Assembly (NCBI RefSeq): GCF_932294415.1
Contig: NC_065541.1
Span: 55,778,290 to 55,842,289 of the forward strand
Direction of reading: 5' to 3'
Source: Quercus robur
Lineage: Eukaryota > Streptophyta > Magnoliopsida > Fagales > Fagaceae
Length of the DNA: 64,000 bases
Made by a program: the position numbers and the translations under genes. Shown here piece after piece: positions 1 through 64,000 of this stretch. How positions within the stretch are numbered: position 1 is the stretch's first letter; every line of letters begins with the position of its first letter. The notes below the pieces were generated by a model. That model saw only the letters and a list, made by a program, of their open reading frames with translations, searched no databases and had not been told where the DNA came from.

Positions 1-300
1 GAGCACACATTATATTTATTTCCTTTTCAATCTGAGTTTCAATATCTCCTGTTTTGAGGTCTATGATTTTTTTTTTTAAATGAAGTGGAACCTCACCAAG
101 GTAGGGCTCTTTTGACTCACCCCTAAGAAGTAAATCACGAATACACGATCCTACCTGCCAAAACTGTGTATTAGGTAATCCAGGGAAACTCTTAGTGGGG
201 ATGAACCCAGGATGTCTGGATCTACAAATCGTCTCATCCCAAGCCTCCAACCAATAGGTTGCACCCTGACGAGTTCTATGAAAATATATAGAGCTGAAGA
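1..300 (-). other. Unidentified open stretch at window edge
   Basis: On the minus strand one frame stays open for roughly 95 codons and runs off the left end of the window. It contains coding-looking phrases such as WLEAWDETICRSRHPGF and FPGLPNTQFWQ. I do not recognise a family. The neighbouring gene ends at 561, so there is little room for upstream exons. A gene fragment, pseudogene or old transposon piece is as likely as a real gene. Confidence 0.25.
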
Positions 301-560
301 TTTAAACAATAATCTCGGCAGCCCCACTAAATCCTTAGGGAGCAAGGTAAAGAATTGATTGCGGGAGAACTAAGTCCAAGGAAAAGTTATTCACAAGATG
401 AAATTGTAACAATCAATAGCAACAAGTTAAATAAATCATTTCCTAAATAAATTTTAACAATACTACAATCTATGAAACAGTGAAACGGTATACAGTAAAA
501 ATATATAATAAGCACGTCAAGAAAAAGCCAGTACAGTGGCAAGTGCTGTTATCCACAATC

Positions 561-3500
561 TCATATTTCACCTGTCCCAAGAGGCTGCCTTGAAGTATCA
601 CCAGAAGCCCATGCTTGATAGTCCTTCACAAGCTGCACAACCAAGATCAAAAACAAAGCATCGATCAAGATTAACATAAATGGCTCTATAGAATAAACTC
701 TTTAGCCGAAGCATATTCTTATGTGAAGATTTTACTCTTTAGATGATCAAAAAGAATCAAAATGGAAGGTCAACCAACTATTGGAAATAATTTGGGGAGA
801 AGTGTCATTGCAGACATTGTAATAATGAAAAATTTGGGAAGCAGTAAATAGACCTCAAGCATTAAAAGGAGAGTGAGAGATAAGCAGGAATGATATAAGT
901 ACTTTAGCACCATTCTGCCTATCTATACTTTCAAAAAAAGCATGCCAAACAAACATGCCTAAGTTCTTACAATGCTATTTAAAATTTTGGGAAAATTCCA
1001 AACACACCCATATAGATTTATACTTAAGAAAAATTAAACTCTACACTTTAAATTGTGCCAATTTAAATGCCACACGTTCCAATAAATATCACATGTATCA
1101 GATATAAGCACCCTCCCTCTCACAGTGTGAGGATCCCACATTAATATGGGACCCACACTTTTTGTGTGAGAGAGGATATATATACATCCACTGCATGAGA
1201 TACCTCTTCTGCACTTTTATTACTAAGACAATCAAACTCCCAATCCCACTTTGTTAAACTGAACCTCAACAGAGAGAAAGTTGCACCAATATACACACAA
1301 AAATGACACCATTTTTTCCTAAAGACAATAATGATGTTTTTGTTGAGTGAGAAAGAGAGAACAATAACAGTTTCAATATCAGTTTTTGCATTTCGGATAA
1401 AGTTTTTCATTATCTCTCTCTAATGTTAAATGATGAGTTATACAGGTTAAATAAAACAGTGCCTTTTACTGTGTGTATTGGTGTAAAATTTCTTGTGCAG
1501 AATTAAACTAGGATAGGGATTTTGATTGTCACAATAATAAGAGTGTAGGGTTTAAATTGACACAATTAAAAGCATAGAGTTTAATTAATCATAGGTATAA
1601 AATTAGGGTTTTTTTTTCCCCTAAATTTTTTTGTGGAGTATCATTTGATTGGTTTTTCCTAAGGAAAGGTTGAGATGGGCCTGGGTCCATTAAAATAAGT
1701 AGGCACAACCAATAGAAGTTTCCATATGGAGCCTTCTCTGCCACAACACAGGCAAGAAGTTGTGATTGAAAATGTTGCATACCAAAATGCTATCTAATTA
1801 TCATATTCCAGATTCCAATATGCACCCAGGTAAGGACATATGACTAAATCTAATCGGAATGAATTATGTGGAGGCTTAAGATTTGCAATTGCCACTTTCC
1901 TGTTTAATTGGTAAGAAAAGCTAATAAAAGTTTCAACAAACCTGTGCTGTAAATCGGGGAAGCATAATCCTCAGTACTTGTTCAAGGACTTGGGTACCAG
2001 TTGATTCAATTGCTTGCACTGGAATTAGACTAAATGCAGAAGGAATCTCAATGCCAACCTGGATGCAACATAATAATCCCAAATGAAATTTTTAGATACT
2101 TATAAACACTTTAAATTATTATGCAATGACTAGAAACAATCACTTCAAAATCATTACCTCGATGACAGTATCTGAGGTCAGTTGTTGCACAAATGAGTTG
2201 CTTTGGTTGCTCCCACATGAAACTTGGTTCACCATAGAAGCTGCATTCCCACACCAAATCAATGTCAAAGCATTCCTGAAAAAAGCATATACCAAATGAC
2301 TCAACATGATTAAGGTTGTTTTTCAACTAGGCTTTTTATGTCCACTTCCATGTTATACAAAAATAAATCAAATATATTTACTTGCGTGTAAGCTTTCCTT
2401 GTTAACCTCCCCAACTTCAAATCTTTGCAACCATTATCTACATAGACCACTTTGTGAAGAAGTGTCTCTTTCAACCTAAAATTTTAATTAATCAATAATG
2501 AAATGCCATCAAAGTTATTCAATAAAGGAGAGTCATTACACTCCATAACCATACCACTTCTGTACTTCTGTTATTGCATAGCATCAGACTTATTCAATAA
2601 TGAGACAGCAGTTTATCTACATATCCATCAACATCTGTGCTTCTCTCTCCTGTTATTGATTGCTTAGCATCAAAGTTATTTAGTGACAGCTCACTTTCAC
2701 TAATGTCAATAGCAGTATACTTGTCTGCTTATTGATATTTACTACATTTTGGAAGTAAAGCAATAAAGAATAAAAATATTTGCTAGAGGCCTATGGCCTG
2801 TTTGGTTGTGTTGTTTAAACAACAGTTTTCGCTATTTAAATAACACAACACCTATTTTCACAACACTTTTTCACCCACACCTATTGTTTGCAAATTTGTC
2901 TTAAGAACACACAAGGTACGCTATTGATGGAAAACATGGACCTTTTATTAAATTAATCCACAACAAACTGTATTAGCATGACATCAAAGTTTCATTGCTT
3001 GGGTTAGTATCTTCTCTTTGGGATGGCTAGATTAGTCATGATAGTCCTTATTATCAGTTACACCATATCCGCTAATTGATTTCTTACTTCAATTAAATAT
3101 CCCACCCACCCTCTATTTTTCTATAATGCCATCAAATCTGTATTAATTTCCATGCCATTAAAAATGTATAAAGTAACCGTTTTGCTTGTAAGCTAAAATT
3201 TTCAAGTCCAGCCATAAGTTACCCTCAAAATTATTTCTCCCAATCGAAAACCCATGTATGTGGTAATACCCAAATCCAGGTGTTTCTAACGACAATAGTG
3301 TAACTAACCTCAATGACCAAGATCTGTTAGATAAGATGAAATTCAAAATTCATTTCAAGCAAATGGCTTGGCTATGCAGTAATAACCGGCTTTGATAAGT
3401 ATTAAGTATGTTGCAGAGAGTATAGTGATCAAAGATGTCCCGTACAGAGTGAAACTAACTGAATTTGCCAGCAATTAGTTGTATCTACAAAACACAGCCA

Positions 3501-4361
3501 AGTTTTTATATTGCCACTCTGCACATATATAGTCATTATCAACAGAACTCTATCATGAACTCCACGCTGATTAATAAGTAGTTGTAATTCAAATGCTATA
3601 GCAACCATATATCATTCCAATTTGTCTGGTGATAACGCTAATTCAAAAACCAATTACAAAATCACTCACCCTCAAATTTGTCATTCTGCGCAGCAACCAT
3701 TGGAGACCCCTCGAGCTGTACCAACAAACAATTATCAGAACAAAGGCCAAAATGACACCACCAGATTCAAACCAAAAGAAAAACACACACACACACATAC
3801 AAAAAGTAGAGAGCAAAAGCAGAAACCTTGCAAGACAAGAGCCTAATGCAACACCCATTAGGCTGCTCTTCCACTCTAACAAGCAAAACAGGGCAAACCT
3901 CAAAAGCAAAGAACTTAATCCTATAAATGTAACACCTAAACGTGTTCTCATCCACCCTCTCAATTCGCTCCGCATCCAACACCGAGTACTGACTCGCCGG
4001 CAACCTCATATACTCAACTGTCACAACAACAACAACAAAAAACCCATCAAAACTTTCCAAAAACCCACTTCACAGTTCTCAAAATCAAAACCAAAAAGTC
4101 CATCCTAACATTACTTAGAGGTCGTTCGAGCTGCCGGACTGTAACGGACTCTTTTCGCCGAGCAACGAACCGGGCTTTCTGCGTTGAATCCGCCGAAATG
4201 CGAATCGAGGAGGGTCTCCGAGATTCCTCACGCTCAGCAGAGAAAGCTAAACCCAACTGACCATGTCTTAAACAGTGACGAGCTTTTCTAGGGCTTGCTC
4301 TAGGACATGAAATGCCACCAAATCCAATACTAAAAGAGCAAGATGAGCTAAATGCCATCAA
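561..4361 (-). CDS. DUF1997 family protein, probably plastid-targeted (6 exons)
   Basis: Spliced on the minus strand from exons 4115-4361, 3827-4017, 3670-3715, 2158-2240, 1942-2058 and 561-632. All junctions are GT..AG and phases match, giving 251 residues. The first ~80 residues are rich in Ser, Arg and Ala with few acidic residues, like a chloroplast transit peptide. The rest matches the DUF1997 pattern as I remember it: YMRLPASQYSVLDAERIERV, then FKVLLV-like strands (KFFAFEVCPVLLVRVEEQPN), the LEGSP box near residue 147, and a C-terminal part with AIESTGTQVLEQVLRIMLPR. Biochemical function is unknown. The start is the first of two adjacent Met codons at 4361; 4358 is equally possible. The Arabidopsis relative is, from memory, At5g04440, next to the BTR1 gene, and the same neighbour lies downstream here. 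The family call is firm from sequence; plastid location is inferred. Confidence 0.85.
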
Positions 4362-4507
4362 AGCCCAAACGAAAACAGAGAATCACTGAAATAAATTGCT
4401 TCGATTTGAGCCTGAGATTTTGAATAATACTGGTATTTGTGAATGGATGAGCCTTGTGTGTGTTACTGTAAACTCAGATAAAGACCACGAACTACGCTGT
4501 CTGCGCG

Positions 4508-4524
4508 CACGTGAGAGTCACGTG
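4508..4524 (-). promoter_or_regulatory. Paired G-boxes upstream of the DUF1997 gene
   Basis: Two CACGTG hexamers lie at 4508-4513 and 4519-4524, 11 bp apart start to start. The second is the core of a 10-bp palindrome, GTCACGTGAC, at 4517-4526. They sit about 150 bp upstream of the start codon. Paired G-boxes are bound by bZIP and bHLH factors and are common in light- or ABA-responsive promoters; regulation of this gene by them is inferred. Confidence 0.55.
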
Positions 4525-4628
4525 ACTTAGCGACAAAAATTGAAATGAAAATTTTTTCATTCATCAGTGAAAAAAAAAAAACTACATTTCCCAAAATGCC
4601 CCTACATAGAAAAAAAAACCACAAATTT

Positions 4629-5042
4629 TCAAGAGCTAGTAAACTTGGTAACCGCCTTGGTTCCTTCGGAGACCGCGTGCTTGGCGAGCTCGCCGGGAAG
4701 AACCAGCCGCACCGCCGTCTGGATCTCGCGCGAGGTGATCGTCGGCTTCTTGTTGTAGCGAGCGAGCCTCGAGGACTCGCTCGCGAGCTTCTCGAAGATG
4801 TCGTTGATGAAGCTGTTCATGATTCCCATGGCCTTGCTGGAAATCCCAATGTCGGGGTGGACCTGCTTCAACACCTTGAAGATGTATATCTTGTAGGTCT
4901 CGACGTTGCGCTTCGTCCTCTTCTTCTTCTTGTCGACCGAGGAGGCGGCGCCGCCTTCCTTCGGGAGCTTCTTCTCCGCCTTAGGCTTCTTCTCCGCCGG
5001 TGCTTTCTCCGCCGGCTTCTTCTCCGCTGCCTTTGGTGCCAT
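4629..5042 (-). CDS. Histone H2B
   Basis: An intronless 137-codon frame encodes a complete plant H2B. The N-terminal tail (about residues 1-45) has alternating Lys, Ala, Pro and Glu with repeated PAEK-type motifs. The histone fold follows, with [19 protein letters not shown], the central helix [16 protein letters not shown], and [20 protein letters not shown]. The C terminus is AVTKFTSS, whose Lys is the position monoubiquitinated in plant H2B; Phe replaces the more usual Tyr. It pairs with H2A in the nucleosome. The promoter has a TATA box, a CCAAT box and a histone type I element, so S-phase expression is expected. Lack of an intron and of damage argues for a working gene. It lies between two genes that are, from memory, adjacent in Arabidopsis. 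Confidence 0.96.
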
Positions 5043-5143
5043 TTTTCAAATTCTAGAGAGAGAGAGAAAAAAGAGAGGGAATTTCAAATACTCAAATGTG
5101 TGTTAGTTTGTTGCTTTGTGCTCAGTGGGGTTTGGGAGTTTTG

Positions 5144-5176
5144 TTTATATAGAGGCGAACGGTGAGAGCTGATTGG
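5144..5176 (-). promoter_or_regulatory. H2B core promoter: TATA and CCAAT boxes
   Basis: Read on the minus strand, TATATAAA lies at 5144-5151, about 100 bp from the H2B ATG, and CCAAT at 5172-5176. Spacing and order fit a plant histone core promoter. Confidence 0.75.
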
Positions 5177-5191
5177 TTGAGGGCTAGGGGA

Positions 5192-5209
5192 CGCGGATCG
5201 ATGACGTGG
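5192..5209 (-). promoter_or_regulatory. Plant histone type I element (hexamer plus reversed octamer)
   Basis: The minus strand reads CCACGTCATCGATCCGCG, an exact fit to the known type I element CCACGTCANCGATCCGCG. It contains the ACGTCA hexamer and the GATCCGCG octamer, which together direct S-phase and meristem expression of plant histone genes. It lies about 40 bp upstream of the H2B TATA box. Confidence 0.88.
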
Positions 5210-5794
5210 ATGGTTGGATCTTTTTAGGGATGTGAGTTGACGGTGGAGATTGGTTTTGGTGGGAAAAGAAAAGGAGGGATTTGGGAAATTTTTGAATTTT
5301 GCTTTTTGACTTTTTATTTTTTATTTTGGATTTTGGAGTTTGGGCGGCAGAGGCTAATTTCGGCGGTCCAACTGGTTAGGAACTTTAGGTGGGTGAATGG
5401 TTAGCTGGATCAAGAAGACTTTGTTTTAGCTGTTCGGTGGGCTCTGGGCTCACAGGTGGCAAATGGGATTGTTAGGTAAGGTTACGCCTTTGGTTTGAGT
5501 TTGACCCCTTTTTTTTTATGTTTTCTTTACTTTACAAATTTCTAAATTATTACCTATTTTTTCCAATAAAAATGAATATTTTTTCAAATTAGCCAATCCA
5601 ACTTTGATCCCTAATACCCTATTTTTATAAAATAAAAAATAAAAAATTTACTCCAACTTTAAAGTTTAAATCACTTATTGTTATTTGGTGATCCATTCCT
5701 AACAAAATTAGGCTTCTGGGCCTAGAGCCCCAATTTACTTGTATTTTGGGTTAGGCTTATCTCATAATGGGAGGTCCAATAAATGATTCTAAAA
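5210..5794. other. Upstream flank of H2B, no gene seen
   Basis: AT-rich DNA with T and A runs. I see no coding frame or RNA gene here. It ends at the target-site duplication of the following solo LTR. Confidence 0.5.
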
Positions 5795-5799
5795 GTTAC

Positions 5800-6320
5800 T
5801 GATGGAGTTAGAGTGTTGTTTCGGCCCTAAACTCTCTTGATCTTAGCTCAGCCGAGATGATGACTATACAACAAAGCCCTTTCCCTAAAATCCGAATAGG
5901 AATTCTTAATTCTCAAGATGTGTTGCTCCTTACTACTCTTGTGTGTCTCACTTCCTATAATTTTCCACCCCCCCACTCCTTCCTCTCCTCCCCTATTTAT
6001 ATCCTCCTCTTAGTGGGGTTATCATGATGAGGCCATATTCCCCACATCAATAAGCCCCCACCGTATCACATCGCTGAACAGAGGGGACCCACCTCCTTCT
6101 AGTGATATGACTTCCCAGTAAGTTATGCATGACGCTAATTATTACTAAGCGAGCAGAATCCCCCTAGGCATTATTTCTTATTCACGACACATCTTGGGAT
6201 ATTTAGTTCTAATGTTCGGCCAAACCCATCTCCGCTTGGCTAAGTGTGCTGAAATGGGCTGAGAAAATTCAATGAGTCGATCTGCATTTCAAAACCGACT
6301 TGCTATTCTCAGACCATACA
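5800..6320 (-). mobile_element. Solo LTR of an LTR retrotransposon
   Basis: The 521-bp block starts TG and ends CA (TGATGGAG to CCATACA). It is flanked on both sides by the 5-bp duplication GTTAC (5795-5799 and 6321-6325). On the minus strand it carries a TATA-type sequence (ATATAAATAG) near 5993-6002. No second LTR or internal region is present, so this is a solo LTR left by recombination. Family cannot be assigned from the LTR alone. The perfect TSD suggests moderate age. Confidence 0.75.
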
Positions 6321-6594
6321 GTTACAAAAGTATTACTTAGGGTATTTTTGTAAGGATTTAACCTTTTTTTCTTTTCACCTATGCCTTGGTCTAATGAAAT
6401 CTAAGATGTGTCTCTAACAGCATTAAACCTATTTTTCTCTCCATTTTGGAGAGCAAACCCACAAAAATCAACTCCAACGGTCTCTCCAAAATGCAAACAA
6501 AAATTGGAGCAGCTATTATCACTCTTTTGGTATGGAGAGTACTGTAGCTTTGCTATTGGACCACCTTTTTATTTTTATTTTTATTTTTTATACA

Positions 6595-6596
<2 letters not shown>

Positions 6597-6670
<74 letters not shown>
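6597..6670. repeat. (TC)n microsatellite
   Basis: An uninterrupted run of about 37 TC dinucleotides. Confidence 0.98.
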
Positions 6671-6672
<2 letters not shown>

Positions 6673-7400
6673 GGCTATAGGCTAAGAACGTGGATGATCT
6701 TGGCGAAGTAGTGGATGTAGACAACAAGGGTGGTGTCATGAGCTGCAAAGGCGAGCGAGCCGATGAACATGAGCACCTAGTCGAGCATATTGATGCAAGC
6801 AAAGAGACAAGAGAAAGGCACGACAGCTGGAGGCAGCTCAATCTCTTATGACTCTCTGATCTCATCATTTGACTTTAAGACGCACACTAACTTAATAAAA
6901 TTGTTGGGATCGAAGCCAACACCAATCTCTCTCCTCTCGTTGATCTTAAAGCCACAATAAAACCCACTCAACACAGTCTCTCTCTAACTTAAGATTTTGG
7001 GTTAAAACAAATAAAAAAATGTGGGTGTTGGTGGATGATAAAATTTGAGCAAAAGAAATTTGGATCCTATTGGTTGGTAAAAATATGGGCAAAAAAGAGA
7101 TTTGACTATCATAGATTGTTGAAAATGGAGAAAAGTTTTGGGTGTTTGTTAGTTGATAAAATGTATCAAATCTTGGAAAAAAAAAGAATAAATAATATGT
7201 AAATGGTGATTGAAAAATGATAAAGAACCTATTAGAAATTGTATTTGAAAAAATAGGTAAACAAAATGCAAAAGTAATTGTTCATTTTTCAAATAGTGTA
7301 AATTTTGGAAAAGCTGGAGATGCTCTAATATGTTGACTATTTAGAATTCTTTTTATAATCTCAATCACACACGATGAAACTGTAGGTGTTTGTCTCAATT
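6671..7400. other. Intergenic, possible gene or transposon fragment
   Basis: The minus strand of 6690-6850 gives a short hydrophobic, coding-looking stretch (for example FIGSLAFAAHDTTLVVYIHY), but it is interrupted and lacks a start. I do not recognise the source. The rest is AT-rich, with GAGATGCTC-like motifs often seen at the ends of plant DNA transposons. No intact gene. Confidence 0.3.
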
Positions 7401-8109
7401 CCTAACTACAAACTCTTCAATTTTGTTCAACCCACAAACAATCAAATATAATAAATAAAGGTTAAAACACAATTTGTGTTCATGTACCATATGATATGTT
7501 TTAATTTCATTTTAAAAAAATATAGATTCAAAACCATTCACGTTCATATCTTCATCCAGCCCCTAAGACTCATTTCGCAAATTACTCGACAAGATTCCCG
7601 TATACTATGCCATAGAGGTCGCCATCTCCCATCACCCACTTGATCATGACTACAATAAAACAGCTATTGTTCCTCCAAAGTTGACCATTCATAAAGGGAT
7701 TGCTACTGTGTTGGCGAGACAAATCAAAGCCATGGCCCAAAGTATAGATCATTCTTTAAAATTTGAATGTCTTGGTCTTTGTTTAGGGCACTCATAATCA
7801 TTTATGCCCCAACACACTGCATCTACAAACTAGAAACTACAATAGAATATTAATTAGTAGACATTCGTATTGGAAATTCTTACACACCACATAATTAAGA
7901 AGTTCTATAATGTCATGAAGTCAAAGAAATCTCCCAATTAATGATAGAGATATATATATTTTTTTTGAGAAAGAATGATAGAGATATTAAATAATTAAAA
8001 CCTTCCATAGTGGACCAAATTAGAAGCTAACATCACAATGTCTCACATCACCATGAAGCACGGAGCTGTCACCCTAAATATGGCTAAAATTGTTTTTCCA
8101 CGATAAGAG

Positions 8110-8485
8110 TTAGGCTAAACTGCAAAACCCATGTCCTATGTTTCATCCAAATTCATTTCAGTTTTTTAATTTTGTGTTTGCTCATTTTTGTCCTCTAACT
8201 TTTAAGTTTATTCAATTAAGGTTGTTTCATCAACTTTTGTTATATGTTGTGATTAATTTTATAATTTTTTAAATATTTCTTCAAAATTTGTAAATAAACA
8301 AAATTAAATTAATGATTGAAAAATAATTTTCAGATTTTTGTTTTCAAAATTTTTTAACAAAAGTTGATGGAAATACCTTAATTGAATAAATCTGAAATTT
8401 AGAAGATTGAAATGAACCAAAACAAAATTAGAGGACTGAAATTAATTCTAAAAAAACTTAGAGTGGATTTTGCATTTTAGCTTAA
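8110..8485. mobile_element. MITE with ~60-bp terminal inverted repeats
   Basis: The left end TTAGGCTAAACTGCAAAACC and the reverse complement of the right end, TTAAGCTAAAATGCAAAATC, match and stay similar for about 60 bp. The AT-rich centre has no ORF. I could not settle the target-site duplication. Confidence 0.6.
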
Positions 8486-8809
8486 GAATTATATTGGCAT
8501 ACTTTGCAATGAATAATGGATAGATTGTCAAAACATAGGGACTAGATATGGATGGCAACATTGAAACAACATAGAGTCTTGATCTTCAGTAAAAATGTTG
8601 GCTTTTAAGACTTCATAGTAAAGTAGAGTTTGTCGGAAATTAGAAAAACTGGCCCATAAGGGTTTGATCGTATTGGTGAATTCATATGATGCATGGCCTT
8701 TGAAGTTTGATAGATTATCGAGAATATCAAAGATCTTTAAGTTATTTTAGGACCATAGTCAATTTTACAAATATTTTTCATAATTATCTTATGTGGCAAA
8801 TTGTGATTG

Positions 8810-8941
8810 CCCGTTTGGTACATGTGTTTAAACAACAGTTTTTAGTTTTTGGAAATACGTGTGAATGAAAAAGTATGTAAAAATACGTATAATATTGTTT
8901 AAAAACTGAAAACATGTGTTTAAACACATGTATCAAACAGG
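8810..8941. mobile_element. Small hAT-like MITE (~132 bp)
   Basis: Near-palindromic. The left end CCCGTTTGGTACATGTGTTT pairs with the right end read in reverse, CCTGTTTGATACATGTGTTT. A diverged relative of the left end lies near 2796-2850 in a DUF1997 intron. TSD not resolved. Confidence 0.65.
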
Positions 8942-10228
8942 AATGTTTGTCACTTTCAAGTTGATTTACTACTTTTTTTCCATCATCCATATCGGATAAT
9001 TGTGAAAATTGGTGTGAAATTGATTATGGTCTTAGAAATTTTCAAGAACTTTAATTGTCTATTTCAGGAAATTATCTTTTTATAGTGTTTATTTACGATA
9101 TAGTTGTATTGCCCAATCTCAACTTAGAACTGGCTCTTTCTCAAAAAAAAAAAAAAACCTTAGAACTGGCAAAAAGAACAAGGAAGTATATTTTTGGCTA
9201 AAAGAGTGCCGTTAGTTTCTTTTTCTACTTGTACACGAGGATATTTCATGAATAAAATAGCCACTGTTTTATCTAAAGATTTTTTTATATATATATAAAA
9301 AAAAAAGAAAAAGAAAAAAGAAAAAAAAAAAGCCTTCTCAGTTCTCATAGGCTATACATGTGCTCAGAGGCCTTTAAAAAGAGTTTTCATTTTTGTTTTT
9401 GTGGTTCCTTAAGAATTGGGTCATTTCAGATTATTTTATGGGTTAATTTTGGCAATATATTTGTCATTTGAGAAATTTTTTTTAAAAAAATGGCCATTGG
9501 CATTTCACCATATAATTTAAGGAATATTTAATGATTTTTACCTAAAACAATACCACATGAGATTAAATATTACATTTAAAATTAAAATGAAGAAAATTAA
9601 CGGAAGTGAAAGTGGTGAAGTAATGTGAATGCAAATTTCGTTTGTCCAAATTGTGTTATAAAACATTTGCGCGTGTGTATATATACATGTATGTATTATT
9701 AATTTATGTTTTTAAAAAAATAAATTTGAACTAGATATTAGCGATGTGTTTTTGAAAGTAAATTATTAGGGGTATTTTTGAAAATAATGAAAAGTGGACT
9801 CCAAAAAAATTATTCTAATCACACTCATAATGAAAATTATTAAATAAATTTTAAAAATGGTCCAATACTAGGAGTGCAATCTCATTATAATTTCTTCATA
9901 TTTTTTTTTTTTTTTGTTCTCATTAAATAAGAAAACTTGATGCTAAGATTCTCATAACTCAAGTGACACTTTATGATGTTTCAAACTGAAATATTTAAAG
10001 TTCAAACAATCTAATATGAAACATTAAATATCTAAAAAAAAAAAGGGATAAATTATTGCTTAGAAGTAATCCAAAAAAAATAAATTATTGCATAGAATAA
10101 GGAAATCTTTTTTTTAGTTAATCAAATTACTTTTCCCCCCTTCTCTATTCATATTGGCTTTAAATATAACAAAGTAAATTATTTTATTAAAAAATATATA
10201 ACCTTCTTTTAGGAAACATTTTGACAAT

Positions 10229-10740
10229 GCTTGTTGAGGCAAACTAGGTTTGTCCAAAAACTCCTACTCATTCAACATACTCCACACATCCGACCTATTT
10301 GTGTTGAGTCGCCAGGCGTTGTCAGGGTCAGTGATTGACGAGGATCGTTCGCCAATTACATGATCATCCATCACCAACATGGTTGGGCGAGTGAGAACAC
10401 TTAACTCCTCAAAGTGATATAAATATTCTACTCTACATTTATGCGCACATGGACATAGTTACGCACCATACCATAAGAGGTCCCCCACAATTTCGTACCC
10501 CCCAAGTACAAGATGTTGAACCTAGTGATTTCAATGCCATTAACTCACTATCTCCAATACATTAGTATATCCATTATAGCAAACGTGGTCACTTGAGACT
10601 CCTATATAAATACCAAAATATCATAATTTTATTTATAACTTAACCATCGAAGGATGTTTGGTTTTATGATGACGTGGCTTACGAGCTTTTGAATCATCAC
10701 CTTCTATTATACTTTTCCTCATCCTTGTTCAACTTTGAGT
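10229..10740 (+). mobile_element. Possible degraded LTR fragment
   Basis: The block begins TGTTGAGGC and contains a TATA-like sequence (CCTATATAAATACC near 10600) followed by ACTTAACCATCGAAGG. That arrangement resembles the promoter and 3' part of plant LTRs. I could not find matching ends or a target-site duplication, so limits are approximate. Confidence 0.3.
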
Positions 10741-11009
10741 TATTGAAAATTCCAATTTGTTTTTTATTTTTTATTTTTTATAATCATTTACTTTTATTTG
10801 ACAGCAATTGCAAACTATAAAATAAATAACTTTTTTTTTTTGGTTAAAAAATAAATAACTTTTAACCATCACATTCTTTATTTTATTTAAAATTTGTCCT
10901 TTTTCGCTTTCAATTAACGTGATAAGAAAAAGTTCAAATTCTGTTTTTTTACGCTTTCATTCTCATTAAAAAAATTGAAAAACAAAATACCACACAAGTA
11001 CGAGAAGCT

Positions 11010-11321
11010 GTTACACACAATAGAGAGAGAGAGAGAGAGAGAGAGAGCCTAATAGTCTAATAGATATAGGTAGCAGAGTCAGAGGCTCTAACTCACAGCT
11101 CAGCCTCTCACAACTCCTTGAACCCAATCTCCACATTTCGTCGAGAACACACGCTATACTTCTCTCTCTCTCTCTCTCATCTTTCTTCTTAAACCTCAAA
11201 TCTTCTTCTTCTTCTTCTCTCTCTAACCTCATTCCAATTTTTACGCTACAGCGTATTGCTGTGTGTGTGTGTGTGTGTGAATTTTGCTGCTTTAGCTGAA
11301 GGAGGAGGAGGAGAAAGAGCA
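11010..11321 (+). promoter_or_regulatory. 5' leader region of the BTR1-type gene
   Basis: This stretch directly precedes the start codon. It contains a (GA)n run at 11022-11047, CT-rich tracts near 11160-11180 and 11215-11225, and a (GT)n run near 11263-11279. CT/GA-rich leaders are typical of plant 5' UTRs. No TATA box is clear. Confidence 0.5.
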
Positions 11322-14300
11322 ATGGAGTCGACGGAGTCTTCTTACGTTTCGTCGCCGGAGGCACCGCGGAAGAGATCTCCTCCGCCACCTAAGTCACCGA
11401 CATCAGGTCTCTCCTGATCCGATCTGCTTTCTCTCTCTCTATAAAATTTTATTATTATTATTTTATATATTTTTTCGGTGCTGAGATTCGTTTTGGTTAC
11501 TTAGATTCAGTGCCATTGTTTTTGTTCATATATTCGTGTTTGTGTGGTAGTGTGTTGAAGAATAATATTAGGTTTGGAACATGTGTTTACCTTTTTTTAC
11601 GTTGAAATTTGAAACCCTAACCCTAAGCCCTAGGCTACTGAGGAAACGAAGGAACAGAGATGGAAACGTAAGATCCCGTGTGTTAGGCCTTGTTTGGTTG
11701 ATGAGAAAGTGTGGTTTGAAATTCTATTTTGAGTTACACCTTTACATCATTTACAATAGCTTTTGGAATATCACTTTTCACTTTTGACCATTCCATTCAT
11801 TCCTTTTCTCTTCAAATATGGTAGAGAATTGTAGCCCAATCTAGCTTGCAAATAATGCTTTTAGATCTTGCTTATGGCCCACTTTTTTCTCTCGTTAATC
11901 TGATAGTTGAGTTGGGGGGATTTGAACCCTGGACATCTCCGTAGGTGCTAGTTGAGCTACAAACTCTTGGCTTATAGCTCACTGCGATTCAGAATCCCAG
12001 CTTCCAAAAGTTATGACACAAAGGCACGTCCTTAACACTTATTTTCGTATTCTTCTTGTATAGGAACATGCGAAAAAGAAGTGATTGCGAGACCCCAGTT
12101 TACTTTTACAGAATTGATATAATAAGTCTCCATTGTATCCTCATTTTTTGACAACTTTTCTTTTGTAGCGATTATGTCTTTATTTGTCAACCAACTTATA
12201 AAGCAAGCTTGTTTATGTGGCCTGCAAACCAAATTAACTTCCACTGGGTAACATTTTGCTGCTTTTCTCTAATCTCCTCCCAAGAAGTACAGCTAAAAAA
12301 TTATGAAAAAAAGAAAAGAAAAAAAAAAAAAGTATTGCTAAATTTCCTATTTGTAGTAGCAACGCATAAAATGACCCTTGAGCTACCTTTCTTTGAATCA
12401 GCTCCATCTCATCTGATCTAGCAGGGGACCATAAACAGTTTCCATTGTGAATAACACTTGATAGTTGACCAAACTTCATGTACAATGGGTCCTCTGGATG
12501 CCAATTATCGTGCCAAAGGAATATGGGTCCTTTGTTTCCCACTCTAAATCTCATTAGATGCCTAGCAATAGTCCTCAGTTGTAGTAGCTTTAAATTATAA
12601 CTTTGTTCTGATCTGCCGCTTTTCTCAACCCCTGCTTGAATAAGATGATTGGTTCTATGCTGAGTTTTCTATTCAATGATTTGCATAATTTTACAGATAA
12701 GTATTTGCTATATGCTTGTGATCTTTTGGTTGTTTTTGCCAATTATGCACTCTGGCCATTTAAATTTGTCCCAGCTTTGTTATTTCTGCTTGTATGTAAA
12801 CAAGATCTAACACATACACACGTACACACATTAACTCTTAATGATATATATTAAATTGCTAATAGTTATAAATTTGTACCAACTTTGTTATTTCAGCTTA
12901 TTGATTCTATTCTCTCATGCTTTTTTCTACTAGATTCAATGGAAAAGCCCACATATATCAGGTTTCTTGTATCAAATGCTGCAGCTGGATCTGTTATTGG
13001 AAAGGGTGGCTCTACAATCACTGATTTTCAGTCACAATCTGGAGCACGAATTCAGTTGTCACGCAATCAAGAATTTTTTCCAGGGACAACTGATAGGATT
13101 ATTATGATATCTGGAGCAATTAATGAAACACTCAAGGCTGTTGAACTGGTTCTTGCCAAATTGCTGAGTGAGGTAATCTTGATGTTTGTTTCAGTCACAT
13201 TTCTTAAAAATTTTTCTACATATATCTGATACTAATTACCGATCAAAAAAAAAAAAAAAAAAATCTGATACTATTTACATTTTTTTTTTTTTTTTTTGGT
13301 TGGGTAGATTCATGCTGAAGAAGGCGATGATGTTGAGCCAAGAACAAAAGTGAGACTTATTGTTCCAAATAGCTCATGTGGTGGCATTATTGGGAAGGCG
13401 GGTTCCACCATCAAGTAAGAAAACCGTACCTTTTAATTTTTCAATCATAAAACATTTTTAGATCTGTGCTCGTAATACTTACCGATAGATGAGCAGTTCT
13501 TCTTGACCATGACATCAAAACTCTTGTGATTGAAATGTTTCTTCTATCTTTTTTCCTTGTCAGAATGGTTGTAGAGTTTCTTCATAATACTCATCTGCAT
13601 GTTCTCTGTTTTTGATGATTAATAGCATTAGTTTTGACTACCAATTTAATTTGGATGATATTGAAATTTGTTTCACACAATTCTAGTTTACCCAGAGATA
13701 GTGGATCTCTAAATTTGTTCACTGCAGTTGTATCATTTCCTTTTCATTGTGAAGATATAAAATTTTTCTTCATGAAAATGGCTGTCATGTACAACATGTT
13801 CAAAAAAATTGATTTTACAGCTTCATAGAGCACTTAAACTATGCCACTTACAAATCTGTGAAGTGCAATTAAGGCTGATAATGAACTTGCTTGTGATGAG
13901 GCAATCCTGCACACATATAGTTGGGTTTCAGAATTGAGAGCAAACTTTGAGGGTTATATAGGCTAGAGGAGATAATTTTTTTGATAGGTAAGTTATGCAC
14001 CTAGTGGGTCTTAAACACATGAAGTCACCCTCCATCTAGCATTTAGAAGGCCTCAGGTGCCAGTTAAGTTGGAGCTCATTGGCAAGGAGATACTATATGT
14101 ATTTGCAAAATGACAACGTTGAAGCTTGTGGTGAGGTACAGCCTGTGTTTTGCTCAGGAAACAAATTATTTCAAGTCCATTTCTTATGCCACCAAAGAAA
14201 ATTTGTCCAAGGTTAAGTGTTTTGTAGTGAATAAATCTTACATGAATTGTATTTTTTTTTTTGGGGGGGGGGGTGGGAGGGTGGTGGTGGTGGTATTATA

Positions 14301-17300
14301 AGGTAAGGAGTTTACATAGTGTTTAACAGGTAAGGGGAAGAATAAGGAAATCCATCCTTTCCAATCTACTTCTCATGCAACTAACAAAATATGTCATTTA
14401 AAATCTTTTATAGTGATTAGGTCTTACTTGAAATTGGACTTGTGTTTAGGAGACTAGAGCATGGGAAATGGAATGAAAAGGAACTTTTTTTTAAAAGAAT
14501 ATTCTTTTCATTCTCTCGTTGGGGAGTTTAATAGGAGGGAATGAAATGGAACCCCTGCTCCAATCCTTTCCCTCTTAAGCCCATTTTTTAATCATTCCAA
14601 AATTTGGATACTTTCTTTCTTTCTTTTTAATTCTATAATTCATTTCCTTTCAAACATCCATACAGGAGAGAGATTAAAGTTTATTCCTTTCTATTCTATC
14701 CATTCCATTAAATTCCTTTTTAACCTCCTAAACATGGTGTTGATGGGCTTCATTAAAATTACTATGCTAAGGATCTTGAATAGCTATTGTTACGTTCTGT
14801 GGTATATAGTCATTAGATTCTCCAAAAAAGTGATAAGAATTAAGAAGCGCACAATGCTAATTGACATTTAGACTTTGTCTCCAGTTACCTTTTTTCTCCC
14901 TGGTAGGGTGAAGAGAGGTTGGGGTTGGGAAGTCTTGAATTACATAATTGATGATTCCTGTAAGTCAACACTCAAGTTGGACTTGGAATACCTTAGGTAA
15001 AGAATAGGTGCTCAAAATTGCAAGATAGAGGTAAATCCCACCCTTTATAAGGTGGATATTGAGTCACCTAGAAGATTAATTGTAGAGAGGGAGTATTTTT
15101 GAGGTCCTCAATCTTCGAGTGTTAATCTACCACATTTGTATTTACTAAATGTATATTTTATTATTGCTCTGGTAATCTTTACTTTTCAGTAGTTGCTCAA
15201 CCCCAGAAAAGCATTGACATATATTGACTGGATAGATGCAAAATATTTCATTATTCCTGGCAGAAATCTTGAGGATGTTTGGGAGCCTTTCTTTCCAAAA
15301 TTTTGGTGTATTTGTGCAGGGAGATTTTTTTGAATGTTTCTAGGTCTTTATGATTCAGACTGATGGACTGTCTTTGTAAACTGACTTAATAAATGATTAA
15401 TGTGGTACAAAGACAAGGAGATTTGTGCTTAGACGGCAGGAAGGCAGGCAGTTTCCAATTTCATTATGGTGCTATTTATTGAGAATGTGCAACAATCTAG
15501 ACCACCATCTTTGTTATAATTTAAACCTTGTAACCACCATTTCTCAACTTTGTTACTTGCAAGGTCAAGTACTTCTTGATTTTGTATTGCAGGTTTCTGT
15601 TTACATATTTGCCTAAAAAAGTGGCTATTGCTGATATCTAGTTTTTCAATTGAGCAGGTCCTTTATTGAAGAATCACAAGCTGGCATTAAGATATCTCCT
15701 CAGGATAATAATTATTATGGGTTGAATGATAGGCTGGTGACGGTTACAGGAACTCTAGATGAACAGATGCGGGCTATTGATTTAATTCTTTCTAAGCTAG
15801 CTGAAGACCCTCATTACTCCCAGTCTATGAATGCTCCGTTTTCATATCCAGGTGTGCCTTCATTTATGAGCTTATCAATTAATGATTCTGTATTTTCACT
15901 CAGCAGCTCATAGTTTTCATATGCTACTAGTGCTTTTCATGTTTTTGTTTTTGTTTTTTAATCTTCTCGGGTCATATGGATTGAGTAATGCTCTTGAGTT
16001 CTAAATGGTGCCCTATTCTGTATTTTTGTATGCGTTTTAGCTAAATTAGCTCCTGTGAAGTGCGAGTTTACAGTTTGGTTAATGCATATTTGGCTCTTGT
16101 TTAGAGTTTTGCAGTGAAAATCTAGTAGAAATGTAGCATGCTATAGATATGTGCAAGGTTTAAAAAATGGACCGGCCGGTTTGACTGTGAATCGATCAAT
16201 TTTCTGGTCTGGTTAAAATAAAAAACTGGAGATTTTTCATTTAAAACCAGAAACTGGCGGTTTGACTGGTAGAATTGGGAAGCAGACTGGTTTTAAACAG
16301 TTCAAGCCAACCCAATGGTCAATGCTCTTTGTCTTTAGTCTTCTTCTCTCTCTAGTCCATCCCCATTCTCTTGTCTCTTCTCCTTTGACGACTTTTGGGA
16401 AATAGCCTGTGTGTGCAGCCTTTGAAAATGACACAAATTTCGCTGGAGAGGAAATAATCATGATTAGTGGTGGTGGTGAGGAGGGGGGAAATGCAATTTC
16501 AGTCACAGCATCACAATTCAGTGGGAAGCAACATCCAGCTGAGTGACGACAACTTTTTTTTTTTGGTTTATTAACATCAGGTGACTATTAGGAATGATGT
16601 GTTTAACTACTAATAGAACATATTAAAGTTGGAATTATTAGAATATTGGAAATTAACCTTACCTCCCATTGAGCCTTTAGAGAGAAAAATTGGATATAAT
16701 ATTGGAAGGCAGCAGAATATTGCATCTGATGAGGTTGATAAGCAGAGTAATCACCGTCACTATTTCTTGATATACATCATCTCCAGCACCAGTATCACTA
16801 CTCCTATTAATTGGGCTGAGGAGCTTAGTGACCTATTTGATGTTAAGAAATTAGTATGTTCCCTAAGAACATGGATTTGGAAAAATAAGAACTGAAAAAT
16901 CTCTTGAGCTGTTTATAGGAAGAAATCACAAAAAATACGAGTTATCCAATGGCAAGAGCAAAAGCCACAATCATCATGATAGGTAATGTTAACCATTTTT
17001 ATAGGAAATGAATTTCAAGTATGTTAGAGATAATGGCTCATATTCTAAATGAGAAAATAAAATGGTTTCTAGTTTAGAATACAGGTCTCATGAGCATAGC
17101 TGTGGAGCAGAGCCAATTAGGCCCAATGCGGCCTTTATTTAAGTTTGTTATGCCTGAGCTGAATAATGGTTTAGGGGATGCAGGGGTGTGGTATTGGGAA
17201 ACTCAATGTACAAGGTTAGGGTTTCTTGGGGTAATATAAATGCACTGTAGACTTATTTTTTATATGGAGGAATCTCAGTCGCTTGCTCCCATGGATGTAG

Positions 17301-20300
17301 GCACACTGCCAAACCACATAGATCCTTGTGTTGATCTTCCCCCCTCCTATCTCGAATTTTCACTAACATTGTTCAGATCTGAAATCTTCAACATAGTAGT
17401 TGACTCCTATACCAATGTTACAAGATGATGAAAGTTGATGTGTAAATTGTAATTAATGAAGAGGATCTCATGAGTGGTTTAGTACTTTAGTTCTCCAAAT
17501 AAGTGAACATTTTATTGAGTTACTAGCTTGCTGGCAAGGTTGGTTTGGTCTAGAATGCCCTTGAGTCTAGTATGCTCTTCAAAATATCATGGGAGGGTAA
17601 CTCTATTGATGAAAAGACTAGGGAGAGAGCAGCTTTAGATGATTTGGCCAATGTGTGGAGGAGAGCAATTAATGCACTGGTGAGGAAGAGTGAATTAATT
17701 TAATTCAAGGGAATAAAAAATTGTAAAGGATGACTTAAAATAACATTAATAGAAGTAGTAAAAAAAGACATGTCAATTAAGGAGGTGATAGAAAGTATGG
17801 TTTTAGATAGGATAGAATGACTTTAAAGAATAAATGTGGTCAACCTTGATTAATATGTTGAGATTCCATAACTGACCCCAAAGTTTTGGGGCTAAAGCTT
17901 GGCAGCGGTTGTTGCTGTTTAACTTCCTGTCCACCGACTAACTGATTTTAAATAGTCTGTTGAGTGAATCTGTTGCTTAAATTTCCTGTAGGTATTATTG
18001 TTTAAATAATTGCTCAAGTATCGTGGACTCCTCTTGAGGGAAAAAAATCTTCATAGAACTAGGTGATATGAACTTAGTAGTTCATTAGCATTTAAGCACA
18101 GATAATATTGAGTTGAGTCAATCAACAAGGCTCATGAAAAGTCTTGTACTAGACATTCTAATGTTCTATGTTTTAAAACTGATTCTAGATGGCCTTCAAA
18201 AATATAAAAGATGGGTAGACCATTCTAGTTTGTAACAAAGGTTCAACATATCCTTAAAAAAAGGGTTTATAGCATGGTTTTATGGTTGCTTATAATGTAC
18301 GCATGGAGTTATTCTAGTAAAGTTTGATATCTAGTAAGTTCTCTTGAACTTGAATTTTAGGTGTTTACTTCTCCGGTTTTCATGGTATGCCATATACACA
18401 TGTGCTTCCTTCTGTTGCAACAGTAGCCCATAACTCAATGAACTATGGACCAAATGGAGCTGGAGGGAAGTTTCAGAACAACAAGGTTTGTTATATTCAA
18501 TAATACTTTAGTTTCATTGATGTTTCTTGATGTTAATTACACTTATTACATATATATCATTTACCTAGGGAGGCTTTATCAACTCATTAGTATACTCCAA
18601 TTTTGCATGCATGGGCACTGATGTTCCAATCTTCAGTGAACTCAATAAAAGACTGTTTTATGTATCATGTTTTCCAGATTATTTGACCTTTTTATATATT
18701 TAAATTATAACCTTGAATATATATATATATATTAAAAACTAATAAGTGATTTTATTAAAGAATTATAAATACTGGAAGAGCACAAAAGGGGCAAATAAAT
18801 ATTACAAACGAAAATTCAGATCCAAAAACTCTTGGAAAAGAAGGGACATGGACAACATCACAAACCAAAATTCAGTCAACTAAGATTTAAAAAATATTGA
18901 TTTAAGCTCAAGAGTGGAATCCTCAACATGGTTAAATGTTCGATAGTTCCTCTCCCTATGAATTAATCTACGTAAAGCAGAGGGCAATTGCTTTCAATCT
19001 GCATTTCAAGAAGTCGTATATCACTATGGACATCTTTCTGTTGCTAAACATTTATAAAAATAAAAATAAAGTTTCTGTTGCTAAACATTTAGCTTGAATG
19101 ATTTGAAAGTTTTTTATACTTAGTTTTTAATAAATTGATTTGGATATTATTATGTCTCCCAGAAAAAAGAATGAATTTAGAAAACTTCACCTGTATTTCA
19201 TGTCCTTCTCCTAGACCATGCTTACTGGAACTGAAATTTGAAGTGGTTTGTTCTAGATATTTTCCACTGCTTTGTTCGTAGACAAAGCAAATATATTAAA
19301 TTAGAATCTTATGTGGTTTTAAGAATATAGTTGAATAACTATATAATTACATAATTGTTGCTGTGTACCTGATTCATAGACTTTAATAGCTTGATGCACA
19401 CTAGAGCAACTCATGGGCTTGATCTTTTAATGTTTCTCTTTCTATCTCCACTTTCTACCACATTAAGATTTTAATATGCGATAAAAAGAAACTATGCTTT
19501 GCAAGTTTAAGATGACAGATTGTTTTCTCTTTCTATCCTGCTTTTCACTGATAGAAACTATGCTTTGCGATCAAAAGAAAGTATGCTTTTCTACTAAATT
19601 GAGAACCAGCAGGGTGGGATGCATGTTCTTTGATAGGACTATTTAGCACAAACCTATCACTTATCAAAAAAATAAACCCTATGTAAAACAAATCTATCAT
19701 CATTTCTGGTGAACCCTAGTGTTGATAACAAAAAGATCCATATCAAATTGAATGTGTTTCTGACCAATCTGGTCTGTCACTGTACAAGCATTATCTTAGT
19801 GAGTGCATTCGTGTCTGTCCTTTTTATTTCATTCAATAATATTTTGGTATTGTTTTGAGATTTTTCAAGTCGGGATGCATTTGCGCCGTGTATGTTTTAT
19901 GAATCATGATTTACAGAAAGGCTTCTGATGTTTTCCAGGAGGATCGAAGTAACTCAGTGACCATTGGCGTTGCAGATGGTCATATCGGGTTGGTTGTTGG
20001 CCGTGGTGGAAGAACCATAATGGAAATCAGTCAGGTATATAACTAGCAAACAGTGTCATTTCACCCATAATATTGCATATGCACTAATTTGACCACTTTG
20101 ATTTTGCAGGTTAGTGGGGCCAGAATAAAGATATCGGATAGAGGTGATTTTATGTCTGGAACATCTGATAGGTAAAAAAGGAATTGCCAATGCCATCGTT
20201 CATCAATTTGCTTGCCTATAGGATTCGTTCTTTGGCAATAAATATTTTAACATCTTGTTGTTTTGTACCTTGTTCTGCAGGAAAGTTACAATCACGGGGT

Positions 20301-20377
20301 CACAAAGAGCAATCCGTGCAGCTGAGTCCATGATAATGCAGAAAGTGGCCTATGCTTCTGAGAGGGTGATGGAGTAG
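11322..20377 (+). CDS. BTR1: Triple-KH-domain RNA-binding protein, BTR1-like (8 exons)
   Basis: Exons 11322-11406, 12934-13172, 13308-13414, 15658-15851, 18361-18485, 19939-20034, 20110-20171 and 20281-20377 join in phase to 334 residues, with GT..AG at every junction. There are three KH domains. KH1 (about 36-105) has GKGG at 51-54, KH2 (about 121-195) has GKAG at 137-140, and KH3 (about 254-325) has GRGG at 271-274. Each GXXG loop contacts single-stranded nucleic acid. The N terminus [13 protein letters not shown] and phrases such as [20 protein letters not shown] match Arabidopsis BTR1 (At5g04430), which binds tomato mosaic virus RNA and restricts it; the plant animal-side relatives are the NOVA/PCBP type. 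A Gly/Asn-rich linker (about 209-250) precedes KH3. Long introns 1, 3, 4 and 5 hold SINE, LINE and MITE debris. No defects seen. Confidence 0.93.
11890..11985 (-). mobile_element. tRNA-derived SINE in BTR1 intron 1
   Basis: The minus strand has a box A-like TAGCTCAACTAGCACC (11944-11959) and a perfect box B, GGTTCAAATCC (11918-11928), the internal RNA polymerase III promoter of plant SINEs. Limits are approximate. Confidence 0.6.
12350..12554 (-). mobile_element. LINE-1 ORF2 relic in BTR1 intron 1
   Basis: A minus-strand frame reads [18 protein letters not shown] and continues [17 protein letters not shown]. This is the segment following the reverse transcriptase in plant LINE-1 ORF2. Only about 65 residues remain, antisense to the host gene. 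Confidence 0.7.
14022..14097 (-). mobile_element. SINE relic in BTR1 intron 3
   Basis: The minus strand reads GCCAATGAGCTCCAACTTAA followed by CTGGCACC, the start of a tRNA-derived SINE. A closely related copy lies at 40530-40645. Box B is degraded. Confidence 0.5.
14443..14734. mobile_element. hAT-type MITE in BTR1 intron 3
   Basis: A 292-bp element with perfect 10-bp terminal inverted repeats, TGTTTAGGAG and CTCCTAAACA. The 8-bp flanks TGGACTTG and TGGTGTTG agree at 6 of 8 positions, consistent with a hAT target-site duplication. The interior is rich in GGAATG/CATTCC and has no ORF. Confidence 0.75.
15852..18360 (+). other. BTR1 intron 4, repeat-like content
   Basis: This 2.5-kb intron includes a GGCCGG/CCGGTTTGAC-rich stretch near 16160-16300 of the kind found in dispersed plant repeats. 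A frame at 16629-16895 is open for 88 codons, but I recognise nothing in it and it lacks coding character. No gene supported. Confidence 0.35.
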
Positions 20378-21860
20378 TTTTCAAATGTTTCCATTCAAAT
20401 TTCTCGTTAAGAATATTTTGGTGACGCTACCTGCAATTTCCTTATAGATATGGTCATTTTTTAAAAATGCATCCACATTCGTTCTCACATGATGATATAA
20501 GTTGGGAGAGATCTGCATACTTTGGTAGGGGCAAGAGCGGAAATTTCCTTTTTGTTGAGAGAGATTATTGTAATAGGGATTTGTATGAGATTATAGATTA
20601 TTTTTCCCAAAGAAAATGTTGGAAAAAGCCATTGTTGATTGACCATATAGAATTGTTAGCTTTATTTATTACTCTGTTCACAGTTGTAATATCTAAATTA
20701 TCAGGTATTATGTCTGACCTATATCTTCATTGGATATTGAGTTTTAACATTTGAAGATTTTTCTAATGGAGCATTTCCGCTGCAACTCAGGATAGTTACG
20801 TACTCTTTGAATAAATTCAAATTCTGTGTCATAATTTTGCGGGTTTCTTCTCAGCCATAGATTTGATACGGACAATCTAAGGAAGCTGGATATGTGAGAC
20901 TCCTGTTTGTAAGTTTGTACTCATATGTTTCACCTTATTTTTAGATTCAAGCACGCCTTTGGTAGCCAAGTTTGGGTTGGTTTGTTTGTTTGTTTTGTTA
21001 TGATTTTTTTGGGCCATTTTGAGTCTCAAAATTTTTCATTCTCCAACCAAAAAAAAAAAAAGTTAGAAAATTTTCATTTTGACTATTTAGGTTTGATTTT
21101 GTTTTCATATTAGGCTTGTTGTACATTTCTATTAGTAATTAGACTGTTAAGTGTCATTTAAACAAATATAATCTGATCATGAATAAATGCATATCTTTCC
21201 CTCTGTCCATATATGGACTTGGTTTTTCTATTTTACTTTATTTAAACAATGGATTTGTTGGATTGGCTGGGATATGAGAAGCTTTTATTTATTTACTATT
21301 TATTTATTTTATTGAAAAAAAAAACGGATAAGATAATAATGGATAAAATAAGATTCAAACTATGTTTGACTATTTCATAAAATAATAGTTCTAAAATATT
21401 GTAGAATGTTGGAATTTTATGTTGTAAATAGAAAAACATATTATTGTGGTCAAATTATTAACTGAAATAAATAGCTAACCCAATATAAAAATGGAATGAA
21501 ACATAAAAGAGTAAAATGAAAATTTTGAAATATAAAATGGTCAAAATGAAAAGACCCCAAAATTTGAGACCCAAAGGAGTACTTTAGACTTTAGAGTTTA
21601 ATTTTGTCCCAATGCAAAGTTGTGAACTGGAAGAAGTGGCTAGCCACAAGCCCACAATTATGGCATGCACTGTTTGGGGAGACAAACTCTCTGGTTCCTA
21701 TGCGCAGGCAACATTTTAATGAACCTATCATCATTGGTTATAGTCTTATAGACTTGTAGTTTGGTGTTTTCTTGCACGGGCGAGGCCGAGACAGGAGTCT
21801 CGAGTCCGAGAGTGTGAAAGCACTGTATGAACCATACAACTTAGGTACTGTAAGTGTTTT
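20378..21860 (+). other. 3' flank of the BTR1-type gene
   Basis: AT-rich sequence that should include the 3' UTR of the KH gene; the poly(A) site is not obvious. No other gene seen. Confidence 0.4.
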
Positions 21861-21861
21861 A

Positions 21862-22749
21862 GAGCATTCATGTTGGTGGAGGTAAAAATTTGGCTATTTA
21901 GCAACTATAAAATTCATTTTATCTATTTTATCTCTTCACTTTATAATACACCAAACATCAATAGATCTATATTTTTAGTTATTTGATTAAAATAATACAA
22001 AGAACTTATTAGAATAATAATAATAAAAACATCCACCACAAACTTCAGGAACCAACCACAACCACCACCACTACCATTGTGGCAACCACAGCTCACGACA
22101 GGAAAAAAGAAAAGAAAAAAGAAATCAATCAACCAGCTCGATCTATCCACACAACCACCACCACCACTGTGGCATAGCCCACAATAGAAAAAGGGAAAAA
22201 AGAAAAAGAAAAAAGAATCAACCAAGCAGCCCGTTTTACCCACACAACCACAACCACCACCACTGTGGCAACCACAGCCCACAGCAAGGAAAAAAAAAAT
22301 TAGCAAAAAAGCTCGATCTACCCACACCCACCTGATCCTAGCCACCACGACGAAACACCCACACCCACCCGATCCTAGCCACCACCACAAACACACCCAC
22401 AACCACCCCCACAAACCAACACCAACGAACCCACCCACCCACACTGATCTACCCACAAACCCACCCACACAGACACCAAACCTAGTGATCCACCCACGAA
22501 CCCACACTGACCCACCACCACGATCCCACCCATGAGAGGAAAATGAGGGAGGTGCTGTAGAGAGAGAGAGAGAGAGAAAAAAAAAAAGGAGAGAGAGAGA
22601 GGAGTACATTTTTTTAATGAGAGAAGAGAGAGAAGAATAAAGAATGAATTTTTTTATACCTTCTTGCTACAGTAAAACAGCTACCCTAGGTTGTTTACAG
22701 TATCAAGAAGGAAAAAAAATTTACCTTTGGCACCACCAATGTTGAGCAC
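21862..22749. mobile_element. DNA-transposon relic, GAGCATTCA family, copy 1
   Basis: The left end GAGCATTCATGTTGGTGG matches the reverse-complemented right end, GTGCTCAACATTGGTGGTGC. The same terminal sequence recurs at 63071 and 63902. The interior carries a CCACC-rich minisatellite and a GA-rich tract but no transposase frame. Confidence 0.6.
22035..22320. repeat. CCACCAC-rich minisatellite, three units
   Basis: Three imperfect units of about 80-100 bp. Each has a run of ACCACC, then TGTGGCA, CACAGCCCAC, an A/G-rich stretch, and CAGCTCGATCTACCCACAC or a variant. A CCCACC-rich tail continues to about 22530. Confidence 0.7.
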
Positions 22750-22806
22750 TAATTGGAGTTTGTGGTGTTACAAATAGCTATTTAGCTTTGTGGTGCTAAT
22801 TCCTAA

Positions 22807-22808
22807 GC

Positions 22809-22855
<47 letters not shown>
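22807..22855. repeat. (CT)n microsatellite
   Basis: About 24 uninterrupted CT/TC dinucleotides. Confidence 0.95.
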
Positions 22856-22858
<3 letters not shown>

Positions 22859-22864
22859 TACCTC

Positions 22865-23853
22865 TAGCGCTTTGTTTGTTTCGCTAGAAAACTTTCTATA
22901 AGGATAGTTTTTCACATTTTCCAGTATTTGGTAGCATTAAAAAAGATTGGTTAACGGAAAACTACTTTTAGTCTGCAGAAAACTCTTATAAAAATGAGAC
23001 TTATTTTCTATAGGTTGTTTTCCAAGATTTTTTTTTGGAAAACAAACTCTCTCTCACATAGTGCATAACTCTTATAAATATTATCTTCTTCTGGCCTAGG
23101 AAAAAATATTTTCTTTCGCTCATTCAGCCTTTCTCACAATAAACTCTCTCACTTCTTCTCCTCCCTTTGTTTCTTCTCTTTTCTCACACCCTCACTGTCA
23201 TCCCTTCTGGTCTCTTTTCTTCTCACAAATTCTCTCTATCTGCCCCTCTTCTCTTTTTTCTCCCCTCTATAACACCATTCTTTAATAAGGTTTTTACTTT
23301 TTTTTTCTCCTCACAGATCGGTCAACGGTTCTATAACAATTTTTGGTATATTTATCATACTATTTGTACTGGATTAGTTTGCCAATAAAATTATTTGGCC
23401 TATATGGCATTTTGAACTATTTAAAATGGAACTTAAGGTTATAATGATTATTTTGAATTATGAGAAGTATGGTTTATATATATATATGATGTATGTTACT
23501 GTTCATATACATGAGTTAGATTAGTATTTGAGATCATGAAAATTGGATAGGTAATTTTGATTGTATCCGTTGTCAAATTTTAGTTTGAAAACCAAATTCA
23601 TTCTTGGTTTTTTTTTTTTTTAATTATTTATTTATATTGATTACATTAGATAGGTTTACATAACACACATATTATACATGTTTTAAATTATATAAGAAAT
23701 GTTATAAAAACTGTGGATACTAAACACCAGAAAACATTTTCAAGTCTATTTTCAAGGTTTTTACCAAACATTAAAAAATGAGATAGTTTTCCAGAAAATG
23801 CTCTCTAATAAATTAATCATTTTTCAGAAAACGCCGAAACAAACGGAGCGTAG
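22865..23853. mobile_element. DNA-transposon relic with GTTTGTTTCG termini
   Basis: The left end TAGCGCTTTGTTTGTTTCG pairs with the reverse-complemented right end, CTACGCTCCGTTTGTTTCGG. Both continue into similar GAAAAC/TTTTC-rich subterminal sequence. It is about 990 bp with no transposase frame. TSD not resolved. Confidence 0.55.
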
Positions 23854-23937
23854 CATGTCAAGAGAGTGATTTAACTTTAATATTTGTAGGCCGGCCTGCT
23901 GTTGTGCATGCATGATATCACTACAATTCATCAATTG

Positions 23938-23939
<2 letters not shown>

Positions 23940-23985
<46 letters not shown>

Positions 23986-24108
23986 GAAATTAAATCATCA
24001 TACTCAAGTTAACAACAACAACAAAGTAACTTTTATTTTATATATATGAGTAATAATACAACAAAGTAACTTTTATTTTATATATATGAGTAATACTAAT
24101 GTAGTAAG
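23940..24108. repeat. Poly-A tract and 40-bp direct repeat
   Basis: About 44 consecutive A residues at 23940-23983 are followed by two head-to-tail copies of a 40-bp unit, ACAAAGTAACTTTTATTTTA plus TATATATGAGTAATA, starting near 24021 and 24061. This lies downstream of the glycine-rich protein gene and may fall in or near its 3' UTR. Confidence 0.8.
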
Positions 24109-24308
24109 GCTAGCTAGTAGTAACAATGCTTAATAATACAGTGCGAATTCGCAGACATGCACGTACGTATGCAACTTCCACCAACACATATTCATGCATA
24201 AGGTAATATGGTGATGACTGATGAGGCTGCTGCAAATTTTATTTTTAGAATTACAAATGCCAAAAGCCAAACCATCAAATGCTACTAAAACAAATAAGCC
24301 TTTTATGT

Positions 24309-24911
24309 TCATGGGAAATCATAACCATGGCCACCCCCCTCCCCATATCCTTCTCCATAGCCTGAGCCGTAGCCAGAGCCAGAGCCAGCGCCTGAACCAC
24401 CACCGCCACCTCCACCTCCACCCATACCTCCTCCACCACCTCCACCCTTACCACCTCCACTTCCATATCCCCCACCACTTCCATATCCCGAGCCATAACC
24501 AGAGCCACTTCCACCTCCTTTCCCTCCACCTCCACCTCCACCACCACCACTACCACCACCTCCTCCACCACCTGCTCCACCTCCGTTCCCTCCACCAGAC
24601 CCATATCCGGACCCATAACCAGAGCCACCTCCAGACCCATATCCAGACCCAGAAGCACCTCCACCCCCTCCCCCTCCTCCTCCCTTACCACCACCTCCTC
24701 CTCCTCCTGTTGCACCATATCCAGAACCACCACCAGACCCGAACCCCGAACCATACCCGGAACCATACCCAAGGCCTGAACCACCACCTCCACCACCACC
24801 ACTGCCACCACCTCCTCCTCCTCCACCACCTAATGATCTAGCAGCAAAGGCAAGGTCCACAAAGAGTAAAACCAAGAATGCAGCACCAATCAGCAGCCTA
24901 GAGCTGGCCAT
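24309..24911 (-). CDS. Secreted glycine-rich protein (cell-wall type)
   Basis: An intronless 200-codon frame. Residues 1-23 (MASSRLLIGAAFLVLLFVDL then AFA) form a classic signal peptide with likely cleavage before ARS. The mature part is almost entirely Gly-rich blocks (runs of 5-10 Gly) alternating with GSGYGSGYGSG-type Tyr-containing repeats and a few Lys. It ends GEGYGEGGGHGYDFP. Plant glycine-rich structural proteins of this kind are exported to the wall, where Tyr residues may be cross-linked. The repetitive, C/G-skewed sequence also creates long false frames on other strands. Start, signal peptide and the single clean frame support a real gene; the exact role is unknown. Confidence 0.85.
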   Translation of the reverse strand: MASSRLLIGAAFLVLLFVDLAFAARSLGGGGGGGGGSGGGGGGGSGLGYGSGYGSGFGSGGGSGYGATGGGGGGGKGGGGGGGGGASGSGYGSGGGSGYGSGYGSGGGNGGGAGGGGGGGSGGGGGGGGGKGGGSGSGYGSGYGSGGGYGSGGGKGGGGGGGMGGGGGGGGGSGAGSGSGYGSGYGEGYGEGGGHGYDFP

Positions 24912-25080
24912 TTCTTATCTTCCAGTACTCAACGTGGGTTGATTGAGACTCAGTTATATAATTTTTTTTCTTTCGAAAAGGGTGATTGAGATAGAGAACT
25001 CTGCGTGTATAAGCACTCACTTACTATATGAGAAATGAGAAAGCAATACTTTGTGGGTGAAAAAGGCTAAGGTAGGGGTC

Positions 25081-25090
25081 CTATATATAG
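25081..25090 (-). promoter_or_regulatory. Probable TATA box of the glycine-rich protein gene
   Basis: CTATATATAG lies about 170 bp upstream of the start codon, which would allow a 5' UTR of roughly 140 bp. A second TATA-like ATTATATAAC near 24953-24962 is too close to the ATG to be preferred. Confidence 0.45.
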
Positions 25091-25559
25091 CAATCCTAAA
25101 GGGTCACATATTCCATGCTTGTTTGACATTCTAGTATCTTCTTTTTCACTTGGTACATTAGATCATGATAATTAGGAACGTGTCTGTGGGATTTGATTAG
25201 TGGTGTTGGTGGTGATGGTGGCGGTGGGGCTATACATTGTGCATGATAACGTGGTGGACTCTCTTCTTCTTGTCTGTCTTCATGCAATTCTGCCCAAAGA
25301 ATATAAAGTCTTCTCCCACTTTTGAATTGGATTTGGATGCATCCTACCTAGAAGAATGATTTGTTGTTGGGACCAATGTGATGTAATAGCACTTTGTTGA
25401 TCTGTTCAAACTTGGAAGTGAGTGCATATTTCATCAATGACTGATGAGGGCTACAATTTTTTAATGAGTAAATTGTGGACAATTAGGGAATTTGGGTGCT
25501 AATATTTTATTAAAATTGACCAGCCACATTTTAAATACAAAACCACAAAAGTGATGTTA

Positions 25560-26084
25560 GGATTTATTGGCTATTATAAATTTTACTATATTAATTTTAT
25601 AAATTAATGTGTCAACTTTAAAAAATATTAAAATTATTACCAATTTTATTAGGAAATATTTATAAACTAATGTGATAATGAATGTGATTAATACCACATT
25701 AATAATATAATAAGCATTTTTTTTTTCTTTCTGTGTTTAGTAGTTAATATATTAATTAATAAAATTTACGTAGCTAAATTGTTAATAGTCACATCATTAT
25801 TTGTCCTTGTCATGTTAGTTTATAAGTACTTGTAGTACCTTTAGCATCTTACAAACCACTTGAGTAATATAAAATTTTACTTATTATTTTGTTGATGTGA
25901 TAACAATAACATAAATTATCATGTAATTTATAAATTTTATTGTAGTAAAATTAATAATAGATTTAATATTTTTATTTGTTAATAAAAAAAGGAAAGAGGG
26001 AAGTGGTTACCTATTTTTTTCATCCACCTGGATTGTTAGGGTGACAAATTAAGTAATAATATATAAACAATTATCTTCTTGAGC

Positions 26085-26120
<36 letters not shown>

Positions 26121-27660
26121 ATATAAAAGTCTAACATAGAGTGCTTGAGCCGTAAATACAAATCACATGCAAGAGGAATTTTTTGATACATCATAAATAG
26201 GAATGAGATTTAAATCCTGAATGTATCAATTAAAAATATCAATAGTGCTTATTGACCTAAAGGTCATTAGTCATCTTCTAGAAGAATTGTACAAGCTAAT
26301 AGGATATACTCATTTATTCTATTACCAAGTTACAATAGGCTGAATCAAACTACAAATGATGTTTTTGTATTAGACTATTACCATCTCCTTCTAAATTAGA
26401 TGACAACAAGGTTGTATGAGATCATATCATAAATGCCTATGGATTAGGGAAATTCCTAGTATTTTCTAGGAATAAAGAATTAATTTTTGTATAGTTCTTA
26501 CTTGCATTAACAAGTAGCGCACTAAAACAATTTTTTATTTTTTATTTTATTTTTTTATACAAGATAGAAATTCTACTTTAGCTTAATCTAAGTGTATATG
26601 TGTGTGAATCTCCCTTCTGGAGACTTGAATCCCGGCCCTTGTCCCCCACCCCCCACTAAAACAAATTCTAAGGACTAAGGAGTACTACAGACTAATTAAT
26701 GACTAAACAAGAGTAGAAGTGGCTAATCACAATTCTAACTTGGTACTTAACAAGTGAATTCAGCCATGCATGTCATCTTCTAGAGCAATTGCACAAGCTA
26801 ATGGGATCAGGGGCGACTTTACATAGAGTTCAAGGTGGTCACAAGACCACCCTGACTTGGAAAAAAAATAAAATTATTATTTATAAATTTAAAAAATTTA
26901 TGATTTTTTTTATCTTTAAAAAAACTTTGTGACTACCCTAAATTTTTTTTAGGCCCAATGTAATTAAATTCTAGACAAAATTTGGCGACAAGCATGGTTG
27001 TAGATTAAGGCTACAACTCTATTCAATATTTTTTTATTGAACGTGAATTTTAACAAATCCACCATTTAATTACATTTTCTTTTTAATTTCTTCATACTTG
27101 CAACATTTCAAGAAGATAAAAGATCACTAGCTATGTCATCAATTAAATATTTAAATTTGAAGATTTTGTAGTCTAAAATTATACATAAAAAATAATTTTA
27201 TGGATCGAATGGCAAATAACATCCGATTAACATAAAATTTTAACGTGTTTTAAGAATATAGAGAATATGCAATTCATCGATTAGATTTTCAAAATATGTA
27301 ACAATGTTAATTCATTTAGTGAGAGTGACTATAACAAAGTTTGTAGCCAAATTTTTTTCTTAAACTTTGGTCCCTTTAACAATATATTAGGTCCTAACAA
27401 ATAAAAATAAAAATCCAAGAAAAATTTTATTTAACTAAACTTTTGAAGAGATGTAACTTGCAACATTAATAATGAGACTATCATTTAACGATTTCAAAAT
27501 AAAAAGATTTGTAGAATGAAATTGTAAGATTTTATGTATTTGCATGTTTTTTTTTTTTTTGGTCAATATTTGAAATTATCTTTTTATTAGATTTTATATA
27601 ATTTAAGTTTATTAAAGATCACCCTCAAAAAAATTCTTGGAGCTGCCACTGAGTAGGATA
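25560..27660. repeat. Tandem array, unit A
   Basis: First copy of a roughly 2-kb AT-rich unit, repeated at an offset of 2069 bp (position 25626 matches 27695). It contains a (TA)n run near 26086-26107, an internal partial repeat of the TCATCTTCTAGA..CAAGCTAAT segment (26270 and 26773), and a hAT-like insertion at its end. No gene. Confidence 0.85.
26808..27651. mobile_element. hAT-like element inside unit A
   Basis: An 844-bp element. The left end CAGGGGCGACTTTA and the reverse-complemented right end CAGTGGCAGCTCCA are imperfect terminal repeats of the common plant CAGTGGCGGA type. The 8-bp flanks AATGGGAT and AGTAGGAT agree at 6 of 8 positions. It interrupts a segment also present at 26290-26330. 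No transposase frame remains. Confidence 0.65.
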
Positions 27661-27690
27661 TGCTTTATTCTCTCACAAATACCAAGTCAC

Positions 27691-28170
27691 AAAATATTAA
27701 AATTATTACCAATTTTATTACGAAATATTTATAAACTAATGTGATAATGAATGTGATTAATACCACATTAATAATATAATAAGCATTCTTCTTTTTTTTT
27801 TTTTCTGTGTTTAGTAGTTAATATATTAATTAATAAAATTTACGTAGCTAAATTGTTAATAGTCACATCATTATTTTTCCTTGTCATGTTAGTTTATAAG
27901 TACTTGTAGTACCTTTAGCATCTTACAAACCACTTGAGTAATATAAAAATTTACCTATTATTTTGTTGATGTGATAACAATCACATAAATTATCATGTAA
28001 TTTATAAATTTTTTTTGTAGTAAAATTAATAATAGATTTAAGATTTTTCTTTGTTAAAAAAAAAAAAAAAAAAAAGGAAAGAGGGAAGTGGTTACTTATT
28101 TTTTTTCATCCACTTGGAATGTTAGGGTGACAAATTAAGTAATAATATATAAACAATTATCTTCTTGAGC

Positions 28171-28204
<34 letters not shown>

Positions 28205-29395
28205 ATATAAAAGTCTAACATAGAGTGATTGAGCCGTAAATACAAATCACATGCAAGAGGAATTTTTTGATACATCATAAAGTGCTTATTGACCTAAAGG
28301 TCATTAGTCATCTTCTAGAGGAAATGTACAAGCTAGTAGGATATACTCATTTATTCTATTACCAAGTTACAATATAGGCTGAATCAAACTACAAATGCTA
28401 TTTTACGATGTTTTTGTATTACACTATTACCATCTCCTTCTAAATTAGATGACAACAAGATTGTATGAGATCATATCATAAATGCCTATGGATAGGGAAA
28501 TTCCTTGTATTTTCTAGGAATAAAGAATTAATTTTCGTATCGTTCTTGCTTGCATTAACAAGTAGTGCACTAAAACATTTTTTATTTTTATTTTTATTTT
28601 TTTTATACAAGATAGAAATTTTACTCTAGCTTAATCTAAATGTATATATGTGTGAATCTCCCTTCTGGAGACTTGAATCCTGACCTTTACTCCCCACACC
28701 TCCACTAAAACAAATTCTAAGCAGTACTACTGACTACAACTCTATTTAATATTTTTTTATTGAACGTGGATTTTAACAAATCCACCATTTAATTACATTT
28801 TCTTCTTAAATTCTTCATACTTGCAACATTTCAAGAAGATAAAATATTACTAACTATGTCATCAATCAAATATTTAAATTTGAAGTTTTTGTAGTTTAAA
28901 ATTATACATAAAAAATAATTTTATGGATCGAATGGCAAATAACATCCGATTAGCATGAAATTTTAACATGTTTTAAAAATATAGAGAACATGCAATTCAT
29001 CGATTAGATTTTCAAAATATGTAACAATGTTAATTCATTTAGTGAGAGTGACTACAACAAAGTTTGTACCCAAAGTTTGTTCTTAAATTTTGGTCCCTTT
29101 AACAATATATTAGGTCCTAAAAAATAAAAATGAAAGTCCAAGAAAAATTTTATTTAACTAAACTTTTGAAGAGATGTAACTTGTAACATTGATAATGAGA
29201 TTATCATGTAACGATTTTAAAATTAAAATATTTGTAAAAGGAAATTGTAAGATTTTATGTATTTGCGTGCGTGTTTTATTTTTTATTTTGGGTCAATGTA
29301 TGAAATTATCTTTTTATTAGATTTTGTATAATTTAAGTTTCTTAAGGACCACCCTCAAAAAAATTCCTGGAGCCGCCCACTGAATATGATATGCT
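27691..29395. repeat. Tandem array, unit B
   Basis: Second copy of the unit, including the right part of the hAT-like element. Relative to unit A it lacks about 330 bp around 28728 (the counterpart of 26671-27005, including the hAT left end). A smaller gap lies near 28280. A (TA)n run recurs at about 28171-28192. Confidence 0.85.
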
Positions 29396-29690
29396 CAGTA
29401 TCAAACTACAAATGCTGTTTTAGGGTGTTTTTGTTTTGCACTAATATCATGTCCTTATAAAAATGGCAACGGAATGAGACGAGATCAGATCATAGATGCC
29501 TTGTGGAGTTACAGCCATGGCAATTCCTGGTATTCGTGAAAACATCTATTAGCAGTGCACTAAGGCAAACTCTAAAGGACTACTACGTACTAATTAACGA
29601 ACTAAAAAAAGAGTACAAGTGACTTGTCACAATCCTGACTTGGTATTTGACGAGTGAATATGCAGCCATGCGCGTCATGATGTCGAACCA
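29396..29690. repeat. Tandem array, partial unit C
   Basis: About 290 bp related to 26340-26780 of unit A (shared stretches include ATCAAACTACAAATG, AGATCATA.ATGCC and CAGCCATGC.TGTCAT). It is more diverged than A is from B, so it is probably the oldest copy. Confidence 0.65.
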
Positions 29691-31079
29691 ACATTTTCTT
29701 CCTTTTCGATTGACCATTTGAACCACTTCCACGTTATCTGAATTTGATGAGTGTATATTACATTTCACACTATACATTCCTCCGCATTGTTCCAAAAAAA
29801 AATTATTAATCATAAAAATACAAGCACCCATTTATAATATAAAGTATATAAAACAAGAAGAGTGTTGTACCTTGTAGTCGTACGCGTGTCCAGTCCAATA
29901 GTGCTACCCATTATGACATTATACGTACTCCTAGGAAACCGCAAAAATCTCAGGCCACAAAAAAATTCCCACTAAAACTCACCTACTTCGAAGTCTTGCT
30001 GTCCAAATCTCCTATACCTTAGTGGGCTGTGTGCTACCCTTTTTCTTTTCTTCAAATTTAAGCTTGAATGACATTTGGCAATGGCATTCATACTTTACTA
30101 TATTCTTTTTCTTGTGTGGTCATATATATATGCAAAGCTAGCTTGATTGCACTTTGCCTGCAATCATAGCAATATAGCCATTATATACGATCTTAGCCAA
30201 AGAACATGGGCTAGCTATCGACAATTTTGACTTTGCTATGAACGTATATATGATCTGATTAGCTAGTGGGATGATCTGATTAGCTGATTGTTATGGTGCT
30301 TAATAGAATTTGTTAACAAAGTTTTCAAAGTGATTTCATAGGTTACATGATCCATATCCAATCGAGAATTGGGTTGGGAGACACGAATTAAAAGTAATGA
30401 TTAAAGATAAGATAAGATAGAGTTCCATAACTAGTAAATTATTTAGAAAGAATGCAAAAAGGTTCATCAAAAAAAAAAAAAAAAAAAAAAAAAGAAAGAA
30501 TGCAAAAAAAGAAAAAGAAAAAAAAGTACTATGACTTGGTGGATGGTGGTACGTATAATGATGATCATGCAATAAATGTCGGTGAGTTGTTATGAGTTTT
30601 TTCTCAAAAATTGTTATGAGTTATGAGTTAGAAAATCAACTTATTAATTTCTCCGTAGCATTTCACTTTGTAAATTGCACATAAGTTTCTAAGAAAATTA
30701 GTTCTGATGATGGCAGAATTTGCTCTTAGGACTATGAAACAATTACTTTTAACTAATTAATTTAATGCCTTACCAAAGCCCTTTCAAATTTGAACAAATT
30801 AACGTGGATCAGAATTCAGAAACTCCTATAGGCTCTAGCCATTTGGAGAGTAAGCACTAAGTAGGCTTGGAGAACCATCATTCAAGGGTCAACTCAGTTA
30901 AGACTAAAAATAGTCAAATTTATGAAACAGGGAAGTATTTGTGGGAATATTCAAACTCACATCAAACATACGATGGAATGAATGATCAGATTGAAGAAGT
31001 AACCCACATTGAGCAACAAAAATAACAAATAAAAAAGAAGCCGATGGAATGTACATCAACAGTATTTTATAAACAACAT
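29691..31079. other. Intergenic, no gene seen
   Basis: AT-rich DNA with a poly-A tract near 30469-30493. Short open frames show no coding character. Confidence 0.45.
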
Positions 31080-31250
31080 TAGGGCTGTCCACGGGTCGGG
31101 CCGAGTCGGTTTTGGACCCAACCCGGACTCGACCCGCCGGCGTCGGGTGGAGGGACTCGGACTCGACCCGCCGGAAAAATCGGTCGAGTCGGTTTCGGGT
31201 GAGGATGAACGTCGGTCGGGTCGCCGGAATAAAGAGAGCATCAAAATCTG

Positions 31251-31294
<44 letters not shown>

Positions 31295-31668
31295 GCCGGA
31301 TTCTGGAAATATTTGCCGGATTCTGCATTTTCTCATCAGATTCTGCATTTTTTGGCTAAAAATTGCTGGGATTTGGCTGGATCTCCTCGAATCTAAGCTC
31401 GATCTTACCAAATACGGTCGAGATCTCGCCAGATCTCCTCGAATCTAAGCTTGATCTTGTCGGAGTTGGCCGGATTTGTATATAACATCGGTCGGGTCGG
31501 GTGGCTCTGGTTTTGGAGAAGAAAACCGCCACTCGACCCACCGGCGTCGGGTCTTGGGCGCGGAAACCCGTAACCGACTGACAGGAGCGTCGGTTCGGGC
31601 TGAAATTGGGTGGAGATGGGGCGGTTTGGTCGGTCCGGCGGGTGTGGGTCGGGTACTGGACACCCCTA
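31080..31668. mobile_element. GC-rich hAT-like element
   Basis: A 589-bp element. Ends TAGGGCTGTCC and GGACACCCCTA form terminal inverted repeats of the Ac-like TAGGGGTGTC type. The 8-bp flanks AACAACAT and AAAAACAT differ at one position. The interior is full of GGGTCGGGT/ACCCGACCC motifs, a long A tract (31250-31290) and a repeated CTCCTCGAATCTAAGC segment. No transposase frame. Confidence 0.75.
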
Positions 31669-31805
31669 AAAAACATGATTTGATAATTCCCATTCAACCA
31701 AAAAAAGAAAAAAGAAAAAAGAGAGAGAGAGAAGGAAATCTGAATCTTTATCAAAATCTTTGTGATATATGGAATAAACAAATTAAATGATTGAAATAAG
31801 ATTTA

Positions 31806-32198
31806 TGGAGAAAATAGGCATTTGTCCATTTCGCCAAAACTTTTCAACAAAATGCCCCATATCTAAAACTATTTAGGGAAATGCTCCTGTTTTAAAACTC
31901 GATTTTTGAACAATCGAGTTATAGGGAACTGAAAATTATATAATAAAAAAAAAAAAAATCTTGAACTCGAGTTCCATGTGAAGTACTCGAGTTCATGGAA
32001 CTCGAGTTCCAGAATTTTTTTTTTTCCTTTTTAAGTCCACATTCGCCATAACTCGATGTTCCAAAAATTGAGTTTTACATTTGAAACTCAATTTTTAAAA
32101 AATCGAGTTTCAAAACAAGGGCATTTCCCTAATTAATTTCAGACACGAGACATTTTGCTGGAAAGTTTATGAGAAAGGGGTAAAAGCCCATTTTGGCC
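31806..32198. mobile_element. Mutator-type MITE with perfect 9-bp TSD
   Basis: A 393-bp foldback element. The direct repeat TAAGATTTA lies at 31797-31805 and 32199-32207. The arms are about 100 bp and share AGGGAAATGC and AAACTCGATTTTT; the reverse-complemented right end begins GGCCAAAATGGGC. The centre has further ACTCGAGTT palindromes (31970-32005). No ORF. Confidence 0.85.
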
Positions 32199-32455
32199 TA
32201 AGATTTACGCAATTTTCTTTAAAGACCTCTTGCCTCTGCTTCCCTGCTTGCTTTTGCTATCACCTCAACCTCAACTCTTTTTTTACCTACTTTGCTACTT
32301 AGGATATAATGTATCATGAATCTTCATCGTAGTTCCCTCTCTCCCCTTTTTATTCCTGGTGTGAACTTTTACTGAATTGAATTGTAAAAAAGATCTTTTT
32401 TACAATTTGATATATTTTAATTATAACATATTATTCTTTTACTATACCAAATCAC

Positions 32456-32599
32456 CATTGGCCCTTTGGCTCAAGTGGTAGCTCATTGCTTTCCCATTTG
32501 AGCTAGAGCAGATGAGTTTGATCTCCAAAGGTTTAGTTCGCCTTCACTTACTGAAACCCAAAATATAAAAAGAAAGAGAAAATTGCACCGAATCTAAAG
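32456..32599 (+). mobile_element. tRNA-derived SINE
   Basis: Box A-like TGGCTCAAGTGG at 32467-32478 and box B-like GAGTTTGATCTC at 32514-32525, correctly spaced, followed by an A-rich region. The start resembles known plant SINE heads (GGCCCTTTGGCTCAAGTGG). Confidence 0.6.
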
Positions 32600-34063
32600 G
32601 CCTTTTTGGTAAGAGTATTTAAATATAGTTTTTTTTTTTTTTTTTTTTTTTTTTTTGGTTTTTCAAGCCATAAAATGGTGGGTCTCACACTTGAATTTAT
32701 TGTTTGGCTAATATTTTTTAAATACAGTTTTTAAAAAACTGTATCCTATTTTCCTAATTTAGAACAGGATTTTGAAAACAGCTAAAGGGTGTTTTCAGGA
32801 CACAAAAAATGTTTTTAATAACATAATTGTAAATAAATTGATGACAGTGGACCTCAAATATTTGTCTAAACTCTATTATCTCTTAAATTAAGGAACTTAT
32901 CTTTATCACAAAAAGAATCCCCATATTTCAAATTTGAAAATTATCATTAAAAAAAAAAATGAACTCTATTCACTTATCATTATCTACCAAAAAAAAAAAA
33001 AAAAAAAAAAAGTAATCTACAGATTCTACATGTTATTTGTAGGGATGAAGGGTCCAAATGAGAATATTGGGCCGTGGGCCATGCCCGAGGACATCAAATA
33101 GCTCGAGGACAGACTAGTGCAAATGAAGGTAGATAGATATTGGGCCAAGGAAGAGGTCAGGACATGATGAGTAGGTGATGTTATCTGAGGAGCAATGTCA
33201 CCTTGGCCAACAGTATGGAGGCCTAAAGTCCAACTACCCATCAAGTACTGGGCAACAGGCAATCGTGTTTGGATGGATAAGCGTCAGAAAGATATAAGAC
33301 AAAAGAGAAGTGAAAAATATCTGAGAAGAAAACTGCTACCACTGCATTGAATGCTCTACATTTAACCCCCTGGCCGCATTAATATGGAAGTGATGCCTGA
33401 ACAGTAATTTTCAGCCTTATAACTACCCCTGAAGACTTAGGAAAGTGTTGATGTGACAAGTATCAAGAAGACTACTAGTCTGATCTACACGTGGAGGGCT
33501 AAAATGAAAGAAAGAAAGGAGGTATAAAAGGGATGAACCCCCTTCCAAAGGGGAGAGAGTGAAAAACCAAAGAAAATATCACTGTGTAACCAAAAACTGT
33601 AATTTTGTATGAGTCTAAGAGAAATATATAAGAACATACCTTCCTCGGACTTGCTTGAGGAGAGCATTTTTTTGTTCAAACTGTTTGTTCATTCCACTAA
33701 TAACTACTCTATTGTGACAATATCTTTCTAACTCATTGAACGTTCAGTCTCAAGCCCACTCTCTAACAAATTCATTGTTTTGAGCTTATCGGGCCATTGT
33801 CCATCCATTTTTTGGGTTGTGGAGCAAAACGTACCTTTACATTATTTTTTGTAAATATATATTTTTTAAATATCAAAAATAAAAATGGTCTACCAAGCAA
33901 TAACTTTTTATTTTTAGTAAATTGAAAATTGTTCATAAAAGTGAGAGCCAAACACGTATAATATAAAAATTATTATTTGAAAACTAGTTTCAAGTTCAAT
34001 TTTTTGAAAATTGTTTTTATACTGATTTGAAAACAAAAACAAAAATTCTCTTACCAATCAGGC
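32600..34063. mobile_element. hAT-like element split by a solo LTR
   Basis: Ends GCCTTTTTGGTAAGAG and (reverse complement) GCCTGATTGGTAAGAG pair. The flanks TCTAAAG and TCTAAAA are near-identical. Removing the nested solo LTR leaves an AT-rich element of about 650 bp without an ORF. Confidence 0.6.
33038..33841 (+). mobile_element. Solo LTR, probably Ty3/gypsy
   Basis: An 804-bp block beginning TGTAGGG and ending TTTACA, flanked by the perfect 5-bp duplication TTATT (33033-33037 and 33842-33846). TATAAAAG at 33523-33530 is the likely LTR promoter. No internal region or partner LTR, so it is a recombination footprint. Superfamily is inferred from general layout. It is younger than the hAT-like element it sits in. 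Confidence 0.8.
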
Positions 34064-34072
34064 TCTAAAAAT

Positions 34073-34766
34073 GTGTTTGTTTAGAGTTGAAATAAGGTGG
34101 ATGGAAAACTTTGGAGAGAAAATAAGAGAGAAAATGAGTTTGTGTTGTTTGGTTGGGAGAGGGGAAAGAAAATTTTTATGAGGGGCCCAGGCATTTTCCA
34201 CCCGGGCTCACACAAAATTTGTCTCTCCAAAATGGAGAGAAAATTGGCTGGGGGGAGTTTGACGGTGAAATGACAAAATTGCCCATGTGCACTGCACATG
34301 GGCAAAGTCTAGTTGCCTTTTTATTTTTTTTTATTATTATTTTTTTTATAACTATTTTTTAATATATTTTTTTTTCTTTTGATTTCCAGGGCATGGTGTT
34401 TTGTGTTTTTTTTTTCTTCTTATGGTTTCCGGGCAACGTTGCTTCCTTTATTATTATTTATATTTTTTTCTTTTGATTTCCTGGGCATGGTGCTTTGTGT
34501 TTTTTTTTTGTTTAACTAGAAATAATTTTTTTTTATAATAAATTTGGGTGATTTTTTTTTTTTTTTTTTTTGTTGCTTATCACTTTTTGTTTTAATTGTG
34601 CATCATTTTTTAACAAGAGTATATGAGTAAATTTATACAAACTCATTTTTTCCATCTTTCACTTTTTCACTCCCAACCAAACAAAAATAAGGGAAATTGA
34701 AATCTTTTCTATCTTCCCACCATTTTCTATCCTTTCACTTTTCCACCTCTCCAACCAAACACACCC
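34073..34766. mobile_element. hAT-like MITE, GTGTTTG termini
   Basis: The left end GTGTTTGTTTAGAG and the reverse-complemented right end GGGTGTGTTTGGTTGGAGAG are related, with shared GAGAAA/TTTTC-rich subterminal DNA. Flanks CTAAAAAT and CCTAAAAT are similar. No ORF; the middle is poly-T rich. Confidence 0.5.
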
Positions 34767-34998
34767 TAAAATACCATTATGTGACCTGTATAAGGCTTCG
34801 TTACCAAGTAAAGCCCATTCCCAACACCAGTATTTTTGCCACTATTGGGCCTTTGATTATTAATTTTTGGGTGAGAATAAGTGTTGGGCCTATTCTGGAT
34901 TGGCCCATCTGTGCACCTATAGTAGCCCACATTCGGACCCAAAAAAAAAAAAAAAAACCGGAAAAGAAGGCCCAAGAAATTCATTAAATCACGTCACC

Positions 34999-35060
34999 CT
35001 ATAAACAGAAAACGACATGTCGTATAAATGTAAGCGACATGCAGCTGATCTATCACATCG

Positions 35061-35100
<40 letters not shown>

Positions 35101-35174
35101 ATTTCAACTAAAACGGCGAGTCCGTGCTTTTCCTCCGTACGGAAACACACACGCACACACAGAGATTGTAGGAG

Positions 35175-35214
<40 letters not shown>

Positions 35215-35329
35215 AGATCTCTACGGTGCCGTTCGGTTCTTCGCATCAATTCGGAGAATTTGCATTCTGCACCTTCCGATCTCTCCTCATCCATTTCAAC
35301 CTCTATCTCCATTCTCGGTCCGATCTAAG
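34999..35329 (+). promoter_or_regulatory. Kelch gene promoter end and non-coding exon 1
   Basis: A TATA-like CTATAAAC near 34999-35006 is followed by a GA- and CA-rich leader with two (GA)n tracts (about 35065-35096 and 35178-35211). The leader ends at a good donor, CTAAG|GTACGC, with the GT at 35330-35331. It would splice over 3.6 kb to the acceptor at 38946-38947. Assignment to the kelch gene is inferred from position and splice sites. Confidence 0.55.
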
Positions 35330-35533
35330 GTACGCCTTTTTTTTTTTTTTTTTCCTTCTCGTATTCTATAAATATTGTGCTTCAATTTTGAATTACCAGT
35401 TAATTCAATGTTTTTCAGCTCGAAATCTGTGGTCTGTTTGGTTCCTGAGAAAAAAAAAAAAAAAAACGAAAGAAAACGAAAAAATGAAATTGAAAATTTG
35501 AATTGGTGATTTGTATAATTGAACCAAAATAAT

Positions 35534-37540
35534 ACAACACAAAACTGCTGTATTGAATTTTGTGAAATTAGCACTTGTACTCAGTTAATTGATAGTTAGT
35601 TAGGATAAGCATTAGAGTATTGTACATTGTTGGTTAAGTCTGTTGGGCTGTGAGGAGTTGTACTCTTCTGGTTCAGTTAGTTTAGCTGGGTCATGTAGTC
35701 AAGTATAAAAGACTGTGCTGAGATTGTAAAACTGATTCAAGGAATTAGAATTCCAATTTGTTTTGGAGGCCTTGTTCCCTCAAAGAACTACCAACTGAGT
35801 GAGTGAGTGAAGTGTTAAACAAAGTTTGGACGATCAAGATACAGCAATGGAAACTAATACCCGAAGGATAGAGGAACTGGGTACTAGTGTCAAGGTTATG
35901 CAGACTGCAATCGAGGAAAGGCTACCACTACCAGCAATACAAGGATCGGGACCACAGCAAGAAGTGCCCCTTCTTGGGGCAGAAATTGTGGAGCAACCAG
36001 AACAGCATGAGGTAGGTGTATTGATACCCAAACCCATTAAGCTGGAATTGCCAAGATTGGATTTTTAGGGCCGTGTAATTGTTTAGTTATTATAACGTAC
36101 TTGAAGAAGAACAAGTCTTGACTCTTGAATGCTTCTTATCATTTAGATGATGAAGCACTTATTTGGTTTGACGATTGTGAGAGATCTTTGGATTCTTGGG
36201 AGACTTTTTTTTAGGCTAATCAAGTTAGATTTTGACCCTGCTTCATATGATAATCCTATGGAAGCGTTGACCAAATTGAGGCTTACCACAACTGTGGCAG
36301 CCTACAAAAGCCAATTGAAATATTGAGTAATAGAATTAGGAATTTAACTGAATCTCATAAGCTTAGCTGCTTCATGAGTGGGCTAAAGGATGAGGTTTGA
36401 TTGGCAGCAAGGATGCAAAATCCAAGAACCTTGAGTGCTACCTTTGGAGCTAACATTTTAAGAGGAATATTTTTCCACCTGTAGGAAAGCCTGTAAACCT
36501 TTGCAAGAAGTAATTGGCAAGCACCAATACTGGTCAAGTATGACCAGGGATGTACCTAGGTAAGGGGGCCCCTCCATCCCCCCATTTTTTTATTTATAAT
36601 AGAAGCGTAGTATATATATATATATATACAAAGAAAGTTTGAAATTTTCCCAAAATATATATTATTGCCCCCCCTCCTCCCAAAAAATTTACAAATTAAC
36701 CCATGAAATCCCACCAAAAAAAAAAAAATCCTTCATGGCTCCATACCTTTTCTCCAGCTCTACCAAGAACAACCACAATACAATCAAAAATCCTCAATTT
36801 TTACCCATTTGGTTTTTTCTAGCTCAGTATGCCCCTCTCACCTCTCATTCTTCCTCCACTCCACCAGTCACCTCCGTTAATCGATCCTCACCGCTGCACG
36901 CCAACAAGTCCCATAGGCATGGGTTGGAATAATTGTGTACGTGTCTCCATTTCTCCTGTATGGACTCATCACTCATGATTCTCATGAATTTCTGATCTCT
37001 CTTCTCTAATATCTATCCTTTGTGTGTGCATGTTGTCTCTGCGCTTTTATAATTTTTATGAAAGCCTGTACCTGCCTCTCTCTGATATGATGATGATATC
37101 TCCTCTGAGTGAATGTGTTCTGTGATGAGTAACTAACGTGTTGATGTGTTAGGTCCTTAGTACAACACAACACTGCTGTATTGAATTTGTGTAATAAGCA
37201 CTCATACTCAGTTAGTTGTTTGTTTGTTTGTTTTTTTGATAAGTTTTTATACAATTTTTTGGTAAGTGTTAGTTGTTAGTTAGTTAGGATAAGCATTAGA
37301 GTATTGTACTTTGTTAGTTAGTCTGTTGGGCTGTAATGAGTTGTACTCTTGTGGATCAGTTAGTTAGTTGGGTCATGTAATAAAGTATAAGACTCTGCTG
37401 AGACTGTAAAATTGATTCAAGGAATAAGAATGTAATTGTTTTGGAGGTTGATTCCCTTGAAAGGATCATAGGAGGCCTAGTTCCCTCGAAGAACTACCAA
37501 CTGAGTGATTGAGTTGTTAAGATCATTGAATCTTAACAGG
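35534..37540 (+). mobile_element. Broken Ty3/gypsy retrotransposon with both LTR remnants
   Basis: Two direct repeats, roughly 35534-35815 and 37160-37530, share long stretches (for example GATAAGCATTAGAGTATTGTAC and AAGAACTACCAACTGAGTGA). They are the LTR remnants. Between them lies a gag-like region from about 35826 to 36540. The LTRs differ at many sites and the right one holds an insertion, so the element is old. It is broken at several points and no polymerase region remains. A separate G/C-run repeat seems inserted around 36550-36990. It lies in the kelch 5' UTR intron. Confidence 0.65.
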
Positions 37541-37599
37541 TGATGCTACTTTACAAGTGCTGAAGAAGACACTTTTTAATGTAAATACAAAGAGAATTT

Positions 37600-37991
37600 T
37601 TCATAGTTAAAATTGAATCTTTGGTTGAATGGTTTGAGTTACGGCAATTTGTTTGTGATTAAAAAAAATATTTTTTTTGAGAACAGATTAAAAAATATTT
37701 GGATGGCTATCCCTTATTGTTTGATGTGGTGCATTTGGCGGGAGAGAAACAACCGGTGTTTTGAAGACTCTGAAAGGACTATAGCTGATTTAAAACTTTT
37801 CTTTTTTAAAACTCTATTGGATTGGATGTCTATCATAGGAAGTCATTCTATTTCTTCGGTTTATGATTTGATGGATGCTTGTAATTTATGTATTTGATTA
37901 TGTTGGTCCCCGGCTGTATTCTTCCTGTATACTCAGGTGACTCATTATTAAGTTCTTGAATAAAATTTCCTTTACTTATCCAAAAAAAAAA
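37600..37991 (+). mobile_element. LINE-1 3' tail in the kelch 5' UTR intron
   Basis: A plus-strand frame shows the C-terminal signature of plant LINE-1 ORF2 (WCIWRERNNRCFEDSERTI, then LLDWMSII). A 3' UTR and a poly-A end near 37981-37991 follow. It is 5'-truncated and in sense orientation to the host gene. Confidence 0.75.
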
Positions 37992-38956
37992 ATTATTGAA
38001 CTTTTTTTTTGGAGAAGTACTCGAGTTTGCTCATTTATATAATAGTAGCAGCGTTGCTGAATTAGATTAAGTTTCGGAACCATTTCATAGTATGTTTATG
38101 TTATGATATGTGGCTTTCCCTTTTGATTTTCTTTTGGTTATATATATATATTTTTTGGTCAGACTTTTGGTTATATTTTAGTTTGTTAATTTTGCTTCTT
38201 TTTTTATTTTTTATTTTTTATATTTTTATGACATTGATGATCAAAATTAACTGATCATCTTAATGGGCCACAATTATTGAAGCGGAGGTCACTAGTTTGA
38301 AATTTCCCTCAAAAGAGAAAAAACTGAAAGAAAACTTAGCTTTAAAAATATATATATATAATTCAATAGTTATAATGTGTGTGGGGGAGTTTGAAGTTTG
38401 GATGTTTTCGTTGGAAACAACAAGAGGTGCTAGTTAAGCTATAAAGCTCCTGGCAAAAGAAAACTAAGCTTAATAAAGACTTAAGGTTGGCTTGACAGAA
38501 GTTCTTTAAGACCAATCAGCTCAGGTGTAGGCCATAATTTCTTTTATCAATGGCTTGACCAATTCTTTTGGGCCTTCTTTTTGTATTTGTAATGTCTTTT
38601 GACTTGTTTTGCATCACCCCTTCTTACAAAAGACTGTTATTGACTATTGCATTTGATGATCAAGTCAGTCTAAATACCTTCTATCATCTTGTTCTTCATT
38701 AGTGTTATCCCTAATCCTTCACAATCACAAGATCATTGGCTTCTTATTCTAGTAGTGGTTGTATCTTTTTTCTTCGATTTAAGTATTTTTTGCTGTTTAT
38801 AGTTATATGCTAGCCTTTCCCATTGGAAATTTTATATTCCTTGTGATTTTCCCCATATTTTGTAATTTTTTTCTCCAAATTATCGCAATTTCTTCATTGA
38901 GATTATTGTTAAAACAATTTAAATTGATGGACTTGAGTGACATGCAGCCAGCTTTT

Positions 38957-41900
38957 ATGGAAACAGAGTGGCAATCAAGGTTGGCCCATGACCAGTGGAC
39001 AGCAGTCCCTGTATCTGGTTCACGGCCACCGGCTCGCTACAAGGTGAATGAACTGAATTATATTGTTGGTTCTAGCTTAAGAAGAGATGGTGAGGTTGTG
39101 GGTTTAAACCTATTTTGTTCATTTGTAACCTACCAATAAAAAAAAAATGTTGGTTTTAGTACTTTTTGAACCACTAAGGTTAAGCCTATTTTCATTTGAC
39201 TATTATAAGTCCATGATCAGTGGCATATTTTTCTGAAGCGTTTTACTCTTCATTATGGACCATATACTTATCATACTATCTTATCTTTTAACTTTAGCAT
39301 GCTGCAGTGGCAGTTGATGAGAAACTGTACGTTGTTGGTGGGAGTCGTAATGGCCGGTACCTATCTGATGTTCAGGTATTGGATTTGCCCAATTGCCCAT
39401 CCAGTTTTTCATATTAAACTTCAAGTCCCTTCTTGCGGGTCATTTGGTAAAGGGATAATTCTGCAGGTATTTGACCTTAAAAGTTTGGCATGGTCTAATC
39501 TAAAACTGAAACCAAATGCTGATAAATTTGAAGAGACAGGCTCACTGGATATTCTTCCAGCCATTTCGGGTCACAATGTGGTAAGAAATTAGATGCACAT
39601 TGTCCACATGCGTGTGTGTATTTCCCTTTTGTCTGACTTCCATCTTTTAGTCTAGCGATTCAACTTATTTTTAAGTAATTACTTATTTTAAGTATACATT
39701 GTTTTGATAGGTTAACTGGGGAAATAAACTATTTCTTATTGGTGGGCATTCAAAGAAAGTAGCTGACAAAATAACAGGTTTGTATATTTAAGAGCCATAT
39801 TGGCATTGGTAAGGGTTATCTGATTTTGAATCTTTTGATGCTGCTGTGCGATATTGTGTATTGTTTAGCCCCTTATTTGTGTAAATTTACTTGTTTTAGT
39901 GCTATTCATCGATCTTGAAACACATCTCTGTGGTGTTGTGGAGACCTCAGGAAAAGTTCCGGTAATTAACTGATTCTATTGGCTGCTAAGTTTACTTCTT
40001 CTCTTGTGCTTATGCTTTGTCAATTTGCCATCTAAACTTTCTTTTGTTATCTATTTATTTAGCAAGGAAAATAATTGAGTCTTTTGTTTCTGCTGGAGTT
40101 GATTTGATGTTCTGTGAATTTGATTGGCATGCTGATGGAGAATGTTCCAGGTAGCTCGTGGGGGACATTCTGCTACACTTGTTGGTTCTAGAGTGATAGT
40201 TTTTGGTGGAGAAGACAAGAGCAGGAGATTGTTGAATGATGTCTTCATTCTTGATCTGGAGACAATGACTTGGGACATTGTGGAGGGAACGTAAGTGTCT
40301 ACTCCACATTTTTGGACGGCTACTTGTGTGCTTTCAGAAGATTCTTTATCACTTTCTTGTGTTTTGATAGGCAGACACCTCCAGCTCCCCGATTCGACCA
40401 CACAGCAGCAGTGCATGCAGAACGCTACCTTCTAATTTTTGGTGGTTGTTCTCATTCTATTTTCTTCAACAATCTGCATGTACTGGACTTGCAGACTGTA
40501 AGTATTTTTTTTGGCAGGATTTTTTACACTTATTTTTTGGGTCCAAATTGATATGTAGACTCTTCCACCTTGAACTCCTGACCTTCCCACCACCTTGCTC
40601 TTACAAGAGAAGGAGGTGCCATTGGAGTTAGAGCTCATTGGCCACTTTGATATATAGGCAGTAAACTGAGTATCTTTTTATTTTACTTTTTGGATAAAAG
40701 AAATGCTACTTTGCTTCCATTCTATATTAAGAAGTGTCTCACTAGGGTATAACGTATACTGCAGTTCATTTTTGGAATAAAAATGTGGTTCCTTGATCGT
40801 TAATATTTGCAACACCTATGAATACAAGTGTGCTAGAAAGTGTTGAGTTGCAAAAACATATTACTTGTATGCCTTTTGTCCTTATTATATCTGTTTTCCT
40901 GAATTATCCTATGTATCATAAAATTATGGCTTGTCGTGAGGTTATGCTAGGAATTCATTGAATCTCTCAATCCACAGATTTTTTATTTTGATATAGAGGG
41001 GCATGTCCTATATTTTTTGAATCATGACCGATCTTTTGAACTAGACTATTGAAGGAAACCTCCCTTTCTGGATTTTCCATGGCCGTTGGATTGGACAAAC
41101 ACTCTCACACACCAACACAACAAACATGCAGATGTGCCCAGATTTTGGAAAGTTGTCCTATTTGACACTTAGGAAGTGTAGCAATGATGTCTATTAGCAC
41201 ATGTATTCAATTTCATGAATTCTATGTCAATGTCAAAGATTTATGCTTATAAAGGATCTAATTATTAAATTGCCAGTAATGGTTTCACATTTATAAAACT
41301 TTCCTAACTTTGCCATCAAATAGAGACCTCCATCCATTTAAAGATAACTTCATTTGATGGACTTTCAACACTGAGACACTTTGAAGAAGATTAAAATATT
41401 CCATCAATTTGTGCTTGTGATTGCTTTGGTCACTGTATGCCTGCCTTCTATCTTTTGCTTGGCTTTCTGTGGGGTTCTAGAATTATTGTTGATATCATTA
41501 TGGGGTATTTCTATGTCAAGCAGTTGATGTCGATGATGTATGTCAGACCTGTAGAAAGAATTATCAATCACCATGAGATTTAGTCATCAACATAATCAAG
41601 GGGGCCGTGCTCATTTCTGTTCCTTGAAATTAGTGCTTAGCAATTTAGTTACTCATTCTTCTGAGGAAGATTAAAATTTCATATTTTCTGTTAATACAAA
41701 GAGACAAGGATAAAATTTCATTCACCTACATTTGTTATATAGTAGGTTGGTTTTAATCTGCTTTGAAGCTCTTACTGGGTTGAAAGTTAACGTGGGTAAA
41801 AGTGGGATAGTGGCTGTTGGGGAAGTGGGTAATTTGGCTGCTCTAGCTAATATCTTTGCTTTAAAATTGGAAGTCTACCAATAACCTATTTGGGTATGCC

Positions 41901-44900
41901 TTTAAGGGCATCCTATAAGACAGCCTTGGTTTGGAATCCCATTTTGGAGAAGGTGGAAAGGACATTGTTGGGCTGGAAGAGACTATATCTATCTAAGGGA
42001 GGTAGCCTTACTCTGTCAAAGTCCACTCTCTCTAGTCTTCCCACTTAATTCTTGTCTTTATTTACCATTCTGAAGGTTGTGGCTGATAGAGTGGAGAAGA
42101 TTTAGAGGAAGTTCTTATGTGGATCTTTGGAGGAGTTTAAATATTCTTTGGTTGCTTGGGACACGGTTTGTTCACCAGTTGATATTGGGGGTTAGGGGAT
42201 TAGGAGGTTGGTGCATTTCAATCAAGCATTGCATGGTAAGTGGCTATGGTGGTATGGGCTTGAAGTTTCCTATTTGTGGTTACGAGTGATCATCTCCAAA
42301 TATGGGGAGGATAAGGGAGGTTGGTGTACAAAGATAGGTAGGGGTACTCATGGGTGCAGTTTTTGGTGGAGTATTTGATCCGCATTTGATATTTGGAAAA
42401 TGGTGCTGGCTTGTTTGAGTGGCTTGTTTGGAAGGAGAGGAATAGTCATACTTTTGAAGACATGGAAAGCTCATTGGATCAATTGAAAGCTCTGTTTGCT
42501 CGTACTCTCTTTGATTGATCCCAGGTTTGGGGTTTTACACAATGTTTTTCTGTTTTAGAATTTTAAGTTTACCTTAGATTTTCCTTTTGAGTCTTTTGTA
42601 CTTCTATTCCCTCTGTGTTCATCATTGTGAACATAAGGTTTTACTTGGTTCTCAATAAACATTCATTACTTATAAAAAAAATGAAACAAAAGAAGGGAAA
42701 AAAACTTTTTTCAAGTATAGTTGAATCATTTACTGAAATCATACTATTATTTGTGCTTACCTACAGTGTTGCTGGATCTTTTAGTTTTTTTTCTTTCCCT
42801 TCTCTTATTTTTTATTCCCACTATGTTAGTGTGATAAGCTGTCATGTATTTGCAGATGGAATGGTCTCAACCACTTGTTCAGGGTGATTTAGTGACTGCC
42901 AGGGCAGGTCATGCTGGTATAACCATTGATGAAAACTGGTACATAGTTGGTGGTGGAGATAACAAAAGTGGTATGTAGAATTATGTGCTTATCAAATATT
43001 ATTCTGCATGCATATGAACCCTTTTGTGCATTCATGGATGTATGGCTATATATGTTTGCAGGTTGCCCTGAGACTCTAGTGTTAAATATGTCTAAGCTAG
43101 TTTGGTCAGAATTGACAAGTGTGAAGCAAAGGGATCCGCTTGCTAGTGAGGTCACCACTTTATTCCTTTTCTAACTTTTCTCTCCCATTGTAATGTCTTC
43201 TGATGTAAAATTGCATTTTCTCTAGCAGATTGAGATTGTTTGTTTGATAAAAACACCTAATGAGCAAAATTGGTATATGATTATAGTAGACTGGTGCTCA
43301 TTTGGCAAAGTAGAGGGTTTTATGGGAGAGAGTGATTGATCTTATGTTTGGCTGGAGGAATTGGATGGGCAAACATTCTTCGGATATTTGGAATTTTGGC
43401 TCCGCTATGTTTGATGTGGACCATATGGCAAGAATGAAATAGACGTACGGTTGTGGATGTGGAGACTAGAGGGTACGGGAATCAGCTAATAGCCACCTTT
43501 GCATTCTATCTATTTGATTGGTCTTGTGCATGGGGTTTTATGGATAAAGATTACTTTTCTTTTTTCTTAAGAGTCTTTGTTCTTTTTGTAATTTTTGTAA
43601 TTCTTTAGGCTAATTTGTGTCAATTATGCATGAACTAGTCTCATTTTAATAAAATTATTCTTACCTTTAATAATAATAATAAAAAAAATTTCTGGCATTA
43701 GTTTTGGCGTTTACCATTGTTTCCTGGCGTGAACCTATAAATTTTTTATTTATTATGGACAACACTACTCGGGTTTAGTTAAGGAATCTATGGTTCTGCT
43801 TGAAGTGTGATGATGAATTGTTTAAAAAACTTATATCTATGTTAGGGTGGAGAGTCGGTATTGTCATGCCCCTCGTGCTTCATTTCATTAAGGGTTTCAC
43901 CTTAGAGCACATGAATATGTTGATTTTTTACTTGATCAGTGATCATAAATGTGAAAACAGGGGCTCAGTGTGTGCTCGGCTATTATTGATGGAGAGATGT
44001 ATTTGGTTGCCTTTGGTGGCTACAATGGGAAATACAGCAATGAGGTATGTATTGAAAGTTTAGTTTGAATGAATGCAAGTTCCCTCTTAAGATTAAATTT
44101 GTTTTGAGCGTATCAGCATGTATTGAAACGTAGTGTTGGTAATGTCAATTTTGAATATTATTTGTGCCTATGGCATCCCACCCCCTTCTGTGGGGTTTTA
44201 GTTCCAAGGTTCAAATCCCCTCATTAACACTTGGAAACAAAAATTCACACCGCACCTAGTATAACTATTGGCTAATGTTGCATTACCCAATATCTTTTAT
44301 TGGCTAAGTTATTGTCAAACCTATCATTGGATTATAAGATTTCCTCATTCCTGGCAGACTCGTCAAATAAGAGATTTAGAATCCTCTCATCTATAAATTG
44401 TTCAAAAATTTAGATGCTTATGTTTTTAAAATATACTAAGTGCAAAGATTTATGGATTGCATAAGGAATGACATCCAGTATTAAATTTGGTGTGCATGTT
44501 TAGCAAGGAGAGAATGTGTGATCTGATGGCAGGATGCACATTAATTGAATTTAAAGTTATTAAGTTGTTTAACTTTAAGGGCACGTTTGGTACACTGTAA
44601 TGATTATTACATGAGAATAGGAATAAGTATTATAAGGAATACATTAAGTTGGAATGTAATAAGTATTACTATTTATTAGTTTGGTGACTATTTAGGAATT
44701 GAATTCTGAATATGCATTCACAATTTAGTAGAGTATAAAAAGAAGGCGTAATTAAATCATTTTTAAGTCAAATTTCTTAAAATACACTTATTTTAGGGTG
44801 TTCAAAATAGAGCTAATAATTAACAATAAGGAAAATTTATTTTCTTTCCTTTTGAAGATGTGGCAACTAATGGTTTTTTAGGAAATTTTATTAAAAAGTT

Positions 44901-47447
44901 ATTACATAAGGTGAAAGAATAGATATTCAGTACTTTTGATAAGGAATAACTTATTCCTCATTTTGAAGAATAACTATTCATAAGGAATAACTATTCATTA
45001 TAATAAAAACATAACTAATGACACGTTTGGTAGACTGTAATAGATACTGTAATGTAATAGATATTCATATGGCATAATTATTCGATTGTTTGGTTATGTT
45101 TTTATTACAATGAATAGTTATTCCTTATGAATAGCTATTCTTCAAAATGAGGAATAACTATTCCTTATTAAAAGTACTGAATGTCTATTCCTTCACCTTA
45201 TATAATAACTTAAAAAAAAAAATTCCTATAAAGCCATTAGTTGACACATCTTCAAAAGGAAAGAAAATAAATTTTCCTTCTTGTTAATTATTAGCTTTAT
45301 TTTGAACACCCTAAAATAAGTGTATTTTAGGAAATTTGACTTAAAAATAATTTAATTACACATTCTTTTTATACTCTATTAAATTGTGGATACATATTCA
45401 GGATTTTATTTCTAAATGGTCACCAAACTAATGAATAGCAATACTTATTACATTCCAACTTAATGTATTCCTTGTAATACTTATTCTTATTCCCATGTAA
45501 TAATCATTGCAGTGTACCAAACGTGCCCTAAACAACCGAATAGTTATGTCATAAAAATATCTATTACATTACAGTGTCTATTACAATTTACCAAACGTAC
45601 CCTAACAAAAGATGCACCAGGTGTAACTTAAGTTTTAACACACACACACATATATAGGTCAAGATCAAATTCTTTATTTTTGGATAAGTAAGATGAAGTT
45701 ATATTTGGTGTCACTCTTAGTTATATTTTAAAATTTGACCATTGGATTATTTTTTCTCATTCTTAACAAGTTTGCCAAATTTCATGCTAATAAGAATGGT
45801 ATTTACTATTTGATACATTAGCTCATGTTCTTTGTATGATTTTAAAATATAAAAACTTGAAATTTAAACATTTTATAGATGAGATATCTATTGATCTTTG
45901 ATCATCTTGAAATTTTGCAATCATGAAGGGTAAATGTAATATAATGGTGGATTTTTTCAAAATTCTCGCATCCAATAAAAAATTATTAAGTGGTGTAACA
46001 AACCAAAAGTTACATTGTGCAATTTCAACCCAACCCTATATGTATACACACACTTCCCTTAACTCATGTCCTCAAGGCTGTTTGAGAGATCTCTATCTCT
46101 GTTCTTACTAAAACTTGAGTACAGTACATAACTCATCAAATTTGTCCTCTTAAGGGTTAGTGGTGTGTGCACCTCATGAAGCGTCATTGTAAAATTGTTG
46201 ATTTTCATTTAATACTATTTTAGCAATATGTAGTGTTCTAGACTATCATGACTAGTGAGATGACGATAGATGCTACACAATGTTTCTGTTTCACCTCAAA
46301 TCTAGAAAGGGTGGGAAAAGTCATATCACTCTGCTTTGGGATGTGGCACCTCAATGGCTCAACCTAATTGCTTCTTCTTTTTTTTTTTTTTTTTTGGGTT
46401 TTTTTTTTTTTTTTAAGATGCATTTTTGTTGCTTGTAAGTCCGATTTACTGCAGATGCTTTGATTTTTAGGTACTGACCCTTAAACTGCAAATTCTGCTG
46501 ATTTTTATTTCTACCTGGGTTTCAGTTATTTTCCTCTAGATTAGTCTTGTAGTAGGCACTAAATCCTAAAGCCTATTTGTCTGCTAATATTTATTACAAA
46601 GTTTTCAGTGTGAATTCTTGTCAAAAGTTCTGGATTTATTTCAGTTGTTGCAATCTAAGTCTGTCCTATGCTTTCTGTGCCTGCCCCTTTTATTTCCTAG
46701 GTTTTTATTATGAAACCCAAACCTAGGGACTCATCACGTCCCAAGATTTTCCAGTCACCAGCAGCGGCTGCAGCTGCAGCTTCTGTTACTGCTGCATATG
46801 CCTTATCCAAAGCAGAAAAGTTAGATTTCACCAAAGCAGAAGATCCAAGCTCCAAGGGAGCTGAAAACAGTATTTCTGAAAAAGATGTCACAAATGGTGT
46901 TAAGGCCATTAGAGAAGAGAAAAATGTGTTGGAACTGTCACTTGCAGAAGTCAGAGCAGAAAATACTAGGATCAAGGGACAGATTGATGAGAAAAATGGT
47001 ACTCTTTCTGAGTTGTCCAAGGTATGCTTTTATGATTTAGTGCCACTTAAGGTGATTTTCCATTGGTCAGCTGTTTAAAACTCATGGTTTCAACCATATT
47101 CATTCAGGAACTCCTTTCTGTCCAAGGTCAACTTGGAGCTGAGAGATCAAGATGCTTTAAGCTGGAGGTCTCCCTTTCTCTCATTCCTTTTTCATTTTTT
47201 AATCTGTTGTTCCTTTGTTGACTAACTGGGTCACTGACTAAACTTATTTGGTATTGGTGATGTCCAGGCACAAATCTCAGAACTGCATAAGATGCTGGAA
47301 TCAATGCAGTCCATAGAGAATGAGGTACAAGAGCTTCGGACGCAAAAGTCTGCATTTGAACGGAATATAGAGCTAGCTTCAGCAGTCCAGAAGCAAGGTT
47401 CAGGTGGTGTTTGGCGATGGATAGCTGGGGGAAATGGCAATGCATAA
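38957..47447 (+). CDS. Kelch-repeat protein with C-terminal coiled coil (13 coding exons)
   Basis: Coding exons: 38957-39043, 39298-39375, 39467-39580, 39711-39777, 39900-39961, 40151-40290, 40371-40497, 42856-42970, 43062-43150, 43961-44044, 46701-47021, 47108-47167, 47268-47447. All phases match, giving 507 residues. Residues about 12-320 are kelch repeats ([69 protein letters not shown]), expected to form a beta-propeller. A seven-Ala run lies near 342-348 and a coiled coil spans about 385-490; the C terminus is [13 protein letters not shown]. It resembles the kelch part of plant ACBP4/5 but has no acyl-CoA-binding domain. Its best match from memory is At5g04420. An in-frame Met at 38927 would add ten residues, but a good acceptor at 38946-38947 favours 38957. 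Partners are unknown. Confidence 0.92.
40530..40645 (-). mobile_element. SINE in kelch intron
   Basis: The minus strand begins GGCCAATGAGCTCTAACTCC, continues AATGGCACCTCC and GTAAGAGCAAGGTGGTGGG, and has a box B-like GAGTTCAAGG. This is a recognisable tRNA-derived plant SINE, related to 14022-14097. Confidence 0.65.
41750..42680 (+). mobile_element. 5'-truncated LINE-1 in kelch intron
   Basis: Broken plus-strand frames give the end of a LINE-1 ORF2: [57 protein letters not shown], then [19 protein letters not shown] 3' UTR and a short A tract near 42673-42680 follow. Several stops interrupt it, so it is inactive. Sense orientation. Confidence 0.85.
43280..43690 (+). mobile_element. 5'-truncated LINE-1 tail in kelch intron
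   Basis: The plus strand shows the end of ORF2 ([20 protein letters not shown] and a degenerate continuation), a T-rich 3' UTR and a terminal TAA-repeat/A tract at about 43668-43688. Again sense to the host gene. Confidence 0.65.
44579..45602. mobile_element. Interlocked inverted repeats from MITE-like elements
   Basis: Arm A (44579-45015) is matched in reverse by A' (45093-45528), about 435 bp each. A second shorter pair, B (45020-45089) and B' (45530-45602), is interleaved, giving the order A-B-A'-B'. Both A and B begin with related termini (GGGCACGTTTGGTACACTGTAAT and ACACGTTTGGTAGACTGTAAT in part). Flanks of B-B' are TAACTAAT and TAACAAAA. No ORF. It lies in the intron between the tenth and eleventh coding exons of the kelch gene. 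Confidence 0.8.
45610..46060. repeat. Dispersed AT-rich repeat in kelch intron
   Basis: It contains CAGGTGTAACTTAAG at one end and CAAATTTCATGCTAAT, CCAATAAAAAATTATTAAGTG and GGTGTAACA at the other. It resembles, partly in reverse, the repeat at 53270-53790 and the interior of the hAT-like element at 26808-27651. Family not named. Confidence 0.4.
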
Positions 47448-48071
47448 AGGTTGAAGGTTGGTGCCTAGAAATTAAATCTGGGAGCAATTCAATTTATCAT
47501 TAGCCATAGCTTTTTTCAAGCAAATATACGATCTTAAGCTTAGGCAGATTATAGCAGTTGCAATTTCGAGAACTAATGGTGAAATTCAATCATGGTAAAC
47601 AAGCATAATCTTGGAAATGCTTGCAACGTTTGACCATTGTTAAGATCTTCTAATGGAGACGAAACTAAACTTGATACAAGAATATAGTCTATGCTCTTTT
47701 TTCTTTTAAAATTCTTGGAATCCACAATCTGTTCATTTTTTTTTTCTCTCACTTTCTAATTTATTCATATGTGTTCCTTGTGTATGTGATGGTGACAGTC
47801 ACTCATTTTACCCTTTCATTAGTTTTTGTACTTAGTACAATTGATTTGCATCAGTTACAAGATTCTTCTGGCTTGGCAATGAATTCTTACATATTCTGGA
47901 ATTTCATTACTCATCTTGGACTAGAATTTGTTCATTGATCTAATATATGCTGAATAAGTTTCACCTGAAGGTATAACAATTCATATTAATTAGTTGTGGT
48001 ATCTATGTATGTAATTTGGAAGAAGATCTCCTACATCATGGTCCTTTTGCATGCTATCCTTTATTTTTTCC

Positions 48072-48102
<31 letters not shown>

Positions 48103-48252
48103 TTCCAATAGGCTAGGCACTACTTCTTCTTCCTTTTTTTTTTTTTTTTTTTTTTTGGGGGTGGGGGTGGGGAAAGGAGGCACTAGTTCTTTTAATTGCA
48201 TATATATAATATTTAAAAGCCGAAGTGTAGTATTTATTGTTTTTACACTCCT

Positions 48253-48775
48253 AATAAGTCTCATCAATTCTAAATCTATTAATAAATAATTAAATGATTT
48301 AATTTAATTATTTTGTCTAAATCTATTACACATGAAGTCATTTAAACTTTATTTTTTAAATATATATTAATCAAATAATAAGGTCTTTTAAATAATGCAT
48401 CTTGTGAGTGTTCTTATTTAAATTATTAATAGTAAAAAAAAACATTTAAATGATATCATTATTGGTTTGTTTCACATCAACAACATATCTAACAAATTCA
48501 TAATTATTTTTTAGTGTCTGTTGAGACACATCATCGTAGTATTTGGTCAACTTCGGTCGATTTGTGTTAATTCGGTTCATTTCGGTCCATTTCAACTTTA
48601 AAATCTACTTGTAAATAATTAAATGAGTTAATTTAATTATTTTGTTCAAATCTATTAGTACATGAAGTTATTTAAACGTTTTTTGAACTAATATTAATCA
48701 AACAATAAGCTCTTTTAAATAATGCAGCTTATGAATGTTTTTATTTAAATTTCTAATAGTTCAAATTAACCAACC
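48253..48775. repeat. Direct repeat of ~170 bp
   Basis: Positions 48265-48440 and about 48600-48775 share AAATAATTAAATGA.TTAATTTAATTATTTTG-type sequence and TTTTAAATAATGCA.CTT. A TCGGTC/TTCGGT-rich spacer lies between. It sits only in unit 1, so it came after the duplication or was lost from unit 2. Confidence 0.65.
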
Positions 48776-49734
48776 AATTATGGTATTTTTTTAAAAAAAC
48801 TCCCTTTAATAACAGCTTGTCCATTTATATAAAATAATATTATAATTATGTAAATTAAATTTTTTTATATTAAATTACGTTTTTTATATATATCACTATG
48901 TATTGTTGTCGAATGTAAAATATATTATATGTTTCATTACATATAACTTATAAAAATAGAAAATACGTTTAAGAGAGAGTTTGGATTGCATTGAAATTTC
49001 ATTTCAGTGCATTTGTGTCTTTGTCAATGGGTCCCGTTCACTGTTCATGGGACCCACAAGTTGTCTAATTCAACAAAATTTTCATTAAAACTGGGTTCTA
49101 CGGCATTATTCACACATTTAAAAATAATTTTGCTATAATGTTTTTAGTAATAAGCGATATCTAAATAGACTCTAAATAACACATGCACTATTTAACCTAC
49201 AAATTTTAGATTTTATTCTTGTAAAATAATTATATTCTACATTTTCTAGCTTTCAACTAGTTTTGTTATAAGAGTCATGTCTTCCCAATTAAGCAATAGC
49301 CTGACCATAATGGTTTGTGCAAAATGAGATATGTGTCTATGAGTTATGACAATTCTATGCCAAATGGAAGAAAATGTTACCTCTCATTATAATGGTATGC
49401 CTCATATAATACAGAATATTAAAGATTGAACATCATGCTGGCAATGACATATTATTCAAACAATAGAGTTAATATTCTCAACCATCAAAAACTATAATAA
49501 TCTCTTACTAATAACTGGTCCTATACTGTTCTAAATTCGAACCATCTCACATTTGGGAACATTAGGGGCAAATGAAGTTGTTTTAACTTTATAACAGTCC
49601 ATTACACAAAATGACCTTTGAAAGGCCTATATATCTTCTAGACTGCTGAAGATGTAGTGATTGAGCACTTCATTTCTTGAAGCTCTCTTATTTAGGTTCC
49701 AGCAGCAAAGGAAATCAAAAAGTGGAGAATTTTT

Positions 49735-50074
49735 TTACAACTTGGAGATAAGTTGTTGTTTGCTTTGTGAAACCAGATCCTTTCTAAAGATCTTGCCTGC
49801 AGCTGATCTTGGAATAGCACTAGTGAAACTAACTCTTCTTACTTTCTTGTATGGAGCCACCTGAAATTTCCATATACACAAATTAGGGGGAAAAAAGAGA
49901 GAGTTCAGCAATGGCTACTGAGTAAAGAGGACAGAGTTAGAGCCATGACAAACCTGGCTGGCTACGAATTGAATTACTTGGTCTTCTGTGAGTTCAGAAC
50001 CAACTGCTTTTACCACGTATGCCATTGGTATCTGCCCTGCTTCATCATCTTCAACCCTGCATTTTTTTTTGGTT

Positions 50075-50112
<38 letters not shown>

Positions 50113-52698
50113 CTAGAGTGAGAGAGAAGTGTTAAAGGTAACACACGGTATAACTGCTGCATCCATAATAGTGGGATGACTCAAAAGTATTGCTTCCAAT
50201 TCTGCTGGAGCCATCTGCATACACATTGAGCACCGATCAAGTAATTAGTTTACTATATCGTGTTGTCCAATAATTATTTTATGCTTTTATGCTTTTGAGA
50301 ATAAAAATCCTCTGTCTCACTCTGAGTATTCTACATTATGTTCAATCATTCAGAGTTTGTCGCACTTTTATTTATTTATTTATTTTTTATAAAATAATTG
50401 AAATTAACCCTGTTTGTATTTGTGCTTAGTACCATATATTTAGTTCACTGCCAATCTCAAGCCTGGGTAAAGGAGGAGCGTTGTGATAGGTTGACAATTC
50501 AGACTAAAATTTAGTCATTCTCTTATTATATGGATCCAATATGGATAAACATTGGGGCTCTTTCTAGAATTAATATGACTGGCCCATTTTAATCTATTGA
50601 GGATACATAATTGACTCCAAATTTTGAGGCTAAGGCTATGTTATTATTATTGTTATAAAATAATTGAAATTTAAAAAAAAATCAAAAGGTTGGACACTAA
50701 CAATGAGATAAAGGATTATCATTAGTTGATGTGAAAATATATGCATCATTCTTCTCACAGCATGTGAATCTTACATGATACACATTGTAAGAAGGAGGGT
50801 CCATATATTAGATGTATGAAATACCTTTTCAAAGTTTGGATTAGTTAAAACTTAAAAAGACTAAATTTGTGCAAAAATTTCAAGTTACCTGATACCCATT
50901 ATGTTTGATGAGCTCCTTAATCCTATCCACAATGAAAATAAATCCATCCCCATCAATATAACAAAGATCCCTTGTTTTCAACCACCCATCAGAATCAATT
51001 GTTGCTGAAGTAGCTTCCACATTTCCCAAATAACCTTTCATAATAGTAGGGCTCTTTAGCCACAGCTCTCCTTCCCTATATGGTGGCAAAGCCTTTCCAG
51101 TTTCAATATCCACCACCTTAGCACAGAAGCTTGGAACCAACCTTCCTGCTGACCCCGAACGAGCTTTAGCATCATTGTCTGACACAAAAAATGTCGCTGC
51201 TACACAGCTTTCTGATAGTCCATATCCTTGCCTTGTCTCCACCCATGGAAACCTCTCTCTGAACCCATCACCCAGTTCTTTGCTCAAAGGTGCAGCCCCT
51301 GAGCCCACCCTTCTCAACGAAGATAACTCAGACTCAGACTCAAACCCTGCTTTGCTTGTGTACTTTACTAGCCCAAGTATCACTGGTGGCACAGCAGGTA
51401 TGTTACTAACTTTGTGTGCTTTAATTGCGTGAAGCATAGCTTGGAACTCAAACTTTTGCATCAAAACCGTAGTGGTTCCCGAACAAAACAATCCTAGTGC
51501 AAAAAACGCAAGCCCGTAGATGGGAAACGTAGGAATGAAACACAAAAACACGTCGTTTTGAGCTGAGGTTACGTCCACAGACCATCTCAGTAATGTCATA
51601 ACGGCAATGAAATTTGCATGCGTTAGAATTACACCTGTTAAAATAAAAGAAAAAAAAATTTAGAGAGCAGAAAGAAATTTGCATGAGTTAGAATTACACC
51701 AGTTAAAATAAAAGAAGATAAAAGATTTAGAGGAAAAAAAAGGATTTACATGATTTGCACGTACATAACCAAAAACTTTTTGTGATTACATTTTTACTGT
51801 TCTAAATTGTGTATTACCAAAACCCAATATAACACATATAATTATATACATAATAAATAAGGCATATTAGCCATTGATTAAGCAAGGAAATTGATATGCG
51901 TTGATTCCTTGATTCTGGACATGATAAAGATACATGACTAAGATACATATACAGTAACATATAAAGGACAAATATAATACTAAGTCATAGTGCATATACA
52001 GTAATACAAACGATACCTTTGCTTGTCCCAGTAGTCCCAGAAGAGTATAGTATAGCTGCTGTGTCTCACTGAGCCAACTTGGGTTGTGGAAACTCTGACT
52101 GATCACAGCATTCAATCAACTCTTCAATGGGCAAAGAATCGTTGTTGGGATTTCTTGATGTTAAAATAATAGGCACCCCAGTTGGGACTAATTTGTGAAG
52201 CTCTTCAGGTGCTGAAATAGCTAGCTTGGCTCTCGAGTCACGTACTTGCTTGACTATTTCTGACTCGGTGTTAAGTGGATTGGCTGTGGTTAGTATTGCA
52301 CCAATTGAGAACACAGCAAGACATATGGTTGGATACAACAGCGAGTTTGGTGACAAGACAAACACCACGTCACCTTTTCGGACCCCCAGAGCATGGTACA
52401 AACCTGATGCAAGTGAACGAATTGATCTTTGGAGTTGTGCATAGGTGACCTGTTGATTAGGGGAAGAGTCTATGAGTGCAATTTGTGACTCTGCTTGGTG
52501 GGGATGTGGGAATTGTGATAACACATATGTGGCAGTGTCAAGGTCTGGCATAGTGGGGATTTTTTGGCGTTCATCAAGTTTATCAAGGGAATGGTAGATT
52601 CTGGATTGCGGGTCGAACCCACTTTTCGGAACATGTGGTGGTTGAGGGTTGCCAGAGACTTCTTTGGTGGTGGTGTTCCATGCCTCTTCTGCTGACAT
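49735..52698 (-). pseudogene. 4-coumarate:CoA-ligase-like pseudogene
   Basis: Five exons (52017-52698, 50889-51634, 50147-50214, 49954-50056, 49735-49860) line up exactly with the intact paralogue at 59901-62701. Exon 1 has an in-frame TGA at codon 211 (52066-52068), where the paralogue has TCA (Ser), so a spliced message would give 210 residues, ending before the AMP-binding loop [10 protein letters not shown]. Other signs of relaxed selection: Pro replaces the conserved His in F-H-IYGL (residue 265), LSES replaces LTE(S), and KTRD replaces KTGD in the nucleotide-binding motif. The catalytic Lys (AAGKIFRK) and the terminal peroxisomal signal SKL are still readable. All splice sites remain canonical, so decay is recent. 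Readthrough or a short product cannot be excluded. Confidence 0.85.
51609..51715 (-). repeat. 65-bp duplication of an intron 3' splice site
   Basis: Positions 51609-51650 and 51674-51715 are near-identical copies, 65 bp apart, of the intron 1/exon 2 boundary of the pseudogene. On the minus strand the exon-adjacent copy reads TTTTAACAG|GTGTAATTC; the outer copy reads TTTTAACTGGTGTAATTC, so its AG acceptor is lost. The paralogue has one copy. Confidence 0.8.
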
Positions 52699-53269
52699 TT
52701 CTTGATGAATTTGCTAAGCTGTAGGAAATGTGCTTAGACAAAACCTTGGGGTGACAAACTAATGTTAATTGTTGTGGGTTATATATGGAAAAAATCTAGT
52801 ACTGAAAAAATTTACACTTCACCAAAACTATAATGTGGAAGAGTGTGTGACTTGTGGAAAAAAAAATTAAAATTAAAATAGTAGTTTTATGTATAAATGA
52901 TAAGTAACCACTCATAATCTGTCATATCAGAATTATGATAAAAAATTGAGAAATAATTTATAGTTCTGTACCCATTCTTGTATATACTTTGCTATTGTCT
53001 TCTGCTTTGCTACTGTCTTTTATGTTAGACAAGATCTAGCATTGACATTGATTAGCACGTCAATTAGTGTATGTGATGACTAGGCGATCAAGGCATGGTG
53101 TCTTGTAATTAGATGAATCGTACTTGATACCTTAATTATCCTTTTTATCCAATAAGGCATAAGCAACCGAACAAACAAATCACAAAACAATATATAAGAA
53201 AAACATATCAGGTGCAAATAAGAGAAAAAAGACAATCTTATACAGCTTTTGTTGAAGTTGAAACATATT

Positions 53270-53790
53270 GTAATATTTTTTTAATTGGATGTGAATTTTG
53301 ACAAATCCATCATAAGATTATATCATCTTCATATATTCTCTATACTTGCAAACTTTTGAGGTGATCAAAGATTAATAGTCATGTCATCAATCAATTGTTT
53401 AAATTCAAGTTTTTGTAGTTTAAAATAGTGTATAAAATACAAGTTTATAGATAGAACTATAAACAACATCCAATTGACATGAAAATTGGCATGAATGTTA
53501 AAAACATACAGTTCATGAAATTCAACGGTAAGATTTTAAAAATATGAATTTTATAATAAGTTTTTGAGTAGTGTATCATTACTTAGAGTTACACTAGGTG
53601 TAACTTTAAGCAATGCTACATCACTCAATATTTTTTAGTTGGATGCAAATTTTGACAAATCTACCGTTAGATTGACATGAATGTTAAAAACATATAGATC
53701 ATGGAATTCAACGGTGGAATTTTCAAAATATGAATTTTATAACAAGTTATTAAGTGGTGTAACATTACTTAGAATTATATTAGGTGTAAC
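53270..53790. repeat. Dispersed AT-rich repeat, partly in tandem
   Basis: Two related segments (53275-53600 and 53625-53790) share TTGGATG.(A)AATTTTGACAAATC and ACTTAGA.TTA.A.TAGGTGTAACTT. The same sequence type occurs in the hAT-like element at 26808-27651 and at 45610-46060, so it is a multi-copy element. Confidence 0.5.
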
Positions 53791-53804
53791 TTGAACCTAA
53801 CCTT

Positions 53805-53838
<34 letters not shown>

Positions 53839-54307
53839 AATATTCTTTTAATAGTATGTTAATTACCTAAGACTTATTACTTTGATCTTTTTATGCCTCT
53901 TTTGGGATTGTAAATGTGTAATTTTTAATAAATTATTAGTTGTTATTTTATTAACAAAGCCTTGTAGTTTAATTGATACTTCTCCGGTCTCCATGTACAC
54001 TTGTAGCTTAATTGTTATCTCTCCAAATACCAAACGCAAAGTGCTTGGAGGTTTAGGAAGGAAAGAGTAAGTATTTATTTATTTATTTTTAAATGTCATC
54101 TTTTATTCACATTAAATTTTAGGTTTAAAATGTTCGACATGTAAAATTTAGGAACAAGTAGTATATTCTGGCTCATTTTCATTCTCAAAAAAATAAAAGA
54201 AGAAGTATATTTTGGCTTTTTTGATGATAAATATTTATAAGAAAATTAATGAAGGCCAGATCAGAAGAGGGCCCTAAACAGTTATATACTGTTTCACTTG
54301 ACAAACC

Positions 54308-54942
54308 GGCAAAAATGGCCCATTACCATCAATTTTGGAAATAATTTGCCCAAAAACACTGTTTTTGAACTATATAGCAATGTACCACTTTTTCGGGTAC
54401 TTGAGCTTGGTGAGCTCGAGTACCATGTTTTTTTAATCCACTGTCGCCCCATATTCAAGGATCCCTATAGTGGCGTTTTTAAGCCCTATAGTGACGTTTT
54501 CGGGCCCTATAGCGGCGTTTTCAAGCCCCATACTTAAGGGGCCCTATAGTGACGTTTTCGGGCCCTATAGCGGCGTTTTACTGCAAAATTTTTTTTATAA
54601 GTCCCCATAACAGGTTCAAGGGGCCCTATAGTGGCGTTTTTAATCCCTATAGTGACGTTTTTGGGCACTATAGCGGCGTTTTCCTGCAAATTTTTTTTAT
54701 AAGTCCCATAACAGGTTCAAGGGGCCCTATAGTGGCGTTTTTGGGCCCGAAAACGTCACTATAGGGCTTAAAAACGCCACTATAGGGCTCCTTAAATATG
54801 GGGCAATAGTGGATTAAAAAAACATGGTACTCGAGCTCACCAAGCTCGAGTACCCAAAAAAGTGGTACATTGCTATATAGTTCAGAAACAGTATTTCTGG
54901 ACAAATTATTTCCAAAATTGATGGTAATGGGCCATTTTTGCC
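54308..54942. mobile_element. Foldback Mutator-like element with internal CTATAGYG minisatellite
   Basis: Ends GGCAAAAATGGCCCATTACC form long inverted arms (about 230 bp). The 9-bp flanks TGACAAACC and TGTCAAACC differ at one base, typical of Mutator-like insertion. Inside are many units of the form CCCTATAGTGGCGTTTT, alternating CTATAGTGGCG, CTATAGTGACG and CTATAGCGGCG. GAGCTCGAGTACC palindromes lie on both arms. No transposase frame. Confidence 0.85.
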
Positions 54943-55723
54943 TGTCAAACCTATGGGGAAGCTCAAGATGGGTGTGAGTCTGACCTGTTACAAGAGAAAA
55001 GCCCAATGTATCAGGTTATGGGCTGCTACGTAACAAAGCACCAATTTCTCAAAATTGTTTAAAAACGCTATCAATGGGATTCTCCAATGGACTTAAAACG
55101 TCTAACCCATTTTATAGTCTGATGATCCCTTAGAGATTGCAAACGGGACTGCTCTCTCTCCTCAACTACCCAAAGCTTGCATGTTGCTATCGTTTCTCCA
55201 TGTACAGTTGCAACGTCAAAATTCAACTTAGACCCAATAAACCAAAAATGGAACTCAACCACCACCATTGCCGTAATCATCACCAACCCAACTCTGCAAA
55301 TCATGGAGTCATCATGCACGCGCCGGAGGCTCCCACACTGGCTTCATCACTCACACATTACCCGTGAGTCCGGTCTTAGCGTTTTGTGCTCTAGCTGAGC
55401 TTACGCCAATGATATTCAACACGCCCATGTGCTTTTTTCTCAGATACTTATATGTGGAAAACTATGATCATAGGCTACTGTAAAGCCAAATATTCTCGTC
55501 GTGGGGTTTTCCTATTTTCGTCAAATGATTCGAGAAAACGCATCGAAATGGAGCTTCGTTTTTGCGCCCTAGGCGTGCGAACATTTTTTTGTGTAGTTTT
55601 TAGTCGGAGAATCAGTTCATTGTTGGGTTCGGACTTTTGAGGATGGGTTTTTGGATAAGGATTTGCTTGGGCGAATTGGGTTGAATTTTGCACGTGAAGT
55701 GTTTGATCAAAGTTTTGTGAGAG

Positions 55724-57303
55724 GGTAGTTACAGGTTAGGTAGGCCATCATTTTCTGAGGAAAGTTTCGGTGGTGTAATAACATTAAGAAACTCAAAAAA
55801 AACAATGAACGTCCCTTTTGAGAGAGACAGAGAGCGTCATTTTGGTCTTGGACAAGCCACCCTTGACGAAGCTGAGTCTGATATTGAAGAGGATTCCATT
55901 GTTAATGGGTTTGCTTCTATAACTCTATCCAGAGAAGATTTAGCAAGGATTAGAGCCCCTTGGGCCTCATCTTTGATAATCAAAACCTTGGGCAGAAGTG
56001 TGGGGTTCATGTTCCTGTCTTCAAAGATTAGAGTTATGTGGAATCCTTCAGGTAGGCTAGACTGCATAGATTTGGGTCATGATTTTTTTCTCATTAAATT
56101 TGAGCTTCAAGAAGATATTGATAAGGTGCTAAAAGGGGTTCCATGGTTTGTGAGTCAGCACTTCCTAGCTATTCGTCAATGGGAGCCTTATTTTAAGGCT
56201 TCAGCTGCCACTTTCTCAAGTGTTGCGGTTTGGATTCGTCTCCCTGAATTGCCAATTGAGTATTACGAGCCTGAGGCTTTGAAAGAGATTGGAGCGGCCA
56301 TAGGTCATGTTTTACTTATTGACGCTCATACTATTAATGGACCTAGAAGGAGATTTGCCAGGTTATGCGTCCAAGTGAATTTGGAGCAACCGTTGATCAA
56401 AACGATTATGATAGGAAAGTTTGCTCAATCAGTTATGTATGAAGGGCTTAATGCTCTATGCTTCTCCTGTGGCAGAGTCGGGCATAAAAAGGACGTGTGT
56501 CCCTATCTAATCAGGGCACCTCCTTCACCTCCTACCCAGAAAAATACACCCTCTCAGGCTGACCCAGTGCCATCAGTGGATCAACAGGGTGATCAAAAGG
56601 AGTATGAACCTTACGGGCAGTGGATGGTTGCCACGCGGTGTAAGAAACCCCGAAAGCTTAGTCCAAAGGTTCAACTAGGTGCGAAAATTCGAGTTACTGA
56701 TGTTCAGGTAACAACCTCATCTGAGGGTGTTGAGGCTTCTACAAAAGAATGGGTAGCGGTTGCTTGGCAAAAACCACCTCCTGGTTGGGTAAAACTTAAT
56801 ACGGACGGATCTTCTTTTGGGAATCCAGGTCAGTCTGGTGGAGGGGGTCTTCTGAGAGATGCTGAGGGAAGATGGATCATAGGCTTTGCTGGAAATTATG
56901 GGAATCTAAACAGTATAATGGCTGAGCTATGGGCCCTTAGAGATGGTTTACTTCTAGCTAAAGACCAGGAAATTGAAAACTTGATAGTGGAAATTGATGC
57001 TTTAGCTGTTGTTCACCTTATGCACAACTCCACTGTTAATCATTCACTTGAGCCTTTGCTCACTGAATGCAGGAACCTTTTGAAGACTTTTTCCAATATG
57101 CAAATTGAGCATACTTTTCGGGAAGCCAACCATTGTGCTGATGCATTGTCTAAGCTTGGGAACAGTAGTGATGTTGTTTATGGTTTATTCCAATCTCCAC
57201 CATCTGTGGTGGAGCAACTAGTAACCCTTGATAAGAAGGGAGTAGCTTGTAATAGACTTGTGTCTCTTAATTAATGTTATGCTTCTATTTCACCAAAAAA
57301 ATG
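55724..57303 (+). mobile_element. Compact LINE derivative with 14-bp target-site duplication
   Basis: The 14-mer AAGTTTTGTGAGAG occurs at 55710-55723 and again at 57304-57317, bounding a 1580-bp insert in PPR-like sequence. The insert begins GGTAGTTACAGG, carries one 489-codon frame and ends with a short A-rich tail (CACCAAAAAAATG). A variable-length TSD plus an A-rich 3' end is the hallmark of LINE target-primed insertion. Endonuclease and reverse transcriptase regions are absent, so it must have moved in trans or derives from an internally deleted parent. Confidence 0.85.
55805..57274 (+). CDS. DUF4283 - CCHC knuckle - RNase H fusion ORF of a LINE derivative
   Basis: An intact 489-residue frame. 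Residues about 35-200 are DUF4283, the nucleic-acid-binding N-terminal part of plant LINE ORF1 (SLIIKTLGRSVGFMFLSSKI, DDFFLIKF-like and KGVPWFVSQHFLAIRQWEP). A CCHC knuckle, CFSCGRVGHKKDVC, lies near 218-231. After a Pro/Gln-rich linker, residues about 325-470 are an RNase H domain of the RVT_3 type with all four acidic residues in place: NTDGS, MAELWAL, EIDAL and NHCADALSK. In a full LINE these domains lie at opposite ends, with endonuclease and reverse transcriptase between. The frame is unbroken. It may be a young insertion or a retained domesticated protein; the first is favoured by the intact TSD. Confidence 0.8.
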   Translation: MNVPFERDRERHFGLGQATLDEAESDIEEDSIVNGFASITLSREDLARIRAPWASSLIIKTLGRSVGFMFLSSKIRVMWNPSGRLDCIDLGHDFFLIKFELQEDIDKVLKGVPWFVSQHFLAIRQWEPYFKASAATFSSVAVWIRLPELPIEYYEPEALKEIGAAIGHVLLIDAHTINGPRRRFARLCVQVNLEQPLIKTIMIGKFAQSVMYEGLNALCFSCGRVGHKKDVCPYLIRAPPSPPTQKNTPSQADPVPSVDQQGDQKEYEPYGQWMVATRCKKPRKLSPKVQLGAKIRVTDVQVTTSSEGVEASTKEWVAVAWQKPPPGWVKLNTDGSSFGNPGQSGGGGLLRDAEGRWIIGFAGNYGNLNSIMAELWALRDGLLLAKDQEIENLIVEIDALAVVHLMHNSTVNHSLEPLLTECRNLLKTFSNMQIEHTFREANHCADALSKLGNSSDVVYGLFQSPPSVVEQLVTLDKKGVACNRLVSLN

Positions 57304-57847
57304 AAGTTTTGTGAGAGATGTTACTTGGACCTCGATGATGGATGGAGATATGGTGCATAGTTCTGCGGAGAAGGCTTTGGAATTGTTTAATCCGATGTTA
57401 TTGAGTGATGTTGAGCCAAATGAGGTTACTATCATTGTTTCTTTTTCGATATGCTAGCTGAAAAAGGATTTAACTATTTGGAAAAGCATCCGTGGGTATA
57501 TAAAAAGATGAAAGTAAATTATAGACTGAATTTGCAAAATACCATATTATATTTAATTGAATTTGGAAAGCTGGATTATAACCAAAAATCAAAACGGGCA
57601 AAAAATTATTTGATGAATGGAAGGTCAAATGATCAGAACCATGATTTATGTTTCCTTCTGCCTGGCTGCAAAATAATACTACCTTAGCTGAAAGCAGGAT
57701 AGCTATACTCCACTCGTACACTTTTTATTACTATTATTATTATATTTATTATTTTGCTAAACCTTTTCATTACTATTATTTTATATAATTTGGTAGTTAT
57801 AAATTATAATAAGAAAAGTGCTAAAGATATAAGCTATTTTATAATAA

Positions 57848-57930
57848 TGGAGGAGGATGAATTTAAACCTTAATTCTCCTAATAAAGGGGTGCAAGTCAT
57901 GCCGTTGAGCTATAAAGCTTTTAACAACTT
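57848..57930 (-). mobile_element. SINE relic
   Basis: The minus strand reads AGCTTTATAGCTCAACGGCA followed by a diverged box B (GGTTTAAATTC). The box A match is good, box B is weak. Confidence 0.45.
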
Positions 57931-57989
57931 TGATCCGCATTTTTTTGAGTCCTTATTTATGAACCCATTTGGCATTATTGAATAAAGTT

Positions 57990-60900
57990 AAAACTTTTAG
58001 CTGAGAGAAATGGCAACGCATAAAGGTTGAAGCTTGGTGCCTAGAAACTTAAGCTCAGGCAGATTACAACAATTGCTATGTGAAGAACCTATGGTGATAT
58101 TCGGTCATGGTCAACAAGCATAATCTTGGAATTGCTTACCAACGTTTGACCACTGTTAAGATCTTCTAATGGAGATGACACAATCATGATACAAAAACAT
58201 AGTCTATTAACAAATCCTTGGAATCCACAACCTGTTCGTTGTTTTTTGTTTTTTTTTCCCCATATTTGTTCCTTGTGGATGTAACAGTACCAACTAATTC
58301 TTACATCTTCTAAAAAAAAACTAATTCATACATATTCTAGGATTTCATTACTAATATCTTGGTAGAATTTCGTTCATTGACCTAATATAGGCCGAATAAG
58401 TTTCACTTGAAGGTATAACAATTCATATTAATAAGTTGTGGTGTCTACGTATTTAATTTGGAAGATCTCTGATACATCATGGTCCTCTGCATGTTATGCT
58501 TTGATTTTCATCTTTTTTATTATTAAAACTTTTATAGGTTAGGCACTGGTTCTTAATTTGTATTTTCATATAAAGTGCATGTCTTTTCTTCCCTGCTATA
58601 ATGGTTGCTGCAAAAACAACAAATAGTCAATCACCATGCAAAAAGCCCAAATCTATCAAATAAATTCAGGGGAAGGGTAAATAAGTAATAAAGAATGGTT
58701 ACCCGAGACTTGGATGCAAATTCAACAAAGAATGGTGAGGATAAACAGAACAAGAGCAGAGAGATGGCAATGTTGTGAAGGAGTACAGAACGAATGATCT
58801 AAGAAAACAAAGGAGATATATATCTATTGGGAAGAATAGGCTAGTATTTTGGTCCTTAAGTATAAAGTTGGGGCTTTTTGAGATTTTCTCAAATAAGAAA
58901 TTTTCAGTAACTAAAGATTGCAAATCGTGTGATTTTGAAAAAGTACCTAGAAGTTGCTTATTCTAAAATGTGAAAATCTGCAGTTTTAAAAATCACAATC
59001 TCACTGATATCGCATGGACCAACATTTTAAAATATTACATTTTGGCTAGAATCACGCATTTGGTTCCCAAATCATGGGCCAAACAGACACTATGTTAAAC
59101 AATCATGTGCATTACTGATTAGTTCTTACATATTTCAAAATTTCATTACTCATATTAGTAGAATCTCTGTTCATTGACCTAATATGGGCTCCTAAAGGTA
59201 TAACATCGTATTAATAACTCGGATGGTATCCACGTATATAATTTGAAAGATCTTTGATACATCATGGTCCTTTGCATGTTGTGCTTTATTTTTCATTAAA
59301 AAAAAATTCTATAGGTCAAGCACTAGTTCTTAATTGCATTTTAATATAAAATGCATGTATTTTCTTCCTTGCAATAATGGTTAATGTAAAATGAGACATG
59401 ATGTAAATTCTATGCCAAATGAAGAAAATGGTTATCCACATTCTAATTGCCAATTCATATATTATGACTTATGAATAACTGTCTACTACTTTCCCATGAA
59501 TCCGTTATTTTTTCTCTATTATTTATAGTTGACCACGTCATAATTGTGGCAAAAGTTGCGGTCACATGCTTTTTCAACATGCTTATAATGATGTATCACA
59601 TATTTTTTAAACAACCAAGTTATAATACTCTCAATCCATCAATTAACCAATGTAATCTCTTAATAATCGCAGTTTATCCTGAACTGTTTTACATTAGAAT
59701 TATTTGTCACATTCTGGAACCGCAAATTAGGCAGGCAAACGAAAGTTGTTTGAACTTTATTAATACAAACCATTATACAGTTTGACCTCTAAAGGCCCAT
59801 CTTCTAGACTGCTGAAAATATCATGGCTGATCAATTCATTTCTTGAAAATCTTATTTAGGTTTGAGCAGCAAAGAAAATAAAAAAGAAGAGAGAAAACTG
59901 TTACAATTTGGAGATAAATTGCTGTTTGCTTTGTGAAACCAGGTTCTTTCTCAATATCTTGCCTGAAGTTGACCTTGGAATTGCACTAGTGAAACTGACT
60001 CTTCTAACTTTCTTGTATGGGGCCACCTGAAAGTTCCACATACACATAAATTACAAAAGAGTTTAGTGATGGTTACTAAAGAAAGAAGACAGAAGAGCCA
60101 TGACAAACCTGGTCAGCCACAAATTTAATCACTTGGTCTTCACTGAGCTCAGAACCAACTGCTTTTACCACGTATGCCATAGGTATCTGACCTGCTTCGT
60201 CATTTTCCACCCTGCAAAATTTAATATTTTTGTTAGAGAAACATAGAGAGAGTTAGAGTGAAAGAGAAGTGTTAAAATAACATACGGTATAACGGCTGCA
60301 TCGAGAATTGAAGGATGACTCAAAAGTATTGCTTCCAGTTCTGCTGGAGCCACCTGCATGCATACACATTGAGCACCAGTCGAGTAATCAGAATACCATT
60401 TGGTATCCTTTCTAGTTGTTTCATTTAGCACCAACCAAGTCAAATTTTGCTTTCCAAAGTAGGAGTAATTAAGCCATTAATCCCTTAGTTTGGACCATTA
60501 ATTTAACAAAAAAAAATGCTAAAGCTACTGGTAAATCTTTTCTAAAAAATTTACAAACTTACATGACAGTGAATAGAATGTTATCACTTCAATAACATAA
60601 TAAATGAATGTCTAAATTTCTTTTTTTATAATTGATAACACGTCAATTTGTGAGACTTATGTAGCAAAATTTATTATATCCCTAGTATCACAAAAGTTAA
60701 AAACTGAATTAGTGCTAAAATTTTAAGGTACCTGATACCCATTATGTTTGATGAGCTCCTTAACCCTATCCACAATGAAAAGAAACCCATCCTCATCAAA
60801 ATAACAAATATCACCGGTTTTCAACCACCCATCTGAATCAATTGTTGCTGCAGTAGCTTCCACATTTCCCAAATAACCTTTCATAATAGAAGGGCTCTTC

Positions 60901-62930
60901 AGCCACAGCTCTCCTTCCCTATAAGGTGGCAAGGGCTTTCCTGTTTCAGTATCAACCACCTTAGCACAAAAGCTTGGAATCAACATTCCTGATGACCCCG
61001 AACGAGCTTTAGCCTCTTTGTGAGTCGGCGAAAACGTTGCTGCTCCACAGATTTCTGTTAGTCCATATCCTTGCCTTAGCTCTACCCATGGAAACCTTTT
61101 TCTGAACACATCACCTACTTCTTTGCTCAATGGTGCAGCCCCAGTGGTCACCCTTCTCAACGACGATAACTCAGACTCAAACCCTGCTTTGCTCGTGTAC
61201 TTTACTAGCCCAAGTATCACTGGTGGCACAGCTGGTATGTTATTAACTTTGTGTGTTTTAATTGCTTGAAGCATAGCATGGAACTCATACTTTTTCATCA
61301 CCACCGTAGTAGTTCCCACACAAAACAATCCTAGCGCGAAAAAAGAAAGGCCGTAGATATGAAATATAGGAAGGAAACACAAAAACACATCGTTTTGAGC
61401 TGAGCTTACGTCCACAGTCCATCTCAGAAATGCCACATTGGCGATGAAATTTGCATGTGTTAGAACTACACCTGATTAAATAAAAGAGAATAAATGATTA
61501 TCACGTGGTTTGGTCCACAGGGAAAAAACTAGAACTACACACAAAAACTAGTGCACGCAGTGTGTTTTACACAAAATACACTGAAAACATAAAAGCGATT
61601 GTATTTGGGTAGTGCATATTTGCACACATTATGTGCAATAAAGATGGCCCTGGTCCAAAAGCTTGAGCCTACACTAAAATATGCTTAGCGACTATATTTT
61701 TAGTATTTGAATTGTGAACTGTCAAAATCCAATAGAGGGTATATATATATATTCAATAATTAATGCAATGGGTTATTATTATGCTTGAATTACGGAGTGT
61801 TGATATGTCTTGATTCAAGGCATAATAGTCAAAAAGTCTTGAACTTGATTGAAATTGTTTGATATTTTCGACAAAAACTTTTAACTCTCTCATTGTAACT
61901 AATGAATTATTAAAAAAAATGACATATATATCAAGTCTTTGTTTTAATATTTATGCTAGAAACAAATAATAAGTCATAATAAAACATGTGATTGTACTAA
62001 CAAGACGCACCTTTGCTTGTCCCGGTAGTCCCAGAAGAGTATAGTATAGCTGCTGTGTCTGACTGAACTAGCTTGACTTGTGGCAACTGATATAAATGAT
62101 CAGAGCTTTCAATTAATTCTTCAATGGATAAGGATGACGAATCTTTGTTTGGTTTTCTTGATGTTAGAATTGTAGACACCCCAGTTGGGACCAATTTGTG
62201 AAGCTCTTCAGGTGCTGAAATTGCTAGCTTGGCGCCTGAGTCACTTACTTGCTTGGCTATTTCTGACTTGGTGTTAAGTGGGTTGGCTGTGGTTAATATT
62301 GCACCAATTGAGAACACTGCAAGGCATATGGTTGGGTACAAGAGCGAGTTTGGTGACAATACAAATACCACATCACCTTTACTGACCCCAAGAGTATGGT
62401 ACAAGCCTTTAGCAAGTGAACGAATTGATCTTTGGAGCCATGCATAGGTGAACTGCTGATTTGTGGCTGATTCTATGAGTGCAATTTTTGACTCTGCTTG
62501 GTGGGGATGTGGGAAATGAGATAGCACATATGTAGCAATGTCAAGGTCTGGCCTAGTGGGGATTTTATGTTGGTCACCAAGTTTATTAATCGAATAATAG
62601 ATTCCGGTTTGTGGGTCAAACCCACTTTTCGGATAGTGTGGCAGTCCAGGGTTGCCGGAGTCATCTTTGGTGGTGGTGTTCCCTGCTTCTGCTGCTGACA
62701 TTTCCTGATGAATTTGCTAATAAGATGTAGGAAATGTGCTTTAGATAAAACCTCGGGTTTGTGAGTGTGAATGTTATTGATGTGGGTTAAATATGGTTTA
62801 CTATTGGCTTTTGTGTTAGCCAAGCTCCAACATTGGCATTGATTAGAACAAGAATAGGACGATTTGGACCAAGTCATGGTGTCTTGTAAGTAGATGATTC
62901 GAATTTGATACCTTAGTTAATCGTAGGGAT
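57990..62930. repeat. Segmental duplication, unit 2 (kelch 3' end plus intact 4CL-like gene)
   Basis: It starts with TAGCTGAGAGAAATGGCAACGC, a diverged copy of the last codons and stop of the kelch gene, followed by its 3' flank, and runs through the 4CL-like gene to about 62930. A piece of the spacer (58310-58600) is repeated again at 59100-59400 (CATTACT.ATATTAGTAGAAT, TTCATTGACCTAATAT, ACATCATGGTCCT). Confidence 0.85.
59901..62701 (-). CDS. 4-coumarate:CoA-ligase-like enzyme, peroxisomal (5 exons)
   Basis: Exons 62011-62701, 60732-61471, 60286-60353, 60109-60211 and 59901-60026 join in phase to 575 residues. It belongs to the ANL (acyl-adenylating) superfamily, activating a carboxylic acid with ATP and loading it on CoA. 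Visible motifs: P-loop [10 protein letters not shown] (222-231), FHIYGL (His268), [50 protein letters not shown], and the catalytic Lys557 in SGKILRK. It ends SKL, a type 1 peroxisomal signal. The sequence is closest, from memory, to the clade of OPCL1 and 4CL-like 5/7 rather than true 4CL, so the substrate may be a jasmonate precursor, a fatty acid or a cinnamate; this cannot be decided here. A decayed copy lies at 49735-52698 in the same orientation. Confidence 0.9.
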
Positions 62931-63070
62931 CCGTCTTTTATGTTGTGTTTAATGGTTCAAAATGACAATCACATGTCTTGTCAGTTTTGTAATGCTGCAG
63001 CTAAATTGAAAGCAAGAACAAATAAAGTGGTGATTAGATGAGCTGAAAATGATTGGAAATAACGTATTGA

Positions 63071-63682
63071 GAGCATTCACGTTGGTGGAGATATTTTTTT
63101 AGCTATTTGATACTATAAAAAGTTAATTTATTTATTTTACTTACTTACTTTACAAAACATCCAGCATAAGTGAATTTATTTTAGCTTTCAACACAATAAA
63201 ATAATATAAACATCACAATAAAATTATATATTTACTACAATAGTAGTGTGAACACACAAATAAAAAAATAAAAAAAAAATATATATATATATATATATAA
63301 GAAAAGAAAAGAATATAAGAATAAAAGAACCATAGCAGTGTGAAAGCACAAACTATATATTGCAGTGTAAACTGTAAACACTATATATAAAAAAAAAAAA
63401 AAAAAAGTGTGAACGAAAAAACAATAGCAGTGTAAACGAAGAGAAATGAGAATAAAAATGAGTAAAATAATAAAAAAATAGTGTGAATGCACAAATAATA
63501 AAAAAAAAGTTTCTTTTTACCTTTCCGCTACAGTGCACTGTTAAAAGTAGCTGTGCACTATAGCTGTGGAGCTAAAAAAAAATAGTTTGTCTCTACCATT
63601 GTAGGGCACATTTTGGTATTTGACTACTTGGTGATGCTAAAAATAATAATATAGTTATTTAGCACTACCAATGTGGATGCTT
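63071..63682. mobile_element. DNA-transposon relic, GAGCATTCA family, copy 2
   Basis: The left end GAGCATTCACGTTGGTGGAG and the reverse-complemented right end AAGCATCCACATTGGTAGTG match each other and copy 1 at 21862. The interior is A/T-rich with repeated GCAGTGTAAAC/AGTGTGAA segments and no transposase. Confidence 0.6.
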
Positions 63683-63901
63683 TGACATATGACATGTCCA
63701 TGTGCATCTCACAACTCATAATATTATTGTCAGAGTCAGACAATGTAAGGACAAGAGGCTTTGTTTTTGATCTTTTATAATAAAATATTTATAATTAGTC
63801 TCAAAGATATATCTAGCTAGCCCCAAGAATTCAATTGGCATAAAGATGTTACAAAAAATAAAAATAAACCAAAATAGGGTAGGTCGGTTGGTCCATGATA
63901 A

Positions 63902-64000
63902 GAACATTCACATTGGGAATAGTATATGCCATATATTGGTTCAATTTAGCATAAAAGCCCAAAACAACCTTTACATTCGGACTTGTAAAAAGCTACTATT
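63902..64000. mobile_element. Start of a third GAGCATTCA-family element
   Basis: GAACATTCACATTGGGAATA at 63902 matches the terminus of the two other copies. The element is cut by the window end, so its right end is not visible. Confidence 0.4.

Follow-up and report, generated by a model that had tools for sequence, protein, structure and literature searches.

The window analysed here, a 64,000-nt stretch of DNA at C37:55778290-55842289, was searched against a genome of 786 Mb in 42 contigs. It holds a 1,580-nt insert that lies within a decayed copy of a PPR-type gene family and carries one long reading frame (Table 1). Two AMP-binding gene copies, 4CL-like by eye, flank the insert on the minus strand at 50880-52713 and 60723-62716, and the AMP-binding match was checked on one piece of each copy. 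Elsewhere in the window, direct repeats at 35530-35808 and 37158-37514, mostly 81-95% identical and ~1.63-1.71 kb apart from start to start, look like a short LTR element (TRIM-like), and an open frame on the minus strand at 24309-24914 encodes a glycine-rich protein with, by eye, a signal-peptide-like start. A search of positions 50000-64000 against Rfam gave no match at gathering scores.

Table 1. The insert, its parts and its target site (positions within the window).
Feature	Positions	Strand	Basis
Left flank, decayed PPR-type gene-family copy	55620..55723	+	Frame of the emptied site open across the joint; genome paralogues
TSD, left copy, 14 bp	55710..55723	+	Perfect repeat of 57304-57317
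Inserted element, 1,580 nt	55724..57303	+	Flanked by TSD; absent from 6/6 paralogous target sites
5' segment, no homology found to related LINEs	55724..55838	+	Other DNA matches begin at query nt >=117
Fusion reading frame, 489 aa, ATG to TAA	55805..57274	+	First codons overlap the unmatched 5' segment; open from 55721
DUF4283 (aa 73-189), from LINE ORF1	56021..56371	+	Pfam PF14111, E 7.8e-30
CCHC zinc knuckle (aa 212-234), C-x2-C-x4-H-x4-C	56438..56506	+	zf-CCHC_4 below cut-off; ligands from translation
Deletion-junction region (aa ~300-318)	56702..56758	+	Alignments to relatives; exact base not resolvable, relatives too diverged
Archaeal-type RNase H (aa 332-450)	56798..57154	+	RVT_3, E 3.1e-25; PDB 4e19
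3' tail, 7 A then TG	57295..57303	+	Sequence; TTTCACC directly before
TSD, right copy, 14 bp	57304..57317	+	Perfect repeat of 55710-55723
Right flank, remainder of PPR-type copy	57318..57448	+	PPR_2 on translation of the emptied site; paralogues

The repeated word, AAGTTTTGTGAGAG, is identical in its two copies and stands in direct orientation. By itself, a 14-bp repeat is not decisive, because the window holds 28 pairs of 14-mers spaced 1.5-1.7 kb apart: 26 within one LTR-like repeat, one at 26772/28307, and the TSD. Retroposition is firm because six unoccupied PPR target sites run through the insertion point. These were found by removing the insert and one repeat in silico and searching the genome with the emptied site. 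All eight candidates were scored; two were the window's own flanks and six were unoccupied paralogues, 83-89% identical and continuous over the insertion point. The duplicated word occurs once in each paralogue, exactly in three (L051, L052 and L054), with one difference in L053 and with two in L049 and L050. The frame of the emptied site reads across the joint, at aa 32/33, as a PPR-type protein, and the Pfam family PPR_2 matched its translation at aa 34-71 with E 1.5e-6 and 28.6 bits (cut-off 30), a stretch lying entirely on the right side of the joint. The window's PPR copy is decayed: a stretch of ~30 nt is absent on the left, an early stop stands on the right, and in the alignment the copy has 3 nt fewer than the paralogues immediately to the right of the joint.

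The target is a copy of a PPR gene family, and the event carries the marks of target-primed reverse transcription. Specifically, the marks of L1-type retroposition present are the 14-bp TSD, the empty sites and the 7-A tail. An earlier note on this DNA had described an insert bounded by a perfect 14-bp duplication and ending in an A-rich tail. The direct repeat and the unoccupied target sites bear out the duplication; the tail holds good as a short A-run at a LINE 3' terminus, but its length is just seven A plus TG. The TTTCACC before it resembles the 3' terminus of related LINEs, in which TTACC or TTTACC is followed by an A-run, and the DNA of the element's 3' end aligns with L009, L013 and L014 as far as the A-run.

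The reading frame combines parts of both LINE proteins. At the junction region, homology to ORF1 stops and homology to the C-terminal part of ORF2 starts. The knuckle scored below the Pfam cut-off for zf-CCHC_4 (E 1.4e-5; 25 bits against 27), and its ligands, C219, C222, H227 and C232, were read from the translation. RVT_3 is the Pfam name of an RNase H-like family, and ribonuclease H1 (PDB 4e19) was the sole solved structure matched by sequence (E 7e-4). The catalytic residues D334, E374, D398, R439 and D446 are present; this is the D-E-D-R/H-D set, in which R marks the archaeal-like type according to the relevant part of PMC5348765. The earlier note had all four acidic RNase H residues and the CCHC ligands kept, and the translation agrees (D334, E374, D398 and D446). 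Neither an endonuclease nor a reverse transcriptase catalytic domain was among the five Pfam families matched by the frame, and ~4.6 kb are absent relative to the element's relatives, so the loss of both enzymes reported earlier was confirmed. Structure prediction from the single sequence with no alignment gave a mean pLDDT of 36 and was set aside. Going by the names of its domains, the protein, if translated, could use DUF4283 and the knuckle to bind RNA and could cut RNA:DNA hybrids.

The relatives of the element in this genome are LINEs with a DUF4283-containing ORF1 and an ORF2 that ends in an archaeal-like RNase H. DUF4283 in ORF1 is conserved among LINEs of diverse plants, as stated in a section of PMC11288735; together with the PPR copies, the DUF4283 LINEs point to a plant genome. 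Of the features of Ta11-like L1 elements, we found an ORF1 with DUF4283 and CCHC and a C-terminal archaeal-type RNase H with R439; the endonuclease and reverse transcriptase are absent. The source would most simply be an L1-type plant LINE with an archaeal-like RNase H (Ta11-like), a placement made from the ORF1 and RNase H parts, the element having no reverse transcriptase.

We fetched 20 loci of 10 kb around the best relatives (20 of the 39 other DNA matches), together with shorter loci for the remaining 19, each comprising the match and ~1.5 kb on the expected partner side. Both halves were present on one strand, and separated, in 17 of the 20 larger loci, with only a 34-aa RNase H piece in L010; L013 and L026 had the RNase H half only. 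Fused halves occurred in none of these 20 loci, and the two halves stood together, within ~1.5 kb, in none of the 19 shorter ones. At L016 (C38:44450150-44460050, 7793-9255), an ORF1 part and an RNase H part lie ~130 nt apart in opposite orientation, which looks like either an inverted LINE copy (twin priming?) or two adjacent pieces. Among the other 86 ORF1-half matches, 38 were followed within 15 kb, on their own strand, by one of the listed RNase H matches, and 48 had no listed RNase H partner (best 87 of 9,648 and best 150 of 7,564 candidates). None of the 38 pairs was fused. The gaps between their halves ranged from 3,301 to 10,393 nt with a median of 4,658 nt, so the block missing from the element is ~4.6 kb. 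Two related LINEs, at C2:80692188-80703737 and C38:21478547-21490345, have their halves ~10.2 and 10.4 kb apart, compared with 4.7 kb, perhaps through nested insertions. At another locus, L048 (C5:17645000-17646904), ORF1 runs in frame directly into the start of the ORF2 endonuclease (MNILVWNC...) in an open frame of 996 aa.

Separate trees were built for aa 13-280, with 18 relatives, and for aa 319-486, with the 19 relatives whose coverage sufficed. In the ORF1-half tree, the element groups with L009, L014 and L010 with moderate support (0.81), and in the RNase H-half tree it groups with L009, L014, L013 and L026 (support 0.96). Protein identity to L009/L014 is 65/71% in the first half and 63/62% in the second.

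The first ~115 nt of the element, including GGTAGTTACAGG, lay outside every one of the other 39 scored DNA matches (best 40 of 165 candidates), and LINE homology of the frame begins at about residue 10. Comparison of the segment with seven canonical ORF1 N-termini gave no alignment clearly above shuffles in any frame; the observed score was reached by 260, 146 and 44 of 500 shuffles in frames 0, 1 and 2, respectively. An ORF1 N-terminal motif resembling SYKDKLVGAIPGAFEQA was found in 14 of the 20 fetched loci (two of the 20 have no ORF1 half), and both this motif and the usual ORF1 start are absent from the element. The description of one frame joining the N-terminal part of ORF1 and its knuckle to the ORF2 RNase H was right as to the open DUF4283-CCHC-RNase H frame, but the canonical ORF1 start is gone. 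GSYR at the extreme 5' end was considered as a mark of truncation inside ORF1 and rejected, its alignment being no better than shuffles. The segment is possibly a diverged 5' UTR, the result of a further small deletion, or the product of a template jump to another RNA.

We consider it very probable that the element is a single internally deleted retrocopy of a Ta11-like plant LINE, a one-off at one locus. A LINE transcript, its cDNA or the source copy would have lost ~4.6 kb, and with it the endonuclease, the reverse transcriptase and the C-terminal part of ORF1. Target-primed reverse transcription of the resulting short RNA would then have placed a copy in the decayed PPR-family gene, a complete LINE presumably providing the enzyme in trans. 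Such helper LINEs look available, because in at least six relatives a stop-free ORF1 match is paired with an RNase H match whose open frame is at least 1,589 aa long. The insertion would have left the 14-bp duplication and the short A-tail, and the joint would by chance have kept the frame, so that DUF4283, the knuckle and the RNase H came to stand in one frame of 489 aa. This in-frame joint is probably owed to chance, a random joint keeping the frame about one time in three, and to recency, and the element presumably has no function for the host. Against a one-off copy stand the closest candidate parent among the scored DNA matches, whose 73% DNA identity is unexpected for a young copy with an intact frame, the unmatched 115-nt 5' segment, and the moderate support for the ORF1 half (0.81).

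The deletion may go back to a template jump, to splicing or to a deletion in the source copy, its timing being presumed in each case; the three are indistinguishable, since the divergence of even the nearest relatives prevents the breakpoint from being placed. Splicing, by which the missing 4.6 kb would be the intron of a LINE transcript that was then retroposed (SpIRE-like), is one route to the single deleted retrocopy and not exclusive of it. One large block was lost and the 3' end was kept, as splicing would have it, and part of PMC5860796 reports human LINE RNAs that were spliced and then retroposed. By eye, no clear GT-AG pair was seen at the junction in the nearest relatives, a weak test given that they are only ~67% identical. 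We regard this route as fairly unlikely.

The one-off reading departs from the earlier note, which had proposed a mobile family, a "parasite of a parasite", and had held that it would be refuted by a lack of other copies and of transcripts, with a junction unique to this locus. On copies and junction the outcome went against the family, which is not borne out: among the scored matches, a second copy or a fusion was present in none of the other 39 DNA, 86 protein and 149 RNase H matches. The matches scored were the best 40 of 165 (DNA), 87 of 9,648 (protein) and 150 of 7,564 (RNase H) candidates; the DNA search passes over very common words, and copies may be missing from the assembly, but a true second copy would be expected among the top-ranked candidates. 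In the DNA search (best 40 of 165), matches to the first half stopped by query nt 791 and those to the second half began at nt 1041 or later, and the other matches were 65-73% identical. In the protein search (best 87 of 9,648), the other 86 matches finished by aa 313, and only the element itself spanned the junction. Top protein identities were 70% for the ORF1 half (best 87 of 9,648) and 62% for the RNase H half (best 150 of 7,564). The absence of close 3' ends among the scored matches weighs most, as active LINEs scatter many copies truncated at the 5' end. We also rejected the idea that the element was copied from a host gene with introns and this fusion, as no near-identical exons were found among the scored matches.

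In light of these searches, it is improbable that the element belongs to a true HAL1- or SIDE-like family of non-autonomous LINEs that code for protein, one so low in copy number that the genome keeps a single member. Such a family would account for the intact frame of 489 codons, and the lineage is old, judging from synonymous saturation and a dS of 1.0-2.8 for the remaining 13 RNase H-half relatives; a full-length parent was likewise not found among the scored DNA matches. However, the scored matches include no second copy, and their identity to the element's 3' end is at most 73% in DNA and 62% in protein; a LINE-driven family normally leaves truncated copies. Derivation from a LINE that lost its middle, a trait of SIDE- and HAL1-like families, is seen in the trees and the paired gaps, whereas several copies with shared ends, a shared junction and TSDs of their own were not seen among the scored matches.

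We think it quite improbable that the element is the last copy in the genome of an old non-autonomous LINE lineage whose DUF4283-RNase H fusion protein was itself selected, for example for packaging LINE RNA and trimming RNA:DNA hybrids while the enzyme of another LINE reverse-transcribes. Synonymous sites are saturated against all 18 relatives in the ORF1 half and against six of 19 in the RNase H half, and the other 13 gave dN/dS values of 0.10-0.39. This says that the lineage evolved under constraint as a LINE, and it bears on the time before insertion; on the time after insertion, dN/dS against relatives carries no information, the synonymous sites being at or near saturation. The chance that a random substitution creates a stop in the 489-codon frame is 0.037; if 0 to 0.15 indels per substitution are assumed, the probability that a neutral copy has kept its frame falls to 5% at 5.5% to 1.1% divergence. 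An intact frame is therefore expected of a recent insertion, and the perfect TSD, the tail and the decayed PPR target suggest that the insertion was recent. From the common node, the element's protein branch measures 0.26-0.27, against 0.27 and more for its nearest relatives, and is thus no longer than theirs.

A mosaic origin of the element, with a switch of template between RNAs of two LINE families, is very unlikely. LINE reverse transcriptases are known to template-jump, as described in a portion of PMC3414825, and the ORF1-half grouping has only moderate support (0.81). A mosaic is not favoured because both half-trees (0.81 and 0.96) place the element with the L009/L014 clade. That the element is a host-retained (domesticated) DUF4283-RNase H gene is not supported and is extremely improbable: the stop-free frame, its kept catalytic and zinc-ligand residues and a protein branch no longer than those of the nearest relatives would suit such a gene, but the perfect TSD, tail and decayed PPR target suggest a recent insertion. 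Neutral decay would also leave the frame open with a probability of 5% or more until divergence reaches 1.1-5.5%, a limit that varies with the indel rate assumed.

Read as a single deleted LINE retrocopy, the element can be set beside several known systems. It shares with SIDEs (Persaeus/Zenon CR1, PMC6740152; R2, PMC3414825), in the parts of these sources that describe them, the loss of the LINE middle and reverse transcriptase with LINE ends kept, and insertion by LINE machinery. SIDEs form multi-copy families that are not described as coding in those same parts (PMC6740152, PMC3414825), whereas the element is a single copy with an open fusion frame. SIDEs also keep LINE ends, and the 5' end of the element matches no related LINE found. 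HAL1 (half-L1) of mammals is, like the element, a non-autonomous L1 derivative that retains ORF1 sequence; in the portion of PMC5753468 that covers it, HAL1 encodes only ORF1p, whereas the element joins a shortened ORF1 to the RNase H of ORF2 and is present in one copy. With the SpIREs of human L1, it has in common a retroposed LINE RNA minus a block. The part of PMC5860796 on SpIREs describes them as generally evolutionary dead ends and as spliced within the 5' UTR or from the 5' UTR into ORF1, whereas the loss in the element runs from ORF1 into ORF2. Ta11-group plant L1 elements share the C-terminal ORF2 aRNH with its D-E-D-R-D residues, as set out in a section of PMC5348765, and differ from the element, which has neither endonuclease nor reverse transcriptase. 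L1TD1, a domesticated mammalian L1 gene, is likewise a LINE-derived open frame outside a complete LINE, but it is an established mammalian gene in the relevant part of PMC4161310, and the element is known here from one locus in one genome.

The surveyed portion of the literature on DUF4283/RNase H proteins and on non-autonomous or internally deleted LINEs describes no element in which ORF1 is fused to RNase H. The locus offers a clean case, with empty target sites still in the genome, of the way internal deletion and retroposition can yield a new domain combination in one step. Extending from this one locus, some annotated plant "DUF4283/RNase H" fusion genes may be single deleted LINE copies. 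The element resembles SIDEs, HAL1 and SpIREs as a deleted copy dependent on LINEs, without the multi-copy trait that defines a family. Were the same junction to be found in related species, it would be, to our knowledge, the first protein-coding HAL1-like element of a plant.
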